A stretch of DNA of 64,000 bases from an uncultured Geobacteraceae bacterium (GTDB taxonomy: Bacteria > Desulfobacterota > Desulfuromonadia > Geobacterales > Pseudopelobacteraceae): assembly GCA_903939115.1 (NCBI GenBank), contig CAJAFV010000036.1, positions 62,001 through 126,000 of the forward strand, given 5' to 3'. The notes under the pieces are model-generated. The model was not told the DNA's origin, made no database searches, and saw only the letters and a list, made by a program, of their open reading frames with translations. How positions within the stretch are numbered: position 1 is the first letter of the stretch; every line of letters starts with the position of its first letter. The translations under genes were made by a program, and so were the position numbers. Positions 1 to 64,000 of the stretch are shown piece after piece.

Positions 1-1
1 T

Positions 2-799
2 GCAATTGCCCGCATCTGGCAGGAGCGGAAGCAAACGGGTGCCGACAACCGGTTGTTCCTGTTGCTGTGGGCGGCTGTCATCTTTGTCTTTTTTTCAATA
101 TCCGACTCAAAGCTTATTCCCTATATTCTCCCGGTTTATCCGGCAGTGGCCCTTCTGCTTGGATCCACCTTTGCTTCTACCTTTGATCGTGGTTTTTCTT
201 CTCTGAAAATACCGGCACTGCTTCTATCGGCGGTAACTATTATTCTCGGCGTGGGCTGCTTAGCCTATCCATATCTGGTGAAAGATCCTAAAATATCAGC
301 AGGGGGTGGAGTAATTATGGGTGGACTCTTTTTCGCTCTTGGCGTAGTTGCCTTGCTCAATACGATTAGGAGCAAAACAGCACCGCTCTTCGCCGGTTTG
401 GCAATCATGGCTCTTCTGGTTGGCATCTTTGCTCCGCCAACTATTTATGCCAGAATGGCGAAGGACAGGTCTGCTCGAGAACTGGCACTGCTGGTCAAGG
501 AAAAAGCTGACAAAAATGCGATAGTCGCCGTATTTGATTACGAACAGGGGTTGCCGTTTTATGCCTGCCGCCGGGTTGTCGTTGTCGGTGGTCGCAATGA
601 ACTGGAATTCGGTAGCCGTCAGGGGGATCAATCCGCCTGGTTCATCGAACAGGAGAAGTATGCGCAACTTTGGGCTGGCCCTGCTCAGGTTTTTACACTC
701 ATAAATCTGGATGAATTAGAAAATTTTGAAAAAAATAGTAATCCGCCACTGATCCTTCTGGGTAAAAGTGGCCGCAGGGCGCTCATTACGAACCGCTGA
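2..799 (+). CDS. arnT: ArnT-type lipid A aminoarabinose transferase, C-terminal part (cut by window edge)
   Basis: The reading frame is open from the first codons of the window, so this is the C-terminal part (about 265 residues) of a longer GT39/PMT-family membrane glycosyltransferase. ArnT moves 4-amino-4-deoxy-L-arabinose from undecaprenyl phosphate to lipid A in the outer leaflet of the inner membrane. What is seen: a segment reading SDSKLIPYILPVYPAVALLL, the typical 'SK(G)KLPTYILP' region of ArnT-like proteins, several further hydrophobic helices, and a soluble C-terminal domain from about 160 residues before the stop. It lies 61 bp upstream of arnB in the same direction, which supports ArnT over other PMT family members. 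The TTG at 53 is internal, not the start. The N-terminal catalytic loop with the metal-binding Asp/Glu is outside the window. Confidence 0.8.
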   Translation, partial: AIARIWQERKQTGADNRLFLLLWAAVIFVFFSISDSKLIPYILPVYPAVALLLGSTFASTFDRGFSSLKIPALLLSAVTIILGVGCLAYPYLVKDPKISAGGGVIMGGLFFALGVVALLNTIRSKTAPLFAGLAIMALLVGIFAPPTIYARMAKDRSARELALLVKEKADKNAIVAVFDYEQGLPFYACRRVVVVGGRNELEFGSRQGDQSAWFIEQEKYAQLWAGPAQVFTLINLDELENFEKNSNPPLILLGKSGRRALITNR

Positions 800-860
800 T
801 CTGCTCAGCAGTTTTGCGTTAGCTCTGAAATAACCGATACAATTTATTAAGGAGGATATA

Positions 861-2024
861 ATGCGTAGTGAGTTTCTCCCGTTTTCAACCCCCACAATTG
901 AAGAAGCAGAGATCAATGAGGTGGTTGATTGTCTCCGTTCCGGCTGGATTACAACCGGTCCAAAGGTCAAGCGTTTCGAGGAGGCGTTCGGTGCATATGT
1001 TGGCGCTCCTTTTGCCGTGCCGCTCAGCTCGGCGACCGCGGGGTTACATCTTACCCTGCTGGCGCTGAAAATACAGGAGGGGGACGAGATCATCACCACG
1101 CCGATGACCTTTGTCTCCACCGTCAGTATGATTGTGCTCTGCGGAGGCACCCCGGTGTTTGCAGACATCGAGCCCGGCACGCTGAACATCGATGCCACAA
1201 AGATCCGTGAGAAGATATCCTCCCGGACCAGGGCCATCATCCCGGTTCATTTTGCCGGCCAATCATGCGACATGGACCCGATTTTTTCCCTTGCTACTGA
1301 ATTCGGCCTGACCGTGATCGAGGATGCCGCTCATGCCGCCGGCAGTGAGTATAAGGGACAACGCATCGGTTCATTGGATAGTATTTCCATCTTCTCCTTC
1401 CACCCCAATAAGAACATTACCACCGGCGAAGGGGGGATGGTCTGCACCCGTGACGAGGCGCTGGCCGAAGAGGTATCGCTGCTTAAATTTCACGGTATGA
1501 ACCGCGAAGCGTGGAAACGCTTTGCCGCAAGCGGTACTCCCAACTACGACATTGTTCTTCCCGGTTTCAAGTACAACATGATGGATATCCAGGCAGCGCT
1601 GGGAATCCATCAGCTGCCGAAGCTGGATGGCTTCATCAACAAGCGTCAGGAAATTGCTGAATTCTATTCCCATGCATTCGCCGACCTGCCGGAACTGGCT
1701 CTGCCGACTTACGCACCTTTTGTGCAGCGACATGCGTGGCATCTCTACACGCCACTCGTGAGAATCGAGAAGCTGACCATTGATCGCGATCAGTTCATGA
1801 CGGCCCTGAAACAGGAAAATATCGGTACCGGCCTCCACTATAAGGCTGTCCATCACCATACCTGGTACAAAGAGAACCTGCCGCAGCCCGAGGGATCTCT
1901 CTCCAATGCCGATTACGCCTCGGATCGGATTCTCTCATTGCCGCTTTTTCCGAAAATGACTCTGGACGATGCCAGCGATGTCGTTGAGGCAGTAAAAAGA
2001 GTCATCACAAGGTGCAGGAAATGA
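861..2024 (+). CDS. arnB: UDP-4-amino-4-deoxy-L-arabinose--oxoglutarate aminotransferase
   Basis: A 387-residue PLP enzyme of the DegT/DnrJ/EryC1/StrS family. ArnB transaminates UDP-4-keto-pentose to UDP-Ara4N with glutamate as amino donor in the cytoplasm. The Schiff-base lysine is K184 in the motif HPNKNITTGEGG, and the PLP-contacting VIEDAAHA segment lies at about 152-159. Length fits the family (about 380). The start ATG has a strong ribosome site, AAGGAGG, 7 bases upstream. It is the second gene of the arn cluster and its end overlaps arnC by 13 bases. Sister enzymes act on other nucleotide sugars, and the choice of ArnB rests on the neighbouring arnC, ArnA-like and arnD genes. Confidence 0.9.
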   Translation: MRSEFLPFSTPTIEEAEINEVVDCLRSGWITTGPKVKRFEEAFGAYVGAPFAVPLSSATAGLHLTLLALKIQEGDEIITTPMTFVSTVSMIVLCGGTPVFADIEPGTLNIDATKIREKISSRTRAIIPVHFAGQSCDMDPIFSLATEFGLTVIEDAAHAAGSEYKGQRIGSLDSISIFSFHPNKNITTGEGGMVCTRDEALAEEVSLLKFHGMNREAWKRFAASGTPNYDIVLPGFKYNMMDIQAALGIHQLPKLDGFINKRQEIAEFYSHAFADLPELALPTYAPFVQRHAWHLYTPLVRIEKLTIDRDQFMTALKQENIGTGLHYKAVHHHTWYKENLPQPEGSLSNADYASDRILSLPLFPKMTLDDASDVVEAVKRVITRCRK

Positions 2025-2956
2025 TACCGTATCTCTCAATTGTCATCCCGGTCTATAACGAGGAGCCGAATATCCAGCGCCTGTTCGATCGTCTCTACCC
2101 GGTAATGAAGGGGATTGGCAAACCATTCGAAATTATCTTTACCGATGACGGCAGTCGCGATCGTTCACTGGAGTTGCTTAAGGGGCTGGCAGCTGCATAT
2201 CCAGAAGTACGTGTGGTAGAGTTTAACGGCAACTTTGGCCAGCATATGGCAATCATGGCCGCTTTTGAGATCAGTCGTGGCGAAATTGTTATCACTCTGG
2301 ACGCAGATCTGCAGAATCCGCCGGAGGAAATTCCTAAACTTATATCCGCAATGGAGCAGGGACACGATGTTGTCGGGAGTATCCGCCAGCACCGGCAGGA
2401 CTCTTTTTTCCGCAAGACCGCCTCACAGCTGGTCAATATCACCACCCGCAAAATGACCGGCATGAAGATGAGCGACTACGGATGCATGTTGCGTGCCTAT
2501 CATCGGAATGTGGTTGACAACATCAATCGTTGTGGTGAACAGACCACCTTTATTCCCGCCCTGGCGCAGACCTTTGCCGCCAACCCGGGAGAGGTGGAAG
2601 TAGCACATGCCGAGCGGCTCGAAGGTGAGAGCAAGTACTCGTTCTACAGCCTGATTCGACTCAACTTTGACCTGATGACCGGTTTCTCTGTGGTGCCGCT
2701 CCAACTCTTTGCCCTGATGGGAATATTGACCTCTCTCTTCGCTGTCGCCTTTGCCATTTTCCTGCTGGTACGGCGATTCATAGTCGGTTCCGAGGTGGAA
2801 GGGGTCTTCACCCTGTTTGCCATCCTCTTTTTCTTCCTCGGTATCACCATCTTCGGCATCGGCATTGTGGGCGAGTACGTGGGGCGAATCTACCAGGAGG
2901 TGCGTAGTCGACCTCGTTTTGTAATTCGCAGAGTGCATGGGGCTGACAATGACTGA
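2012..2956 (+). CDS. arnC: Undecaprenyl-phosphate 4-deoxy-4-formamido-L-arabinose transferase
   Basis: A 314-residue family 2 glycosyltransferase with an N-terminal catalytic domain (SIVIPVYNEEPNI at the start, DXD-like DADLQNPPEEIP near residue 95) and two strong membrane helices near residues 230-290. ArnC attaches formylated Ara4N to undecaprenyl phosphate at the inner membrane. Length and domain order match ArnC/DPM1-like enzymes with two C-terminal helices. Start MQEMIP overlaps the end of arnB, and M4 is an alternative start. Other prenyl-phosphate glycosyltransferases such as GtrB share this layout, so the assignment leans on the surrounding arn genes. Confidence 0.88.
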   Translation: MQEMIPYLSIVIPVYNEEPNIQRLFDRLYPVMKGIGKPFEIIFTDDGSRDRSLELLKGLAAAYPEVRVVEFNGNFGQHMAIMAAFEISRGEIVITLDADLQNPPEEIPKLISAMEQGHDVVGSIRQHRQDSFFRKTASQLVNITTRKMTGMKMSDYGCMLRAYHRNVVDNINRCGEQTTFIPALAQTFAANPGEVEVAHAERLEGESKYSFYSLIRLNFDLMTGFSVVPLQLFALMGILTSLFAVAFAIFLLVRRFIVGSEVEGVFTLFAILFFFLGITIFGIGIVGEYVGRIYQEVRSRPRFVIRRVHGADND

Positions 2957-3860
2957 TAGAGTTGTCGTATGCGCCTATCATAATGTCGGGTATCGCTGTC
3001 TGGAGGAACTGCTTCGTCAAGGAGCGGACATCCGGCTTGTCTTTACCCATGAGGATTCCCCGACGGAAGAGATCTGGTTCCAGTCGGTGCGTGAATTAGC
3101 AGAACAGCATGGTATCCCGTATGTAACCTCGGAAATAAATGAACCGGAAAATATGGCGCGCGTTCGGGAAATTGCTCCTGATTTCCTGCTTTCTTTTTAC
3201 TACCGAAACATGATCAAACCGGAGGTTCTGGCTCTGGCATCCAGAGGGGCATTAAACCTGCACGGCTCTTATCTCCCCAGGTACCGTGGCCGGGTTCCGG
3301 TAAACTGGGCAGTGATCAACGGTGAGACAGAAACAGGCGCAACCCTTCACTATATGGTCGCCAAGCCGGATGCCGGCGATATTGTCGATCAAGAAAAAGT
3401 TGCAATAGCATTTACTGACACCGCCTTCGATGTTTTTAATAATCTGACCGAAGCGGCGGTTGGCGTAATCAGCCGCGCATGGCCGCAGCTGCTTGGCGGT
3501 ACAGCGCCCCGCATTTCCATGGATCTGCACCAGGGCAGCTATTTTGGTGGCCGCAAACCGGCTGACGGCAAAATAGAGTGGACGAAAAGTGCGGTACAGA
3601 CATACAACCTGATTCGAGGCGTCACCCACCCGTACCCGGGGGCATTTACAGAGCTTGATGGGAAGCGGGTAGTTATCTGGCAGGCCTGGCCAGTTTCAGG
3701 GGTCGGCGCACCGGCCCGAATTATTTCCACTGACCCGCTACTGGTCGGCACTGGCGACGGATTATTAGAGATTCGCGTGCTGCAGATGGAAGGCGAATCG
3801 GAAGTATCTGCTGCTACTTTTGTAGATAAAATATCAGGAACAACGGCATATTTTACATAA
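2949..3860 (+). CDS. arnA: UDP-Ara4N formyltransferase (stand-alone ArnA N-terminal domain)
   Basis: A 303-residue protein matching only the N-terminal formyltransferase half of enterobacterial ArnA. It transfers formyl from 10-formyl-THF to UDP-Ara4N, making the substrate of ArnC. Seen: FSFYYRNMI and the formyltransferase signature LNLHGSYLPRYRGRVP with the catalytic His (HG), followed by a C-terminal OB-like domain (ISTDPLLVGTGDG). The ATG at 2949 lies inside the end of arnC (8-base overlap). An ATG 12 bases earlier is possible but would add four residues not seen in relatives. In E. coli this domain is fused to the oxidative decarboxylase, whereas here the two activities are in consecutive genes. 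Confidence 0.88.
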   Translation: MTDRVVVCAYHNVGYRCLEELLRQGADIRLVFTHEDSPTEEIWFQSVRELAEQHGIPYVTSEINEPENMARVREIAPDFLLSFYYRNMIKPEVLALASRGALNLHGSYLPRYRGRVPVNWAVINGETETGATLHYMVAKPDAGDIVDQEKVAIAFTDTAFDVFNNLTEAAVGVISRAWPQLLGGTAPRISMDLHQGSYFGGRKPADGKIEWTKSAVQTYNLIRGVTHPYPGAFTELDGKRVVIWQAWPVSGVGAPARIISTDPLLVGTGDGLLEIRVLQMEGESEVSAATFVDKISGTTAYFT

Positions 3861-3901
3861 CAATACCAACTTATCAGTCCAGTCCAAAGGAGAACAGTTC
3901 A

Positions 3902-4942
3902 ATGAAAGTATTAATCCTGGGTGTCAACGGGTTCATCGGTAACGCCCTTACTCACCGTATTCTGACCACCACCGACTGGGAAGTCTACGGTCTTGACATG
4001 GCCTGCGACAAACTGGAACGTTCAATTGGCGATGCCCGCTTCCACTTTCTGGAAGGTGATATCACCATCAACAAGGAGTGGATCGAGTACAACATTAAAA
4101 AATGTGATGTTGTACTGCCGCTCGTGGCTATCGCCACTCCGGTTACCTATGTCAAGGATCCACTGCGGGTTTTTGAACTCGATTTCGAGGAGAATCTGAA
4201 GATTGTCCGATTGTGCGCAAAGTACAAGAAACGGGTCATCTTTCCTTCTACTTCAGAAGTGTACGGCATGAGTCCGGATCGGGAATTTGACGAGGAAACC
4301 TCGCCATTGATGCTCGGCCCCATCAACAAGGAACGTTGGATCTACTCCTGTGCCAAACAGATGCTGGACAGGGTGATTTATGCCTATGGCAACCATGAGG
4401 GGTTGGAATATACTCTGTTCCGCCCCTTCAACTGGATCGGCCCCAAACTTGACAGCATAAGCACCGCAAAGGAAGGGAGCTCCAGGGTTCTTACCCAGTT
4501 CCTTTATAACATTCTGGCGGGCGAGCCTATCCAGTTAGTAGACGGAGGTGATCAGCGTCGTTCCTTCACCTTTGTGGAAGATGGCATCGATTGCCTGATG
4601 AAGATTATAGCCAATAAAAACGGCTGCGCCAGCGGCGGTATTTTTAATATCGGCAACCCGAATAACGACCTGTCGGTCAGAGAACTTGCCGAGAAATTGA
4701 TTGCCTTGGTCAAGGAGTATCCGGCGTATCGGGAAAAAGCCGAGAACTGCCGGTTAATAGAGGTAACTTCTGGTGATTTCTACGGCAAGGGATATCAGGA
4801 TATGTTGACGCGGGTCCCATCGGTAAAAAATGCTAAAGAAAAACTCGGCTGGGAGCCCAAAACAACTGTTGACGATGCTCTGCGTGCAACACTGAATTTC
4901 TATCTGGTTGAAGATCGGGAGAAAATCGAGCACCTGCTGTGA
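3902..4942 (+). CDS. arnA: UDP-glucuronate oxidative decarboxylase (stand-alone ArnA C-terminal domain)
   Basis: A 346-residue extended short-chain dehydrogenase matching the C-terminal half of ArnA, which oxidises and decarboxylates UDP-GlcA to UDP-4-keto-arabinose with NAD+. Seen: the Rossmann glycine motif GVNGFIG at 8-14, the Ser/Thr of PSTSEVYG, the catalytic Tyr-Lys pair in YSCAKQ, and RRSFTFVEDG, the ArnA-type arginine region. It sits 41 bp after the formyltransferase gene with an AAAGGAG ribosome site. It could in principle be a UDP-xylose synthase, but the closeness to ArnA and the context favour the Ara4N route. This is the first committed step of the pathway. Confidence 0.88.
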   Translation: MKVLILGVNGFIGNALTHRILTTTDWEVYGLDMACDKLERSIGDARFHFLEGDITINKEWIEYNIKKCDVVLPLVAIATPVTYVKDPLRVFELDFEENLKIVRLCAKYKKRVIFPSTSEVYGMSPDREFDEETSPLMLGPINKERWIYSCAKQMLDRVIYAYGNHEGLEYTLFRPFNWIGPKLDSISTAKEGSSRVLTQFLYNILAGEPIQLVDGGDQRRSFTFVEDGIDCLMKIIANKNGCASGGIFNIGNPNNDLSVRELAEKLIALVKEYPAYREKAENCRLIEVTSGDFYGKGYQDMLTRVPSVKNAKEKLGWEPKTTVDDALRATLNFYLVEDREKIEHLL

Positions 4943-4970
4943 CAGGATCTGACACACTCAATCTCTGTTA

Positions 4971-5885
4971 ATGACAGATATGATACCCACAATTGCTTTA
5001 AAGATTGACGTCGATACCTTTGTCGGTACTCGCGACGGTGTCCCAAACCTGTTGCGTATTCTGCAGCAGTTCGGGATACGGGGGACTTTTTACTTTTCCC
5101 TTGGCCCTGACAATTCGGGAAAGGCGATCAGGCGGATTTTTCATAAGGGTTTTCTCAGTAAGATGCTCCGCACCCGTGCTCCTTCCATGTATGGAGTGCG
5201 AACATTATTGTATGGGACGCTGCTGCCGCCGCCACTGATCGGCGCAGGGCTTCCGGATGTTATGCGTAGCGTTCAGCAGGCCGGGCACGAGGTCGGCATC
5301 CATTGCTGGGACCATGTAAAATGGCACGATTATCTGTCCCGGTTTCCGAAACAGACCACTTTACGCGAGCTCGATCAGGCTCATACTATGTTCGAAAAAA
5401 TCTTTGGCAGCCGTGCCCGAACCACCGCCGCACCCGGTTGGACGGTCTCGTCCGATTCCCTTGAAATTCAGGACAGCATGGGACTCAGCCACTGCAGTGA
5501 CGCCAGAGGGACAGCTCCATTTTTTCCGGTAATTGCCGGACGACGATTCTCGACCCTGCAGATACCTTCAACCTGGCCTACTATGGATGAACTTCTCGGC
5601 GAAAACAGCATCACCCTCACGACAATTAACGATCAGTATCTTCAACTCCTGAAACCGGGGCTCAACGTCCACACCATTCATGCTGAACTTGAAGGGAATG
5701 CCCTGAGCGCCACTTTTGTAGAACTGCTGAAACGGCTTGCCGAACGAAACGTTCGCTTCGTCACTCTTGCTGAAGTTGCTGATGAGTTCGGTGCGAATGC
5801 ACCAAATTGTGAACTCAGGATGGAATATATTGAAGGGCGCGCTATGCCGGTAGCAATTCAAGGATGTACGGTCGAGGGTGCGTAA
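4971..5885 (+). CDS. arnD: 4-deoxy-4-formamido-L-arabinose-phosphoundecaprenol deformylase
   Basis: A 304-residue polysaccharide-deacetylase-like protein. ArnD removes the formyl group from undecaprenyl-phosphate-Ara4FN so that ArnT can use it. The N-terminus LKIDVDTFVGTRDGVP is nearly identical in pattern to E. coli ArnD and supplies the first metal-binding Asp. GHEVGIHCWDH supplies the His ligands, and YTIHAE-like VHTIHAELEGNA near residue 228 matches the ArnD C-terminal half. Length matches (about 300). It completes the set arnT-B-C-A-A-D. The downstream flippase subunits arnE/arnF are not present here, and the next gene (yicC) belongs to a different function. Confidence 0.9.
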   Translation: MTDMIPTIALKIDVDTFVGTRDGVPNLLRILQQFGIRGTFYFSLGPDNSGKAIRRIFHKGFLSKMLRTRAPSMYGVRTLLYGTLLPPPLIGAGLPDVMRSVQQAGHEVGIHCWDHVKWHDYLSRFPKQTTLRELDQAHTMFEKIFGSRARTTAAPGWTVSSDSLEIQDSMGLSHCSDARGTAPFFPVIAGRRFSTLQIPSTWPTMDELLGENSITLTTINDQYLQLLKPGLNVHTIHAELEGNALSATFVELLKRLAERNVRFVTLAEVADEFGANAPNCELRMEYIEGRAMPVAIQGCTVEGA

Positions 5886-5930
5886 TTTTTGGCAATTTTA
5901 TCTGAATGAAAAATAGTGGAGGTAATTCCA

Positions 5931-6809
5931 GTGCTCAAAAGTATGACCGGATATGGCAAAGGGGAAACACCCACTCCGCACGGCTCTTTTATCGTTGAAA
6001 TACGCTCCGTCAACCATCGCTATGGTGAAATTTCCGTGCGACTGCCACGATCATTTTATGCGTTTGAAAACGATATAAAACGCCTGGCTTCCTCTCTCCT
6101 CAAACGGGGAAAAATTGATATTTCTGTGCAGTGGGATGAAACTACCTCCGCCAATGCGGTGCCGCAACTGGATATGGCTGTTGCACGGGGATATTATGAA
6201 GCTTATTCCCGTTTGGCAAAAGAGCTCAACCTGCCGCAGGATGCAGACCCGTCGTACATTATGTCACTCAAAGGTGTGATGAAAGAGCTGGCTGTTTCTC
6301 TGGATGAAACTGAATTACAGCCGCAGCTATTGACTGCTGTACAGAGCGCTGTTACTGCACTGGAAGGGATGCGCAACCGGGAGGGAGAGGCGCTTGCCGA
6401 CGATCTTAAAGCCAGGAGAAAACAGATTGCCGAGTGGTCGGCGCAGATCGGTGAGCGGACGCCTCAGATGGTGATTGAATACCGCCAGAAACTGAAGGGA
6501 CGTCTGGATCAGCTTCTTGACGGAATAGACATGGATGAAAACCGCTTGTCCCAGGAAGTTGCGCTGCTTGCTGACCGTTGCGATATCACGGAAGAACTGG
6601 TACGGCTTGCGAGCCACTTCAGCCAGTTTGACGAGGCACTGGGCAGTTCAGATCCGGTGGGAAGAAAACTGGATTTTCTAATGCAGGAGATGAACCGGGA
6701 GGTCAATACAATTGGTTCAAAGTCAAATGATGCCGGTATTACGAATCTGGTTATTCAGATTAAGGCAGAAATGGAAAAAATGCGTGAACAGGTGCAGAAT
6801 GTGGAGTAA
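5931..6809 (+). CDS. yicC: YicC family endoribonuclease
   Basis: A 292-residue YicC/YloC-like protein; E. coli YicC is reported to be an endoribonuclease. The N-terminus LKSMTGYGKGE and the C-terminal QEMNREVNTIGSKSND segment are family hallmarks. I chose the GTG at 5931 because TGGAGGT lies 7 bases upstream and the protein then begins right at the conserved SMTGYG motif; a GTG at 5916 would add five unusual residues. It starts a yicC-gmk-rpoZ-rel group that is syntenic in many proteobacteria. The 58-bp gap to gmk has no terminator, so co-transcription is likely. Confidence 0.9.
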   Translation: MLKSMTGYGKGETPTPHGSFIVEIRSVNHRYGEISVRLPRSFYAFENDIKRLASSLLKRGKIDISVQWDETTSANAVPQLDMAVARGYYEAYSRLAKELNLPQDADPSYIMSLKGVMKELAVSLDETELQPQLLTAVQSAVTALEGMRNREGEALADDLKARRKQIAEWSAQIGERTPQMVIEYRQKLKGRLDQLLDGIDMDENRLSQEVALLADRCDITEELVRLASHFSQFDEALGSSDPVGRKLDFLMQEMNREVNTIGSKSNDAGITNLVIQIKAEMEKMREQVQNVE

Positions 6810-6867
6810 TATTGTCGCCGGTTGCAGCTTTATCTTCAGTAAGTGCACTTATTAAAAGGTACATCCA

Positions 6868-7476
6868 ATGAAACGTGAAGGCTTGATTCTGATTCTTTCG
6901 GCTCCGTCCGGTGCCGGGAAAACGTCCCTCTGTCGCGAATTGTTTAAAATATTTCCCGATATGAAGGAATCCGTCAGTTATACGACCCGTACTCCCCGTG
7001 TAGGGGAGGTTGAAGGTGAAGCGTACCATTTCGTTTCCCATGCTGAATTTGAGCGCATGGTTAAAGAGGACGCCTTTGCCGAGTGGGCCTTAGTTCACGG
7101 CAATATGTACGGTACCGCCCTGCGTACTCTTGTAGAAGCGCGGAAAAGCGGCATCGACCTTGTTCTGGATATTGACTGTCAGGGTGCTTTACGACTTAAA
7201 GAGCTGTTTGATGGCGGAGTGTATGTCTTTATCATGCCTCCCAGCATGGACGAACTCCGCCACCGCCTTGAACATCGCTCTACTGATGTTCAGGAAGTCA
7301 TTGAACGCCGGATTTCGCGTGCTGCCGAGGAGATCAAGGAAGCGCGATGGTACGATTATATAATCATTAACGATGACTTTGAAGTAGCGTGCCAGGAATT
7401 AGCGTCAATAGTGACTGCTCATCGTCGTAAAACCTTCAGAATGATGGAACAAGTTGGAAAACTGTTTGATATCTGA
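6868..7476 (+). CDS. gmk: Guanylate kinase
   Basis: A 202-residue GMP kinase (ATP + GMP to ADP + GDP), the standard length. The P-loop SAPSGAGKTSL is at about residues 11-21, the GMP-binding SYTTRTPRVGEVEG follows at 39-52, and the lid region RRISRAAEEI is at about 148. It works in the cytoplasm, supplying GDP/GTP and so the substrate for the Rel enzyme encoded just downstream. It lies between yicC and rpoZ, as in many bacteria. Confidence 0.96.
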   Translation: MKREGLILILSAPSGAGKTSLCRELFKIFPDMKESVSYTTRTPRVGEVEGEAYHFVSHAEFERMVKEDAFAEWALVHGNMYGTALRTLVEARKSGIDLVLDIDCQGALRLKELFDGGVYVFIMPPSMDELRHRLEHRSTDVQEVIERRISRAAEEIKEARWYDYIIINDDFEVACQELASIVTAHRRKTFRMMEQVGKLFDI

Positions 7477-7529
7477 GCCGAATTAGAGTACAAAGACAAT
7501 TCATCTAAAGTTGCAGGAAGGAGTAGGAT

Positions 7530-7733
7530 ATGGCTCGAGTTACCGTTGAAGATTGTCTGGAAAAAGTTGAAAACAGATTCCAGCTCGTAATACTAGCTGC
7601 AAAGCGGGTAAAGCAGCTCTATAAAGGGGCACAACCGTTGACTGAATCAAAAAACCGTCAAGTTGTTACCGCTCTTCGTGAAATTGCTGCCGGTAAAATC
7701 ACATGCGAAGTTTCAAAAAAACAACGCGCATAA
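7530..7733 (+). CDS. rpoZ: DNA-directed RNA polymerase omega subunit
   Basis: A 67-residue protein with the omega pattern [20 protein letters not shown] and residues that clamp the beta-prime subunit. Omega helps RNA polymerase assembly and, in proteobacteria, forms part of a ppGpp-binding site, which makes its place before the rel gene meaningful. The ribosome site AGGAGTAGG lies just upstream of the ATG. It is followed after 11 bases by a strong intrinsic terminator. Confidence 0.95.
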
Positions 7734-7744
7734 CCTGCCACCTC

Positions 7745-7780
7745 GGGTGAAGCCGGATTCCCCGGTTTCACCCTTTTTTT
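7745..7780 (+). terminator. Intrinsic terminator after rpoZ
   Basis: A 12-bp stem (GGGTGAAGCCGG pairing with CCGGTTTCACCC, one G-U pair) with a 5-base loop, followed by seven Ts. It separates the yicC-gmk-rpoZ transcript from rel, although partial read-through is possible. Confidence 0.9.
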
Positions 7781-7830
7781 ATCCACTTTCCACACATTCC
7801 CATTATTTTATTACAGGCGACGAATAACGT

Positions 7831-9981
7831 ATGATCCGACTCAACGACATTCTTGATAAGGTTTCAGCGTACAATCCGACTGCTGATCATAACCTGATTC
7901 GCAAGGCATACGTATACTGTGCCAAGGTGCATCAGGGCCAAACAAGATTGTCCGGAGAGCCGTATATCATCCATCCGATGGAGGTTGCCGGTCTCCTGGC
8001 CGATTTGAAGTTGGATGTTCCGAGTATCATAACCGGTTTTCTTCATGACACGATTGAAGATACGCTGGCGACATCGGAAGATCTGGCCGGAATGTTTGGC
8101 AGCGAAGTGTCCGCCCTGGTGGATGGCGTTACTAAAATCAGCAAGATAGATTTCAAAACCAAAGAAGAAAGTCAGGCAGAAAACTTTCGCAAAATGCTGC
8201 TGGCAATGGCCATTGATATTCGGGTCATTCTCGTCAAACTGGCAGACCGGCTTCACAATATGCGGACCCTGGAGTTCCAGGGCGAGTTGAAACAGCGCCG
8301 GATTGCCCGTGAAACAATGGATATATATGCGCCAATTGCCAACAGACTCGGTATTTCATGGATAAAAGTGGAACTGGAAGATCTGTCATTTCGCTATCTA
8401 CATCCGGAAATATATTTTGACCTGGTTAAAAAAATATCTTTAAAAAAACAGGAACGAGAAAGGTTTGTTGAAGAAGCAAAGACGATCATATCTGAAAAAC
8501 TCGCATTTTATGGCATCCATGGCGAAATTTCCGGGCGAAGTAAACACCTGTATTCAATCTACAAAAAAATGGAAAAGCGCAATGTCGAGTTTGAAGAGAT
8601 TTATGATCTGATCGCTGTACGAATTCTTGTTGCCGACATTCGTGAATGCTACGAGGTGCTGGGGGTTATTCATTCGGCGTGGAAGCCTATCCCGGGGCGT
8701 TTCAAAGACTATATTGCCATGCCTAAAGGCAATATGTATCAATCTCTGCATACGACTGTCATCGGGCCTCAGGGTGACCGGATGGAAGTTCAGATACGGA
8801 CTCACGATATGCACAGCGTTGCCGACGCAGGCATTGCGGCGCACTGGAAGTATAAAGAAGGGAAGGGGTATGACGAAAAAGAGGTGAAGCGCTTTGCCTG
8901 GTTGCGTCAGCTTCTCGAATGGCAGCAGGATTTGCAGGATTCAAAAGAGTTTATGGATTCGGTCAAGGTTGAACTCTTTTCGGAAGAGGTTTATGTCTTT
9001 ACTCCCAAAGGCGACGTAAAAGGGTATCCAAAAGGATCTACCCCGATTGACTTCGCCTACAGTGTTCATACCGATATCGGGCATCGTTGTGTTGGTGCAA
9101 AGGTAAACGGCAAGCTTGTCCCACTCAAGTACGAGCTGAAAAACGGTGATATTGTCGAGGTTATTACTTCACCGCACCATACCCCCAGTAAGGATTGGCT
9201 CAAGATCGTAAAAAGTTCCCGGGCCCGCAATAAAATAAGGGCCTGGATTAAAATCGAAGAGCGCAAGCGCAGTATCGTGTTGGGGCGTGACTTTTGTGAA
9301 AAAGATTTCCGCAGATATTCCCTCAACCTTCAGAAGATACAAAAAAGCGGCGAGTTCAAGAAGATCGCAGCTGAATTCGGCTACGCAGCTGATGAGGATC
9401 TGTTGGCGGCGGTTGGATATGGAAAAATATCCAGCAGCCAGATAGTGGGCAAACTTCTTCCGAATGAGAAGCTGAAAGAGCGTGCCGAACATAAAGAGTC
9501 ACGACTTGAGTCGATCATCAATAAACTGAAGGGCAAATCAACCGGAGCGGTTGAGATCGGTGGACTGGATGACGTGTTGGTACGTTTTGGCAAGTGTTGC
9601 AATCCGGTGCCGGGAGATGAAATAGTCGGCTTTATTACTCGTGGCAAAGGTGTTACGGTGCATACATCCGATTGCCAGTTTGCTATGGAAAGCGATCCGG
9701 AACGGCGGGTCGATGTGGCCTGGAACAAGGTTAAAACGGCGGTGTTGCCGGTAAAAATAAGGGTGCTGTGTCATGACGTTAAGGGGATTTTAGCAACCAT
9801 TACGCTGGCAATTACCAATTGCGAAGCCAACATAGCCAGTGCACAGATCCAGAGTACCATTGATCAGCGCGGAGAAAACATCTTCGAGGTTAATGTTGTC
9901 GATCTGGCTCATTTACAGAAAGTCATGAACTCACTTATGAAAATAAAGGGTGTTATTAAAGTGGAAAGGATTAAAAAATAA
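7831..9981 (+). CDS. rel: Bifunctional (p)ppGpp synthetase/hydrolase
   Basis: A 716-residue long RelA/SpoT homologue. It makes ppGpp from GTP/ATP under starvation and degrades it otherwise. Domains in order: HD hydrolase with intact HDTIED at 72-77, synthetase domain at about 235-360 (GRFKDYIAMPKGNMYQSLHT), TGS (VFTPKGDVKGYPKGSTPIDFAY) near 390, a helical/zinc-finger-like region, and a C-terminal ACT domain (about 640-716). The intact HD motif means hydrolase activity is likely, unlike E. coli RelA. It follows gmk and rpoZ and overlaps ridA by one base. The ribosome site before the ATG is weak. Confidence 0.95.
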   Translation: MIRLNDILDKVSAYNPTADHNLIRKAYVYCAKVHQGQTRLSGEPYIIHPMEVAGLLADLKLDVPSIITGFLHDTIEDTLATSEDLAGMFGSEVSALVDGVTKISKIDFKTKEESQAENFRKMLLAMAIDIRVILVKLADRLHNMRTLEFQGELKQRRIARETMDIYAPIANRLGISWIKVELEDLSFRYLHPEIYFDLVKKISLKKQERERFVEEAKTIISEKLAFYGIHGEISGRSKHLYSIYKKMEKRNVEFEEIYDLIAVRILVADIRECYEVLGVIHSAWKPIPGRFKDYIAMPKGNMYQSLHTTVIGPQGDRMEVQIRTHDMHSVADAGIAAHWKYKEGKGYDEKEVKRFAWLRQLLEWQQDLQDSKEFMDSVKVELFSEEVYVFTPKGDVKGYPKGSTPIDFAYSVHTDIGHRCVGAKVNGKLVPLKYELKNGDIVEVITSPHHTPSKDWLKIVKSSRARNKIRAWIKIEERKRSIVLGRDFCEKDFRRYSLNLQKIQKSGEFKKIAAEFGYAADEDLLAAVGYGKISSSQIVGKLLPNEKLKERAEHKESRLESIINKLKGKSTGAVEIGGLDDVLVRFGKCCNPVPGDEIVGFITRGKGVTVHTSDCQFAMESDPERRVDVAWNKVKTAVLPVKIRVLCHDVKGILATITLAITNCEANIASAQIQSTIDQRGENIFEVNVVDLAHLQKVMNSLMKIKGVIKVERIKK

Positions 9982-10376
9982 TGGGAAATAAAACGTTAAA
10001 GCTGGAAATAATTTCGACTGACAAGGCACCGGCAGCAATCGGGCCGTATTCGCAGGCGGTAAAATGTGGAAACATGCTGTTTTGCTCAGGTCAGATTCCG
10101 CTTGATCCTGCTACCGGAGAGTTGGTTGCCGGTGACATAACCGTGCAGAGCGAAAGAGTGATGAACAATATTGCCGCCATGTTGAGCGTCGCCGGAGCAG
10201 GCTTTGATGACGTTGTCAAGACAACCATATTTCTTGTTGATATGGCCGATTTTGCTGCAGTTAATGAAGTGTATGGCAGCAGATTCTCTGATCATAAACC
10301 TGCCCGCTCCACTGTAGCTGTAAAGTCATTGCCACGTAACGCACTGCTTGAAATTGAAATTGTCGTCAGTCTGTAA
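9981..10376 (+). CDS. ridA: RidA family reactive enamine/imine deaminase
   Basis: A 131-residue YjgF/YER057c/UK114 family protein. RidA hydrolyses reactive 2-aminoacrylate and other enamines formed by PLP enzymes. Seen: APAAIGPYSQAV and the catalytic Arg in KPARSTVAV, with the C-terminal ALLEIEIV strand. It starts with an ATG overlapping the rel stop (TAATG), so it is translationally coupled to rel. The first ten residues are longer than in some homologues, and an internal start is not obvious. Confidence 0.93.
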   Translation: MGNKTLKLEIISTDKAPAAIGPYSQAVKCGNMLFCSGQIPLDPATGELVAGDITVQSERVMNNIAAMLSVAGAGFDDVVKTTIFLVDMADFAAVNEVYGSRFSDHKPARSTVAVKSLPRNALLEIEIVVSL

Positions 10377-10388
10377 ATCGTGACAACG

Positions 10389-10419
10389 AAAAAAAGCCGC
10401 AACCCAAAGGGGCGCGGCT
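10389..10419 (-). terminator. Intrinsic terminator for rpmB
   Basis: Read on the minus strand: AGCCGC, a GC-rich middle, and GCGGCT followed by six Ts. It lies 25 bases after the rpmB stop codon and also sits between the converging ends of ridA and rpmB, so it may stop rpmB transcription and slow ridA transcripts. Confidence 0.75.
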
Positions 10420-10443
10420 AATGATTGAAGCTGAGCAGACGTA

Positions 10444-10638
10444 CTACAGTGACTTGGTAACGAAACCTGAACGGATACAGCGAGTGCAAACTTTGACAGT
10501 CATGATGCTGCCGTTCTTTTTAACTGCTTTGATTTTCTGGAGATTCGGATACCATACCGTACGGGTTTTGTTGTTCGCATGGCTGACATTGTTTCCGAAG
10601 CTGGGGCCTTTTCCGCAAATTTCACATTTTCTTGACAT
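10444..10638 (-). CDS. rpmB: 50S ribosomal protein L28
   Basis: A 64-residue L28 protein with the N-terminal [12 protein letters not shown] and the C-terminal VCTRC pair, so the zinc-binding four-cysteine form is present. It has the family core [12 protein letters not shown]. Ribosome site CGGAGGA lies 8-9 bases before the ATG. It is the only gene in this stretch on the minus strand and has its own promoter and terminator. Confidence 0.95.
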
Positions 10639-10669
10639 ATCGTTGTCCTCCGGTAATTGCTAAAAAAAT

Positions 10670-10698
10670 CTTATAGCAGACTGACCTTGTTGATGCAA
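10670..10698 (-). promoter_or_regulatory. Likely sigma-70 promoter of rpmB
   Basis: On the minus strand, TTGCAT and TATAAG are separated by exactly 17 bases, and the -10 box lies 32 bases upstream of the rpmB ATG. It was found by eye and matches the consensus at 5/6 and 5/6 positions. Confidence 0.6.
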
Positions 10699-10705
10699 GA
10701 TAAAT

Positions 10706-11332
10706 ATGGGATACGGTATGAATATTATTAAGGCATTCCTTACGCTTGGTATCATAGGATCGGTTATCATAACGGTTCTTTTCATTGATTTTACCTATAA
10801 AACCTTTTCATATCGACAGAATACGCAGAAAGCGGATGCGATAGTTGTTCTGGCCGGAGGCAAGGGAAGGGTAGATGAAGGTGTGAGGCTGTTCCGGGAA
10901 TCTCGTGCAGATTTCCTGTTTTTTATAGGAGTCGGTCCGTCTGTTAGAAAAAGCGATCTGTATCGTCCAAGGCATGGTGATCCCTCTTCCGATAACGTTT
11001 TTCTGGAAAAGTCATCCCGTAATACGGTTGAGAATTCAATCTATGGTCGCGACTTAATTGTCCGAAGTGGTGTCCGCTCAATAATTTTGATCACTTCCCG
11101 TTATCACCTCAAACGTGCTTCCATATTGTTCAGAAATTCTCTTCCCAAAGAAATCACTATAATTCCATATCCTGTCGATACGGTTAATTTAAAAGAGTCA
11201 TGGTGGAATCATGGCGGAAGTTTTCAGCTGTTATTCAGGGAGTTTTACAAATACTGCATGTTACGTATGTTTTTTATTTTTGCTCCTGGAGAGCTTCGTG
11301 AAAGTGTTATGCCGTCCGTCTCTGGAGGGTGA
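10706..11332 (+). CDS. YdcF/ElyC-like DUF218 membrane-anchored protein
   Basis: A 208-residue protein with one N-terminal membrane helix (about residues 8-28) followed by a DUF218 domain: KADAIVVLAGGKGRVDEGVRLF, then SRNTVENSIYGRDL and ILITSRYHLKRA, the three conserved blocks of the YdcF/ElyC/SanA family. Members are linked to envelope integrity and undecaprenyl-phosphate metabolism in E. coli, but the substrate is unknown. Start uncertain: ATG at 10706 or ATG at 10718, neither with a strong ribosome site. It diverges from rpmB and lies 82 bp before lepA. Confidence 0.75.
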   Translation: MGYGMNIIKAFLTLGIIGSVIITVLFIDFTYKTFSYRQNTQKADAIVVLAGGKGRVDEGVRLFRESRADFLFFIGVGPSVRKSDLYRPRHGDPSSDNVFLEKSSRNTVENSIYGRDLIVRSGVRSIILITSRYHLKRASILFRNSLPKEITIIPYPVDTVNLKESWWNHGGSFQLLFREFYKYCMLRMFFIFAPGELRESVMPSVSGG

Positions 11333-11414
11333 TTAGATAAACCTTTTCTGCTTTACTTTCCCGCCATCTTTATTTATCCTTCGCAGTCCTAATTTTTCGA
11401 TCACGAAGGAATTC

Positions 11415-13211
11415 ATGAAAATCAGTAGAATCCGAAACTTCTCCATTATTGCCCACATCGACCATGGCAAATCAACGCTGGCTGACCGGCTCCTTGAGTA
11501 TACCGGAACAGTATCAGATCGGGATAAACAGAACCAGTTCCTTGATAAAATGGATCTGGAACGCGAACGTGGTATTACTATCAAGGCCCAGACCGTACGT
11601 CTTAACTATCGCTCTGATGCCGGCATTGACTACGTTCTCAATTTGATTGATACCCCCGGCCATGTTGACTTTACGTATGAAGTATCCCGCTCCCTTGCTG
11701 CCTGTGAAGGCGGGTTACTGGTTGTTGATGCATCTCAGGGGGTCGAAGCCCAGACTCTTGCTAACGTGTATCTCGCCCTGGATATTAACCTGGAGGTCTT
11801 TCCGGTCTTGAATAAGATCGACCTGCCCGCGGCGGATCCGGAACGGGTCAAGCAGGAGATTGAAGACATCATCGGCATTGATGCTCATGATGCCGTGCTC
11901 GCCAGCGCTAAAGAGGGGATTGGAACGCACGAGATTCTTGAGCAGATTATCAAGAAAATCCCTCACCCCTCCGGGGACCCGGATGCGCCGCTCAAAGCAC
12001 TGTTGTTTGACTCCTGGTATGATCAATACCAAGGGGTCATCATCCTGGTGCGTATTTTTGACGGAACGCTCAAAAAGGGCGACAAGATCCAACTGATGTC
12101 GACCAACTGCTCTTTTGAAGCACTTAAAATAGGTGTCTTTGCGCCAACAATGATTGAAGTCCCGGAGTTGTCTGCCGGGGAGGTCGGATTCATTATCGCA
12201 GGCATAAAAGACGTTGCCGATGCCAAAGTCGGTGATACTGTGACGCTGTTGCATAGACAGTGCGAGGTCCCACTGGGTGGTTTCAAGGAGGTCAAGCCGA
12301 TGGTGTTCTCCGGCTTGTACCCGATCGATACCGTCCAGTACGAACAGTTACGAGATGCGCTGGCCAAGCTGAAACTGAACGATTCATCATTCTCTTTTGA
12401 ACCGGAAACATCACTTGCGCTTGGTTTCGGCTTCCGTTGCGGCTTTCTCGGTCTGCTGCACATGGAAATCATTCAGGAGCGTCTGGAGCGGGAGTTCTCG
12501 CTTGAGCTGATTACTACCGCGCCGACAGTTGTGTATCGGGTGCATAAAATGAATGGTGAAGTGTACTCCATTCAGAGTGCCAACCAGATGCCTGAGCTTC
12601 AAAGCACTGAATTTCTTGAAGAACCTTTTATTCTGGCCCACATTCATGTTCCGAATGATTTTGTCGGCGGAGTGCTGGCGCTCTGTGAAGACAAGCGCGG
12701 CGTGCAGCGTGAGATCAAATATCTGACGCCGACGCGAGTCATGATTATCTATGAACTGCCGTTGAATGAAATTGTTCTTGATTTTTATGATCGCCTCAAA
12801 TCAATAACCAAAGGGTATGCTTCGCTCGATTACGAACACCTTGAATACCGGCAGAGTGATCTGGTGCGTATGAATGTAATGATCAACGGGGAAGTCGTCG
12901 ATGCCCTGTCGCTGATTCTGCACCGTGACAAAGCGTATTTCCGGGGCCGTGACCTTGTCTCCAAAATGAAGGAGTTGATTTCACGGCAAATGTTTGAGGT
13001 GGCTATTCAGGCGGCCATCGGCAACCGTATTATTGCCCGTGAAACAGTCAAGGCTATGCGTAAGGATGTTTTGGCAAAATGTTACGGTGGAGATATTACC
13101 CGAAAGCGGAAGTTGTTGGAGAAACAGAAAGAGGGCAAAAAACGTATGAAAAACGTTGGCAATGTTGAGTTGCCTCAGGAAGCATTTCTGGCAATCTTAA
13201 AGGTTGACTGA
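11415..13211 (+). CDS. lepA: Elongation factor 4 (LepA)
   Basis: A 598-residue translational GTPase of full length. G1 [16 protein letters not shown], switch region [12 protein letters not shown]3 DTPGHVDF and G4 NKID are all intact, and the LepA-specific C-terminal domain follows ([17 protein letters not shown] near the end). It acts on stalled or misaligned ribosomes and in initiation. It is followed after 25 bp by lepB, the classic lepA-lepB pair. Confidence 0.97.
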
Positions 13212-13236
13212 CAGACTCTATTAAAAAGGAAACAGC

Positions 13237-13902
13237 ATGGAAGAGCATCAGGACGCATCTCAGGCAGAATTGGCTCCGGCACCTCAGGAACAGATTAAAA
13301 AAAAGGGTCTGCTTCGCGAGTACGCCGAATCGATCATCATAGCCGTGCTGCTGGCACTGGTTATTCGTACGTATCTTGTGCAGGCGTTTAAAATTCCTTC
13401 TGGATCCATGGAGGATACTCTGGCGATAGGTGATCACCTTCTCGTCAGCAAGTTTATATATGGTACTAAAATTCCTTTTCTCGACAAACGTGCCTTGACG
13501 ATTCGTGACCCGCATCAGGGTGACGTAATCGTTTTCGAGTACCCGGAAGACCCCAGCAAAGATTTTATCAAGCGTGTTGTGGGTGTTCCGGGTGATGTGG
13601 TTGAAGGAAAGAATAAAAAGGTTTATGTAAATGGTAAGCCGTATGAAAATCCGCACGAAATACATAAAGAAAAGGACATCATCCCGAAAGAGATGAATCC
13701 CCGTGATACGTTTGGTCCGGTAACTGTACCGACTGATTCGTACTTCGTAATGGGCGACAACCGCGATCGTTCCTACGACAGCCGCTTTTGGAAGTTTGTA
13801 CGGCGGGATCAGATCAAAGGGCTGGCATTTATAAAATACTGGTCATGGGATCGCGACAAGCTCATGCCGCGGTTTGGGAATATAGGCAGGCTGATTAACT
13901 AA
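13237..13902 (+). CDS. lepB: Signal peptidase I
   Basis: A 221-residue type I leader peptidase with one N-terminal membrane helix (about 31-50). Catalytic Ser57 is in IPSGSMEDTL and the general base Lys112 in FIKRVVGVPGD. The box VMGDNRDRSYDSRFW follows near 172. It cleaves Sec/Tat signal peptides on the outer face of the inner membrane. The first 28 residues are polar and Ala/Pro/Glu-rich. It lies in a lepA-lepB-aspS series. Confidence 0.96.
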   Translation: MEEHQDASQAELAPAPQEQIKKKGLLREYAESIIIAVLLALVIRTYLVQAFKIPSGSMEDTLAIGDHLLVSKFIYGTKIPFLDKRALTIRDPHQGDVIVFEYPEDPSKDFIKRVVGVPGDVVEGKNKKVYVNGKPYENPHEIHKEKDIIPKEMNPRDTFGPVTVPTDSYFVMGDNRDRSYDSRFWKFVRRDQIKGLAFIKYWSWDRDKLMPRFGNIGRLIN

Positions 13903-13950
13903 AATAGTAGAACTGAATAGTATTACATTATTTAAATGTGGAGGTTTGTC

Positions 13951-15735
13951 ATGGATACTCTTGGAAGCTGGAAACGAACGCATTACTGTGGTGATTTACG
14001 GGCTTCAGACATTGGCAGTGAAGTAATCCTGATGGGATGGGCGCTACGGCGTCGTGATCATGGCGGACTCATATTCATCGATCTGCGCGACCGTGAAGGA
14101 ATAGCTCAGGTTGTATTTGATCCGGAAGTTAATCTGTCCGGTCACGCTGTTGCCGAATCAGTTCGCAGCGAGTTTGTTCTGGCGGTCCGTGGCAAGGTTA
14201 TTCCTCGTCCGGAAGGAACCGTTAATTCGAACATGAAAACCGGCGAAGTTGAAATTCAGGTGCTTGAATGCAAGCTGCTCAACCGTTCCAAGCCTCTCCC
14301 GTTCATGCTGGATGAGCATAGCGATATCAATGAAAATATTCGCCTTAAGTACCGCTATCTCGATCTTCGTCGTCCGCAGCTGCAGTATAACCTGATCCTT
14401 CGTTCGAAGGTTGCACAGTTGACCCGCTCGTACTTGACGGACAACGGATTCTTAGAGCTCGAAACCCCCTTTCTAACCAAATCAACCCCGGAAGGTGCGC
14501 GTGACTTTCTTGTTCCGTCCCGTATCAATCAGGGACATTTTTATGCCCTGCCTCAGTCTCCGCAGATTTTCAAACAGATCCTTATGATTTCCGGTTTTGA
14601 CAAGTATTTCCAGGTCGTGCGTTGTTTCCGTGATGAGGATCTGCGTGCCGATCGCCAGCCGGAGTTTACCCAGATCGACTGCGAGATGTCTTTCATTGAC
14701 CAGGAGGATATTATTACGGTAATGGAGGGGCTGATTGCCCGCGTATTTACCGAGGCAAAGGGAGTTTCGGTTCAGCTGCCGATTGAACGCCTCACCTATG
14801 CCGAAGCAATTCGCCGTTTTGGTCTCGATAATCCTGATCTTCGCTTCGGTATGGAACTGTGTGATCTGACCGACATAGTCAAGGCATCCGGCTTTAAAGT
14901 TTTTGCCGATGTCGCCTCAAAGGGTGGGGAGATAAAAGGTATCAATGCCAAGGGGTGCTCGAAGTTCTCACGTAAAGAGATCGACGATCTGACGGAATTT
15001 GTCAAGATTTACGGTGCCAAGGGACTGGCATATGTAAAAATTGAAAATGGCGAGTGGCACTCCCCGATTGCCAAGTTCTTTACCGCAGAAGAAATTGCCA
15101 CGATGAACAGTGCGTTTGGCGCTGAAGAAGGAGATCTGCTCTTCTTCGTTGCTGATAAATCCAAAGTGGTCAACGATTCGCTCGGCAAGCTGCGTAACCA
15201 TTTGGCAAACCTGCTTAAGTTGACAAGTAAGGAAGATTACCGTTTTGTCTGGATAACCGAATTTCCTCTGCTTGAGTGGGATGACGAGGATAAACGATGG
15301 TGTGCGGTCCACCACCCCTTTACCGCGCCAATGGATGAAGATGTCGAGTTTGTTGAATCAGATCCGGGCCGTTGTCGAGCTAAAGCTTATGATCTGGTGT
15401 TGAACGGCAACGAAATTGGTGGCGGTTCGATCAGGATTCATCAGGAGCACGTACAGTCTCTTATGTTCAAACTGCTGGGAATGACTGTCGAGGATGCCCG
15501 CAGCAAATTCGGTTTCCTGCTTGATGCTCTTGAATTTGGTACACCACCACATGGCGGGATCGCCTTTGGTATGGATCGCTTGATTATGCTTTTAACCGGC
15601 AGTGACTCAATACGTGATGTTATTGCATTCCCTAAAACCCAGAAGGGTACCTGTATGATGTCAGAGGCCCCATCACCGGTTGACACCAAGCAACTCCGTG
15701 AACTGGGTATACGGCTGGCTGAAAAACTGGCTTGA
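13951..15735 (+). CDS. aspS: Aspartyl-tRNA synthetase
   Basis: A 594-residue bacterial-type class II synthetase: N-terminal OB anticodon domain ([18 protein letters not shown]), motif 2 around [20 protein letters not shown], a GAD insertion domain (about 290-420), and motif 3 [13 protein letters not shown] near the end. I prefer the ATG at 13951, 5 bases after GTGGAGGT, over the ATG at 13936. Whether it is discriminating or also charges tRNA-Asn cannot be told from this window. Confidence 0.95.
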
Positions 15736-15740
15736 TTGTG

Positions 15741-16436
15741 ATGAGGAGAGGTCGCCAGGCAGTCTGCATATATTTGATGAGTGCAGTGCTGGCGGCCTGC
15801 TCCGCACAGGTCCCTTCCTGGCGGAGCAAGGCGGCATCTTGCGTTGAGGAGCTTGGGCGTCAGGAAGCTCCATCGCTGTTTCCCCTGGAATACCACAGTC
15901 TGCTGGATACATATGAACATGGAGAAGCGCTCTATCATGTGAGAAAAGATGACAAGGGCGCAGATGAGTATTATCTGCTGGCATTTCAGAAAGGTGAATT
16001 GCTTCAATCAGAGGTTAAGCGGAAAAAAAAGCAGCAGGCTGCTGAAAAACAACGTCTGATTGCCGAGATGGCCGCTAAGGCTGAGGAAGAACGGCTGATG
16101 CGTGCTGCGGCAGAAGCGGAAATACGATTACAGGCCCAGCAGCTCTCAGCCGCCGTCGAAGCAGCACAGACCGCACAGAAAAAACCCAAAAAAACAGTCC
16201 CTCCTTTACCAGCGTCATATACTGTCCGTCGTGGTGAAACGCTGCCGCAAATATCGGCACGATCTGAAATCTATAACGATGCATCACTCTGGCCGCTTAT
16301 CTTTCGTGCTAATCGGGATCAGATCCGTGATCCAAAACGGCTCTGGCCTGGACAGGTTTTTGCTATACCGAGAAACTTCAGTCGCAGTGAAGCTGACGAA
16401 GCGCGTCGCTACTCAATCAAAAACAGCCAAAAATAA
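15741..16436 (+). CDS. LysM-domain lipoprotein with coiled-coil middle
   Basis: A 231-residue exported protein. The N-terminus has a signal peptide ending in a lipobox (VLAAC, Cys at about residue 20). The middle (about 90-150) is a charged Lys/Glu/Ala-rich coiled coil (EVKRKKKQQAAEKQRL), and the C-terminus (about 165-225) is a LysM peptidoglycan-binding domain: YTVRRGETLPQISA through LWPGQVFAIPR. It is probably anchored in the outer membrane and bound to peptidoglycan. It starts 5 bases after aspS. I chose the ATG at 15741 because it gives a standard signal peptide. No enzymatic domain is seen. Confidence 0.8.
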   Translation: MRRGRQAVCIYLMSAVLAACSAQVPSWRSKAASCVEELGRQEAPSLFPLEYHSLLDTYEHGEALYHVRKDDKGADEYYLLAFQKGELLQSEVKRKKKQQAAEKQRLIAEMAAKAEEERLMRAAAEAEIRLQAQQLSAAVEAAQTAQKKPKKTVPPLPASYTVRRGETLPQISARSEIYNDASLWPLIFRANRDQIRDPKRLWPGQVFAIPRNFSRSEADEARRYSIKNSQK

Positions 16437-16493
16437 TCATGATTACCGGTTTGTTCGTGATTGCAACATACAGCAGTATTTACTGATTTTCAC

Positions 16494-16528
16494 TTGACAG
16501 CTAAACAGGTTTTGTATACTGTATACAA
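16494..16528 (+). promoter_or_regulatory. icd promoter overlapped by a palindromic operator
   Basis: TTGACA at 16494-16499 and TATACT at 16515-16520 (15-base spacer) form a likely promoter. Positions 16512-16528 are a perfect 17-bp palindrome, TTGTATACTGTATACAA, covering the -10 box. A protein bound here would block RNA polymerase. A related site lies in front of gltA at 57.8 kb. Confidence 0.65.
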
Positions 16529-16580
16529 GATTTTTATTGTGGTTGTAAGGTATTGGTATAACTTGCCGTTTTATCAAAAG

Positions 16581-16613
16581 ATCTGCCACGATGGGAAACT
16601 ATCCAGGCGGCAG
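16581..16613 (+). other. Structured 5' leader of icd
   Basis: The icd transcript would have a leader of about 180 bases. It contains a hairpin (CTGCC at 16583-16587 pairing with GGCAG at 16609-16613, inner GAT/ATC pairs) and, further on, a 20-codon open frame (16643-16705) whose stop abuts the AAGGAGA ribosome site of icd. I do not recognise a known riboswitch class. Confidence 0.3.
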
Positions 16614-16705
16614 GTATCTCAGGTTAAAGTACTACCCTTCTAATGTTCAGGATGTATATGTTGCGCACTATTCAAAGAGCCTGTGGCTTTCTGATTAAAA
16701 ACTAA

Positions 16706-18940
<2,235 letters not shown>

Positions 18941-18996
18941 TACAAGGTTTCATGGCTGTTCTTTTAAAACTGATTACCCACGAAAGTGAGTATTGA

Positions 18997-20409
18997 TTGC
19001 CTTACACGTACATAACAGTTCCCTTAGGGGAAAAAATAAGTATGGGAAGCGATGGGAAGTTGGTTGTTCCTGACAACCCGATTATTCCTTTTATTGAAGG
19101 CGATGGTACCGGGGTCGATATCTGGAAGGCCTCGGTACGCGTCTTTAATGCTGCTGTTGAAAAAGCGTACGCTGGAAGGAAGAAGATAAGCTGGATGGAG
19201 GTCTACGCCGGCGAAAAACCGTTCAACCTTTTTCGAGACAAGATGGGTGATAATGCATGGTTACCCGACGAGACGGTAGATGCTTTCAGAGATTTTCTTG
19301 TCGGCATCAAGGGACCGTTAACAACCCCGATCGGGGGTGGTATTCGCTCACTGAACGTAGCGCTCAGGCAGTTACTTGACCTGTATACCTGTCTACGTCC
19401 GATTCGCTATTTTCAGGGTGTACCAACTCCCGTCAAAAAGCCCGAAGATGTCGATGTAGTCATTTTTCGTGAGAATTGTGAAGATATTTATGCCGGTATC
19501 GAATGGATGACCGGTACTGACGAGTGTGAAAAAATAGTTCGGTTTCTGATATCAGAAATGGGCGTCAGTAAAATCCGTTTTCCCAAAAGCTCTTCGATCG
19601 GGATCAAGCCAATCTCTCGAGATGGTTCCGAGCGTCTGATTAGAGCCGCAATCCAGTACGCACTCGATCATAAACGAAAATCTGTGACTATTGTCCATAA
19701 GGGCAATATCATGAAGTTTACTGAGGGAGCTTTCAAAGATTGGGGATACACATTAGCAACGTCTGAATTTCGATCCAGAGTTGTCACTGAGCGGGAATCA
19801 TGGGTAATCAATAATCAGGACCGGAATTCTTTTCTTTCCGTTGAAGAAAATGCAAGGATGATTGATCCTGGCTATGATATGATGTCGCCGCACCAGCAAG
19901 ATGATATTAGGGCCGAAGTAAAGGCAGCGCTTACACTGCTCCCGACTCATGGAAACGGACAACTGAAGAAATTGCTGATGATCAAGGATGCCATTTTTGA
20001 TATAACCCTTCAGCAGGTATTGACCAGAGCCAAAGAGTTTGATGTCGTTGCTACCATGAATCTGGAGGGTGATTTTCTCTCAGATGCTCTGGCTGCTCAG
20101 GTTGGTGGTATCGGCATAGCGCCTGGTGCAAATATTAATTATGTTACCGGTCACGCCATATTTGAAGCAACCCATGGCACTGCGCCAAAATACGCAAATC
20201 TTGACAAAGTCAATCCGGGGTCAGTTATTCTTTCCGGTGTGATGATGTTTGAATATCTCGGTTGGCAGGATGCAGCAGATCTGATTGTTAAAACCATCAA
20301 TAGAACTATCGGTCAAAAACGGGTCACATACGATTTTGAACGGATGATGCAGGGGGCCACCCTGCTTTCCTGCTCCGGTTTTGCTGATGCCTTGATAGAA
20401 AATATGTAA
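18997..20409 (+). CDS. icd: Isocitrate dehydrogenase, NADP-dependent, dimeric type
   Basis: A 470-residue homologue of E. coli Icd, not related in fold to the gene upstream. Seen: [17 protein letters not shown], the phosphate-loop Ser in [54 protein letters not shown] and [12 protein letters not shown]. Compared with the 416-residue E. coli enzyme it has about 50 extra residues after FKDWGY (about 250-310), like the longer cyanobacterial forms. Homology extends to the first codon, so the start must be the TTG at 18997, with only a weak ribosome site. It lies 56 bp after monomeric icd and 72 bp before mdh. Confidence 0.93.
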
Positions 20410-20478
20410 TTCCTTGTAGTTAGCAAGGGCCGGAGATTCAACTCCTGCCTTATTTTACACAAAAAAAAGAGGAGGTAA

Positions 20479-21432
<954 letters not shown>

Positions 21433-21475
21433 AGATTAATTCCAGGTGTCTGGATGTCGTCGAAAGGAGGGTGAC

Positions 21476-21550
21476 ATGTGCGCCCTTCTTTCGCTTCTTT
21501 ATGGAACCTGTATTATCTATGTTTATTACGGAATAAAGGAGTCTTTCTAA
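21476..21550 (+). CDS. Candidate 24-residue hydrophobic small protein
   Basis: An open frame of 24 codons, starting ATG 5 bases after an excellent ribosome site (AAAGGAGG at 21463-21470). The product, MCALLSLLYGTCIIYVYYGI plus KESF, is almost entirely hydrophobic and long enough for one membrane helix. The ribosome site of korD (AAAGGAG) lies inside its last codons and its stop ends one base before the korD ATG, so translational coupling is plausible. No similarity is known to me. It may be a real membrane microprotein or a leader. Confidence 0.5.
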   Translation: MCALLSLLYGTCIIYVYYGIKESF

Positions 21551-21551
21551 G

Positions 21552-21749
21552 ATGGAAAAAACATTGCCAAAAATTGAGATTATCGAGAAGTACTGCAAGG
21601 GGTGTCATATCTGTGTTGAATTCTGCCCTAAAGACGTGCTTGAAATGAAAGGCTTTTACGCCTCTGTCAAAAATCTTGAAGCCTGTATCAAATGTATGCA
21701 GTGTGAACTGCGTTGTCCTGACTTCGCTATTAAAGTCATAACCGAATAA
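21552..21749 (+). CDS. korD: 2-oxoglutarate ferredoxin oxidoreductase, ferredoxin-like delta subunit
   Basis: A 65-residue bis-[4Fe-4S] protein. The first cluster motif is C15-x2-C18-x2-C21-x3-C25-P and the second C45-x2-C48-x2-C51-x3-C55-P. In KorDABC it carries electrons from the TPP/Fe-S core to free ferredoxin. It starts the kor block; korA follows 21 bp on. The short length fits the delta subunit of the 2-oxoacid oxidoreductase family. Confidence 0.92.
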   Translation: MEKTLPKIEIIEKYCKGCHICVEFCPKDVLEMKGFYASVKNLEACIKCMQCELRCPDFAIKVITE

Positions 21750-21770
21750 ATTTACAGGAGGAAATGAACA

Positions 21771-22904
21771 GTGTCCAAAAAAGTAGCGTTTCTTCAGGGT
21801 AATGAAGCTGCCGCACATGGTGCATTATACGCCGGATGCGATTTCTTTGCAGGTTACCCGATTACCCCCTCGACAGAGGTTTCTGAAGTACTGTCAGCGG
21901 AATTACCTAAAACCGGTGGAAAGTTTTTGCAGATGGAAGACGAAATTGCTGCTATGGCTGCAATTCTTGGTGCATCGCTTGCCGGAGCAAAAGTACTTAC
22001 CTCAACTTCAGGTCCTGGTCTTTCTCTGAAGCAGGAACTGATCGGTTACGGCTGTATCGCCGAAATCCCTTGCGTAGTGTATAATGTTATGCGTGGCGGT
22101 CCCTCAACCGGTATGCCCACAGGGCCAAGCCAGTCAGACGTTATGTGCGCAAAATGGGGAACACATGGTGACCATCCCGCCATCTGCCTCGTTCCGGCTT
22201 CCGTTCAGGAAACGTATGAAGAAGTAATTCGTGCCTTCAACCTGTCCGAAAAATATCGTACGCCTGTTATGGTAATGCCTGACGAAATCGTAGCTCATAT
22301 GCGTGAACGTATCGTCTTTCCTGAACCGGGTGAGATTGAAGTTGTTCCACGCAAATCACCGACAGTACCACCTGAAAAGTACAAACCATATGACACCAGC
22401 TTCGGCGATGTGCCGCCTTTGGCTGCCTTTGGTTCCGGTTACAAGTTTCATGTTACCGGCCTCAACAAAATGCAGGATGGCTTCCCTACCACCAAGGCCG
22501 AGATCGTTCAGGCTGAAGAGGAACGTCAGGTACGCAAGGTCGATGCAAACATTGACGATATCGTCACGTTTGAAGAGTATCTGCTTGATGATGCAGATGT
22601 TGTAGTCGTGGCATACGGCTCTACATCCCGTTCGGCGCGGTTTGCGGTCAACATTGCCCGTGAACAGGGCATCAAGGCCGGCATGTTCCGTATCAAAACC
22701 TTCTGGCCTTTCCCTGACAAGCAGATTAAAGCGTTAGCCGGCAAAGTTAAAGGCATAGTAATTCCTGAAATGAATCTGGGAATGTGTTCGCTTGAACTTG
22801 AGCGTTGTGCTCAGGGCAAGACTCCGGTACTCGGAATATTCCGTGTTGACGGTGAGCCGATCAATCCAGACCAGATTCTTGAAAAGATTAAGGAGGTTAA
22901 ATAA
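21771..22904 (+). CDS. korA: 2-oxoglutarate:ferredoxin oxidoreductase, alpha subunit
   Basis: A 377-residue KorA. It oxidises 2-oxoglutarate to succinyl-CoA with reduction of ferredoxin, together with KorB, C and D. Seen: GNEAAAHGALYAGCDFFAGYPITPSTEV (residues 10-37, the pyrimidine-binding PFOR domain start), SGPGLSLKQEL and a C-terminal PFOR-II domain (VVVAYGSTSRSARFAV). The start is a GTG 6 bases after the AGGAGGAAATG stretch; the nearby ATG is out of frame. It lies 2 bp before korB. Confidence 0.93.
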   Translation: MSKKVAFLQGNEAAAHGALYAGCDFFAGYPITPSTEVSEVLSAELPKTGGKFLQMEDEIAAMAAILGASLAGAKVLTSTSGPGLSLKQELIGYGCIAEIPCVVYNVMRGGPSTGMPTGPSQSDVMCAKWGTHGDHPAICLVPASVQETYEEVIRAFNLSEKYRTPVMVMPDEIVAHMRERIVFPEPGEIEVVPRKSPTVPPEKYKPYDTSFGDVPPLAAFGSGYKFHVTGLNKMQDGFPTTKAEIVQAEEERQVRKVDANIDDIVTFEEYLLDDADVVVVAYGSTSRSARFAVNIAREQGIKAGMFRIKTFWPFPDKQIKALAGKVKGIVIPEMNLGMCSLELERCAQGKTPVLGIFRVDGEPINPDQILEKIKEVK

Positions 22905-22906
22905 CC

Positions 22907-23728
22907 ATGGCATTTGATTATGATAAATGGATTCGTCCCGGTAAATTGCCTCATATCTGGTGCCCTGGTTGCGGCCACGGTATCGTTATGAAGGGTCTTA
23001 TCCGTGCGATGGAAACGCTGCAACTCAAAAAAGAGGAGACGGCAGTTGTCTCCGGTATCGGTTGTGCTTCACGTCTTCCCGGTTATATTGATTGCTGTAC
23101 TCTGCATACGGCCCATGGTCGTGCTGCTGCATTTGCAACCGGCGTAAAAATGGCCAGACCGGAAATGAATGTTATTCTGGTTGGCGGCGATGGCGATGGA
23201 ACTGCAATCGGCGGTAACCACTTCATCCATGCCTGTCGTCGTAACATCGACATGACCTACATCATCATGAACAACTACATCTACGGAATGACCGGTGGAC
23301 AGTTCTCACCGTGTACACCGACAGGCCACAAGGCGTCCACTACACCATACGGCAACCCTGATCCAGGCTTTGATATTGCCAAACTGGCTATCGGTGCCGG
23401 TGCTACTTTCGTTGCCCGTGGTACTGCGTTCCATGCCAACCAGATTGACAAGCTTATTGTAGAAGCTATTCAGCACAAAGGCTTCTCGGTTGTTGAAATC
23501 CTTGATGACTGCCCGACAACCTACGGTCGACGCAACAAGTTCAAGTCGGTTATCGAAATGATGAATCGTCTGAAAGAGGTCGCGGTGCCGGTTAAAGCAG
23601 CAGAGAAAATGACTGCGGAACAACTACAGGGTAAGGTTCTGACTGGCGTTCTCTATAAGGACGAAACCAAACCTGAGTATACTGTCGAGTACGCCAAAGT
23701 TATCGAGCGTGCCAAGGCTTCCAAGTAA
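22907..23728 (+). CDS. korB: 2-oxoglutarate:ferredoxin oxidoreductase, beta subunit (TPP-binding)
   Basis: A 273-residue beta subunit. N-terminal HIWCPGCGHGIVMKGL holds conserved cysteines, GIGCASRLPGY the third, and the TPP/Mg site GGDGDGTAIGGNH through NNYIYGMTGGQ is intact. It binds thiamine diphosphate and one Fe-S cluster. It is placed between korA (2 bp) and korC (28 bp) and is typical of the 2-oxoglutarate rather than pyruvate branch. Confidence 0.94.
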   Translation: MAFDYDKWIRPGKLPHIWCPGCGHGIVMKGLIRAMETLQLKKEETAVVSGIGCASRLPGYIDCCTLHTAHGRAAAFATGVKMARPEMNVILVGGDGDGTAIGGNHFIHACRRNIDMTYIIMNNYIYGMTGGQFSPCTPTGHKASTTPYGNPDPGFDIAKLAIGAGATFVARGTAFHANQIDKLIVEAIQHKGFSVVEILDDCPTTYGRRNKFKSVIEMMNRLKEVAVPVKAAEKMTAEQLQGKVLTGVLYKDETKPEYTVEYAKVIERAKASK

Positions 23729-23756
23729 CAATTACAGGAAAAGGAGCGATATATTC

Positions 23757-24308
23757 ATGTCAAGATATGAACTCAGGTTTTCCGGTTCAGGTGGGCAGGG
23801 TCTGATCACCGCCGGAATTATTATGGCTAAAGCCGCTTCGATTTATGAAGGGAAGCAGGCCGTTCAGTCGCAAAGTTATGGTCCAGAAGCACGTGGTGGT
23901 TCATCAAAATCGGAAGTAATCATTTCTGATGGTCCAATTGATTATCCGAAGGCTACAGCTGTGGATGCTCTTCTGGCCATGACTCAGGAAGCGTGTGACA
24001 AGTATACGCATGACCTGAAAGAGGGTGGTATTCTTCTGGTTGATTCAGATCTTGTTAAAAAGCTTCCGACAGAAGGAAACTTCAGGATCATTTCTTTCCC
24101 GATCATTAATACTGCTAAAAACGATGTTGGTCGTGAGATCGTCGCTAACATCGTTGCCCTTGGGGCGATGGTTGCGTTATCCGGTCAGGTAAGTCGTGAA
24201 AATGCTGAAAAAGCAGTTCTCTCAAGTGTCCCGGAGGCATTTATTGAACTGAACAGGAAAGCATTCAGCATCGGTTATGAAAAGGCTCTGGCTGCCAGCG
24301 CCCAATAA
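23757..24308 (+). CDS. korC: 2-oxoglutarate:ferredoxin oxidoreductase, gamma subunit
   Basis: A 183-residue gamma subunit with the family pattern FSGSGGQGLITAGIIMAKAA near the N-terminus and SYGPEARGGSSKSEVIIS after it. The ATG at 23757 has an AAAGGAG ribosome site; earlier in-frame starts would run into korB. It is the last gene of the TCA block and is followed by an intrinsic terminator. Confidence 0.93.
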   Translation: MSRYELRFSGSGGQGLITAGIIMAKAASIYEGKQAVQSQSYGPEARGGSSKSEVIISDGPIDYPKATAVDALLAMTQEACDKYTHDLKEGGILLVDSDLVKKLPTEGNFRIISFPIINTAKNDVGREIVANIVALGAMVALSGQVSRENAEKAVLSSVPEAFIELNRKAFSIGYEKALAASAQ

Positions 24309-24333
24309 AATAGCTTGCATGCTGTTTTTCGAG

Positions 24334-24361
24334 AGGCCCGGTGTACATCATCGGGCCTTTC
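24334..24361 (+). terminator. Intrinsic terminator after korC
   Basis: AGGCCCG and CGGGCCT form a perfect 7-bp stem with an 11-base loop, followed by a T-rich stretch. It ends the icd-mdh-kor transcript. Confidence 0.75.
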
Positions 24362-24486
24362 GTGTTTATTCGGTGAATTGTTTTTCGTTCGTTCTTGCCG
24401 ATATCGGTGAAGTAATGATATAAGTGCAGATCGTGAACAGTTCATGTTGAGCACGGCGCAGATCTGACAGTACAAAGGAATCACAC

Positions 24487-24534
24487 ATGTATCAATTTAT
24501 GACCATTACAGCAGATTCGGACAAGCATCTATGA
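24487..24534 (+). CDS. Possible 15-codon leader peptide of the RIO kinase
   Basis: An ATG 7 bases after AAAGGA opens a 15-codon frame (MYQFMTITADSDKHL) whose stop TGA overlaps the ATG of the kinase (ATGA). The kinase ATG itself has no ribosome site, so its translation may depend on ribosomes ending here. No role is known. Confidence 0.4.
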   Translation: MYQFMTITADSDKHL

Positions 24535-25379
24535 AAACTCCGGAATGTTTTGAAATACTTGTTCGTAACGGTTTAGTGGATGAAGTTGTATCCCGTTTGA
24601 TGAGCGGTAAAGAGGCCGATGTTTATGTCGTTCTGTCAAAGGGTGAGCTCTGCTGTGCAAAGGTGTATAAAGATGTTCGCACCCGTAGCTTCAGTCAGAT
24701 GGCACAGTATCAGGAGGGGCGCAAGGGTCGTAACAGTCGCCAGGCCCGCGCAATGCAGAAAAGCACCAAATACGGGCGCAAGGAAACTGAGGAGGCCTGG
24801 AAAAATGCCGAGGTAGATGCGCTGCGAACGTTGGCGGATGCTGGCGTGCGGGTTCCAGAGGTGTATGACTACGCTGATGGCATTCTGTTGATGGAATTCG
24901 TGACAGATGCCGACGGGAATGCTGCTCCCCGCCTCAATGACATCCGGTTGACAGCGGTGAAGGCGCGCGAATATCATTATCAGTTGATCAAGAATATTGT
25001 TGTCATGCTCTGTGCCGGAATTATCCATGGCGACCTGTCCGAGTACAATGTCCTTGTTGATCATGCCGGTCTGGTAATAATTGACCTGCCTCAGGCGGTG
25101 AATGCTTCGGAAAATAACAACGCCCGCAGTATGCTAGAACGGGATGTTGCAAATATAACCGCCTATTTTGGGCGCTTTGCTCCTGAATTGCTGTCAACAG
25201 ATTTCGGGCGTGAAATCTGGAAGCTGTATGCCGGGGGCAAACTCAGCCCTACCTCCGAACTGACCGGACTTTTTGAGCAGAGCGATGTTCCGGCCGATGT
25301 GAAAGGAGTCATGCGCGAAATTGACTATGCCCGGATTTTACACGAACGCACATTGCTCAGAGCGGCACAATCCGCGTGA
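24531..25379 (+). CDS. RIO1-like serine/threonine protein kinase
   Basis: A 282-residue bacterial RIO kinase. Glycine-loop substitute SGKEADVYVV (25-34), ATP-binding Lys44 in CCAKVYK, catalytic loop HGDLSEYN with Asp168 and Asn173, and metal-binding Asp185 in IIDLPQ are all present, so it should be active. Archaeal and eukaryotic RIO1 act in ribosome maturation; the bacterial group's substrates are not established. The 50 or so residues from 50 to 95 are very basic. It has no ribosome site of its own and overlaps a short leader frame. Confidence 0.85.
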   Translation: MKTPECFEILVRNGLVDEVVSRLMSGKEADVYVVLSKGELCCAKVYKDVRTRSFSQMAQYQEGRKGRNSRQARAMQKSTKYGRKETEEAWKNAEVDALRTLADAGVRVPEVYDYADGILLMEFVTDADGNAAPRLNDIRLTAVKAREYHYQLIKNIVVMLCAGIIHGDLSEYNVLVDHAGLVIIDLPQAVNASENNNARSMLERDVANITAYFGRFAPELLSTDFGREIWKLYAGGKLSPTSELTGLFEQSDVPADVKGVMREIDYARILHERTLLRAAQSA

Positions 25380-25386
25380 GTAACTG

Positions 25387-26280
25387 GTGAGCAGTTCCAT
25401 GCCGAGCTACGTTGAACCACTCTTTCGTCCTCCCAGCGAAGCAAACAGCCTGATATTCCAAATTACGGTCGGTTGCTCTCAAAATCAATGCTGTTTCTGC
25501 GGAATGTATAAGAGTAAAACATTTCATGTTCGCCCGCTTCAGGACATTCTGGATGAAATATCCGGTATCCCCTCTGGGTACCTCTCCCGTATTGACCGGA
25601 TTTTTCTGGCTGATGGCGATGCGTTGGTGTATCCGTTTGAGGATCTTCGCACTATTCTGGATGCCCTGGCGGCAACCTTTCCCGGCCTGACACGAGTTTC
25701 CTCCTATGCTTCTCCCAACAGTCTCACCACAAAAAATGCTGAGCAGTTGCGTGAATTGCGTTCAAAACGACTAAAGATTCTCTATTTTGGCTTGGAGTCT
25801 GGCGATGATGCCACACTTCTGACGATTAATAAGGGCTTTACGTCAGCCCGGATGGCTGAGTTGGCACTGATGGCCCGTGCAGCAGGCATGAAGCTTTCTG
25901 TAACGGCGATTCTCGGATTGGCCGGACGTGAGCTAAGTCTGCAGCATGCGCGGGCAACTGCTGAGTGGATAAACCTCGTCAATCCGGAATACTTCTCTTT
26001 GCTGACGATGTTTCATCGCCATAACGATGAATTTATTCGCACTCTCACGCAATGCACCCACCGGGAACTAATGCTGGAGACACGGGAAATGCTGCTGCAT
26101 CTCCATCCCGTCAAAACCATTCTCCGCTCCAATCATGTATCAAATTTCCTCAACCTTTCCGGCAGCTATCCTAAGGATCGCACCCGGTTAATCACTGATA
26201 TGGATATCGCCCTCACGCACGCGGCGCTCAGTGCCGGTTTTTTGGATGATGTACCTTCATATCAGGAGGAGTACTATTGA
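25387..26280 (+). CDS. Radical SAM protein
   Basis: A 297-residue radical SAM enzyme. The [4Fe-4S] motif is C30-x4-C35-x2-C38 in GCSQNQCCFCGMYKSKTF, the spacing of the 'CSxNxCxFC' subgroup; C36 is an extra cysteine. FLADGDALVY and FGLESGDDATLLTINKG match the SAM-binding and Elp3-like core. Substrate unknown. It lies 7 bp after the RIO kinase in the same direction. The start may be the GTG at 25387 or the ATG at 25399; neither has a clear ribosome site. Confidence 0.82.
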   Translation: MSSSMPSYVEPLFRPPSEANSLIFQITVGCSQNQCCFCGMYKSKTFHVRPLQDILDEISGIPSGYLSRIDRIFLADGDALVYPFEDLRTILDALAATFPGLTRVSSYASPNSLTTKNAEQLRELRSKRLKILYFGLESGDDATLLTINKGFTSARMAELALMARAAGMKLSVTAILGLAGRELSLQHARATAEWINLVNPEYFSLLTMFHRHNDEFIRTLTQCTHRELMLETREMLLHLHPVKTILRSNHVSNFLNLSGSYPKDRTRLITDMDIALTHAALSAGFLDDVPSYQEEYY

Positions 26281-26327
26281 GTTAACCTCTTTTACCTTGC
26301 CGTAATCCCTTTGGAAATGTTATTTTG

Positions 26328-26360
26328 CCTCCGCTTTGAATCATCTGCGGAGGTTTTTTT
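26328..26360 (+). promoter_or_regulatory. Terminator-like hairpin that contains the aroC ribosome site
   Basis: CCTCCGC (26328-26334) pairs with GCGGAGG (26347-26353), 12-base loop, followed by seven Ts and then directly the aroC ATG at 26361. The 3' arm holds GGAGG, the only ribosome site of aroC, 7 bases before the ATG. The element may be the terminator of the preceding genes, an attenuator, or a switch that hides the ribosome site. Confidence 0.6.
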
Positions 26361-27521
26361 ATGAGTATATTTCGTTATCTGACGGCTGGAGAGTCTCACG
26401 GACCTCAGTTGAGTACAATTATCGAAGGGCTGCCGGCCGGGATGCGTCTCTCTGTTGAAACAGTTAATGATGACCTGGCACTGCGACAGTTGGGATATGG
26501 TCGTGGTGACCGGATGAAAATAGAAAAGGATACCGCTCAAATCCTTTCGGGTGTGCGTTGGGGAGAAACGATCGGATCGCCGGTGACTCTGGTAATCAGG
26601 AATCGTGATTGGGAGAACTGGTGCGAAAAAATGTCATCTCTTCCCGAATTTCGTGATGATGCCAGTGCTGTGACCCGTCCTCGTCCCGGACATGCCGATT
26701 TATCCGGTGCGATGAAATACCACCACACTGATGTACGCAACGTCCTTGAACGCTCCAGTGGTCGTGAAACTGCGGCACGCGTCGCCGTTGGCGGTGTGGC
26801 AAAAGCGCTGCTGGCTGAGTTCGGCATTAAAGTGGGTGGCTATGTCACTGAACTTGGCGGCATCAGCGCTACTACTCCTGATGAGCCGTTCGAAGACCTG
26901 TGGCTCACGGCGGCCGGTTCTGAAACTTCGTGCTGTGATCCGATAGCTGAACTTGATATGAAGCGTGTTATTGATGCCGCTCAGTCTGGTGGGGATACGT
27001 TGGGAGGTGTTGTCGAGGTTCAGGTAATCGGCGTCCCGCCAGGACTTGGCAGTTACGTGCAGTGGGACAGGAAACTGGATGCACGGTTGGCTATGGCTTT
27101 GATGAGCGTGCAGGCAATCAAGGGGGTTGAAGTCGGTATCGGTTTTGAAGCCTCCCGCAGGCCTGGTTCACGGGTGCATGACGAAATCTTCTATAAGGAC
27201 GGCTATTACCGCGCCAGCAATAATGCCGGTGGTATTGAGGGTGGCATGTCAAATGGTGAGCCGATTGTCGTGCGGGCCGCCATGAAGCCGATTCCTACGC
27301 TCTATTCGCCGTTGCGTTCGGTTGACATGGTTACCCATGAACCTTTTGAGGCGACTGTCGAACGTTCAGATACCTGTGCCGTGCCAGCCGCGTTGGTAGT
27401 TGCCAAGGCGGTAGTGGCAATCGAAATTGCCAACGCCCTGCTGGAAAAATTTGGTGGCGACTCTATCGTTGAAATTCGCCGCAACCTTGAAGGCTACCGC
27501 GAGCAGATACGAAATGCCTGA
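26361..27521 (+). CDS. aroC: Chorismate synthase
   Basis: A 386-residue FMN-dependent enzyme making chorismate from EPSP, the last shikimate-pathway step. Signatures seen: GESHGPQL at 12-19, [35 protein letters not shown] in pieces around residues 111-145, and [16 protein letters not shown]. The length is normal. Its ribosome site lies in a terminator-like hairpin. Next come a shikimate kinase relic, aroB and aroQ, so most of the local genes serve chorismate supply. Confidence 0.96.
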
Positions 27522-27526
27522 AAAAA

Positions 27527-27676
27527 ATGCCGATCCTGTCCGGTTTTATGGGGAGCGGCGTATCATTAAGCGATCGTGAACAATTTTATGCTGATGCTGA
27601 TATTAGAATTGACACGGATGGGAAATCCGTGGAAGATGTCGGAGCTGATTCTGTGCCGTTTGAAGGGGTTTTCTGA
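27527..27676 (+). pseudogene. aroK: Probable relic of shikimate kinase (aroK)
   Basis: A 49-codon open frame fills the space between aroC and aroB exactly, ending one base before the aroB GTG. It begins MPILSGFMGSG, which resembles the start of AroK (ILTGFMGTGKS), and then reads ADADIRIDTDGKSVEDVG, resembling the AroK 'DTD..IE...G.SI' region. The P-loop Lys-Ser/Thr is missing (GSGVSLSD) and roughly 120 C-terminal residues are absent, so kinase activity is not possible. aroK stands at this place beside aroB in many bacteria. Part of the similarity is short, so chance cannot be excluded. Confidence 0.5.
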
Positions 27677-28756
27677 GTGAAAGTGCTGAACGTAAATCTT
27701 GCCGAAAGCAGTTATGATATTGTCATTGGACATGGCGTTCTTGATACACTTGGCGAGAGGTGCCGCGCCGTTGGACTGAAGGGCATGGCCGCCGTTATCA
27801 CAAATCCGACTGTTGCTGCGCTGTATGCTGCACAAGTAATAAAAACTCTGGAGAACTCAGGGTATACTGTTGCGCAGATAGAAATGCCGGATGGTGAAGA
27901 GTATAAGAACAGTTCCACATTGAATCAGATTTATGATGATCTTCTTGCTGCAGGTGTTGATCGCAGCTCTTTTGTGGTAGCGCTTGGCGGTGGTGTCGTG
28001 GGAGACGTCGCCGGTTATGCCGCCGCTACCTGGCTGAGAGGCATCCCTTTTGTCCAGGTGCCGACCACGCTGTTAGCTCAGGTGGACAGCAGTGTCGGCG
28101 GCAAGACCGGCATTGATCACCCCAAGGGTAAAAATCTGATCGGCGCTTTTTATCAACCCAAATTGGTACTGATTGATGTTGACACTCTGGCAACTCTTGA
28201 TCAGCGCCAGTTCCGTGCCGGTCTTGGTGAAGTTATAAAATACGGAGTGGCTGTAGACCTTCCTTTTTTTGAATATATAGAAGCTAACATCGTCGCAGTT
28301 CTGGCAATGAATCCGGAGCTCCTGATTGAAATCATCCATCGGTGCTGTCAATTAAAGGCTCAGGTGGTTGAGCTGGACGAAAAAGAAGCCGGTTTGCGTG
28401 CCATTCTCAACTATGGTCACACTCTTGGACACGCATTTGAATCTATTTCTGATTACCGGGGTTTGGTGCATGGCGAGGCGGTTGCAATTGGAATGGTACT
28501 GGCCGCAAAGGTTTCGACCGCTTTAGGGTACTGCACTCTGGATGACGTTGGACGGATTTCTGCTTTGCTTACCCGCTGCGGGTTACCGGTTGATATTCCG
28601 CAGTATGACCGTCAGCAACTTTTACATGCAATTGCCGCCGATAAAAAATCCAAAAGTGGCAGTATTACTTTTATTTGTAATCAGGGCATCGGCACGTATG
28701 CCATGTCGCAGCATACTCCTGAGGAACTGCTCATTCTGAGCGGGTTGGAGGCGTGA
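27677..28756 (+). CDS. aroB: 3-dehydroquinate synthase
   Basis: A 359-residue NAD- and metal-dependent enzyme turning DAHP into 3-dehydroquinate. Seen: the NAD/substrate loop ALGGGVVGDVAGYAAATWLRG near 95-115, PTTLLAQVDSSVGGKTGID, and metal-ligand His in NYGHTLGHAFE and VHGEAVAIGM. The start is GTG directly after the relic's stop, so the upstream frame still leads ribosomes into aroB. Its end overlaps the region of the next gene's ribosome site. Confidence 0.95.
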   Translation: MKVLNVNLAESSYDIVIGHGVLDTLGERCRAVGLKGMAAVITNPTVAALYAAQVIKTLENSGYTVAQIEMPDGEEYKNSSTLNQIYDDLLAAGVDRSSFVVALGGGVVGDVAGYAAATWLRGIPFVQVPTTLLAQVDSSVGGKTGIDHPKGKNLIGAFYQPKLVLIDVDTLATLDQRQFRAGLGEVIKYGVAVDLPFFEYIEANIVAVLAMNPELLIEIIHRCCQLKAQVVELDEKEAGLRAILNYGHTLGHAFESISDYRGLVHGEAVAIGMVLAAKVSTALGYCTLDDVGRISALLTRCGLPVDIPQYDRQQLLHAIAADKKSKSGSITFICNQGIGTYAMSQHTPEELLILSGLEA

Positions 28757-28758
28757 CC

Positions 28759-29772
28759 ATGCAGGATTCAGCTTCATTCTGGACAGCTATAAAAAACCTT
28801 GATGAACAGCTCTCCAAAGCACCGGACTCATTCTGTTTTGCCCGCCTGTCATCCGTCTACCTTAAGGCTGGCCTGATTGACGACGCGCTTCATGTGGCGC
28901 GAGAGGGTAGTGCGAAGCATCCCGATTATCTGGCCGGGCAGAGAGCTCTTTCGAAGGCGTGTCATGCCAAAGGTTTAAACGACGAGGCCTTGGCCGCGCT
29001 GCAGCGTATTGTCGTGGGAATCCCCGAGGACATACCCTCACAAAAGCTGCTGGGACGTCTCCTTATTGAGGCGGGTGATCAGGGCTCAGCTATTCAGGTT
29101 TTTCGTATCGCCCTGGAGTTTGCTCCGGACGATGTGGAGTGTCGTCTTCAGCTCGAATCTCTTGAACGATCAGCGGGAACTGTAGAATACGCCTTTATAT
29201 CTGATGATGGCGGTGAAGATAATAAATATGATGAATATGACGAAAATGATGAAAATGATGAAGAGATTATTGAGGACCTTGAAATACTGGATGAGTTTGA
29301 TGAAGATTACTCGGAAACGGAACCTCTGGTACCGGAAACAGCTCACGATCCTCTATCAACCGCCACCCTGGCCGAACTCTATGTTAAACAGGGCTTCATT
29401 AATCAAGCGCTGGAAATTTATCGTACCATTCTGAACGATTATCCGACGGATCAAGCCATTGCAGAGCGGGTAGCTGAGCTTGAGGCCGCTTTAACAGAAT
29501 CTGCAGGGAAACCAGACGATACTGTTGAAGAGGAAGATGATGAAGTACCGGTTTTAAGCACACCCGCTGAAGATTTTTTTCAGGCAACTGCACCGATATT
29601 AGTTCCGGAACCTGATACACTCCCTCTGTTTGAAAGTCATCATGCCTGCACAGACGTTTCCGCGTTTGAGAGTTCCGCTCCGGCAGTGCCGTTGCAGGGG
29701 ATAGCGGACAATGCGCGTGCTACTCTTGACGGGTGGCTTGAAAATATCAGGAGGATTAAGTCATGTCGCTAA
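28759..29772 (+). CDS. TPR-repeat protein with acidic linker
   Basis: A 337-residue cytoplasmic protein without signal peptide. Residues about 20-140 form tetratricopeptide-like repeats (AGLIDDALHVAREGSAKHPDY; AGDQGSAIQVFRIALEFAPDD), and another TPR lies near 200-235 (KQGFINQALEIYRTILNDYP). Between them is a very acidic stretch of Asp/Glu/Asn/Tyr encoded by degenerate GATGAA-type repeats (29205-29320). The C-terminus is also acidic. I chose the ATG at 28759, 7 bases after GGAGG. It overlaps the Roadblock gene by 10 bases, which suggests a two-protein unit. Function unknown. Confidence 0.75.
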   Translation: MQDSASFWTAIKNLDEQLSKAPDSFCFARLSSVYLKAGLIDDALHVAREGSAKHPDYLAGQRALSKACHAKGLNDEALAALQRIVVGIPEDIPSQKLLGRLLIEAGDQGSAIQVFRIALEFAPDDVECRLQLESLERSAGTVEYAFISDDGGEDNKYDEYDENDENDEEIIEDLEILDEFDEDYSETEPLVPETAHDPLSTATLAELYVKQGFINQALEIYRTILNDYPTDQAIAERVAELEAALTESAGKPDDTVEEEDDEVPVLSTPAEDFFQATAPILVPEPDTLPLFESHHACTDVSAFESSAPAVPLQGIADNARATLDGWLENIRRIKSCR

Positions 29773-30125
29773 GAGAGTTACTGAAAACGATTGTCCAGAG
29801 CGTTGACGGATCACTGGCCGCACTGGTTATGGCCTATGATGGTATTCCAATTGACGAGGTAATTGTTGAACAGTCCGAGTTTGATATGCAGCTTTTGTCT
29901 GTTGAGTATGCAACGGTGCTTAAAGAGATCAAGCGTGCGGTTGATGTTATCAAAATGGGTGACCTTGAAGAGGTTTCGATCTCAACCTCCCGAACCTCTG
30001 TTGTCGTCAGGATTTTAAATGATGATCTTTTTTCCGTTCTTATTTTGAGCCGTGACGGAAATATCGGCAAAGGGCGGTATATGCTCAAACTAAAGTCATT
30101 TGAAATACTCCAGGAGCTTTCTTGA
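29763..30125 (+). CDS. Roadblock/LC7 domain protein (MglB-like)
   Basis: A 120-residue single-domain Roadblock/LC7 protein: [26 protein letters not shown] at the N-terminus, then the typical strands [23 protein letters not shown]. Such proteins, for example MglB, dimerise and regulate small Ras-like GTPases in polarity and motility. No small GTPase gene is in view. It overlaps the TPR gene upstream and aroQ downstream (4 bases), so it is made from the aro transcript. Confidence 0.8.
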
Positions 30126-30568
30126 TACTAAAATTTCTGATACTGCATGGCCCCAATCTGAATTTACTCGGGAAGCGCGAACCGGCAATCTACGGCAGTC
30201 AAACACTTGATGATATCAATTCTTCGCTGCTGGAGTTGTCTGCTGAATTACGGAGTGAGCTTTCTTTTTTTCAATCGAACAGCGAAGGGGAGTTGATTAA
30301 TGCTATTCAGGCCGCTGCAGAAGATTGCCACGGCATCCTGATCAATCCGGCCGCTTACACTCACTCCAGCATTGCAATTCGAGATGCCCTGTCGGCAGTG
30401 GGGCTTCCTACGGTTGAGGTACATCTATCCAATATCCACCGACGGGAGACATTCCGCCATATCAGTATGGTTGCTCCTGTTGCAGTAGGTCAGATTTGCG
30501 GTTTTGGCAGTGACAGTTACCTGCTTGGTTTACGGGCATTGTCTAATTACGTCAAAAACAGTTTGTAG
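30122..30568 (+). CDS. aroQ: 3-dehydroquinate dehydratase, type II
   Basis: A 148-residue type II dehydroquinase (dehydroquinate to dehydroshikimate). Seen: [21 protein letters not shown] with the catalytic Tyr, [16 protein letters not shown] with the conserved Asn/His region, and [15 protein letters not shown]. The homology starts at codon 3-4, so the TTG at 30122 is the best start, with AGGAG 6 bases upstream. It overlaps the Roadblock gene by 4 bases. Confidence 0.94.
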
Positions 30569-30582
30569 TCAGGGTTTCATTC

Positions 30583-31653
30583 ATGCTAAAAAACAGACGC
30601 TTTTATCTTAACCCGTTCTTTGAAGAATTTTCGCTTAATGCGATACTGTTTACTGATCTCAGGAATATCCGCTTTCTGTGCGGCTTCACCGGATCTGAGG
30701 GTGCCCTGCTGATAACACCGGGTCATGCGTGGTTTTTGTGTGACTCGCGCTATACCGCACAGGCTGCTGAAGAGGTTCAGGGTGCGGAAGTCAGGGAATG
30801 CGGCGCAGTGCGCATTGAAACTATCGCCGCTTTGGCAGCTGAACAGAGTCTTGACCGGATCGGATTTGAGGCGGCCCACACGACGGTCAGTTCCTATCGG
30901 CGCTTATCTGAAAAATTAAACAGTATTGAATTGATTGAACTTGGCCCCCGACTCGATGAAATCCGTATCCGTAAAGACAGTGCCGAAACCAATCTGCTCT
31001 CTGCTGTTGCCACGCTTTCGTCACTGTCTCTGACTGCTATTCTGTCCGCGATAAAGCCTGGAGTACGGGAGGTAGAAGTTGCCCTCGCTCTTGAGCTTGA
31101 AATGCGGCGCCGTGGCGCAGACGGCAAGGCCTTTGATTTTATTGTCGCATCAGGCGAGCGTGGCGCCATGCCGCATGGTGTTGCCAGTAACAAGATAATT
31201 CAATCCGGTGAACTGGTTACAATTGATTTTGGCGCTTTAAAAGACGGCTATCACTCCGATGAGACGGTTACTGTTGCCTGCGGAAAACCGGAGCTTCGGG
31301 CGGAAGAAATTCACTCGATCGTCAGGGCGGCACATGATTTAGCTATCAGTGCCGTCAGACCGGGCATCAGCTGCAAGGATCTTGATGAAATTGCCCGTGG
31401 CTATATCCGCGAAAAAGGGTACGAAGAGTATTTTGGTCATGGATTAGGCCATGGCATCGGTTTGGAAGTTCATGAAATGCCGACGCTTTCGCCGCGCAGC
31501 ACCTCACTGCTTGATGAGGGCATGGTTATTACTATTGAACCGGGAATTTATATACCCGGTTTTGGTGGCGTTAGGATTGAGGATACCGTAATTGTAACCG
31601 GTGACGGTTGCGATGTTCTTACCAGTGCCGATAAACGCTTGCTTGTTTTGTAA
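30583..31653 (+). CDS. M24 family metallopeptidase (Xaa-Pro aminopeptidase type)
   Basis: A 356-residue creatinase-fold peptidase. N-terminal creatinase_N domain (to about 125), then the catalytic domain with metal ligands: TIDFGALKDGYHSDET (two Asp), HGLGHGIGLEVHEMP (His), ITIEPGIYIPG (Glu) and VRIEDTV (Glu). It removes N-terminal residues next to proline or splits X-Pro dipeptides. It sits between aroQ and accB, as PepQ/YqhT-type genes do in many bacteria. Confidence 0.9.
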   Translation: MLKNRRFYLNPFFEEFSLNAILFTDLRNIRFLCGFTGSEGALLITPGHAWFLCDSRYTAQAAEEVQGAEVRECGAVRIETIAALAAEQSLDRIGFEAAHTTVSSYRRLSEKLNSIELIELGPRLDEIRIRKDSAETNLLSAVATLSSLSLTAILSAIKPGVREVEVALALELEMRRRGADGKAFDFIVASGERGAMPHGVASNKIIQSGELVTIDFGALKDGYHSDETVTVACGKPELRAEEIHSIVRAAHDLAISAVRPGISCKDLDEIARGYIREKGYEEYFGHGLGHGIGLEVHEMPTLSPRSTSLLDEGMVITIEPGIYIPGFGGVRIEDTVIVTGDGCDVLTSADKRLLVL

Positions 31654-31726
31654 TTATTCAATTGACATTGCACAAAATAGAGATGCATCACTACTAAAGA
31701 ACGATTGTAAAAGGAGACAAACTGAA

Positions 31727-32200
31727 ATGGATATCAAGGACCTGAGACTGCTGATAAAGCTGGTGACTGAAACAGATATCACCGAATTCGAAATGGATAA
31801 TTCGGACGAAAAAATTATTATCAAGCGCGGGCACAAACCTGAATATATTACCGTTGCTGCTCCTGCCGCTCAGCAGTTTGCTCCAACCGGTTATCAACCG
31901 GCACCGGCAGCTGCGCCTGTCGCAGCGGGAGCTCCGGTGCCTGCTCCAGCAGTTGATGCTGGAGATACTCTTAATTCACCGATTGTCGGCACTTTCTACG
32001 AAGCACCAGGCCCGGATTCCGCCCCTTACGTAACCGTCGGGCAGGTAGTTGAAAAAGGTCAGGTTCTCTGTATCGTAGAAGCGATGAAACTGATGAACGA
32101 AATTGAGGCAGAGTGTAAATGTAAAATTCTAAAAGTTTGTAAAGAAAATGCTCAGGCGGTAGAATTCGGCGATGCTTTGTTTGTAATCCAGAAACTTTAA
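31727..32200 (+). CDS. accB: Acetyl-CoA carboxylase biotin carboxyl carrier protein
   Basis: A 157-residue BCCP. Biotin is attached at Lys121 in VEAMKLMNE. Domain order: N-terminal dimerisation part (1-45), an Ala/Pro-rich linker (45-78), biotinyl domain (80-157). The ATG at 31727 has an AAAGGAGA ribosome site; upstream in-frame codons lie within the peptidase gene. It carries the carboxyl group in the first step of fatty acid synthesis. accC follows 88 bp later. Confidence 0.95.
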   Translation: MDIKDLRLLIKLVTETDITEFEMDNSDEKIIIKRGHKPEYITVAAPAAQQFAPTGYQPAPAAAPVAAGAPVPAPAVDAGDTLNSPIVGTFYEAPGPDSAPYVTVGQVVEKGQVLCIVEAMKLMNEIEAECKCKILKVCKENAQAVEFGDALFVIQKL

Positions 32201-32288
32201 ATTATTGCTATTTTTGATAAACAGTATACGTGTGGAAACAAAGTTGTCTCTCACAGAAAGTTAACTTATTAAAGCGGGGTTCACCGTC

Positions 32289-33629
32289 ATGTTTCATAAA
32301 GTACTAATTGCCAATCGCGGTGAGATTGCCGTCAGAATTATCAGGGCCTGCAAGGAACTGGGCATCAAGACGGTTGCGGTTTATTCCCAGGCAGACATTC
32401 ACTCTCTGCATGTCAAGCTCGCAGACGAGAGCGTCTGCATCGGCCCTGCTCCCAGTGCCTTGAGTTATCTCAACATCAACGCCATCATCAGTGCTGCAGA
32501 ATTAACCGATGCCGAGGCGATTCATCCCGGATATGGTTTCTTATCTGAAAACGCTAAATTTGCCGAAGTATGTGAGAAGTGCGGTATTACTTTTATCGGC
32601 CCGACGGCAGAAAGCATGCGAATCATGGGCGATAAAATCAGCGCCCGTCAGGCGGTAATTAAACAGGGTGTACCTATTCTGCCCGGTACCAAAGAGGGTG
32701 TCCATTCGGTTGAGGAGGCTATTAAAGTAGCCAGGGAGATCGGCTTCCCGGTTATCATCAAGGCCACAGCAGGGGGTGGTGGACGCGGCATGAAAATTGT
32801 TCATTCACAGGCTGCCCTGCCTAATGCCTTTGCAACAGCACGTGCCGAAGCACAGTCCGGGTTTGGTAATCCGGAAGTGTATATTGAACGATATTGCGAA
32901 AAGCCGCGTCATGTGGAAATCCAGATTCTGGGCGATAAGCATGGAAATGTGATTCACCTGGGTGAGCGTGACTGTTCGATTCAGCGTCGCCATCAAAAGT
33001 TGATTGAAGAAGCACCCTCTACCGTCGTTACACCTGAGATACGTAAGGCGATGGGGGACGCCGCTGTCAGGGCTGCAGCAGCAGTCGGGTACAACAGCGC
33101 CGGTACGGTTGAATTTCTGGTCGATAAACAGAATAACTTCTTTTTTATGGAGATGAATACCCGTATTCAGGTTGAGCATCCGGTGACGGAAATGATTACC
33201 GGAGTTGACCTTGTTCGCGAGCAGATTCGCTCGGCTGCCGGAATACCGCTCCGATACAAGCAGGAAGATATACAGATCAGAGGGCATGCGATAGAGTGCC
33301 GAATTAATGCTGAAGATCCGTTCAAATTCACCCCCTGTCCCGGGAAGATCACGGCGTATCACCCACCGGGTGGTTTCGGTGTTCGCGTAGATTCTTTTGT
33401 GTATGATCAGTATTCCGTGGTCCCTAATTATGATTCACTGATAGGAAAGTTGATTGTTCACGCAGATACCCGTGAAGAAGCCATAAAGAGGATGGCTCGC
33501 GCACTTGACGAATTCCGCATAGAAGGCATTAAAACGACCATCTTTTTCCATAAACGCATCATGGCCCATAAAGATTTTATCGATGGCGACATAGACACCT
33601 CTTTCCTTGAAAGAATTGTGCTGGAGTAA
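32289..33629 (+). CDS. accC: Acetyl-CoA carboxylase, biotin carboxylase subunit
   Basis: A 446-residue biotin carboxylase of normal length. Seen: N-terminal [19 protein letters not shown], the ATP-grasp glycine loop [35 protein letters not shown] in parts, and [17 protein letters not shown] with the catalytic residues. It carboxylates biotin on AccB using ATP and bicarbonate. The C-terminus ends cleanly without the extra domains of pyruvate carboxylase. Confidence 0.96.
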
Positions 33630-33634
33630 CTATC

Positions 33635-34021
33635 ATGGACTTCCCTGAAGAGCTGAAGTATTCGAAGGAACATATCTGGGTCAGGATTGAGAACGATTCA
33701 GCCGTTATTGGCATCACTGACTATGCCCAAGAGGAACTCGGTACAATCAGAGGTGTTGAGTTGCCTGATGAAGGGGATGAAATTGAACAGGATGATCCGA
33801 TTGGTTCAATTGAAGCTCAAAAAACGGTAACTTCAATTTATGCCCCTTTCAGTGGGACGGTGCGGAGCATAAATCATGAAGCGATTGATAATCCTGAACT
33901 GCTTAACGATGATCCCTACGATGGCGCCTGGTTGGTTGAAGTTTCGCTTGACGATCCTGAAGAGCTGAAAAACCTGCTGTCAGCTGAAGATTATGCTGAT
34001 TATATCGAGAATAGTGATTAA
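33635..34021 (+). CDS. gcvH: Glycine cleavage system H-like lipoyl protein
   Basis: A 128-residue H protein. The lipoyl site is Lys63 in SIEAQKTVTSIYAP, and YSKEHIWVRIE at the N-terminus and GAWLVEVSL later are standard. It starts 5 bp after accC. No glycine cleavage P, T or L genes are in view, so it may serve a distant gcv system or act as a lipoyl relay. It is followed by a terminator. Confidence 0.9.
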   Translation: MDFPEELKYSKEHIWVRIENDSAVIGITDYAQEELGTIRGVELPDEGDEIEQDDPIGSIEAQKTVTSIYAPFSGTVRSINHEAIDNPELLNDDPYDGAWLVEVSLDDPEELKNLLSAEDYADYIENSD

Positions 34022-34042
34022 GCTGTCTACTAAGTATGCTAT

Positions 34043-34079
34043 ACAGGCGAGATCATGCTCTGATTTCGCCTGTTTTATT
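34043..34079 (+). terminator. Intrinsic terminator after gcvH
   Basis: ACAGGCGA and TCGCCTGT form a perfect 8-bp stem with a 15-base loop, followed by a T-rich run. It ends the accB-accC-gcvH transcript and supports starting the next gene downstream, at 34096. Confidence 0.75.
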
Positions 34080-34095
34080 TGAAAGGAACTTTAAC

Positions 34096-35580
34096 GTGTA
34101 TTTGCCACTATTACTATCACTTATGATGATGATTATTCCTGTTACGGTGTTCTCTGCTGAAGTCACTGCTTCTCTGACTCTGAATGAGGCCATTCGTATG
34201 GCTGTCGAAAAGAATCTTGATGTACGGGCTGAACTGTATAACTCCGCAGCATACGAGGCGGATATCAAGCGAAACCGTGCCATCTATGACCCTCTGTTTA
34301 CGGCCCAGTCAAATTATTCGGACTCAACAGTTCCTACAGCCACTGTCGGTTCACCGATATCGGTCGCGGGTAAGGCGTTTGAACTCAACGCCGGTCTCAG
34401 CCAATTACTCTGGACAGGTGCCACCGTTTCCGCCGGCTTTAATAACTCTCACAGCAGCACGAACACGAACTCCTATGATTACTGGCAGTCGAGCCTGGGA
34501 GTATCTTTGGTTCAGCCGCTTTTGAAAAATGTTGGCAGGGAAGCGACTGAGGTAAATATAAATGTGTCGAGACTGAATAAATTTGCCTCACTGGAGCACT
34601 TCAATTCTCGTCTGTTATCAACGGTGGCACAGGTCAGAAACGAGTACTACAAACTCCACAGTCTGCGCGAAGAGCGTGAAGTTAAAAATGTTTCACTGCA
34701 ACTGGCTCGAAAGATTCTTTCTGATACCGAGGCACGAGTCAAGGCAGGAGTACTGCCCGCTATGGAGGTTCTAAATGCCGAATTTGGCGCTGTCTCTCGT
34801 GAAAAAGATCTTATCGATGCCGAAAGGGCGGTGAGTGATCAGGTGGATGTTCTCCGTCTGCTGCTCCAGATGAATGCTGAAACAAGTGATCTGAAGACGG
34901 TTGATCTTCCTCCGCGAGACCGGTTTGATGTGAATGAGAGCGATGCAATCCAGAAAGCGTTGAATCGTCCTGACATCAGGGAGCAAAAACGTAATCTGGA
35001 GTTATATGAACTGCAAACTAAAAATTTCAGCCAGAAGACACGTCCCGATTTGATATTGACCGCTTCAACCCAGTCTGCCGGCCTGAATAATGCCTATCAT
35101 CGGAATATGGACAGTGTCTTCTCTATAGAAAATCCGGGCTGGAGCGTTGGGCTGGAATTTAAATATCCTCTCGGCAATGGTGCTGCTGAGAACGATTACC
35201 GAAGAAGCAGGTTGAAAACAGAGCAGACATCTCTACAGCTACGCAGCCTCGAAGAAAGCTCGGCAAAAGAGGTCAAAGCAGCGATTCGCGGGATTTCCGT
35301 CGGCTATAAGCAGATAGATGTTGCCGACCGGGGCGCCAAATTTGCGGAAGAGCGCCTGAGAGCGTTTATTCGTAAAAACGAAGTTGGTTTGGCAACGACA
35401 AAAGACGTTTTGGATGTTGAAAATGATCTCGCAGTTGCCAAGAGTAATCAGATAAAGGCGGCTGTAGGGTATGCCAACGCCCTGACCACGTACTGGCAGG
35501 TTACCGGAGAGCTGCTTGAGAAAGAAGGGATCAGGGTTGTTGAGGGAGATGCCGACAAGTTGTACTCTGCTACTCACTGA
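34096..35580 (+). CDS. TolC-family outer membrane efflux protein
   Basis: A 494-residue outer-membrane channel of the TolC family. The GTG at 34096 (AAAGGA 8 bases upstream) gives a signal peptide of about 20 residues ending in VFSA-EV. The mature part begins SLTLNEAIRMAVEKNLDV, the usual TolC opening, and long alpha-helical stretches with the repeat halves follow (about 150-280 and 370-470). No inner-membrane pump or adaptor gene is adjacent. It overlaps mqnA by one base. An ATG at 34036 would lie before the hairpin and is less likely. Confidence 0.82.
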   Translation: MYLPLLLSLMMMIIPVTVFSAEVTASLTLNEAIRMAVEKNLDVRAELYNSAAYEADIKRNRAIYDPLFTAQSNYSDSTVPTATVGSPISVAGKAFELNAGLSQLLWTGATVSAGFNNSHSSTNTNSYDYWQSSLGVSLVQPLLKNVGREATEVNINVSRLNKFASLEHFNSRLLSTVAQVRNEYYKLHSLREEREVKNVSLQLARKILSDTEARVKAGVLPAMEVLNAEFGAVSREKDLIDAERAVSDQVDVLRLLLQMNAETSDLKTVDLPPRDRFDVNESDAIQKALNRPDIREQKRNLELYELQTKNFSQKTRPDLILTASTQSAGLNNAYHRNMDSVFSIENPGWSVGLEFKYPLGNGAAENDYRRSRLKTEQTSLQLRSLEESSAKEVKAAIRGISVGYKQIDVADRGAKFAEERLRAFIRKNEVGLATTKDVLDVENDLAVAKSNQIKAAVGYANALTTYWQVTGELLEKEGIRVVEGDADKLYSATH

Positions 35581-36419
35581 TGCTGAAAATAGGCCAAATT
35601 GAGTATGCTAATTGCACACCGCTCTTTCATCTTTTACGTGAGCAGTTTGACTGTTTAGAGTATGAGTTCGTTTTGGGCGTTCCGGCGGAGTTGAACAGGT
35701 TGCTCCTGGCCGGCGAGATTGATGTCTGCCCATCATCCTCAATTGAATACGCCTACCATCCGGATCTTTATTCGATATTACCCCACCTTTCAATTTCAAG
35801 CGTCGGAGCTGTCGGGAGTGTACTGCTCTTTTCTACGGTGCCTATTGAAAAGCTTAATGGCTGTTTAATCCGTCTCAGCTCCGAGTCTGCAACGTCCGTA
35901 AACCTCCTTAAAATATTGATCCGTCAACGGTTTGGACTTTCATGTACCTATGAAACAGCTCCGTCAGGTACGATAGATGCCGAGTATAGTTCACCGGCGC
36001 TTCTGCTTATCGGTGATTCTGCTCTGAGAACGTCACTTGGAAAATCGGCACACTATGTGTACGACCTTGGTGAAATGTGGCACTCGTGGACCGGTTACCC
36101 GTTTGTTTTCGCACTCTGGCTCTGCCGTAATGAGGTAGCCAAAGGTGGCGTTCTCAATACTCTTTCCCGGCAGTTAGTTGAGGCAAAAGATCGTGTTCCG
36201 GGCCAACTGGAGCAAATTGCGACAGGGGCAAAAGAAGTCGACTGGATGGGGAAAGACCAATTAATAGCTTATTGGCGGGATAATATTTCGTATCAGCTGG
36301 ATGAACACGCAAAAGCCGGCCTGATGTTGTATTACACCAAATGTTTTGAATGCGGTTTGATTGGCGCTGTCCCGACACTTCATTTTATTGAAGTAGAGGA
36401 TTTGAAGGCGAAGCGGTAA
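35580..36419 (+). CDS. mqnA: Chorismate dehydratase (futalosine menaquinone pathway)
   Basis: A 279-residue MqnA/MqnD-family protein (periplasmic-binding-protein fold without a signal peptide). MqnA dehydrates chorismate to 3-enolpyruvoylbenzoate, the first step of the futalosine route to menaquinone. Seen: KIGQIEYANCTPLFHLL, AGEIDVCPSSSIEYAYHP, LLIGDSALR and WHSWTGYPFVFALWLCR, all typical. It begins at an ATG overlapping the stop of the TolC gene. It uses chorismate supplied by the aro genes 8 kb upstream. The other mqn genes are not in the window. Confidence 0.9.
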   Translation: MLKIGQIEYANCTPLFHLLREQFDCLEYEFVLGVPAELNRLLLAGEIDVCPSSSIEYAYHPDLYSILPHLSISSVGAVGSVLLFSTVPIEKLNGCLIRLSSESATSVNLLKILIRQRFGLSCTYETAPSGTIDAEYSSPALLLIGDSALRTSLGKSAHYVYDLGEMWHSWTGYPFVFALWLCRNEVAKGGVLNTLSRQLVEAKDRVPGQLEQIATGAKEVDWMGKDQLIAYWRDNISYQLDEHAKAGLMLYYTKCFECGLIGAVPTLHFIEVEDLKAKR

Positions 36420-36446
36420 TGATTGTGGTTTGATATGGAATTGGAA

Positions 36447-36884
36447 TTAGAGGGTTTTCAGGTAATCTGCAAGAATTTTATCATGATCGAAACAGAGATG
36501 CTCTGGCAGAGAGTCCAGTTTGTAAACGGCACTATTTACAGCATCATCCGCAGCGCGGGGAATACCGTGCGCCTTGGCGATATATACCGTTGAAATCGTA
36601 TGCATCCGCTGGTCACGTCCCGGATCAGAGTAGCACCCCAGCAACCGAAGGTCTGAAATCTCCAGAGATGTTTCTTCACGCGCCTCCCGTACAGCTGCTG
36701 CCTCAAGAGACTCCCCATAATCGACAAACCCTCCCGGCAGAGCCCAGCCAAAAGGTTCGTTCCTTCGTTCGATCAATACTATTCCATCATTGATCTCTAT
36801 AATGATATCTACAGTCGGGAGTGGATTCCGATACTGTTTAACACCGGAACCACACGAAGGGCAGGAGAGGGTGGTGAATGACAT
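36447..36884 (-). CDS. Nudix hydrolase
   Basis: A 145-residue Nudix protein. Nudix box [22 protein letters not shown] fits G-x5-E-x7-R-E-x2-E-E and is complete. The N-terminus has a CPSCG zinc-ribbon-like pair, as in some NADH pyrophosphatase-like or ADP-ribose pyrophosphatase-like members. Start [12 protein letters not shown] at 36884 has AAAGGTG upstream; an earlier in-frame start would enter a terminator region. Substrate not predictable. Confidence 0.85.
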
Positions 36885-36901
36885 AAGGCACCTTTGTAAA
36901 T

Positions 36902-36930
36902 AAAAAAGGGGGAATAGGCATTCCCCCTTT
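36902..36930 (-). terminator. Intrinsic terminator of the PxxKW gene
   Basis: On the minus strand, GGGGGAA and TTCCCCC form a stem of 7 perfect pairs extended by A-T pairs, followed by six Ts. It lies 27 bases after the stop codon. Confidence 0.8.
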
Positions 36931-36956
36931 GATAATAACAATAATAAACCTGGAAA

Positions 36957-37250
36957 TTACTTTTTCTTCTTGGCACCAGCGGCTTTTTTGGAAGCTTTGA
37001 GCGGGTTGACCTTAAGTTCAGCAATTGAAAGATCCACTTTTACGTGTGAGGCAAAATTACAGATACCACCGATCCATTTTTTTGCCGGAGCAGGATATGC
37101 GCTGCAGACCTGGCCAATACTACCGGTTACAACACGTTCACATCCTTCGCAGTTTTCGGCAATTGTCTGGCAAGAACCATCAGGGAATATACATCCCTGC
37201 TTTCCCCAAAAGGTACACTCGGTACCTGCAAGTACAGTCTGACACTTCAT
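36957..37250 (-). CDS. PxxKW family cysteine-rich protein
   Basis: A 97-residue protein beginning MKCQTVLAGTECTFWGKQGC, with eight or so cysteines and the family motif PAPAKKW, followed by CNFASHV and a Lys-rich tail (KASKKAAGAKKKK). PxxKW proteins are small, of unknown function, found mainly in sulfate- and metal-reducing deltaproteobacteria-type lineages; cysteine spacing suggests metal binding. Start chosen for GAGGAGGA upstream of the ATG. It has its own terminator. Confidence 0.85.
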   Translation of the reverse strand: MKCQTVLAGTECTFWGKQGCIFPDGSCQTIAENCEGCERVVTGSIGQVCSAYPAPAKKWIGGICNFASHVKVDLSIAELKVNPLKASKKAAGAKKKK

Positions 37251-37365
37251 ATCTCTTCCTCCTGAATTTGTGCTTGAATGAATTGCCACTTTAGCAATTT
37301 ATAAAGAGAAAAGTCAACGGAAAAATTGTCATAAAACCGGACTGTTTAATAGTGTCATCTGAGAA

Positions 37366-37938
37366 TCAAGATCTGCTGATAGTGAGAAAATTATTCAGCA
37401 GCTCCATGCCGGCCTCTGTCAGGATGGATTCGGGGTGAAACTGTACGCCCCAGAGAGGGAGCGTTTTATGTCGCAACCCCATGATTTCACCATTTTCAGT
37501 CCATGCGGTCGTTTCCAGGCAATCCGGAAGCGTTGGGCGGTCAACAATGAGTGAATGGTAACGGGTTGCCTGAAAAGGGTTGGGCAGGTCTTTAAAAAGC
37601 TCTTTTCCGTCATGATGAATAGGGGAAGTTTTTCCGTGCATGAGTGTTGAGCTGCGCACAACAGTGCCACCGAAGGCAGTTCCTATAGACTGATGGCCAA
37701 GACAGACACCCAGAATGGGGATTTTACCGGCAAAATGTCTGATCGCTGCAACCGAGATGCCGGCCTCCTCAGGTGAACATGGGCCGGGTGAGATGACAAG
37801 GCGGGCAGGTTGGAGTAATTCTATCTCTGCAAGAGTAATCTTGTCGTTACGATGAACATGCACTTCTTCACCGAGTTGGCCGAAATATTGAACAATATTA
37901 TAGGTAAAAGAGTCGTAGTTATCGATCATTAGTAGCAT
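37366..37938 (-). CDS. pabA: Glutamine amidotransferase of anthranilate/aminodeoxychorismate synthase
   Basis: A 190-residue class I glutamine amidotransferase. [18 protein letters not shown] at the N-terminus, nucleophile Cys in GVCLGHQ, and the His-Glu pair in VQFHPES. It supplies ammonia to TrpE (anthranilate) or PabB (folate). No trpE or pabB gene is adjacent, so it may serve both enzymes; the symbol could equally be trpG. The ATG at 37938 fits the family start; the longer upstream frame reads into A/T-rich DNA. Confidence 0.85.
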
Positions 37939-38429
37939 ATCAGGCTGTAACCTCTTAATATTTAAAATTGAAATAAATAACAAGCTTGTTTTGTACCCTA
38001 TTCTATACCCGTTTTCAGCTTTGATACTCAATATATCGAAGCTTTTATACCTCCCAGAGAAATAAATTACAAGTCAATCAGATTTAAGTTTTTTATGAAT
38101 CCAGTATGATTGAAAAAGGTTCAAGAAGATATTTGAGGAGGGAAAAAAAAAGGGGGTGGCATGAGGCATATAGAAGCCGACAGAGGTTATGGATGTATTG
38201 CCGATTTTAAAGAGAACGATGTATGAGGGAATCCCACTAAGAGGTAGACGTGTTGGATAGAGGGATGATGATGTTTATGGGCTCTTTAACGAGGCCGCAC
38301 AAGATTTAACCTTATAATTCAAATATTCATATTTCAAAGGCAATTAAATTTTCAAGTAAATGTTCTTGTGGATTGTAGCTGTGGTTTTATATTTTATTAT
38401 TCTGGCGTCTGTGGTAATAAGCTAAGGTC
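37939..38429 (+). other. A/T-rich intergenic region before the secretion operon
   Basis: No complete gene is seen in about 490 bases between pabA (minus) and the gspF-like gene (plus), so it must hold both divergent promoters. A short frame at 38160-38225 (MRHIEADRGYGCIADFKEND plus V) starts after AAGGGGGTGGC. Two later frames (GIPLRGRRVG, then RDDDVYGLFNEAAQDLTL) follow it and together resemble a broken coding region. I do not recognise the source. Confidence 0.35.
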
Positions 38430-39638
38430 ATGGCGCTTTATTCCTGTAAACTTGGTGCATCGGACGGAAAAATTCTCATCAGAGATTTTGAGGCTGCAGA
38501 CGATATTGTTTTGCGCAAAAATCTTGAAGATCAGGGTTTTTTTGTGTTTGATGTTAAAAAGAAGCCGTTCCAGTTTCTTTTTGATAAGGGAATCAAGCGC
38601 AAAAAGGTTGATAACAGGGCGCTACTGACGTTTAATCAGGAAATGCTCGTGCTGCTTAAGGCTGGCATGCCGATCATGCAGGTCCTTGATGCTATTTTGG
38701 AACGCCATGAATCCGGCGCTTTATATGACGTTCTTATACAGGTACGTGAAGATGTAAAGGCGGGTAGCGCTTTGTCTGTTGCAATGGAGAAGCATGGTCG
38801 CGCCTTTCCGTATCTCTATGTTGCTTCTATTCGTGCAGGTGAGCGTACCGGAGATCTGCCGCAAACCATCCGCCGCTATATTGAATATTTAAAAAGAGTC
38901 GGAGTTCTTCGTAAAAAAATAATTGCGGCCGTATTTTACCCGGCAATCCTAGTTGTTTTCGCCTTTATGGCGATAACGCTTCTGTTAGTGTATGTTGTCC
39001 CTACGTTCAGTCAGGTGTATACCGACTCCGGATCACAACTCCCTGCTCTGACGCAGCTATTGATTACATTTACTTCAATGCTCAGACGTTATTTCTTACT
39101 TGGGATCATTGTCGGCTTCGGTCTGCTTGCTGCATTCAGATCATGGAAAAGCAGTGAGTCCGGCCGGTATGCGTTTGACCGGTTCAAGCTGACAGTCCCG
39201 GTAGCAGGAGATGTGTTTTCCAAGTATTCAGTGGCTGGTTTTACCAGGACCCTGGCAACTGTACTCGGCAGCGGTATCCCGATCATTGAATCTCTCCGTA
39301 TGTCAATCGGCACATTAGATAATGTTTTTATGGAGAAGCGGTTATTCGAAGCGGTCCGCTTTATTGAAGAGGGCGGGCGCCTCTCCGTTGCTCTTGAGCG
39401 GATTCATATCATGCCGCCGTTGGCTTTGCGCATGCTGGGTGTGGGAGAAACCACCGGCTCTCTCGAAGATATGCTGGTTGACATTTCGAACTATTTGGAA
39501 GATGAACTTGAGGAACGGATGCATCTGCTCACAACCGCCATAGAACCTGCTATCATGTTGATAATGGGGGTCATTATTGGCGTAATAATTATTGCGATGT
39601 ATCTTCCGATTTTTAAAATTGCCGGTACGGTTGGATAG
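38430..39638 (+). CDS. gspF: Type II secretion/type IV pilus-like inner-membrane platform protein (GspF/PilC family)
   Basis: A 402-residue polytopic protein with two T2SF domains. Domain 1 about 70-195 (FNQEMLVLLKAGMPIMQVLD) and domain 2 about 275-395 (FTRTLATVLGSGIPIIESL), with three membrane helices (about 165-190, 215-235, 370-395). It forms the platform on which the GspE ATPase drives pseudopilus assembly. It heads a compact operon with E, M, N, O, P, secretin and pseudopilins. Its ribosome site is weak. Confidence 0.92.
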   Translation: MALYSCKLGASDGKILIRDFEAADDIVLRKNLEDQGFFVFDVKKKPFQFLFDKGIKRKKVDNRALLTFNQEMLVLLKAGMPIMQVLDAILERHESGALYDVLIQVREDVKAGSALSVAMEKHGRAFPYLYVASIRAGERTGDLPQTIRRYIEYLKRVGVLRKKIIAAVFYPAILVVFAFMAITLLLVYVVPTFSQVYTDSGSQLPALTQLLITFTSMLRRYFLLGIIVGFGLLAAFRSWKSSESGRYAFDRFKLTVPVAGDVFSKYSVAGFTRTLATVLGSGIPIIESLRMSIGTLDNVFMEKRLFEAVRFIEEGGRLSVALERIHIMPPLALRMLGVGETTGSLEDMLVDISNYLEDELEERMHLLTTAIEPAIMLIMGVIIGVIIIAMYLPIFKIAGTVG

Positions 39639-39645
39639 GACAGCG

Positions 39646-41364
39646 ATGCAATCTTTCAGAGGAAAAAATATTGGGAATATTCTGCTGGAACGGGGATACC
39701 TTAAGCCGGAACAATTGCCTGTTATTATTGATAAACAGGTCACGTCACGGCAGCGTTTCGGTGAAATTGCCGTTCACGAAGGGTTTGTTACTGATGAGAA
39801 TCTGGCTCGAGCGTTGGCGGAGCTGTATGGTCTTGAATATATCGATCTGCGCAATTTCAAGATGGACTCAGAGCTGCTCAATCAGTTGCCGCCGGATGCA
39901 ATCTACCGGTTTCATTTTGTACCGCTGGAAATTCAGCCGCATGTCATTGTTGTTGCTGTGGCTGATCCGACCGCCGTTGTCGAGCTCGATGAGCTCGAAC
40001 TGCTGCTTAACAGAGAGGTGCAAATCCGTATTGCATCTGACTCCGCCATTCTCGCCGTTACCAAGGCGGGTGAGGGCACTCGTCGGGTTTTGCGTGAAGT
40101 TTCTGAAGATTTTATGCTCCAACTGGTTAAGGAAACCGACCGTGGTGAAGAGGTATTATCGGTTGAAACATTGTCCGATGATACCAGTCCGATTATCAAA
40201 CTCATTAATACCACAATTTTAGATGCTCTGAGCCGCAGGGCAAGTGATATTCATATTGAAACCGGTCTTGATGGTGTCGACATTAAATACCGAATAGATG
40301 GCGTACTGTATAAAGCAAACGATACAATCGACCAGCATTTTCAGGCCCCGATTATTTCGCGTCTGAAAGTTATGAGCGAACTGGATATCTCTGAACGGCG
40401 CGTTCCTCAGGATGGTCGTTTTAAAATCCGTTTTGGCGAGAAATCGATCGACTTCCGTGTTTCAATTATGCCGAGCTCTCTGGGTGAGGATGCCGTTATC
40501 CGTATTCTCGACAAGGAGAGCATTGCCAGTGATCTGAAAGGATTAACGCTCGAAAACCTGGGTGTCAGCGAGCGGGAAATCAAACGGCTCAGGAAAAAAA
40601 TTCGTGAACCCTATGGCATGGTGCTGGTTACCGGTCCGACCGGATCCGGTAAAACAACAACGCTGTATGCCGCTTTGACAGAGATCCATACCGGCGAAGA
40701 TAAAATAATTACGATTGAGGACCCGGTTGAATATATGCTGCGAGGCGTATTGCAAATCCCGGTTAACGAAAAAAAAGGTCTGACCTTTGCGAAAGGCTTG
40801 CGTTCAATCCTGCGCCATGACCCGGACAAGATCATGGTCGGCGAAATACGCGATTCTGAAACGGCGCAGATTGCCGTCCAGTCTGCTCTGACCGGTCACC
40901 TTGTCTTCACGACGGTTCATGCCAATAACGTTTTTGATGTTATCGGGCGTTTCATTCATATGGGCATTGACCCGTATAATTTCGTTTCCTGTCTGAATTG
41001 TGTTCTGGCTCAAAGGCTGGTGCGCAAAGTCTGTACAGAATGTCGCCAACCGATTCAGTACAGTGATGAAGAGCTGATAGATGGCGGGGTTGACCCGGAA
41101 CGTTTCCGGGGCATGACCCTGTATGAAGCGCACGGATGCGATAAGTGCCATGGTACCGGTTATAAAGGCCGTGTTGCCATTGTTGAACTTCTGGAACTTA
41201 ACGATCAGATTCGTGACCTGATCATTGCCAAAGTTCCTGCAACGCAGTTGAAAAAAGCGGCTCGTGATGCGGGTGTCATGTTTTTGCGGGATTCAGCCGA
41301 GGAAAAATTCGCGGCCGGTATAACAACGCTTAAGGAGATAAACCGTGTCACATTTGTTGAGTGA
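39646..41364 (+). CDS. gspE: Type II secretion/pilus assembly ATPase (GspE/PilB family)
   Basis: A 572-residue AAA-like secretion ATPase. N-terminal T2SSE_N domain (about 1-150, IGNILLERGYLKPEQL), Walker A GPTGSGKTTTLY at about 330-341, Asp box EDPVEYMLRG, Walker B DPDKIMVGEIRDSETA and a four-cysteine zinc site (CTECRQP with CDKCHGTGYKG). It powers pseudopilus growth from the cytoplasm. The ATG at 39646, 7 bp after gspF, was chosen over starts inside gspF. It overlaps the reading frame of the next gene. Confidence 0.94.
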   Translation: MQSFRGKNIGNILLERGYLKPEQLPVIIDKQVTSRQRFGEIAVHEGFVTDENLARALAELYGLEYIDLRNFKMDSELLNQLPPDAIYRFHFVPLEIQPHVIVVAVADPTAVVELDELELLLNREVQIRIASDSAILAVTKAGEGTRRVLREVSEDFMLQLVKETDRGEEVLSVETLSDDTSPIIKLINTTILDALSRRASDIHIETGLDGVDIKYRIDGVLYKANDTIDQHFQAPIISRLKVMSELDISERRVPQDGRFKIRFGEKSIDFRVSIMPSSLGEDAVIRILDKESIASDLKGLTLENLGVSEREIKRLRKKIREPYGMVLVTGPTGSGKTTTLYAALTEIHTGEDKIITIEDPVEYMLRGVLQIPVNEKKGLTFAKGLRSILRHDPDKIMVGEIRDSETAQIAVQSALTGHLVFTTVHANNVFDVIGRFIHMGIDPYNFVSCLNCVLAQRLVRKVCTECRQPIQYSDEELIDGGVDPERFRGMTLYEAHGCDKCHGTGYKGRVAIVELLELNDQIRDLIIAKVPATQLKKAARDAGVMFLRDSAEEKFAAGITTLKEINRVTFVE

Positions 41365-41381
41365 CCGGAACAGGGTGTGCC

Positions 41382-42308
41382 ATGTTGTTTGCCAGTAATC
41401 TGATCGGTGTTGAAATCAACCAGCAGGGTGTGGTGTTCGCCATGACTGGCGGCTCTGCTGCGTCTCCGCGGGTTGAGCGTGTGTCCAGTGCACCTTTACC
41501 CCCGCATACGGTACAGGTGTCACTTCGAGAGCAAAATATTCTTGATCCTGATGCCTTCGTGTCCAGTCTGAAGTCGGCTCACAATCAGCTGCTCTGTAAA
41601 TCCTCACGGGTTGCAGTTTCTCTGCCTGATGGCGTCTGCAAAATTATGTTGCTGGATCACGAAGGGCGCTTCAAGAATCGCCAGGAAGGTTTGGATCTGA
41701 TCCGCTGGAAACTTAAGAAAAGTATACCGCTTGACAGTGCCGATACCCAACTCGATTATCAGCAGTTGGCCGTTCGTGAAAATGGCGACCTTGCCCTTTT
41801 GGTGGCAATAGCTTCACGAACAGTTATTTCGCAATATGAAGATCTGATTACGCAGGCCGGGCTGTCACTTGCCGGAATCGTATGTAATACGTTCAGTATC
41901 TGCCGTCTTTTTGATAGTCGATTATCGCTTCAGAACAATTGCATTCTGATCTCATTTTACGGCACGACCTTGTCGGTAGTGGCCTTTACTGATGGTATAC
42001 CTGAATTTATCCGCAGTAAGGACCTGTTCGGGACGGCGGCAACTGACCGCAGAGTGTATATGGAAATAAACAGCTCGTTGCTGGTGTATAAAGAGCGGCA
42101 TCCTGACCAACCGGTGCAGTCTGTTTTCTGTGTTGCAGCTCCAGATGTGGTGCAGGATTTTCTTGAGTTGGTAGCAGAATCGACCGGAATGACGCCGACC
42201 CTGTTGGAGACAAAAGGCACTGTACTGCCGGGGAATTCTGCACCAGGCGACCAGGTCCGGCTATTCCCCTATACCGCAGCCATTGGGGCCGCACTGAGGA
42301 GAGCCTGA
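41382..42308 (+). CDS. PilM/GspL-like cytoplasmic assembly protein
   Basis: A 308-residue actin-like PilM-type protein (FASNLIGVEINQQGVVFAM at the start; LCKSSRVAVSLPDGVCKIM; DLIRWKLKKSIPLD, typical of PilM). It lies between the ATPase and PilN, as PilM does, and would bind the N-terminus of PilN on the inner face of the membrane. Sequence similarity is modest, so the call depends on order. ATG 41382 is preferred over a GTG at 41361 that overlaps gspE; both are possible. Confidence 0.75.
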   Translation: MLFASNLIGVEINQQGVVFAMTGGSAASPRVERVSSAPLPPHTVQVSLREQNILDPDAFVSSLKSAHNQLLCKSSRVAVSLPDGVCKIMLLDHEGRFKNRQEGLDLIRWKLKKSIPLDSADTQLDYQQLAVRENGDLALLVAIASRTVISQYEDLITQAGLSLAGIVCNTFSICRLFDSRLSLQNNCILISFYGTTLSVVAFTDGIPEFIRSKDLFGTAATDRRVYMEINSSLLVYKERHPDQPVQSVFCVAAPDVVQDFLELVAESTGMTPTLLETKGTVLPGNSAPGDQVRLFPYTAAIGAALRRA

Positions 42309-42844
42309 TGCGTTACACTATTAATTTAGCAACGCGTACCTATCTTGATAATCGCTTGATAAACCGAATTGCGTTCGGTGCTATTGCGGTCCTTTTTGTT
42401 CTGACAGTCTGGAATGTTATCAATATATCCTCAAACATGGGCGAACAGAGTCGTTTGAACTCCGAAATAGCTGCTATTGAAAATAGACTTGGTGCCAAGC
42501 CAGGTGGCATTTCTGAAACGGAATTGAATCGGCAAAAGAGTCGAATTCGTTTTTATAACGACATTATTGAACGTAAAAGTTCGAGCTGGCTGAAGAAACT
42601 GGAGTTGTTTGAGAATAATACTCCGGAAGGGATATCGCTGTCATCGCTCTCTCCTGATAAAAAAAAGGAGGCATGGAAACTTGATGGTCGTGCACGCTCC
42701 TTTAAACTGGTTCAGCAGTATCTTGAAAAACTGGAAGCATCGAAGGACTTTTCAAATGTCTTACTGCTTTCCCATCAGAACATTACGGTAGGAGAAAAAA
42801 CGCGCGGTGTTCAATTTACGATTTCCTGTAAGGTAGTTGATTGA
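42308..42844 (+). CDS. PilN-like inner-membrane assembly protein
   Basis: A 178-residue bitopic protein. The N-terminus MRYTINLATRTYLDNR carries the INLA-type PilM-binding motif of PilN, followed by one membrane helix (about 21-42), a coiled coil and a ferredoxin-like periplasmic domain. Start overlaps the previous stop by one base. Identification is by motif, topology and position. Confidence 0.8.
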   Translation: MRYTINLATRTYLDNRLINRIAFGAIAVLFVLTVWNVINISSNMGEQSRLNSEIAAIENRLGAKPGGISETELNRQKSRIRFYNDIIERKSSSWLKKLELFENNTPEGISLSSLSPDKKKEAWKLDGRARSFKLVQQYLEKLEASKDFSNVLLLSHQNITVGEKTRGVQFTISCKVVD

Positions 42845-43389
42845 TGAAACAGCTAGTTTTTGAAATAGTCCGACAGAAATGGCGACTTCTGAGTATCATT
42901 ACCTTCATGCTGCTGCTCAATGTGCTCCTTAGTGTGGTGATATCTGCATATCAGATTCCAGCAGTTGTTTCACTGCAATCCAAGTGGAGCGACTTACGCC
43001 AGAAGGCGGCTCTTTTCGGGAAGGTGGATGCAGGCACCCTCTATAAGCAGGGTGCTGCCGATCTGGAAAAACTGAAAACGATGATACCGGAGAAGCGCGA
43101 ATTTGCAAGAATTCTGAGCGATCTGCTCGAAGCCGCAACGGCCAGTAACGTCGAAGTTGGCGCGATAAGTTATAAGCCGGAACAGCTTAAGGAAGAACAG
43201 CTCCTGTCATATCAACTCTCCCTTTCTGTGAGCGGAAGCTACGCTGCTGTAAAAAGTTATCTTTCCGATCTTCAAAAGAGCCAGGAGTTGATTGTCGTTG
43301 ATACAGTTACCTTTTCAAATAGCGACATGTACGTTGAAAATGTGGTCATGGACGTGCGTTTGACGGTGTATCTCCGAGGTGGGGTATGA
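42844..43389 (+). CDS. PilO-like inner-membrane assembly protein
   Basis: A 181-residue bitopic protein: short cytoplasmic tail, one membrane helix (about 15-36), coiled coil (SKWSDLRQKAALF), then a PilO-type alpha/beta domain (SNVEVGAISYKPEQLKEE; LSVSGSYAAVKSYLSDLQ). It pairs with PilN in the periplasm. ATG 42844 overlaps the pilN stop. It overlaps the next gene by 4 bases (ATGA). Confidence 0.8.
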   Translation: MKQLVFEIVRQKWRLLSIITFMLLLNVLLSVVISAYQIPAVVSLQSKWSDLRQKAALFGKVDAGTLYKQGAADLEKLKTMIPEKREFARILSDLLEAATASNVEVGAISYKPEQLKEEQLLSYQLSLSVSGSYAAVKSYLSDLQKSQELIVVDTVTFSNSDMYVENVVMDVRLTVYLRGGV

Positions 43390-44021
43390 ACCGACAACGC
43401 CTGATACTGTTTGTCCTGGTGATTATTTTCGGGATTGCTGCTCTCTGGAGTTACAGTGCCATTCCACGGCTGAAAACTGTCAGTACGGTACCCGGCAACT
43501 CCGCTCAACGGGTAAAACCGGGTGGTGTTGCCACCGCAGAGAAACCTGGTCGTGTTGTCAAAGCTGAGAAACCGAACCGTGACGCGGATGATGGCACAAA
43601 ACTCAATATTAGCCTGCTTGACGGGGAGACTGCCTCTTTTAAAGGGTATCGCCGTAATATCTTTAAACCGGTTTTTCTCGATGAGCTGAAAATGAACAAA
43701 CAAAAAGCCGTAGCGATTAAACCTCCACCTAAGGCGGTTCCGGCTCCGATTCCGGTTCCGGTGCAGCCGGTCATTGCTCAGCCGGAAAGTGCTCCGTTAG
43801 CACACTTCACTTTTTTGGGATTTTTGAAAAAAGGGTCGGTAAAAACTGTTTTTCTCATCAAAGATAACGATATCCTGCTAGTCAAAAAAGGGGACAAACT
43901 TGCTGGCCGTTATGTCGCGACCGAAATTTCTGATCAGGCATTAACACTGTCGGTTACCGATACCGGAGATGAAATCGTCATCCCATTGATAGAAAACAAG
44001 CCGCTTGCCACGGTGAAATAA
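43386..44021 (+). CDS. PilP/GspC-like periplasmic linker protein
   Basis: A 211-residue protein with an N-terminal membrane helix (about 5-24), a basic and Pro-rich linker (KPPPKAVPAPIPVPVQPV near 120-135) and a C-terminal beta domain (LGFLKKGSVKTVFLIKDNDI; VKKGDKLAGRYVATEI) of the PilP/GspC HR type. It should link the inner-membrane platform to the secretin. PilP is usually a lipoprotein; this one has a membrane helix instead, more like GspC. Confidence 0.75.
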   Translation: MNRQRLILFVLVIIFGIAALWSYSAIPRLKTVSTVPGNSAQRVKPGGVATAEKPGRVVKAEKPNRDADDGTKLNISLLDGETASFKGYRRNIFKPVFLDELKMNKQKAVAIKPPPKAVPAPIPVPVQPVIAQPESAPLAHFTFLGFLKKGSVKTVFLIKDNDILLVKKGDKLAGRYVATEISDQALTLSVTDTGDEIVIPLIENKPLATVK

Positions 44022-44052
44022 TCATCTTAATTATTACGAGGAGACGCACTCA

Positions 44053-46653
44053 ATGCGCTACTTGAATCTAACTTCACATATTTCGTTAATAATCGTTTTG
44101 GGCCTGCTTTCAGCCTGTGCCTCTCCCGCAACTCGCTCCTTTCAAGCGGCAGAAAAATTGGAGACGGAAGGTCGATTTGAAGAGGCTATGTACAGCTATG
44201 CCGACTCTTTTAAAGCTGATCCGACAACAACCGAGCCCCGGATTCGATTTTTTAAAAACCGTGTGAAAGCCGCAGATCAGCGCTATAAGCAGGGGATGGA
44301 TCTCGTGGCAAAAGGTAACTACGTTGATGCGCTGGTAGAATTTCAGGCAGCACAGGGTATAGATCCTACTCAAGGCCTTTTTGCGCAGCAGATAGAAGTA
44401 TATACGCGGTACAAGGACGCTCAGTTGGCGTATCAGGAGGGGCGTGACTTTGAAAAAGGGAACAAGCTGAAAGATGCCCATCGGCAGTACATCAGGGCTG
44501 CTGAACTGTTTCCGAAAAACGCCGAATTTCAGGCTGCGCTTGATCGGATTACCAGATTGCGCAAGAGCAAGCTCGATGGCTATGAACTGCGCCTTAAATC
44601 GAACAAGCCGATTACCCTGAAATTTAAAGATGCCAAAATGAAGGATGTTTTTAAAATCCTGTCGCAGCTTTCAGGTATTAACTTTGTTTTCGACGAAGGG
44701 ATTAAAGATTCACCTATCACGGTTCTGCTCGAAAACGCCTCGTTCCAGCAGGCACTTGATCTGCTAACCAACATGAACAAGCTGAGTACGAAAAATCTCA
44801 ATGAAACAGCCGTACTGGTGTATATGAATTCGCCGGAGAAGAGTAAGCAGTATGAGGATATGGTGCTGCGCACGTTTCACCTGAACTATATGGACGCTAA
44901 AAAAGCGATTAACCTGATTCGTACCATGATTCAGGTACGTAAGGCGTATGTGAACGAAGATTCAAACTCGATAGTTGTGAGGGACACGGAAGAGATTGTT
45001 GCAGTAGTTGAAAAAATACTTGATGCGAACGATATGCCTGAAGCTGAGGTAGTGCTTGATGTTGAAATTGTTGAAATAAGCGATAAGAACGCGGAAAACG
45101 TAGGTCTACTGCTGAGTAATTACAATGTGCAGCTCGGAATATTTTCACCTCCACCCGATAATAAATTGATGGCAACGAGTCTCACCGGTGTAACGGTTTC
45201 AGGAGGGAGTGGTTCCGGAGCGACGGCGACTGGAAGTGTAAACGTCGGTGAAGCCGGTATTACAAATCTTGTGAAAGCATTCTCGACAAATGGTTATGGC
45301 GGCTATGTAACGGTGCCGAACATGACTTTTAATTTTGGTAAAACGCTTGCAAAAGGTGAAGTACTGTCAAACCCAAAAATCCGGGTCAAAAACAAGGAAA
45401 AAGCCAAATTCAATGTTGGAACCAGAGTGCCGATAACGACAACAACTTTGAACGGCACGGTGTCGCAGGTTAACGTCCAATATGTCGATGTTGGAGTAAA
45501 GGTCAATGCTGAACCGAATATTCAGCTTAATAACGAAATATCCATCAAGCTTTCTCTCGAGGTCAGTTCGATTATCACGAAAGAGACGGTCGGCGGTGTT
45601 GGTAGCGCAACATCCGTGGTAACCATCGGTACACGAAACATTGATACTGTGCTCAGTCTAAAGGATAATGAAACCAGCGTTATCGGCGGTCTTATTCAAC
45701 GCTCGGAAAGCAGCGACAAAAGCAAGACGTATCTGTTAAGTGACCTGCCTCTTATTGGACCATTGTTTACTAATTCGAATTCATCAAAAGACAAAACAGA
45801 ACTGATGCTGGCGATTACCCCCCGGCTGGTAAGAGGAATCCCGGTGCCACTTCCCGGTCTCTCGTCGTTTGCTTCCGGTAAAGAGGACCATCCGTCTCTT
45901 GTCAGGCCACTATCATCGTTTGACCTGGAAACTATTTTTGAGGATGACGTTCAGCCGAAAGCGGGTGATAAGAAAGCTCCTCCTGCTCCTGCGCCGATTA
46001 GTAAAAAACCGGCTGTCCCTGCACCTGCCCCGGAACTGCCGGCAGCTCAAGCGAATGTGCCTGTACAACCTGTGACGAATCAGCCTGTTCCTACACAGCC
46101 AACTCCAATACTGCCAACGTCAATTCAGTCAACGCCAATTCAGCCTGCGACAACACAGGCAACGCCAGTACAACCGGCAACAGTTGTCACGCCGTCTCCA
46201 GCGCCGTCAGTTGTCCCTGTACCTGCTCCTTCTCCGATTCAGCGAAGCCTCCTGCAGATTGCAGCTCCTTCGTCAGTGACCGTTGGGCAGCAGTTCAGTC
46301 TTGATATCAAAATCAGTGACGCAAAAGATCTTGCCAACGCCCCGTTTGTGCTCACCTACGACCCGATTTTTGTCGAATTTGTATCGATAAGTGAAGGTAC
46401 GCTTCTGAAGAGTGACGGAAAACCGACCACGTTCAGCGGCAAATCAGATGCCGCTGCCGGAACGGTGAACGTCACGTCGCTACGGGCAACAGGAAATGCC
46501 GGTGTCAACGGCGGCGGTACGCTTGCAACTCTGTTATTCAAGGCTAAAAACAAAGGCCCGGCAAGCTTCGCCTTTAAAAACAGCATGTTCACCTCTTCGA
46601 CGGGAGCTGCTCTAAGCATTCTTCCCTTCAGTACGGCGGTGGATATCCGGTGA
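44053..46653 (+). CDS. Outer-membrane secretin with C-terminal cohesin-like domain
   Basis: An 866-residue lipoprotein secretin. Lipobox LLSAC (Cys22); TPR-like repeats about 30-175; STN/N0 domain about 185-260; N1-type domain about 270-350 (LRTFHLNYMDAKKAINLIR); secretin core about 420-610, with ETSVIGGLIQR and DLPLIGPLFTNSNSSKDKTELMLAITPRLVR given in pieces near its end; Pro/Gln/Thr-rich linker about 645-730; cohesin-like domain 732-866 (QIAAPSSVTVGQQFSLDIKI start, FVLTYDPIFVEFV core). Ordinary GspD/PilQ end soon after the secretin core, so the cohesin is an addition. It would form the export pore and show or keep the cohesin in the periplasm. The gene ends overlapping the first pseudopilin. 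Confidence 0.88.
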   Translation: MRYLNLTSHISLIIVLGLLSACASPATRSFQAAEKLETEGRFEEAMYSYADSFKADPTTTEPRIRFFKNRVKAADQRYKQGMDLVAKGNYVDALVEFQAAQGIDPTQGLFAQQIEVYTRYKDAQLAYQEGRDFEKGNKLKDAHRQYIRAAELFPKNAEFQAALDRITRLRKSKLDGYELRLKSNKPITLKFKDAKMKDVFKILSQLSGINFVFDEGIKDSPITVLLENASFQQALDLLTNMNKLSTKNLNETAVLVYMNSPEKSKQYEDMVLRTFHLNYMDAKKAINLIRTMIQVRKAYVNEDSNSIVVRDTEEIVAVVEKILDANDMPEAEVVLDVEIVEISDKNAENVGLLLSNYNVQLGIFSPPPDNKLMATSLTGVTVSGGSGSGATATGSVNVGEAGITNLVKAFSTNGYGGYVTVPNMTFNFGKTLAKGEVLSNPKIRVKNKEKAKFNVGTRVPITTTTLNGTVSQVNVQYVDVGVKVNAEPNIQLNNEISIKLSLEVSSIITKETVGGVGSATSVVTIGTRNIDTVLSLKDNETSVIGGLIQRSESSDKSKTYLLSDLPLIGPLFTNSNSSKDKTELMLAITPRLVRGIPVPLPGLSSFASGKEDHPSLVRPLSSFDLETIFEDDVQPKAGDKKAPPAPAPISKKPAVPAPAPELPAAQANVPVQPVTNQPVPTQPTPILPTSIQSTPIQPATTQATPVQPATVVTPSPAPSVVPVPAPSPIQRSLLQIAAPSSVTVGQQFSLDIKISDAKDLANAPFVLTYDPIFVEFVSISEGTLLKSDGKPTTFSGKSDAAAGTVNVTSLRATGNAGVNGGGTLATLLFKAKNKGPASFAFKNSMFTSSTGAALSILPFSTAVDIR
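46060..46190 (+). repeat. Degenerate Gln-Pro-Thr coding repeat in the secretin linker
   Basis: The linker between secretin core and cohesin domain is built from imperfect repeats of the type Q-P/S/A-T-P-I/V (for example TPILPTSIQSTPIQP). At DNA level these are short recurrences of CAGCC/CAACGCCA. Such stretches vary in length between strains. Confidence 0.55.
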
Positions 46654-47405
46654 TGAAAATCTTCACGAATCAAAATGGTTTCACCTACATTTTGGCTCTG
46701 ACTATTGTGATGATCATGGGGATCATGCTCGGTATGGTAGGACAATCGTGGAAAACCATTAAACAGCGGGAACAGGAAAAAGAGCTGCTGTTCAGAGGAA
46801 GTCAGATTAAAGAGGCGATTGAAAACTGGAACAATCTGACGTATACGCTGCCAGGCGCTCCGCCGAGACAAGCTCATCAGATTGCAGAGTTGAAAGATTT
46901 GCTGCAGGATCCGTACTCTCTTTCAAAGATGCGTTTTTTACCTCATAACTATGCAGCTGAAGTCAATGATAAGGATCCGAGGTGTGCTCCTGATTGTGCA
47001 AAACTTAAAATAGATCAGGATCCTATGACCGGCAAGAAGTGGACACTAATACGCGGCAGCATAACCAACAATGTACCAACTGTTACTCAAACCGGGGGAA
47101 TAATCGGTGTCGCAAGTACAAGTGATGAAACTCCGTTTAGAACCGACTTCAAGGACAGTGCCCTTGAAAATATGGGTACAGCCCCTGTTGTAGCAGCACC
47201 GGCAGGTATTGGCGCCGTTCCGCAGGCTGCTTTTCCGGCGGTGCCTTCGGGAGGTGCAGCGGGGACGACAGGTGGTGCAGCAACTCCGTCGACGCCCGGT
47301 TTAGGGGGTAAAATGACCAAATACAGTCAGTGGCAATTTATCTACGAACCGCCGCAAAAAAATGATCATTCAAAGATTTACCGGGCATATCATGAAGGTT
47401 GGTAA
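46653..47405 (+). CDS. Pseudopilin-like protein with long Ala/Pro/Gly tail
   Basis: A 250-residue type II secretion-type minor pseudopilin. Prepilin-like N-terminus QNG-FTYILALTIVMIMGIML: the Gly before the cut is present but the usual Glu at +5 is missing (Leu), as in tip pseudopilins of the GspK kind. A globular part with a CAPDC cysteine pair follows (about 111-115), then an Ala/Pro/Gly-rich stretch (about 178-225) and the C-terminal WQFIYEPPQ. ATG 46653 overlaps the secretin stop. It is conserved in position next to the Oxp-type secretin. Confidence 0.75.
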   Translation: MKIFTNQNGFTYILALTIVMIMGIMLGMVGQSWKTIKQREQEKELLFRGSQIKEAIENWNNLTYTLPGAPPRQAHQIAELKDLLQDPYSLSKMRFLPHNYAAEVNDKDPRCAPDCAKLKIDQDPMTGKKWTLIRGSITNNVPTVTQTGGIIGVASTSDETPFRTDFKDSALENMGTAPVVAAPAGIGAVPQAAFPAVPSGGAAGTTGGAATPSTPGLGGKMTKYSQWQFIYEPPQKNDHSKIYRAYHEGW

Positions 47406-47468
47406 CGGAAGATTGGCCAGCGTATTCAGGTGCAGGGGTTCTTTACTGTTGCAGGTGCTGACGTGGAA

Positions 47469-47948
47469 ATGATATGGACACGTAAAGGTATTTCCCTCCT
47501 TGAGTTGATAGTGACAATGACTATTCTCGGAATTCTTGCTGCCGGTGTTATGCCGCTGATCCGTAATACAACCGTCAGGTCAAAAGAGATTGAACTGAAA
47601 CGTAATCTTCGCATCATGCGTATCGCCCTCGATGATTACCGGAAAACGTTTGATAAGATTCCTGCGGGGCCTTCAAAGACCGGCAACGGATATCCGAAAG
47701 AGCTTCAGGAACTGGTCGACGGGCATGATTTCGGGGATGTAAAAGTTGGTAAGGTGAAATTTTTGAGGAGACCTGTCCTCAATCCGATGGATCCAAAAAG
47801 CTCAACAGACGAAAAACAGTGGGGCTGGGAGATTCGCTGTTACAAAGATGAACCGACATCGTCAAAGTGGTGTGGTGATGATGTCTACGATGTTTTTGCA
47901 CCACAAACCGGTACCGCTATGGATGGCACTAAGTATAATGAATGGTAA
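47469..47948 (+). CDS. Type II secretion pseudopilin (GspG/OxpG-like)
   Basis: A 159-residue pseudopilin with a textbook class III signal: RKG-ISLLELIVTMTILGILAAG with Glu at +5. The globular domain has two cysteines (RCYKDE, KWCGDD) and ends in a calcium-loop-like VYDVFAPQTGTAMDGTKYNEW pattern, like GspG. OxpG of Geobacter sulfurreducens, needed for export of a multicopper protein and Fe(III) oxide reduction, is a pseudopilin in an equivalent cluster; which of the two adjacent pseudopilins is its counterpart cannot be decided here. The start at 47469 is chosen for the short leader. Confidence 0.82.
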   Translation: MIWTRKGISLLELIVTMTILGILAAGVMPLIRNTTVRSKEIELKRNLRIMRIALDDYRKTFDKIPAGPSKTGNGYPKELQELVDGHDFGDVKVGKVKFLRRPVLNPMDPKSSTDEKQWGWEIRCYKDEPTSSKWCGDDVYDVFAPQTGTAMDGTKYNEW

Positions 47949-48438
47949 TAATGTGAACTTTCCCAACATACACATACCTTTTTTTCGCTCTTCTCTTCTG
48001 CGGCGCAGAGGCGATTGTCGTGGCTTTACCTTGATTGAGCTGATGATTGTCGTTTCTATAATCGGCATTTTGGCCGCTATAGCTGTGCCGAATTATCAGT
48101 GGGGTATAATCAAAGCACGGGAAGCGGTGCTGCGGGAAACCCTCTATAATTTTAGAAATACTATTGATCAGTTTTATGCGGATCAAGGTAAATATCCGGA
48201 TTCAATAGATGATTTAAAGGTAAAGGGCTATATGCGTGAAATTCCTAAAGATCCCTTTACCAGTAGCAGTACGACCTGGGAAATTGTTGATCCTCCCGCA
48301 CAGAGTTCTTCAAGCGGTTCCGGCAGTGGCTCTTCAAGTTCTACTGCAGCCCCGGCTGATCCTGGCAAAGTATATGATGTGAAGAGTGGTTCAGACAAGA
48401 TTAGTCCAACGACCAACACACCATATAAAGAGTGGTAG
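47938..48438 (+). CDS. Type II secretion pseudopilin (GspG-like)
   Basis: A 166-residue pseudopilin: basic leader (about 27 residues ending LLRRRGDCRG), then FTLIELMIVVSIIGILAAIA with Glu at +5. Next come AREAVLRETLYNFRNTIDQF and the GspG-like DQGKYPDSIDDLKVKGYMREIPKDPF, then a Ser/Gly linker and a final SPTTNTPYKEW. The major-pseudopilin pattern is clearer here than in the gene upstream. Start uncertain: ATG 47938 overlaps the previous stop; GTG 47953 is an alternative. It lies 4 bp before ftsE. Confidence 0.82.
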   Translation: MNGNNVNFPNIHIPFFRSSLLRRRGDCRGFTLIELMIVVSIIGILAAIAVPNYQWGIIKAREAVLRETLYNFRNTIDQFYADQGKYPDSIDDLKVKGYMREIPKDPFTSSSTTWEIVDPPAQSSSSGSGSGSSSSTAAPADPGKVYDVKSGSDKISPTTNTPYKEW

Positions 48439-48442
48439 CACC

Positions 48443-49135
48443 ATGATTCAGCTCCATACCGTTTCTCTTGCCTACCAGCAGGATGCTTCAGCGCTGCACA
48501 ATATCAATCTTCACATCGGTAAAGGTGAGTTTGTTTTTCTGACCGGGCCTTCAGGTGCGGGAAAAACCACGCTGCTGCGGCTGCTGTACGGTGCGCTTAC
48601 TCCGAATAGCGGACAGGTTCTGATTGATGGCCAGAACATTACCCGTTTGGCGCCATCGCACCTGCCGCTGCTGCGTCGCTCCATCGGGGTAGTCTTTCAG
48701 GACTTCAAGCTGCTGCATAGTCGGACCGTCTTTGAAAACGTTGCCATAACACTGGAAGTTTTGGGATGGGGCAGGGCGGATATTGGTAAGAAGACCATGC
48801 ATATTCTTAAGCAGATGGGGATTGAATCAAAATATAATCTGACGACACAACGTCTTTCAGGTGGCGAGCAGCAGCGGGTGGCGCTGGCGAGGGCTTTGGT
48901 TAACGACCCGAAAATCCTTCTGGCAGACGAGCCTACCGGAAATCTGGATGATGCCAATAAAAATCAGATTTTGAATATTTTTAAAGAGGCAAATATTCGC
49001 GGAACGACTGTAGTTGTCGCAACGCATGACCGTCGTCTGATAGATCAGAGCCACAAGCGACTCATTACATTGAGTAAAGGGGAAATCGTTGAACAAGTGG
49101 AAAAAGAAACAGCCCGAGGCGACCAGAACGAGTAG
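48443..49135 (+). CDS. ftsE: Cell division ABC transporter ATP-binding protein
   Basis: A 230-residue ABC ATPase. Walker [12 protein letters not shown] at 35-45, FtsE-type FQDFKLL Q-loop, signature LSGGEQQR, Walker [12 protein letters not shown]. With FtsX it controls septal peptidoglycan hydrolysis through EnvC at the division site. The ATG at 48443 follows the pseudopilin stop by 4 bp; earlier starts lie in that gene. Its 3' end overlaps ftsX by 47 bases. Confidence 0.95.
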
Positions 49136-50057
49136 GCGTCCTACGCTTGCAGGTGATGGTTTTGGCGGCAGAGCTGTGTTCTTCCTTACCCGGGCGATAA
49201 CTAATATTCGTCAAAATGTTTTTGTTAATGTTGTTACTGTCGGAACAATCATGCTGGCGCTGCTGATTGTTTCTCTGTTTCTGCTTGTTTTTGTGAACCT
49301 TGAAAGTGCTGCGGAAAACTGGAGTGAACGGGTACAGGTAACCGTCTATTTTGACAAAGAGTTGACAGGGCAGGAGCAGTCTTCGCTTCGTGAAAAAATT
49401 TCAGCAATCTCCGGAGTGTCACGCGTCATCTATGTGTCGCGCGATGAAGCCCTTAAACGGTTCAAGGGGCGATTGCGCGGTCAGGAAACCCTTCTTGAAG
49501 GCGTTCGTTCTGAAGTACTTCCCACGTCATTTGAAATAGTTTTGAAGCGGGCGTATCGGGAAACAGTCTCTGTTGAAGGCTTTGTCACGAAGCTTAAGCA
49601 GATTCCCGGAATTACCGAGGTGCAATATGGCGAAGAGTGGGTACGGCGCTTCAATTCTTTCTTGAATTTTATGCGTCTTCTTGGAGCTCTGTTGGGTGGT
49701 TTTCTGGTGATTGCCGTAGTATTCATAGTTTCAAATACGATCAAGCTGACTATTTATTCCCGTCGTGATGAACTGGAAGTAATGTCTCTCGTTGGTGCGA
49801 CCCGCTTTTTTATTACGGCTCCGTTTCTTCTCGAAGGTCTTATTCAGGGCTTAGCCGGTTCCATACTCTCTCTTGCCCTGTTGTACGGTCTTTATGAAGG
49901 GTTTCTTCAGAATGCCGGCAGTTTTATTACGTTTAATCCTGCTGCTTCTGGTTTTAGTTTCCTCCCGGTAGAATACCTTTCCGGATTGCTGCTGGCAGGG
50001 GCGCTGCTCGGCTTTATCGGAAGCCTCACTTCTCTCAAACGTTTTATTAATGTGTAA
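49089..50057 (+). CDS. ftsX: Cell division protein FtsX
   Basis: A 322-residue FtsX with four membrane helices (about 43-65, 190-215, 240-260, 290-315) and the periplasmic loop between the first two, which binds EnvC: VQVTVYFDKELTGQEQSSL. C-terminal FtsX/MacB domain RRDELEVMSLVGATRFFI. Start TTG at 49089 has AAAGGGG 8 bases upstream; no in-frame ATG is at a better place. It lies 3 bp before envC. Confidence 0.93.
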   Translation: MNKWKKKQPEATRTSRRPTLAGDGFGGRAVFFLTRAITNIRQNVFVNVVTVGTIMLALLIVSLFLLVFVNLESAAENWSERVQVTVYFDKELTGQEQSSLREKISAISGVSRVIYVSRDEALKRFKGRLRGQETLLEGVRSEVLPTSFEIVLKRAYRETVSVEGFVTKLKQIPGITEVQYGEEWVRRFNSFLNFMRLLGALLGGFLVIAVVFIVSNTIKLTIYSRRDELEVMSLVGATRFFITAPFLLEGLIQGLAGSILSLALLYGLYEGFLQNAGSFITFNPAASGFSFLPVEYLSGLLLAGALLGFIGSLTSLKRFINV

Positions 50058-50060
50058 CTG

Positions 50061-51245
50061 ATGAAGCGGCTGTTTTGTATACTAGCACTCCTGTCGGTTG
50101 CTGTTTCTGCTGTCGCTGCGCAAAATGCCAAAGATGAATTAAGCGGTGTCAAACGAGATATTAAGGCGCAAAAACAGCTTATTACCAAGACAAAAAAGGT
50201 TGAAGCGGCCATCTCAACCGAACTTAAAGAGATTCTGCTTACCCTTGACCAGAAACAGTCTGACTTAAGTAAGCTCGGTCGTGATTTGCGTGGTGTCGAA
50301 TTAAGCCTCAACAGCACAGGGCGTGACATTCAAAGGGTGACCGAAGAAGCAAATCGTAAGAGGATTGAAATAGCGCACCGCTTGTCGTCATTATATAAAG
50401 CGGGAGAGCTGGGCGCTTTACGGATGTTTTTTTCAGCAGAATCATTTCCGCAGCTTGCGGAAAATATTCGCTACATGAAATCCATACTTGAAAATGACAA
50501 ACGAATTTTTGTTGAATACAACCTTAAAATCGATCAACTCAAAACTCTTAAATCTGATCTGGAGCGTGATGCGTTAAAAAAAGAGCGTATTATGACCGGT
50601 ATTGAACAGAAAAAACGTGAAATAGAAACTGAAAAAAGTAAAAAGGCCGCCTATCTTGGCAGGGTTCGCCAGGACCGTAAAAGCTACGAAAGTTCCTTGA
50701 AAGAGTTACAGGCAAACGCCTCCCGGTTGCAGGCAATGCTTACCCGGCTTGAAGCACTGAGCAGACGGAAGCTTTCCTCACGCCATGAGAAGCCGGGATC
50801 AAAACTGAAACCACTGGCAGATTTGCCAGTGGTGCCTGATCGTGGTTTTTCTTCGCAAAAGGGGCGGATGAATCTTCCTGTTCGTGGCGAGATTATTGAA
50901 TCATATGGGAAACACAAACATCCCGAGTTTAATTCTTATACTTTCAGTAAGGGGTTGTCGGTTTCTGCTTCGTCCGGAGCAGAAATAAAGGCAATATATG
51001 AAGGTACGGTTATTTTTTCCGATTATTTTAAAGGTTTTGGTAATATGATGGTTGTTGATCATGGGGGTGGGTATTTTAGCCTCTACGCCCACGCTTCGAG
51101 ATTGTCAAAAAAAGTAGGCGCCGAGGTTGCACGTCATGAAACGATCGGAGCCGTTGGTGATGTGGATTCAAACAAGGGGAGCATGCTCTATTTTGAAATA
51201 CGGCATCAGGGTAAGCCGGTTGACCCTGCTGAATGGGTACGGTGA
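50061..51245 (+). CDS. envC: EnvC-like murein hydrolase activator
   Basis: A 394-residue exported protein: signal peptide (about 1-20, ending AVAA), long coiled coil (about 25-250) and a C-terminal LytM/M23 domain. The LytM zinc ligands are mostly lost: the usual H-x3-D is replaced by FSKGLS, and the H-x-H motif reads YFEIRH, while YAHAS keeps one His. This degenerate state is typical of EnvC, which activates amidases rather than cutting peptidoglycan. It follows ftsEX, its known partner. Confidence 0.92.
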   Translation: MKRLFCILALLSVAVSAVAAQNAKDELSGVKRDIKAQKQLITKTKKVEAAISTELKEILLTLDQKQSDLSKLGRDLRGVELSLNSTGRDIQRVTEEANRKRIEIAHRLSSLYKAGELGALRMFFSAESFPQLAENIRYMKSILENDKRIFVEYNLKIDQLKTLKSDLERDALKKERIMTGIEQKKREIETEKSKKAAYLGRVRQDRKSYESSLKELQANASRLQAMLTRLEALSRRKLSSRHEKPGSKLKPLADLPVVPDRGFSSQKGRMNLPVRGEIIESYGKHKHPEFNSYTFSKGLSVSASSGAEIKAIYEGTVIFSDYFKGFGNMMVVDHGGGYFSLYAHASRLSKKVGAEVARHETIGAVGDVDSNKGSMLYFEIRHQGKPVDPAEWVR

Positions 51246-51283
51246 ATAATACGGGAAGCATCAAATATATTCGGAGGAAGAAA

Positions 51284-52657
51284 ATGAGTGTACCAGGAAG
51301 TAAAAAAACAAAAATTGTCGCAGGTTTCGTTGTAATTGTTTCATTTTTGACCGTTTTTATAATCAGCTCCCAGCGCCACAGTTCGGCAGAAGGAAAAGGG
51401 AGTGATTACGAATCAATCGAACTCTTCACCGATGTCATGTCTATTATTAAAAAAAGCTATGTCGAGGAAGTTGACACCAAGAAACTGGTCTATGGCGCTA
51501 TTAATGGCATGCTCTCTTCGCTCGACCCGCACAGTTCGTTCATGCCGCCAGATACCTATAAAGAGATGAAAATCGATACCAAGGGTGCTTTTGGCGGACT
51601 GGGTATCGAAATATCCATCAAAGACGGAGTGTTAACCGTCATATCACCAATAGAGGATACTCCTGCATTTAAAGCAGGAATCAAGTCCGGCGACATGATT
51701 CTCAAAATTGATGATAAATTCACCAAGGATTTAAATATCAATGATGCAGTCAAGCGTATGCGCGGAGTAAAGGGAACAAAGGTTATTCTGACCATTATGC
51801 GGGAAGGCTTCGATAAGCCAAAAGAATTTCCTCTTATCCGCGATATAATTCAAGTTAAGAGCGTTCGGTTCCATCTGTCTGATGGGGGGTATGGATACGT
51901 TCGCATCGCCCAGTTTCAGGAAAAAACCGATGAAGATTTGGCAAAAGCTCTTAAAGCCATGAAGGAGGAATACAAGGGCGAACTCAAAGGGCTGGTGCTT
52001 GATATGCGTAATGATCCGGGCGGTCTGCTTGACCAGGCAGTCAGGGTCTCCGATCATTTTGTACCGGAAGGGCAGATGATTGTGTATACCGAAGGTCGGG
52101 AAAAAGATTCTAAAATGCAGTTTACTGCCAAAAAGGGTGGTAAAGAGGCAAATTATCCGATTGTCGTATTAATTAATGGTGGCAGCGCCAGCGCGTCAGA
52201 AATTGTAGCCGGAGCCTTGCAAGATCACAAGCGGGCCATTATTCTGGGAACCCAGAGCTTTGGTAAAGGTTCGGTACAGACCATTATACCGATGTCGGAT
52301 GATTCCGGTCTCCGTTTGACGACTGCCCGCTACTACACCCCCAAAGGCCGTTCGATACAAGCCAAAGGCATAACGCCTGATATTGTTGTTGAAGCGGTAG
52401 AGCTCCCTAAAGCGACCGGCAAAAAAGATACCCTGCATCTGCGCGAAAAAGATCTTGAGAACCATTTTGAAACTGAAGATAAGTCAGGAAGTGGTGAAGC
52501 TAAAAAGGACGAGAAAAAGAGTGACAAGAAGGATGATAAAGCTGAAAAAGTCCCGACCAGTTTGGAAGACAATCTGAAAAATGATTATCAGGTGTTGAGA
52601 GCTCTCGATCTGCTGAAAGGGTGGGAGTTGATCAAGTCGATGGGTAACGAAAAGTAA
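51284..52657 (+). CDS. ctpA: Carboxy-terminal processing protease
   Basis: A 457-residue S41 protease: signal anchor (about 10-28), PDZ domain about 95-165 (GIEISIKDGVLTVISPIEDTPAF), then the catalytic core with Ser near residue 303 (NGGSASASEI) and Lys near 328 (FGKGSVQ). The C-terminus has a Lys/Asp/Glu-rich insert (KKDEKKSDKKDDKAEK). It trims periplasmic proteins, often lipoproteins or peptidoglycan enzymes. The ATG at 51284 follows CGGAGGAAG. envC-ctpA linkage is common. Confidence 0.94.
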   Translation: MSVPGSKKTKIVAGFVVIVSFLTVFIISSQRHSSAEGKGSDYESIELFTDVMSIIKKSYVEEVDTKKLVYGAINGMLSSLDPHSSFMPPDTYKEMKIDTKGAFGGLGIEISIKDGVLTVISPIEDTPAFKAGIKSGDMILKIDDKFTKDLNINDAVKRMRGVKGTKVILTIMREGFDKPKEFPLIRDIIQVKSVRFHLSDGGYGYVRIAQFQEKTDEDLAKALKAMKEEYKGELKGLVLDMRNDPGGLLDQAVRVSDHFVPEGQMIVYTEGREKDSKMQFTAKKGGKEANYPIVVLINGGSASASEIVAGALQDHKRAIILGTQSFGKGSVQTIIPMSDDSGLRLTTARYYTPKGRSIQAKGITPDIVVEAVELPKATGKKDTLHLREKDLENHFETEDKSGSGEAKKDEKKSDKKDDKAEKVPTSLEDNLKNDYQVLRALDLLKGWELIKSMGNEK

Positions 52658-52687
52658 CGATTGTAGAAGCGGAGGAATAATTGCACC

Positions 52688-54034
52688 ATGAATAGACTGC
52701 GCTTTATTGTTTCAATACTGCTGCTCGGATTGGTTGTCGTCTCCGATTTTGGAGAGGCGGCAACCATCACTATTGTTCCGGCCGGAGCGGCATCATATTC
52801 AATTACCGCTACTGATTTGCAAGAATCTGCAGGAATTGAGCTGTCGATTGTATATGACAAGGATGCCCTTGAAAATCCAACGGTGAAGTATGGGGCGATG
52901 ACCGCAGGTGCCTTGCCGGCCAGCAATATTTCTGTGCCGGGTTCAGTCAGGATTGTTTTTATAACCACCGGCGTGATTAAAGGGTCTGGAGAACTTGCTT
53001 CGATTGCGTTTACCAGCAAGGGTAAACCACAAGCGTGGCAACCGACATTCAGTTCACCACCAGGCGTGATTGATGCCAAGGGTTCACCGCTTGCGGTTCA
53101 GTCTGTGGCGACCGCTTGGCCATATCTCACCGAAGCAAATAGCGAAGCGACTACTGTTAAAAGCAGTTCTGATTCCAGTAGCGGCGGCATGGTAACCGCT
53201 CTCCCGACAGCTACTTCTGTCACAACTCAATCAGGAATGTCAGTTGTCTCAAATATGACACTTCCACTCTCTGGCGATCAAGTTGCACCGGTTCGCGATA
53301 CCGTCCGCAAGGATGCACTGCGGGAAGAGCCGGAAAATAAGAATATTCCAGCCGAGTCTATTGTTGTCAGCAGAGACAGCAGCTCTTCGCAGAGTGATGA
53401 GGTCACTGCCGTTACAGTTAAAGCCCCAGGTGTTCGCTCAACAACAGCACTGAAATCACTCCGAAGCGTTCCGGAACAGTTCCATGCATACAAAGACATT
53501 CGGACCATAGCACGTCTATCGAGCCTGTTTGAAAGGAAGGCTTTAGCTGCCGCAGGAATCGTTCAGACACCCGATATTGTTGTTACGGACGGGGAGTCTC
53601 TTGTAACCGTCGCTATTGAATTAACCAATGAAACGGACACTCCCAGTTTTTCGCTCAAAGGGGCAAATTTGAAGTCGATCAGGCAGATGTCTGACAATAA
53701 ATGGGAGCTTGATGCATTGCCGCAGAAGGATAGATCAGACGTGCGTCTCTCCATTATCCTGGGGGATGAACGTACTGAAATCTCACTTGTGGCTGTTCCA
53801 CCGATCAATCAAACGGGAGCTCTGTTACTTTCTCTCTCTGACGCAGCGTTGGATGATCAGCTTGCAAAACCTCTTACAAATAACAACCCGGCGTATGATA
53901 TGAATTCCGACGGTAAACAGGATTACCTTGATGATTATATTCTTGTTGCCCACTGGCTGCTGAAACAGAAGCTCAGCGTAAAAAAAGAAGATAAAACCCC
54001 GCAGCTGCCGGTAAAAAATGGCAGTTCCAGGTAA
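52688..54034 (+). CDS. Exported protein with cohesin-like N-terminus and dockerin-like C-terminus
   Basis: A 448-residue protein with a signal peptide (about 1-24, ending GEA). Residues about 25-140 resemble a cohesin-type beta-sandwich (IELSIVYDKDALENPTVKYG; ASIAFTSKGKPQ). The middle (150-285) is Ser/Thr-rich and low complexity; 285-390 is a possible second beta domain (VTVAIELTNETDTPSFSL). Near 403-428 lies YDMNSDGKQDYLDDYILVAH, a calcium-loop pattern D404-x-N406-x-D408-G-x2-D412-x2-D415 as in one half of a dockerin. Function unknown. It overlaps the YibQ-type gene by 17 bases and follows ctpA by 30 bp. Confidence 0.65.
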   Translation: MNRLRFIVSILLLGLVVVSDFGEAATITIVPAGAASYSITATDLQESAGIELSIVYDKDALENPTVKYGAMTAGALPASNISVPGSVRIVFITTGVIKGSGELASIAFTSKGKPQAWQPTFSSPPGVIDAKGSPLAVQSVATAWPYLTEANSEATTVKSSSDSSSGGMVTALPTATSVTTQSGMSVVSNMTLPLSGDQVAPVRDTVRKDALREEPENKNIPAESIVVSRDSSSSQSDEVTAVTVKAPGVRSTTALKSLRSVPEQFHAYKDIRTIARLSSLFERKALAAAGIVQTPDIVVTDGESLVTVAIELTNETDTPSFSLKGANLKSIRQMSDNKWELDALPQKDRSDVRLSIILGDERTEISLVAVPPINQTGALLLSLSDAALDDQLAKPLTNNNPAYDMNSDGKQDYLDDYILVAHWLLKQKLSVKKEDKTPQLPVKNGSSR

Positions 54035-54992
54035 AATTAAATTTTCTAAAAAGTCGTCCGGCTCTCGCATCGCAGCCCTGATCATCCTGATTCTGGTGCT
54101 AACCGCAATTTCCGGTTATTTTCTCTTTTCGACGTCCGGAAAACATCCTACCCCTCCTCAGAAGGCTGAAACATCTCACGTTACACCGATTGCTCCCCGT
54201 TCCACCGTTCCGCCGGGTGTTGTACCGCAGCCACCTGATGCCACCCCGCAGCCACACAAAAAACAGAGCAGTTATCCGCCGACTATAGTTATTCCTGATG
54301 TTGATACATCCGGAGCTGATGTGAGTGGTTCCGGGCGTTTGGCCATTATTATTGACGATATGGGTAACAGCATATCGGAGGCCCGCACTCTGAGCTCGAT
54401 CAATGTGCCACTGACGTTTTCGATTATTCCGGGTCAGCGGGCCGCCTCCGAAGTTGCGGCATATGCAGCCGCACACAGGATCGAAACGATGATCCATGTT
54501 CCGATGCAGTCAAAGGGATGGCCGGCGCTGCGTTTGGAAGGGAATGGTCTGCTAGTGGCTATGAATGAGGACGAGATTCAGGAGCGGATGTCAGATTTTG
54601 TTCTCCAATTTCCCGGAGCGGTCGGAGTTAATAATCACATGGGTTCTGAATTTACCGAGCATGAAGATAAAATGGTTTCCGTGCTGCAGATACTGAAAAA
54701 AAACAACCTGTTTTTTATTGACAGCGTGACGTCTTCGCAAAGTGTAGGAGTGCATGCGGCACAGGGATTGGGGGTCAGGTCAGCACGGCGGCATGTGTTT
54801 CTAGATAACGAACAGAATCGAAGCTACATTATTGGCCAACTTAATCAGGCCGTCAGGTTGGCCAAAAAAAACGGCTCAGCCATAGCTATCTGCCACCCGC
54901 ACCCGGCAACCATTTCAGCCCTTGCTGCGGCACTGCCTGGACTTGCCGGTCGCGGTGTTACCCTGGTTCCTGCTTCTCAGATGGTCAGATAA
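54018..54992 (+). CDS. Divergent polysaccharide deacetylase family protein (YibQ-like)
   Basis: A 324-residue protein with an N-terminal membrane helix (about 12-35), a Pro-rich linker, and a divergent deacetylase domain from about 105: RLAIIIDDMGNSISEA (Asp pair), NNHMGSEFTEHEDKM (His), FFIDSVTSSQSVG and AICHPHPATI (His). These are the family's metal-binding positions. YibQ genes often stand beside envC and ctpA, as here, and the family is thought to act on periplasmic polysaccharide; the substrate is not known. Start overlaps the previous gene. Confidence 0.85.
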   Translation: MAVPGKIKFSKKSSGSRIAALIILILVLTAISGYFLFSTSGKHPTPPQKAETSHVTPIAPRSTVPPGVVPQPPDATPQPHKKQSSYPPTIVIPDVDTSGADVSGSGRLAIIIDDMGNSISEARTLSSINVPLTFSIIPGQRAASEVAAYAAAHRIETMIHVPMQSKGWPALRLEGNGLLVAMNEDEIQERMSDFVLQFPGAVGVNNHMGSEFTEHEDKMVSVLQILKKNNLFFIDSVTSSQSVGVHAAQGLGVRSARRHVFLDNEQNRSYIIGQLNQAVRLAKKNGSAIAICHPHPATISALAAALPGLAGRGVTLVPASQMVR

Positions 54993-55001
54993 CAGCGTCG
55001 T

Positions 55002-56402
55002 CTAAAATGTCAGTATTGCTTCTGACAGCAGTTTCTGCAAGCGGTGGACGGACCTGTATGAATCTTCGTGCAGTACCGCCTCAGGATTTACCGGATCCAC
55101 GGGATAGACAGCCAGCCAGCTCTCCTGCCGCAGGGCACCTTCAAACCCAGCCAACGCCTCATTGAGCAGCAGATATAACCGGTCATGAATACCATTGAAT
55201 TCACCGGCCTCAAAGCCGGGCATGTCAACATTCTTCTGGAGCAGTTGCTCGCCGTTCATACTGAACTGCCGATAATCCAGTCGACTCTCTTCAGAGCTTA
55301 TACGCGGAAGCAGAAGTGACACGGATCTCGCGGCTTTTTCGGCAACAAGTGCCTTGGCTGCATCAAAGGACGGATCCTGTTCCTGAAGCCCGTAGAGTGC
55401 TGAACAGAGCATTTTGCTGACACAGTATCCGTGCAGAAAGCCTCGTGCGGCACGATCTGATGTTTCAAAATAGAAACTTCGATCGTCGGAATGATCTGCC
55501 AGAAGCGCACCGCAGATAAGACAGCGCTCGGCCAGGCCCTCTAGTCGAGCGAGATACGATTCCTTCTTGTGCGCTTCTTTTTCAAGGAGCCACGTGTGAT
55601 AGAGGCACGCTCTGGTCTCCTTGGTGGCGTCGAAACTTCTGAGAATATCCCGGGATATTTCCATGAACTGACTGTGAACTTCGGTGCCGCGAGCGTGGGT
55701 CAGGATGGGATATATTTTGCCATCAGGGTTGGTGTTCAGGCTTTCGACTTTCGGACTTTTTGAAATATATGTATCCAGGCACCGGTAGCCGCGATTGACT
55801 GCGATAGCACGCAGCAGCGTCTTCTGATCTTTGAAAATCCCATCAAACTTGATGCGAGAGTCGATCAGGCAGGGGATCAGGGCAAGTGATTTTTTATCGA
55901 TGCCGCGCTGGTCGAACAGTGCGAAGATATTCTTACAATTTTCAAGGCTGGGGAGGTCTTTAACCGGAATCAGAACCCGGTCGGCGGCATACAGGGCGTT
56001 TTGGGTCAATATATTAAGATCAGGCCGTGTATCTATAATAACGATGCCTGAAATACCGGATTCAGCCAACATTCGAGTCAGGGACATAGGCCCTTTGAAC
56101 CGTTCATGGATATCACCGAGTTCGGTGGAAGATCGTATATATCCAACTCCATACTGGCCTGTTTGCACAACTTCGCGGGCCTTTGCACCCATTAAAAGCT
56201 CATGAACGTCAGGAACGCCTTCTTCCCGTTTTTGCAGTTCAAACATTTTGTCAATGGTGAAATGGTTGTCAAAAGAGAAGAGAGTTACCGGCAGATCTTC
56301 GCGCATGGCCTTCAGATATATGGCTAGATTGGTGGCAAGAGTTGTCTTGCCGACGCCACCCTTTTCAGAAGATATTGTTATGGTATAAGGATAAGAATGC
56401 AT
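55002..56402 (-). CDS. Orphan ParA/MinD-type ATPase with C-terminal cysteine-containing extension
   Basis: A 466-residue protein. Residues 1-260 are a ParA-type ATPase: deviant Walker A SEKGGVGKTTLA (12-23), Walker B VIIDTRPDLN with Asp124. After about 265 comes a 200-residue extension not typical of ParA. It contains C294-LI-C297 and H324-GY-C327, a possible zinc site, then a helical region. No parB is near and the gene is alone on the minus strand, converging with the YibQ-type gene. It may position a cellular cargo instead of DNA. Start ATG 56402 chosen; a GTG at 56417 would add five residues. Confidence 0.78.
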   Translation of the reverse strand: MHSYPYTITISSEKGGVGKTTLATNLAIYLKAMREDLPVTLFSFDNHFTIDKMFELQKREEGVPDVHELLMGAKAREVVQTGQYGVGYIRSSTELGDIHERFKGPMSLTRMLAESGISGIVIIDTRPDLNILTQNALYAADRVLIPVKDLPSLENCKNIFALFDQRGIDKKSLALIPCLIDSRIKFDGIFKDQKTLLRAIAVNRGYRCLDTYISKSPKVESLNTNPDGKIYPILTHARGTEVHSQFMEISRDILRSFDATKETRACLYHTWLLEKEAHKKESYLARLEGLAERCLICGALLADHSDDRSFYFETSDRAARGFLHGYCVSKMLCSALYGLQEQDPSFDAAKALVAEKAARSVSLLLPRISSEESRLDYRQFSMNGEQLLQKNVDMPGFEAGEFNGIHDRLYLLLNEALAGFEGALRQESWLAVYPVDPVNPEAVLHEDSYRSVHRLQKLLSEAILTF

Positions 56403-56564
56403 TAAAAAAAGTACCACCGTAATAGATTAGTTGACTGCAGCTGATGTGAGCCGGGCGATGATACTAGACAATTTGTACTGGCTGGTCAACCGTTTGCTTG
56501 CATACTGATGTATCTCGGTTATACTTGCCGGCGTAATGTCCATTGAACAGGGAGAAACATATAC

Positions 56565-57758
56565 ATGCGCCTGACCCCCGCCACCGAGCTGGAATATCGC
56601 TGCAGTAAACTCCAGGAATACATGGCGTCCGAATCACTTGACGCCGTAATTATAATACAAAATGCGGATCTGTTTTATTTTACCGGTACTGTTCAGAGCG
56701 GGAATCTGTACGTTCCTGCGTCAGGTCAACCTCTGTACATGGTGCGCAAAGACGCCGGGCGCGCCCGAATGGAATCTGGACTTAAGGAAGTTATCCCCTT
56801 TACTTCATTGAAGGATATACCAAACATTCTGGCGGATTTTGGATATTCTGAACCGAAACGTATCGGACTGGAACTTGATGTTCTGCCGGCTAATTTTTTC
56901 GAACGGTATCGAACGCTCTATCCGGGGGCTTTTTTCTCTGACGCAACCCCTCTTATCCGCAAAGTGAGGATGATAAAATCTCATTACGAGATTCATCTTA
57001 TGAAGGATGCCGCCGACCAGGTCGATCAGGCGTATCGTCGTGCCCGTGAAGTCATTGCAGTCGGTATGACGGATCTCGATGTCGCCGCCGAGCTTGAATA
57101 CACGCTCCGCAAAGCCGGTCACCAGGGGCTGATACGTATGCGCGGCTTTAATTCTGATATCTGCTACGGTCAGATATTTTCCGGCAGTGACAGCGCCGTG
57201 CCGGCATATACGGATACTCCGCTTGGCGGGTTGGGTCTTAATCCTTCTTTTGGTCAAGGCGTCGGGCTGAAGCGTATTGAGGCGAATGAACCGGTAATTG
57301 TTGATTTGGCCGGATGTGCAGACGGCTATCTGTGCGATCAAACCAGGGTATTTTCAGTCGGGGCGCCGTCAGACCGGATGCGGAGAGCCTACGATGATAT
57401 GCTGAAAATCCAGTCACTGATGGTTGATGTAACCAAAGTCGGCCTGAGTTGGGGGGAACTGTATGCTGCCTGCCTCAGATGCGCTGTTGACATGGGATAC
57501 GTTGACAGCTTCATGGGTGCAAAGGGGTCGCAGGTCTCATTTATCGGCCATGGACTTGGGGTGGAGATCGACGAATATCCCTTTATTGCCAGAGGCTTTG
57601 ATCAGATGACGATGGAAGTTGGCATGGCGTTCGCGTTTGAACCGAAGGCCGTCTTTCCTGGAGAAGGCGCAATAGGTATTGAAAACACCTTTTATCTGAG
57701 TAATGAAGGGCTTAAGCGCCTTACTTACTCCAGTGATGAATTGGTTATTTTAAGTTAA
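56565..57758 (+). CDS. M24 family metallopeptidase (Xaa-Pro aminopeptidase-like)
   Basis: A 397-residue creatinase-fold peptidase. N-terminal domain to about 140, catalytic domain with metal ligands IVDLAGCADGYLCDQTR (two Asp), FIGHGLGVEIDEYP (His), FAFEPKAVFPGEG (Glu) and GIENTFYL (Glu). It is a second such gene in the window; the two proteins differ strongly, so they are not a recent duplicate. The context, between an orphan ParA and citrate synthase, gives no clue to its substrate. Confidence 0.88.
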   Translation: MRLTPATELEYRCSKLQEYMASESLDAVIIIQNADLFYFTGTVQSGNLYVPASGQPLYMVRKDAGRARMESGLKEVIPFTSLKDIPNILADFGYSEPKRIGLELDVLPANFFERYRTLYPGAFFSDATPLIRKVRMIKSHYEIHLMKDAADQVDQAYRRAREVIAVGMTDLDVAAELEYTLRKAGHQGLIRMRGFNSDICYGQIFSGSDSAVPAYTDTPLGGLGLNPSFGQGVGLKRIEANEPVIVDLAGCADGYLCDQTRVFSVGAPSDRMRRAYDDMLKIQSLMVDVTKVGLSWGELYAACLRCAVDMGYVDSFMGAKGSQVSFIGHGLGVEIDEYPFIARGFDQMTMEVGMAFAFEPKAVFPGEGAIGIENTFYLSNEGLKRLTYSSDELVILS

Positions 57759-57779
57759 TTTCAGACGGTAAAATTTTTG

Positions 57780-57836
57780 TTGCATTTTCCGTATACGGTC
57801 GAGTATAACAGCAACAGAAATTGTATACAGTATGCC
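57780..57836 (+). promoter_or_regulatory. gltA promoter with two GTATAC-centred operator-like sites
   Basis: TTGCAT (57780-57785) and TATAAC (57804-57809) are 18 bases apart. Inside the spacer is the palindrome CCGTATACGG (57789-57798), and just after the -10 box lies TTGTATACAGTATGCC (57821-57836), which shares TTGTATAC-x-GTAT with the palindrome at the icd promoter. The arrangement suits repression. Confidence 0.55.
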
Positions 57837-57943
57837 GAAAAAGAGTCCCGTTTCTCCCCCAAAGCATTGATGGACAGTTGTTAGGAAGCCGAAATAGCTT
57901 TTTATCCGGGTTTAACCCACACCACGAAAAGGAGAGCAAAACA

Positions 57944-59266
57944 ATGGCCCTGAAAGACACACTCAAGCAGAAGATCGAGGAGCATCGTCCCCGCACCGCC
58001 AAGCTCGTTAAAGAATTTGGTCAAGTTGTTATCGACAAAGTCACCATTGACCAGTGTATCGGTGGTGCCCGTGATATCCGTTCACTCGTAACAGATATCT
58101 CCTACCTGGATCCGCAGGAAGGGATCCGTTTCCGTGGCAAGACCATCCCTGAGACCTTTGCAGCACTGCCCAAGGCTGCCGGTTCCGACTATCCGACCGT
58201 TGAGTCCTTCTGGTACATGCTTCTTACAGGAGACGTTCCGACTGATGCTCAGGTTGCTGAAGTTGTTGCAGAGTGGAAAACACGTCAGGTTGTTCCTCAG
58301 TATGTATTTGACGCAGTTCGCGCTCTGCCGCGTGACAGTCATCCAATGGTTATGCTCTCCGTTGCTATGCTGGTACTGCAGAAAGACTCCAAGTTTGCCG
58401 CATTTTACAACTCCGGCAAATTCAACAAAATGATCGCATGGGAATCCGTGTATGAAGATGCCAGCGATATCGTTGCCCGTATCCCGGTTATTGCTGCCTT
58501 CATCTACAATCTCAAATATCGTGCTGACAAGCAGATCGCAATCGATCCAACTCTGGATATGGGTGCCAACTTTGCTCACATGATCGGCCAGAAAGAGGAG
58601 TACAAGGACGTTGCCCGTATGTACTTCATCCTTCATTCCGATCACGAGTCCGGCAATGTTTCGGCTCATACAACTCACCTGGTACACTCCGCTCTGTCTG
58701 ACCCTTACTATGCATACTCTGCAGGTCTGTGCGGTCTGGCCGGCCCGCTGCACGGTCTCGCCAATCAGGAAGTTCTCGACTGGACTCTCAAGTTCCAGGA
58801 AAAATACTGCAAAGACGTCGAGCCTACCAAAGAATTGATCAAAGCTGCTCTCTGGGATACACTAAATGCCGGTCAGGTTATTCCGGGATACGGTCACGCC
58901 GTTCTCCGTAAGACCGATCCACGCTACACATCACAGCGTGAGTTCTGCCTGAATACTGATGGCCTCAAAGATTACCCGCTGTTCAAAGTTATCTCCATGA
59001 TCTTTGAAGTTGCTCCGGGCGTTCTCACTGAGCACGGCAAAACCAAAAACCCATGGCCGAATGTTGACGCACAGTCCGGCGTTATCCAGATGTATTTTGG
59101 TCTGACTGAGTTTGAATTCTACACCGTTCTGTTTGGTGTAGGCCGTGCACTCGGCTGCATGGCAAACATTACTTGGGACCGTGGCCTCGGCTATGCTCTT
59201 GAGCGTCCTAAGTCTGTTACTACTGCAATGCTCGAAAAATGGGCTGCTGCAGGCGGTCGCGAGTAG
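57944..59266 (+). CDS. gltA: Citrate synthase, eukaryote-like type
   Basis: A 440-residue citrate synthase that resembles mitochondrial enzymes rather than the E. coli type: ISYLDPQEGIRFRGKTIPE, SDHESGNVSAHTTHLVHSAL (catalytic His), GLAGPLHGLANQEVL (second His) and GYGHAVLRKTDPRY. Such enzymes are described throughout Geobacteraceae. It condenses acetyl-CoA with oxaloacetate. The ATG at 57944 has AAAAGGAGA upstream. It is monocistronic, with its own promoter/operator region and a strong terminator. Confidence 0.97.
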   Translation: MALKDTLKQKIEEHRPRTAKLVKEFGQVVIDKVTIDQCIGGARDIRSLVTDISYLDPQEGIRFRGKTIPETFAALPKAAGSDYPTVESFWYMLLTGDVPTDAQVAEVVAEWKTRQVVPQYVFDAVRALPRDSHPMVMLSVAMLVLQKDSKFAAFYNSGKFNKMIAWESVYEDASDIVARIPVIAAFIYNLKYRADKQIAIDPTLDMGANFAHMIGQKEEYKDVARMYFILHSDHESGNVSAHTTHLVHSALSDPYYAYSAGLCGLAGPLHGLANQEVLDWTLKFQEKYCKDVEPTKELIKAALWDTLNAGQVIPGYGHAVLRKTDPRYTSQREFCLNTDGLKDYPLFKVISMIFEVAPGVLTEHGKTKNPWPNVDAQSGVIQMYFGLTEFEFYTVLFGVGRALGCMANITWDRGLGYALERPKSVTTAMLEKWAAAGGRE

Positions 59267-59302
59267 TCTTGGGTTTCAATTTTTAATTGCTGGAGTATTG
59301 GG

Positions 59303-59331
59303 GGGGACGCAGAAATGCGTCCCCTTTTTTT
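59303..59331 (+). terminator. Intrinsic terminator after gltA
   Basis: GGGGACGC and GCGTCCCC form a perfect 8-bp stem with a 6-base loop and seven Ts. A group II intron 5' end begins immediately after the T run. Confidence 0.92.
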
Positions 59332-60000
59332 GTGTGCGCCCGGCAGGGTGCGTGGCGTGCAAGCGCTATCGAATCAGCTATGGTGGCTGATTTGTGACTT
59401 GGAGGTGCAAGTCCTCTACGGACCCTGATGGTGAGAACCGTTGGCCGAGCTGAACAAGACATAATTCCTTGAAACACGATTCAAACTCACGGTCAATCAG
59501 AACAAGAGTGCAGTTGATCGTCCCTGGAAGCGAATCTTTCTCGGCTATGGTATGACACACCACCGCATCCCCAAACTCAAAGTAGGGGCAAAAGGCGCTG
59601 GATCGTATCAAATCCAAAATCCGGGAAATCAGCCGTAAAGGGAGGGGGAGAAACCTGAAACGAGTCATCGAAGAAATCACTCCGATACTTCGTGTATGGT
59701 CGAACTACTTCAAGCTGTCCGAAGTAAAGAAACCCTTTGAGGAACTTGATGGATGTATACGCCGTAAACTGCGGTGCATACTATGGCGGCAGTTAAAGCG
59801 ACCATACACAAGAGCGAGGAAATTGATGCAACGCGGATTATCAGAGGCAAGGGCGTGGGAAGCGCCCTAAACAAACGAGGCCCCTAGTGGAATTCAGGAG
59901 CCTCGCATATGAATCACGCCTTTGACACATCCTACTTCACGAAACGGGGACTTCTATCACTACTCAACCAGTTTTATCGCTTTCAACAATCAACGATAAA
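59332..60000 (+). mobile_element. Degenerate group II intron
   Basis: Begins GTGTGCGCCCGGCAGGGTGC, matching the group II 5' consensus GTGYG, directly after the T run of the gltA terminator, the insertion habit of bacterial class C introns. Domain I-like sequence follows (GACTTGGAGGTGCAAGTCC at 59396-59414). The element then jumps straight to the end of the maturase gene, so most of domains I-IV and the reverse transcriptase is lost. I see no domain V/VI before the rpsT stop codon at 60010. It cannot splice or move by itself. Confidence 0.75.
59465..59993 (+). pseudogene. ltrA: Group II intron reverse transcriptase/maturase, C-terminal remnant
   Basis: The translation reads TRFKLTVNQNKSAVDRPWKR then FLGYG, the end of the RT domain. 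After a frameshift near 59590 comes the maturase (GIIM) domain in another frame: LRVWSNYFKLSEVKKPFEEL, CIRRKLRCILWRQLKRPYTR. After a second shift and a stop near 59870 it continues WNSGASHMNHAF (preceded by a stop in place of a Trp). The last recognisable part is LLSLLNQFYRFQ. At least two frameshifts and two stops make it non-functional. Confidence 0.85.
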
Positions 60001-60009
60001 TTTTATGAA

Positions 60010-60273
60010 CTAGCCGAGAGTGTTAACCAGTTTGGTCAAACGGGAAACATTACGGGAAGCGGTTGAGCTGTGAATAACACCCTTTGTTGCAGTAGAGTCA
60101 ATAACAGGAATAGCAACTTTAAGAGCAGCAACAGCTGCATCCTTATCCTTTGCTTCCACCGCTTCACGAACACGCTTGATATATGTTTTCAGCGTCGATG
60201 AGACATGACGATTACGTGCGGTTTTCTTTATAGTCTGTTTAATCCTCTTGATTGCCGACTTATGATGAGCCAA
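60010..60273 (-). CDS. rpsT: 30S ribosomal protein S20
   Basis: An 87-residue S20: [20 protein letters not shown] at the N-terminus, [22 protein letters not shown] near the end. The start is a TTG at 60273 with CGGAGGTG 4-11 bases upstream; upstream in-frame codons do not match the family. rpsT is often translated from TTG in bacteria, where S20 regulates its own synthesis. The stop codon lies right beside the end of the intron remnant. Confidence 0.94.
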
Positions 60274-60324
60274 ACTACACCTCCGAATATTTTCTTTGAG
60301 TAAGTAACAAAATTCAAGCTGAAT

Positions 60325-60353
60325 CTGTAACACTATCCCTTAATCCGTGTCAA
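60325..60353 (-). promoter_or_regulatory. Possible rpsT promoter
   Basis: On the minus strand, TTGACA (60353-60348) is followed after 17 bases by TTACAG (60330-60325). The -35 box is perfect, the -10 box moderate. About 50 bases lie between the -10 box and the TTG start. Confidence 0.5.
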
Positions 60354-60756
60354 GAAAATTGTCGTTTCGTGTAGCGAGTTAATGTTATTTCCGTCTCTCT
60401 GAATTCTAAGAGAGAGGATATTAAAAGGGGGATATTGATTGTAGAGACCATTACCAAAGTCCGTCCGGCTTATTTAAGAGACTGCAAAGCAATTCGTGAG
60501 AGTACCCGTAAATTAAATCTTGCCGCAACACAACAAAATACATCACTCACAACAGCATAACAGACCAGAAGTAATCGGACCTAGTAAATTAAGATGGAAA
60601 TGCCTGCAAATGTTACGTATGGTGCCGGTTATAATAAATATAGTCCATGCATGTTCTGTCAGCGGGAGAGTAAAAAATCAGTTAACCTGTTATGGCCTGG
60701 TTTACTCATCCTGAAGGGCTGACACCGATTAATTCGTTTTTGTAAGGGGCTTCCAA
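60354..60756 (+). other. Intergenic region between rpsT and a small membrane protein gene
   Basis: About 400 bases with no recognised gene. A TTG-started frame of 41 codons (60435-60560) begins with VETITKVRPAYLRDCKAIRE after AAGGGGGATA, but I know no relative and its end (AATQQNTSLTTA) looks non-coding. The rest is A/T-rich with scattered stops. It may contain degraded sequence. Confidence 0.3.
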
Positions 60757-60927
60757 GTGAAAAAACTTCTCACATGGGTGGCTGTCGGGTTACTGACAAC
60801 AGCTATACTCGATCCGATACTCTATTCCATGCTTGATATGCCTATCCCCTGGACGCGAGACCTGCTTATGGCGGTGGGTGGTATCGGTGGTTTTTACCTG
60901 CTGGTCAAGTTTCGGAACGACATCTAG
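60757..60927 (+). CDS. Small membrane protein, 56 residues
   Basis: GTG start 7 bases after AAGGGG; 56 codons to a TAG. Two hydrophobic helices are predicted: about 3-24 (LLTWVAVGLLTTAILDPILY) and 36-51 (LLMAVGGIGGFYLLVKF), with a short polar turn (DMPIPWTRD) between. Typical composition of a small inner-membrane protein. No family recognised. The thioesterase gene starts 52 bp later. Confidence 0.6.
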   Translation: MKKLLTWVAVGLLTTAILDPILYSMLDMPIPWTRDLLMAVGGIGGFYLLVKFRNDI

Positions 60928-60979
60928 AGTTAGACCATAAATACCATAAATAATATTCCGGCACAAACGAGGTACTTGT

Positions 60980-61771
60980 ATGATTGATTTACCGGCTGCA
61001 TTTTTCAAGCAAACAGGCAAAAACAGGTATGAACCGAGCGAGGCTACCATTGGCCCCTGGTCCCCGGGCTTTCAGCATGGCGGCCCACCGTCTGCACTGC
61101 TGACCCATGCGTTACGCACCTACCCATCAACTCTGCCCGTAAAAATCACGCGAGTGACAATAGAGATACTGAGTGCAGTTCCGGTAACGCCATGTGAGAT
61201 AAAGGTAGAGGTCGTTCGAGGCGGCAGGCGGGTGGAGCTCCTGAGAGGTGAATACACAGCTGAAGGAAAAACGTATTTGATTGCCCACGCCTGGCGCTTT
61301 ATATCCGAGCCGGGGGTGACCGGTGCATTATCAGATTCATATGAAATACCGCTGTTCCCGGAACCACAAATCTATAAATCATTCCAGGGAGTCAGTTATT
61401 TCCCCTACGGAGAAGCCTTGGATTGGCGCTTCACCCAGGGGGCATATGATACCTTTGGGCCTGCGACGGTCTGGACCAAGCCGCGAATCCCGTTAATTGA
61501 ACATATTGATATTCACCCGCTTGAAGCACTTATGCTGATGGTCGACTCTGCTAATGGCATCAGTGCGGAACTTGACAGTCGCGAGTGGACATTTGTGCCG
61601 GTAGATTTGACACTCGGGTTACATCGTCACCCGGAAGGGGAATGGGTGGGTATGGACGCGCGTACCGTAATGGAAAATGACGGCATAGGCCAGACAACAA
61701 CAGTTGTTTTTGATCGTAGAGGCAAAGTTGGTCAGAGTGTCCATTCGTTATTTATACGGCCCAAACCATAA
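60980..61771 (+). CDS. Thioesterase family protein (double hotdog fold)
   Basis: A 263-residue acyl-CoA thioesterase-like protein: N-terminal hotdog with GPWSPGFQHGGPPSALLTHAL, where the HGGPP loop is characteristic, and a second hotdog with MLMVDSANGISAELD and HPEGEWVGMDARTVMENDG. These match the TesB-like 'thioesterase family' proteins. It would hydrolyse an acyl-CoA; chain preference is unknown. Ribosome site before ATG 60980 is weak. It is followed 31 bp later by a cupin gene. Confidence 0.75.
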   Translation: MIDLPAAFFKQTGKNRYEPSEATIGPWSPGFQHGGPPSALLTHALRTYPSTLPVKITRVTIEILSAVPVTPCEIKVEVVRGGRRVELLRGEYTAEGKTYLIAHAWRFISEPGVTGALSDSYEIPLFPEPQIYKSFQGVSYFPYGEALDWRFTQGAYDTFGPATVWTKPRIPLIEHIDIHPLEALMLMVDSANGISAELDSREWTFVPVDLTLGLHRHPEGEWVGMDARTVMENDGIGQTTTVVFDRRGKVGQSVHSLFIRPKP

Positions 61772-61802
61772 TATCAGATTACTTCAGGAAGGAGATACAC
61801 GC

Positions 61803-62333
61803 ATGGCCAGCCAACAGCCAGTCAAAGAAGTTGTTGCCGTTGAAGAGCTGATCGCACGACTTGAACTGGCCAGACATCCTGAAGGGGGGTGGTATCGGGA
61901 GAGTTATCGGTCGAGCGAAATCATACAGGCTGCGGCTCTACCTGACCGGTTTACAGGTGACCGGTCCGTCTGTACGGCAATCTATTTTCTCCTTGAATCG
62001 GGGGATATGTCCGCCCTGCACCGTATCAAGTCGGATGAGATCTGGCATTTCTACGCGGGTGAGTCGCTGACCGTGCACGTAATCACGCCTCAAGGAGAAT
62101 ACTATCCGTTGAATATTGGTTCCAATATAGCAGCCGGAGAAACGTTCCAATGTGTCGTGGCTGCAGGCTGCTGGTTTGGAGCGGAGGTTGCCCGAGACGG
62201 CTACTCCCTTGTCGGCTGTACTGTGGCGCCAGGCTTCGATTTTGGCGATTTTGAGATGGGAAAGAGAGAAGAACTTCTGAAACAATTTTCGGCACAGACG
62301 GATATTATCCGGAGGCTGACCAATATTCCTTAA
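61803..62333 (+). CDS. Cupin domain protein (DUF985-like)
   Basis: A 176-residue cupin. Seen: LARHPEGGWYRESYRS, CTAIYFLLESGDMSALHRIKSDE with the first cupin motif (His), WHFYAGESLTVHVI, and VVAAGCWFGAEVARDGYSLVGCTVAPGFDFGDFEM in pieces. The family pattern is that of DUF985 proteins. ATG 61803 has AAGGAG 9 bases upstream. Ligand and reaction are unknown. It forms a likely two-gene unit with the thioesterase. Confidence 0.85.
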   Translation: MASQQPVKEVVAVEELIARLELARHPEGGWYRESYRSSEIIQAAALPDRFTGDRSVCTAIYFLLESGDMSALHRIKSDEIWHFYAGESLTVHVITPQGEYYPLNIGSNIAAGETFQCVVAAGCWFGAEVARDGYSLVGCTVAPGFDFGDFEMGKREELLKQFSAQTDIIRRLTNIP

Positions 62334-62343
62334 CAAAATAAGG

Positions 62344-62373
62344 AACGCCCACCGAAGCCATTCGGCGGGCGTT
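62344..62373 (+). terminator. Hairpin between converging genes, possible bidirectional terminator
   Basis: AACGCCC-x-CCGAA pairs with TTCGG-x-GGGCGTT in a 13-base arm with one mismatch and a 4-base loop. The sequence after it is only moderately T-rich on either strand, so termination is likely but not strong. Confidence 0.55.
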
Positions 62374-62396
62374 GGTCAATAAAGTCCGGTGTCACA

Positions 62397-63260
62397 CTAT
62401 GAACGACCAGGCGGGGGAGGGGCATAGCCGCCGTTATCCCACAAGCGGTTGGCAGGAACTCTTGGAGGTGGATCTCTTCGTACCACACCAAGTTTGCAAA
62501 GGGTTGAACGCCACTCGTATTTAACATGGATGGTTTCGACAGCGTTCTTTTCGGCTTCAAAAACTACTGTTTGTACGGGTGAGTACTCCTCGTGCCCATA
62601 GCCGGTTCCGGCACTTTCCAATGCCTGTTTTTCCGCTTTTGCGGTACGTTTGCTTGATTTGTCAGGAGATGGTGCCGGAGATGCTGCTGATGGAGCCGCT
62701 TCAGACCGGTCAGCCATACCGGCGCCTTTGCCTGCCATATCACGCTGCCAGGATGGTATCGTGTTGGATTGTATCTGCGGGAGAGGTTCATAGTGCCTGA
62801 TTTCAGGATACGCGGCAACTGTAATGATACCCATTGCGCTTTCATCACCAAATGCCGCGCTATATGAGTCAGGTACGTCGGTAAAGTAAAAACGGTTTAT
62901 GCGGTCATTTGATGCGCGCCAGCCAGAAAAATCACCCCGTTGATATGGTTCAAGGATATACATTTGCTCGCTGCTCCTTATCCAGGACTTGGCACCACTG
63001 ATGATGTTGCGACCATCAACAGCTATTACCAGGCCGACACGCCGATTGAGTTTGTTGCGCACCTCTATGCGGTAATTGTCTCCTTTGACAGCTTCGGCGT
63101 ACACTTTTTTCAAATTTTTGCGCATAGTGACCGGATACGTTGGCAGTGCGCGACCATCATCAGTAACAATGCGAACCTCGACTGCATCCCCGATGCTTCC
63201 AGCCCATACGTGCACTGCTGATACTGCGATTGCCAGAATTACTGCTGCGAATGTTTTCAT
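62397..63260 (-). CDS. Exported protein of unknown function, Pro/Ala/Lys-rich C-terminal half
   Basis: A 287-residue protein. The ATG at 63260 (ribosome site GAGGAGGA) gives a signal peptide of about 21 residues ending VHVWAG. Residues 25-140 form a conserved-looking beta-rich domain (AVEVRIVTDDGRALPTYPVT; NRRVGLVIAVDGRNIISG) that may bind or coat. Residues 175-225 are Ala/Pro/Ser/Lys-rich, and the C-terminus ends RLWDNGGYAPPPPGRS. I recall similar unnamed proteins in Geobacter-type genomes but know no function. It lies 108 bp after the partial gene on the same strand. Confidence 0.65.
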   Translation of the reverse strand: MKTFAAVILAIAVSAVHVWAGSIGDAVEVRIVTDDGRALPTYPVTMRKNLKKVYAEAVKGDNYRIEVRNKLNRRVGLVIAVDGRNIISGAKSWIRSSEQMYILEPYQRGDFSGWRASNDRINRFYFTDVPDSYSAAFGDESAMGIITVAAYPEIRHYEPLPQIQSNTIPSWQRDMAGKGAGMADRSEAAPSAASPAPSPDKSSKRTAKAEKQALESAGTGYGHEEYSPVQTVVFEAEKNAVETIHVKYEWRSTLCKLGVVRRDPPPRVPANRLWDNGGYAPPPPGRS

Positions 63261-63368
63261 CTCCTGTTCCTCCTCAAAAAAATGTATGTGCACTTCTTTG
63301 ACAAGAGGAGTTGCCAATAAGTTCCCGATTATTTTTTACGGGTAGTTTTTTTTTGTAGCACGTCACAA

Positions 63369-64000
63369 TTACCAGACGATATTCACCTCTGCTGTTCCGG
63401 ATCTGTTTGAATAGTGCGGTTGTTCGACGATCTTCCCGATTTTACCGAGGTTTATAAAGAGTTCAGCAACTCTGTTGAGCGGAATTCGTGCGGTGACGCG
63501 ACTCGTTGCCGCTGGAGGCTCATGTATGATCGCCCCCCCTGAACGGATAACGGCTTCACGTATTAATAAAAAAGCTTCTGTTGTAGCGGTTACGTTCATG
63601 CGTATTGTCAGTTGCGTTGGTGTTACGGCGATTGGTGGAGCACCGGCGCGATTGGCAGTGTCAGCTGCTTCTGAAACATCAGGATGTTTATCGACGCCTC
63701 GAGCCGCTTTCTTATTCATATCCGGTGCGGCAGAACTCAAGGAAAACGATTCGGCTTTAGATGCAGTTCTGTGTGGCTCTGCCATGCTCCTGTTATCTTG
63801 AGTTCCCGAGAAATCGGCATTTTCCCTTATTGCGGATGGTGACGGGGCAAAAGCGGGTGGGGCGACAGGTCTTTCGGCAGCAACAGACGGTTCTACCGCT
63901 TTTGGAACAGAAACCGCTGGCACATCTTTTGAGGGCGTGGGAGATGTCTTCAGGCTCTCCATTGCAGGAGTTTGTGGCGTGCTTACCGGAGGCGGGACCG
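63369..64000 (-). CDS. Protein with Pro/Ala-rich linker and C-terminal alpha/beta domain (cut by window edge)
   Basis: The frame is open to the end of the window, so the N-terminus is missing; a Met at 63962 is probably internal. The visible part has a low-complexity region (APPAFAPSPSAIRENADFSG) and a C-terminal domain of about 80 residues (IRMNVTATTEAFLLIREAVI; GAIIHEPPAATSRVTARIP; LFINLGKIGKIVEQP). This C-terminal layout is reminiscent of anti-sigma factor-like zf-HC2/DUF2275 proteins of Geobacter, but I cannot confirm it without the N-terminus. It is upstream of the exported protein gene in the same direction. Confidence 0.5.
   Translation of the reverse strand, partial: VPPPVSTPQTPAMESLKTSPTPSKDVPAVSVPKAVEPSVAAERPVAPPAFAPSPSAIRENADFSGTQDNRSMAEPHRTASKAESFSLSSAAPDMNKKAARGVDKHPDVSEAADTANRAGAPPIAVTPTQLTIRMNVTATTEAFLLIREAVIRSGGAIIHEPPAATSRVTARIPLNRVAELFINLGKIGKIVEQPHYSNRSGTAEVNIVW

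Follow-up and report, generated by a model that had tools for sequence, protein, structure and literature searches.

Between the genes for chorismate synthase (aroC) and 3-dehydroquinate synthase (aroB) of this uncultured Geobacteraceae bacterium, whose genome of 4.76 Mb is available in 99 contigs, there is a frame of 49 codons with pieces reminiscent of shikimate kinase. The locus raises the question of what this short frame is and why a part of it is kept in relatives. The window referred to below is the whole stretch of 64,000 nucleotides that was analysed. The features at the locus are as follows.

26361-27521, plus strand: aroC, chorismate synthase (PF01264, E 2.5e-119; TIGR00033 above cut-off)
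27514-27558, plus strand: 5' remnant of aroK with the native start at 27514 and the P-loop start GFMGSG (blastn block common with the intact locus of the relative G008, ending at 27558)
27527-27676, plus strand: frame of 49 codons starting with ATG (49 residues, from the open-reading-frame list)
27559-27571, plus strand: deletion junction at which about 354 nt of aroK are gone
27572-27676, plus strand: 3' remnant of aroK with a 2-nt loss near 27641 (blastn and blastp against intact aroK)
27662-27668, plus strand: GAAGGGG, probable ribosome-binding site of aroB (read from the sequence)
27677-28756, plus strand: aroB, 3-dehydroquinate synthase (TIGR01357 above cut-off)

Identity of the 49-codon frame

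A preliminary description of this DNA had proposed a shikimate kinase (AroK) relic between aroC and aroB, and comparison with relatives, which carry a full aroK at the same place, bears this out. Alignment with these aroK genes gives a significant match: residues 14-41 of the frame share 86% identity with residues 132-159 of the AroK piece of G008 (blastp, E 5e-14), and residues 3-13 correspond to the N-terminus of AroK at 73-82% identity in several relatives. Two shikimate kinase models of NCBIfam hit residues 14-39 (E 0.009 and 0.02, far below the cut-offs), and a Pfam search of the 49-residue frame gave no match.

The C-terminal two thirds had been thought to be lost; it is instead the middle of the gene that is gone. 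The two matched aroK blocks are separated by 367 nt in G008 and by 13 nt here (blastn), so that about 354 nt, or about 118 codons, have been lost in frame, and the remnant is comprised of about 11 N-terminal codons fused to about 28 C-terminal codons, the DADIRIDTDGKSVEDVG piece being the C-terminal end of AroK. Functional shikimate kinases have a Walker A motif of the form GxxGxGK[ST]. The motif is incomplete in the frame (GFMGSGV), and the absence of the P-loop lysine noted earlier is confirmed. Although its N- and C-terminal pieces are homologous to AroK (PF01202), the product lacks this lysine and the middle of the protein and is therefore not an active kinase. The frame had also been described as intact and ending right before the aroB GTG. 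It is indeed open and its TGA directly abuts the GTG at 27677, but one extra A has put the native aroK start (ATG, 27514) out of frame and the 2-nt loss near 27641 alters the final residues. With significant homology to AroK, and with 28 of 38 genus loci carrying aroK in this position, the 49-codon frame is an aroK pseudogene.

Repeated loss of aroK in the genus

The genus sample consists of 39 genomes, mostly metagenome bins with incomplete contigs, which are related and not independent samples; 38 aroB loci were used, as G020 gave no aroB match. The 28 loci with aroK before aroB include a copy cut by a contig end (G029). In the other ten just 102-168 nt lie between aroC and aroB, and these hold an aroK remnant. 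A tree of aroC and aroB gives nine losses of aroK if loss is irreversible. The remnants of G022 and G025 have the same deletion junction, and those of G000, G031 and G024 might go back to one loss event; with both groups merged, aroK would have been lost at least seven times in the genus, assuming no regain, the exact number being limited by the weak support (22-54%) of the middle branches of the tree. Deletion junctions vary among the remnants, and the same stretch of DNA is kept in all ten.

Probable replacement by a divergent aroE-aroK pair

If the relic is dead, a shikimate kinase was expected elsewhere in the genome, and the whole-genome search has identified a complete kinase at another locus (L001). 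It is encoded directly 3' of a divergent aroE, with a gene of the phage integrase family upstream. Such an aroE-linked kinase is present in nine of the ten remnant genomes, and in the tenth, G025, which is 66% complete, the divergent aroE lies close to the end of a contig. All ten remnant genomes contain the divergent aroE, and none of the 28 genomes with intact aroK does; among the latter, 25 encode the native aroE, three (G002, G023 and G036) have no aroE match and four (G008, G009, G018 and G026) show an extra, weaker aroE-like match. A search for the aroE-linked kinase in the 39 genus genomes has no non-remnant genome among its matches, and a separate kinase listing names 20 of the other genus genomes as being without a match.

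The aroE and kinase genes are adjacent in eight remnant genomes and are on different contigs in G010. In that genome the replacement kinase (L058, contig C2) has been observed beside a third kinase-like gene and apart from aroE on C13, the pair being split. The flanking sequences fetched for the nine kinase loci have no protein of at least 100 residues in common at E 1e-8 and just two short DNA matches (58 and 85 nt), between G000 and G031; the sites therefore appear different. At the order level a kinase of this type is encoded in 35 of 141 genomes, and it is present in all six fetched genomes with an aroC-aroB gap of 120 nt or less (G042, G044, G046, G047, G050 and G056).

We infer that the aroE-aroK pair would replace the lost AroK enzyme and would have spread horizontally. 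The situation resembles xenologous displacement in that a diverged pair would do the work of the resident aroE and aroK; it differs in that two resident genes that are not linked would both have disappeared in seven or more lineages within a single genus, and in that the location of the pair varies.

Two other kinase-like loci have been noticed. L003 (G000:C63, 1486-1797, minus strand) is a second, truncated copy of the aroE-linked kinase; it covers residues about 88-167 at 69-71% identity and is apparently a pseudogene. L002 (G000:C89, 1456-1992) encodes a third shikimate-kinase-like protein with TGGSAVY at the position where the usual shikimate kinase motif is TGGG. Many genomes of the genus, both with and without intact aroK, give weaker PF01202 hits of this type.

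A conserved DNA element in the 3' end of aroK

Within the retained 3' end the following features are considered.

27599-27640, plus strand: conserved DNA element and proposed region of an internal aroB promoter, kept in all ten remnants
27609-27614, plus strand: TTGACA, proposed -35
27614-27630, plus strand: palindrome ACGGAT-N5-ATCCGT, possible operator or hairpin, without covariation support
27632-27637, plus strand: GAAGAT, proposed -10, 17 nt after TTGACA

Among 25 aroK genes the synonymous identity of the 14 core codons is 0.90, compared with 0.47 for the aroK body, 0.46 for aroC and 0.48 for aroB. This value was reached by none of 200,000 random sets of 14 codons and by none of 648 contiguous windows of aroC and aroB (maximum 0.71). 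High synonymous identity spans codons 135-165 and is thus broader than the core, which counts against the promoter reading given below. Over nine remnants (G025 being left out, as its deletion is common with G022) both hexamers are 100% identical and the spacer 86%, compared with 62% for the upstream 30 nt, 65% downstream and 40% at fourfold sites of aroB. TTGACA-N17-GAAGAT (27609-27637 here) is found in all 38 genus loci, with 68-70 nt from TTGACA to aroB, and the block AAnTCCnT in the spacer is invariant in all 38, equal to the hexamers. Outside the genus TTGACA-N17-GAAGAT occurs in 6 of 17 loci (19 less L065 and L067, taken as G009 and G032; 8 of 19 with both counted), and the 11 loci without it include both Geomonas loci and six without room for aroK.

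Two explanations of the core have been set aside. It has one copy in the genome even when up to three mismatches are allowed, which speaks against origin from a mobile element or repeat, and an overlapping peptide in the +1 frame (MPTPILELTRMGNPWKMSRQRFCAV in many relatives) meets a stop inside the core at four of the 38 loci of the genus (G019, G017, G002 and G059).

The frame had been suggested to be kept as a translation leader, which would couple ribosomes into aroB. Besides the abutting TGA and GTG seen here, the aroK frame is open from the core toward aroB in all ten remnants; it runs up to or into the aroB start in nine and stops 17 nt inside aroB in G007. Many relatives with an intact aroK have a GTGA in which the stop of this gene and the start of aroB overlap. 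However, in five of the ten remnants (G031, G024, G019, G007 and G010) none of ATG, GTG and TTG occurs in frame ahead of the core, and translation of the same DNA behind differing junctions is therefore unlikely to be the thing kept. G019 and G007 even have stops upstream of the core, the native start is out of frame in this genome, and a peptide alone would not demand the conservation of synonymous positions in intact aroK. Since the frame is open in all ten we leave the leader a small chance, and regard it as very improbable. Conservation at synonymous sites, with retention where half of the remnants have no start codon, points to selection on the nucleotides.

Synonymous identity is also raised at the 3' end of aroB (about 28660-28756), up to 0.71 over the last codons examined versus 0.48 for aroB overall, and this is possibly a second embedded signal. 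The region 3' of aroB (28753-30568) encodes a TPR protein with an acidic stretch, whose gene overlaps the aroB end, a small protein with weak roadblock-like matches and a type II dehydroquinase.

Nature of the conserved element

We infer from the sequence that the stretch would be a promoter of sigma-70 type on which aroB depends. It would lie within the last aroK codons, with TTGACA at 27609, a 17-nt spacer and GAAGAT at 27632, and mRNA would start near 27644, giving a leader of about 33 nt with the GAAGGGG ribosome site. The perfect -35, the spacer of 17 nt, the A and T at positions 2 and 6 of GAAGAT and the ribosome site at 27662-27668 all fit an internal aroB promoter, and the -35 and spacing expected of the sigma-70 type are seen in all 38 genus loci. 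Against a plain promoter of this type, GAAGAT agrees with TATAAT in three of six positions, a weak -10 under the threshold of the promoter scan, which found no site in 27480-27720, and the invariant AAnTCCnT exceeds what a plain sigma-70 spacer requires. Also on this side, TTGACA-N17-TANNAT has 15 sites in the genome versus 9 for the control, only a modest excess, and TTGACA-N17-GAAGAT occurs twice, once at aroB.

The weak -10 would also fit an activator-dependent promoter, and the element could be mainly a protein-binding site, a palindromic operator or activator site, alone or over a weak promoter. The palindrome sits between the hexamers, where AAnTCCnT is invariant. Its exact form, however, has no second copy in the genome, so that no regulon is visible, while sites with one mismatch do exist; at least one arm pair is broken in the intact genes of G001, G002, G003 and G058, and L068, L069 and L072 have both hexamers and no palindrome. 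We hold a mainly protein-binding role to be rather unlikely.

The same region could instead form an RNA structure in the aroB leader, with an outer stem GATATT/GATGTC and an inner stem CACGGAT/ATCCGTG. A 49-nt stretch of this genome folds better than shuffles (z -2.6; 6 of 200 shuffles equally good), the stem ends match the bounds of the kept core, and paired cells amount to 89.7%, more than in all 500 shuffles, which related rows can give without structure. Longer stretches, however, fold no better than shuffles (z 0.0 and -1.1). Across 29 rows one cell is changed on both sides, equalled by 174 of 500 shuffles, the covariation score of 0.066 is equalled by 38 of 500, and the apical pair is unpaired in 12 rows. 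RNAalifold gives a different pairing at -0.55 kcal/mol, and an Rfam search of 26200-30700 with E up to 1 gave no match. With covariation barely above shuffles, a structured leader RNA with compensatory stem changes has been rejected, and an RNA structure in general is judged unlikely.

Loss of the native aroE

The promoter reading may be compared with events at the native aroE, which in G008 (882 nt) lies before pilB. It is deleted in this genome, where the aligned flanks omit 786 nt, 34 nt stand there instead and 177 nt separate the upstream gene from pilB.

L182 (G000:C20), 3839-4015: native aroE remnant before pilB, with TTGACA-N17-TACTAT behind it

This promoter-like sequence is located 3' of aroE and before pilB in this genome and in G008, and similar ones are found in several relatives. 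As it is kept beyond the deleted gene, the loss of aroE would likewise have halted before a promoter-like signal of the next gene, there outside the codons. Over the last windows of 26 native aroE loci synonymous identity lies at 0.36-0.48, except for 0.68 in the final window, which runs into ragged and mostly gapped ends.

Proposed course of events and its meaning

In the proposed course the aroE-aroK pair elsewhere would assume both enzyme steps, and loss of the resident aroE and aroK would follow, probably in this order. The losses of aroK would have halted short of its 3' end because this end carries the proposed aroB promoter. We consider it reasonably probable that the locus holds a dead aroK with its middle deleted, that the pair elsewhere has taken over and that the 3' end is kept as the aroB promoter. 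A bolder version appears rather unlikely: the 42-bp stretch would be a regulated control site of an undescribed kind with three invariant blocks (AATTGACAC, AAnTCCnT and GAAGAT), and the promoter hidden in the codons of aroK would either depend on an activator or not be of the sigma-70 type. The dependence of aroB on it would then be so strong that, in seven or more lineages, deletion of aroK went no further than this stretch once a mobile aroE-aroK pair, one that replaces both resident genes time and again, had been gained.

Internal promoters within genes of biosynthetic operons are known, such as trp p2 of E. coli (named among the references of PMC11878033). The likeness to this type would be a promoter-like signal in an upstream gene serving the genes behind it; the difference is that repeated destruction of the host gene has left the signal in place here, and that the promoter is a predicted one with a weak -10. 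A literature search covering titles and the beginnings of abstracts gave no paper on this element or on the aroE-aroK replacement in this group. Neither promoters embedded in genes nor gene displacement is new; what stands out is that natural deletions have repeatedly reduced the gene to a single element.

An essential step of the pathway would have changed hands several times within this one genus, a compact example of such exchange. What is kept after repeated natural deletions of aroK serves as a deletion map marking a probable control element, which is overlooked by gene finders because it lies inside codons. A dead gene may also seem conserved when its protein is not what is being preserved.
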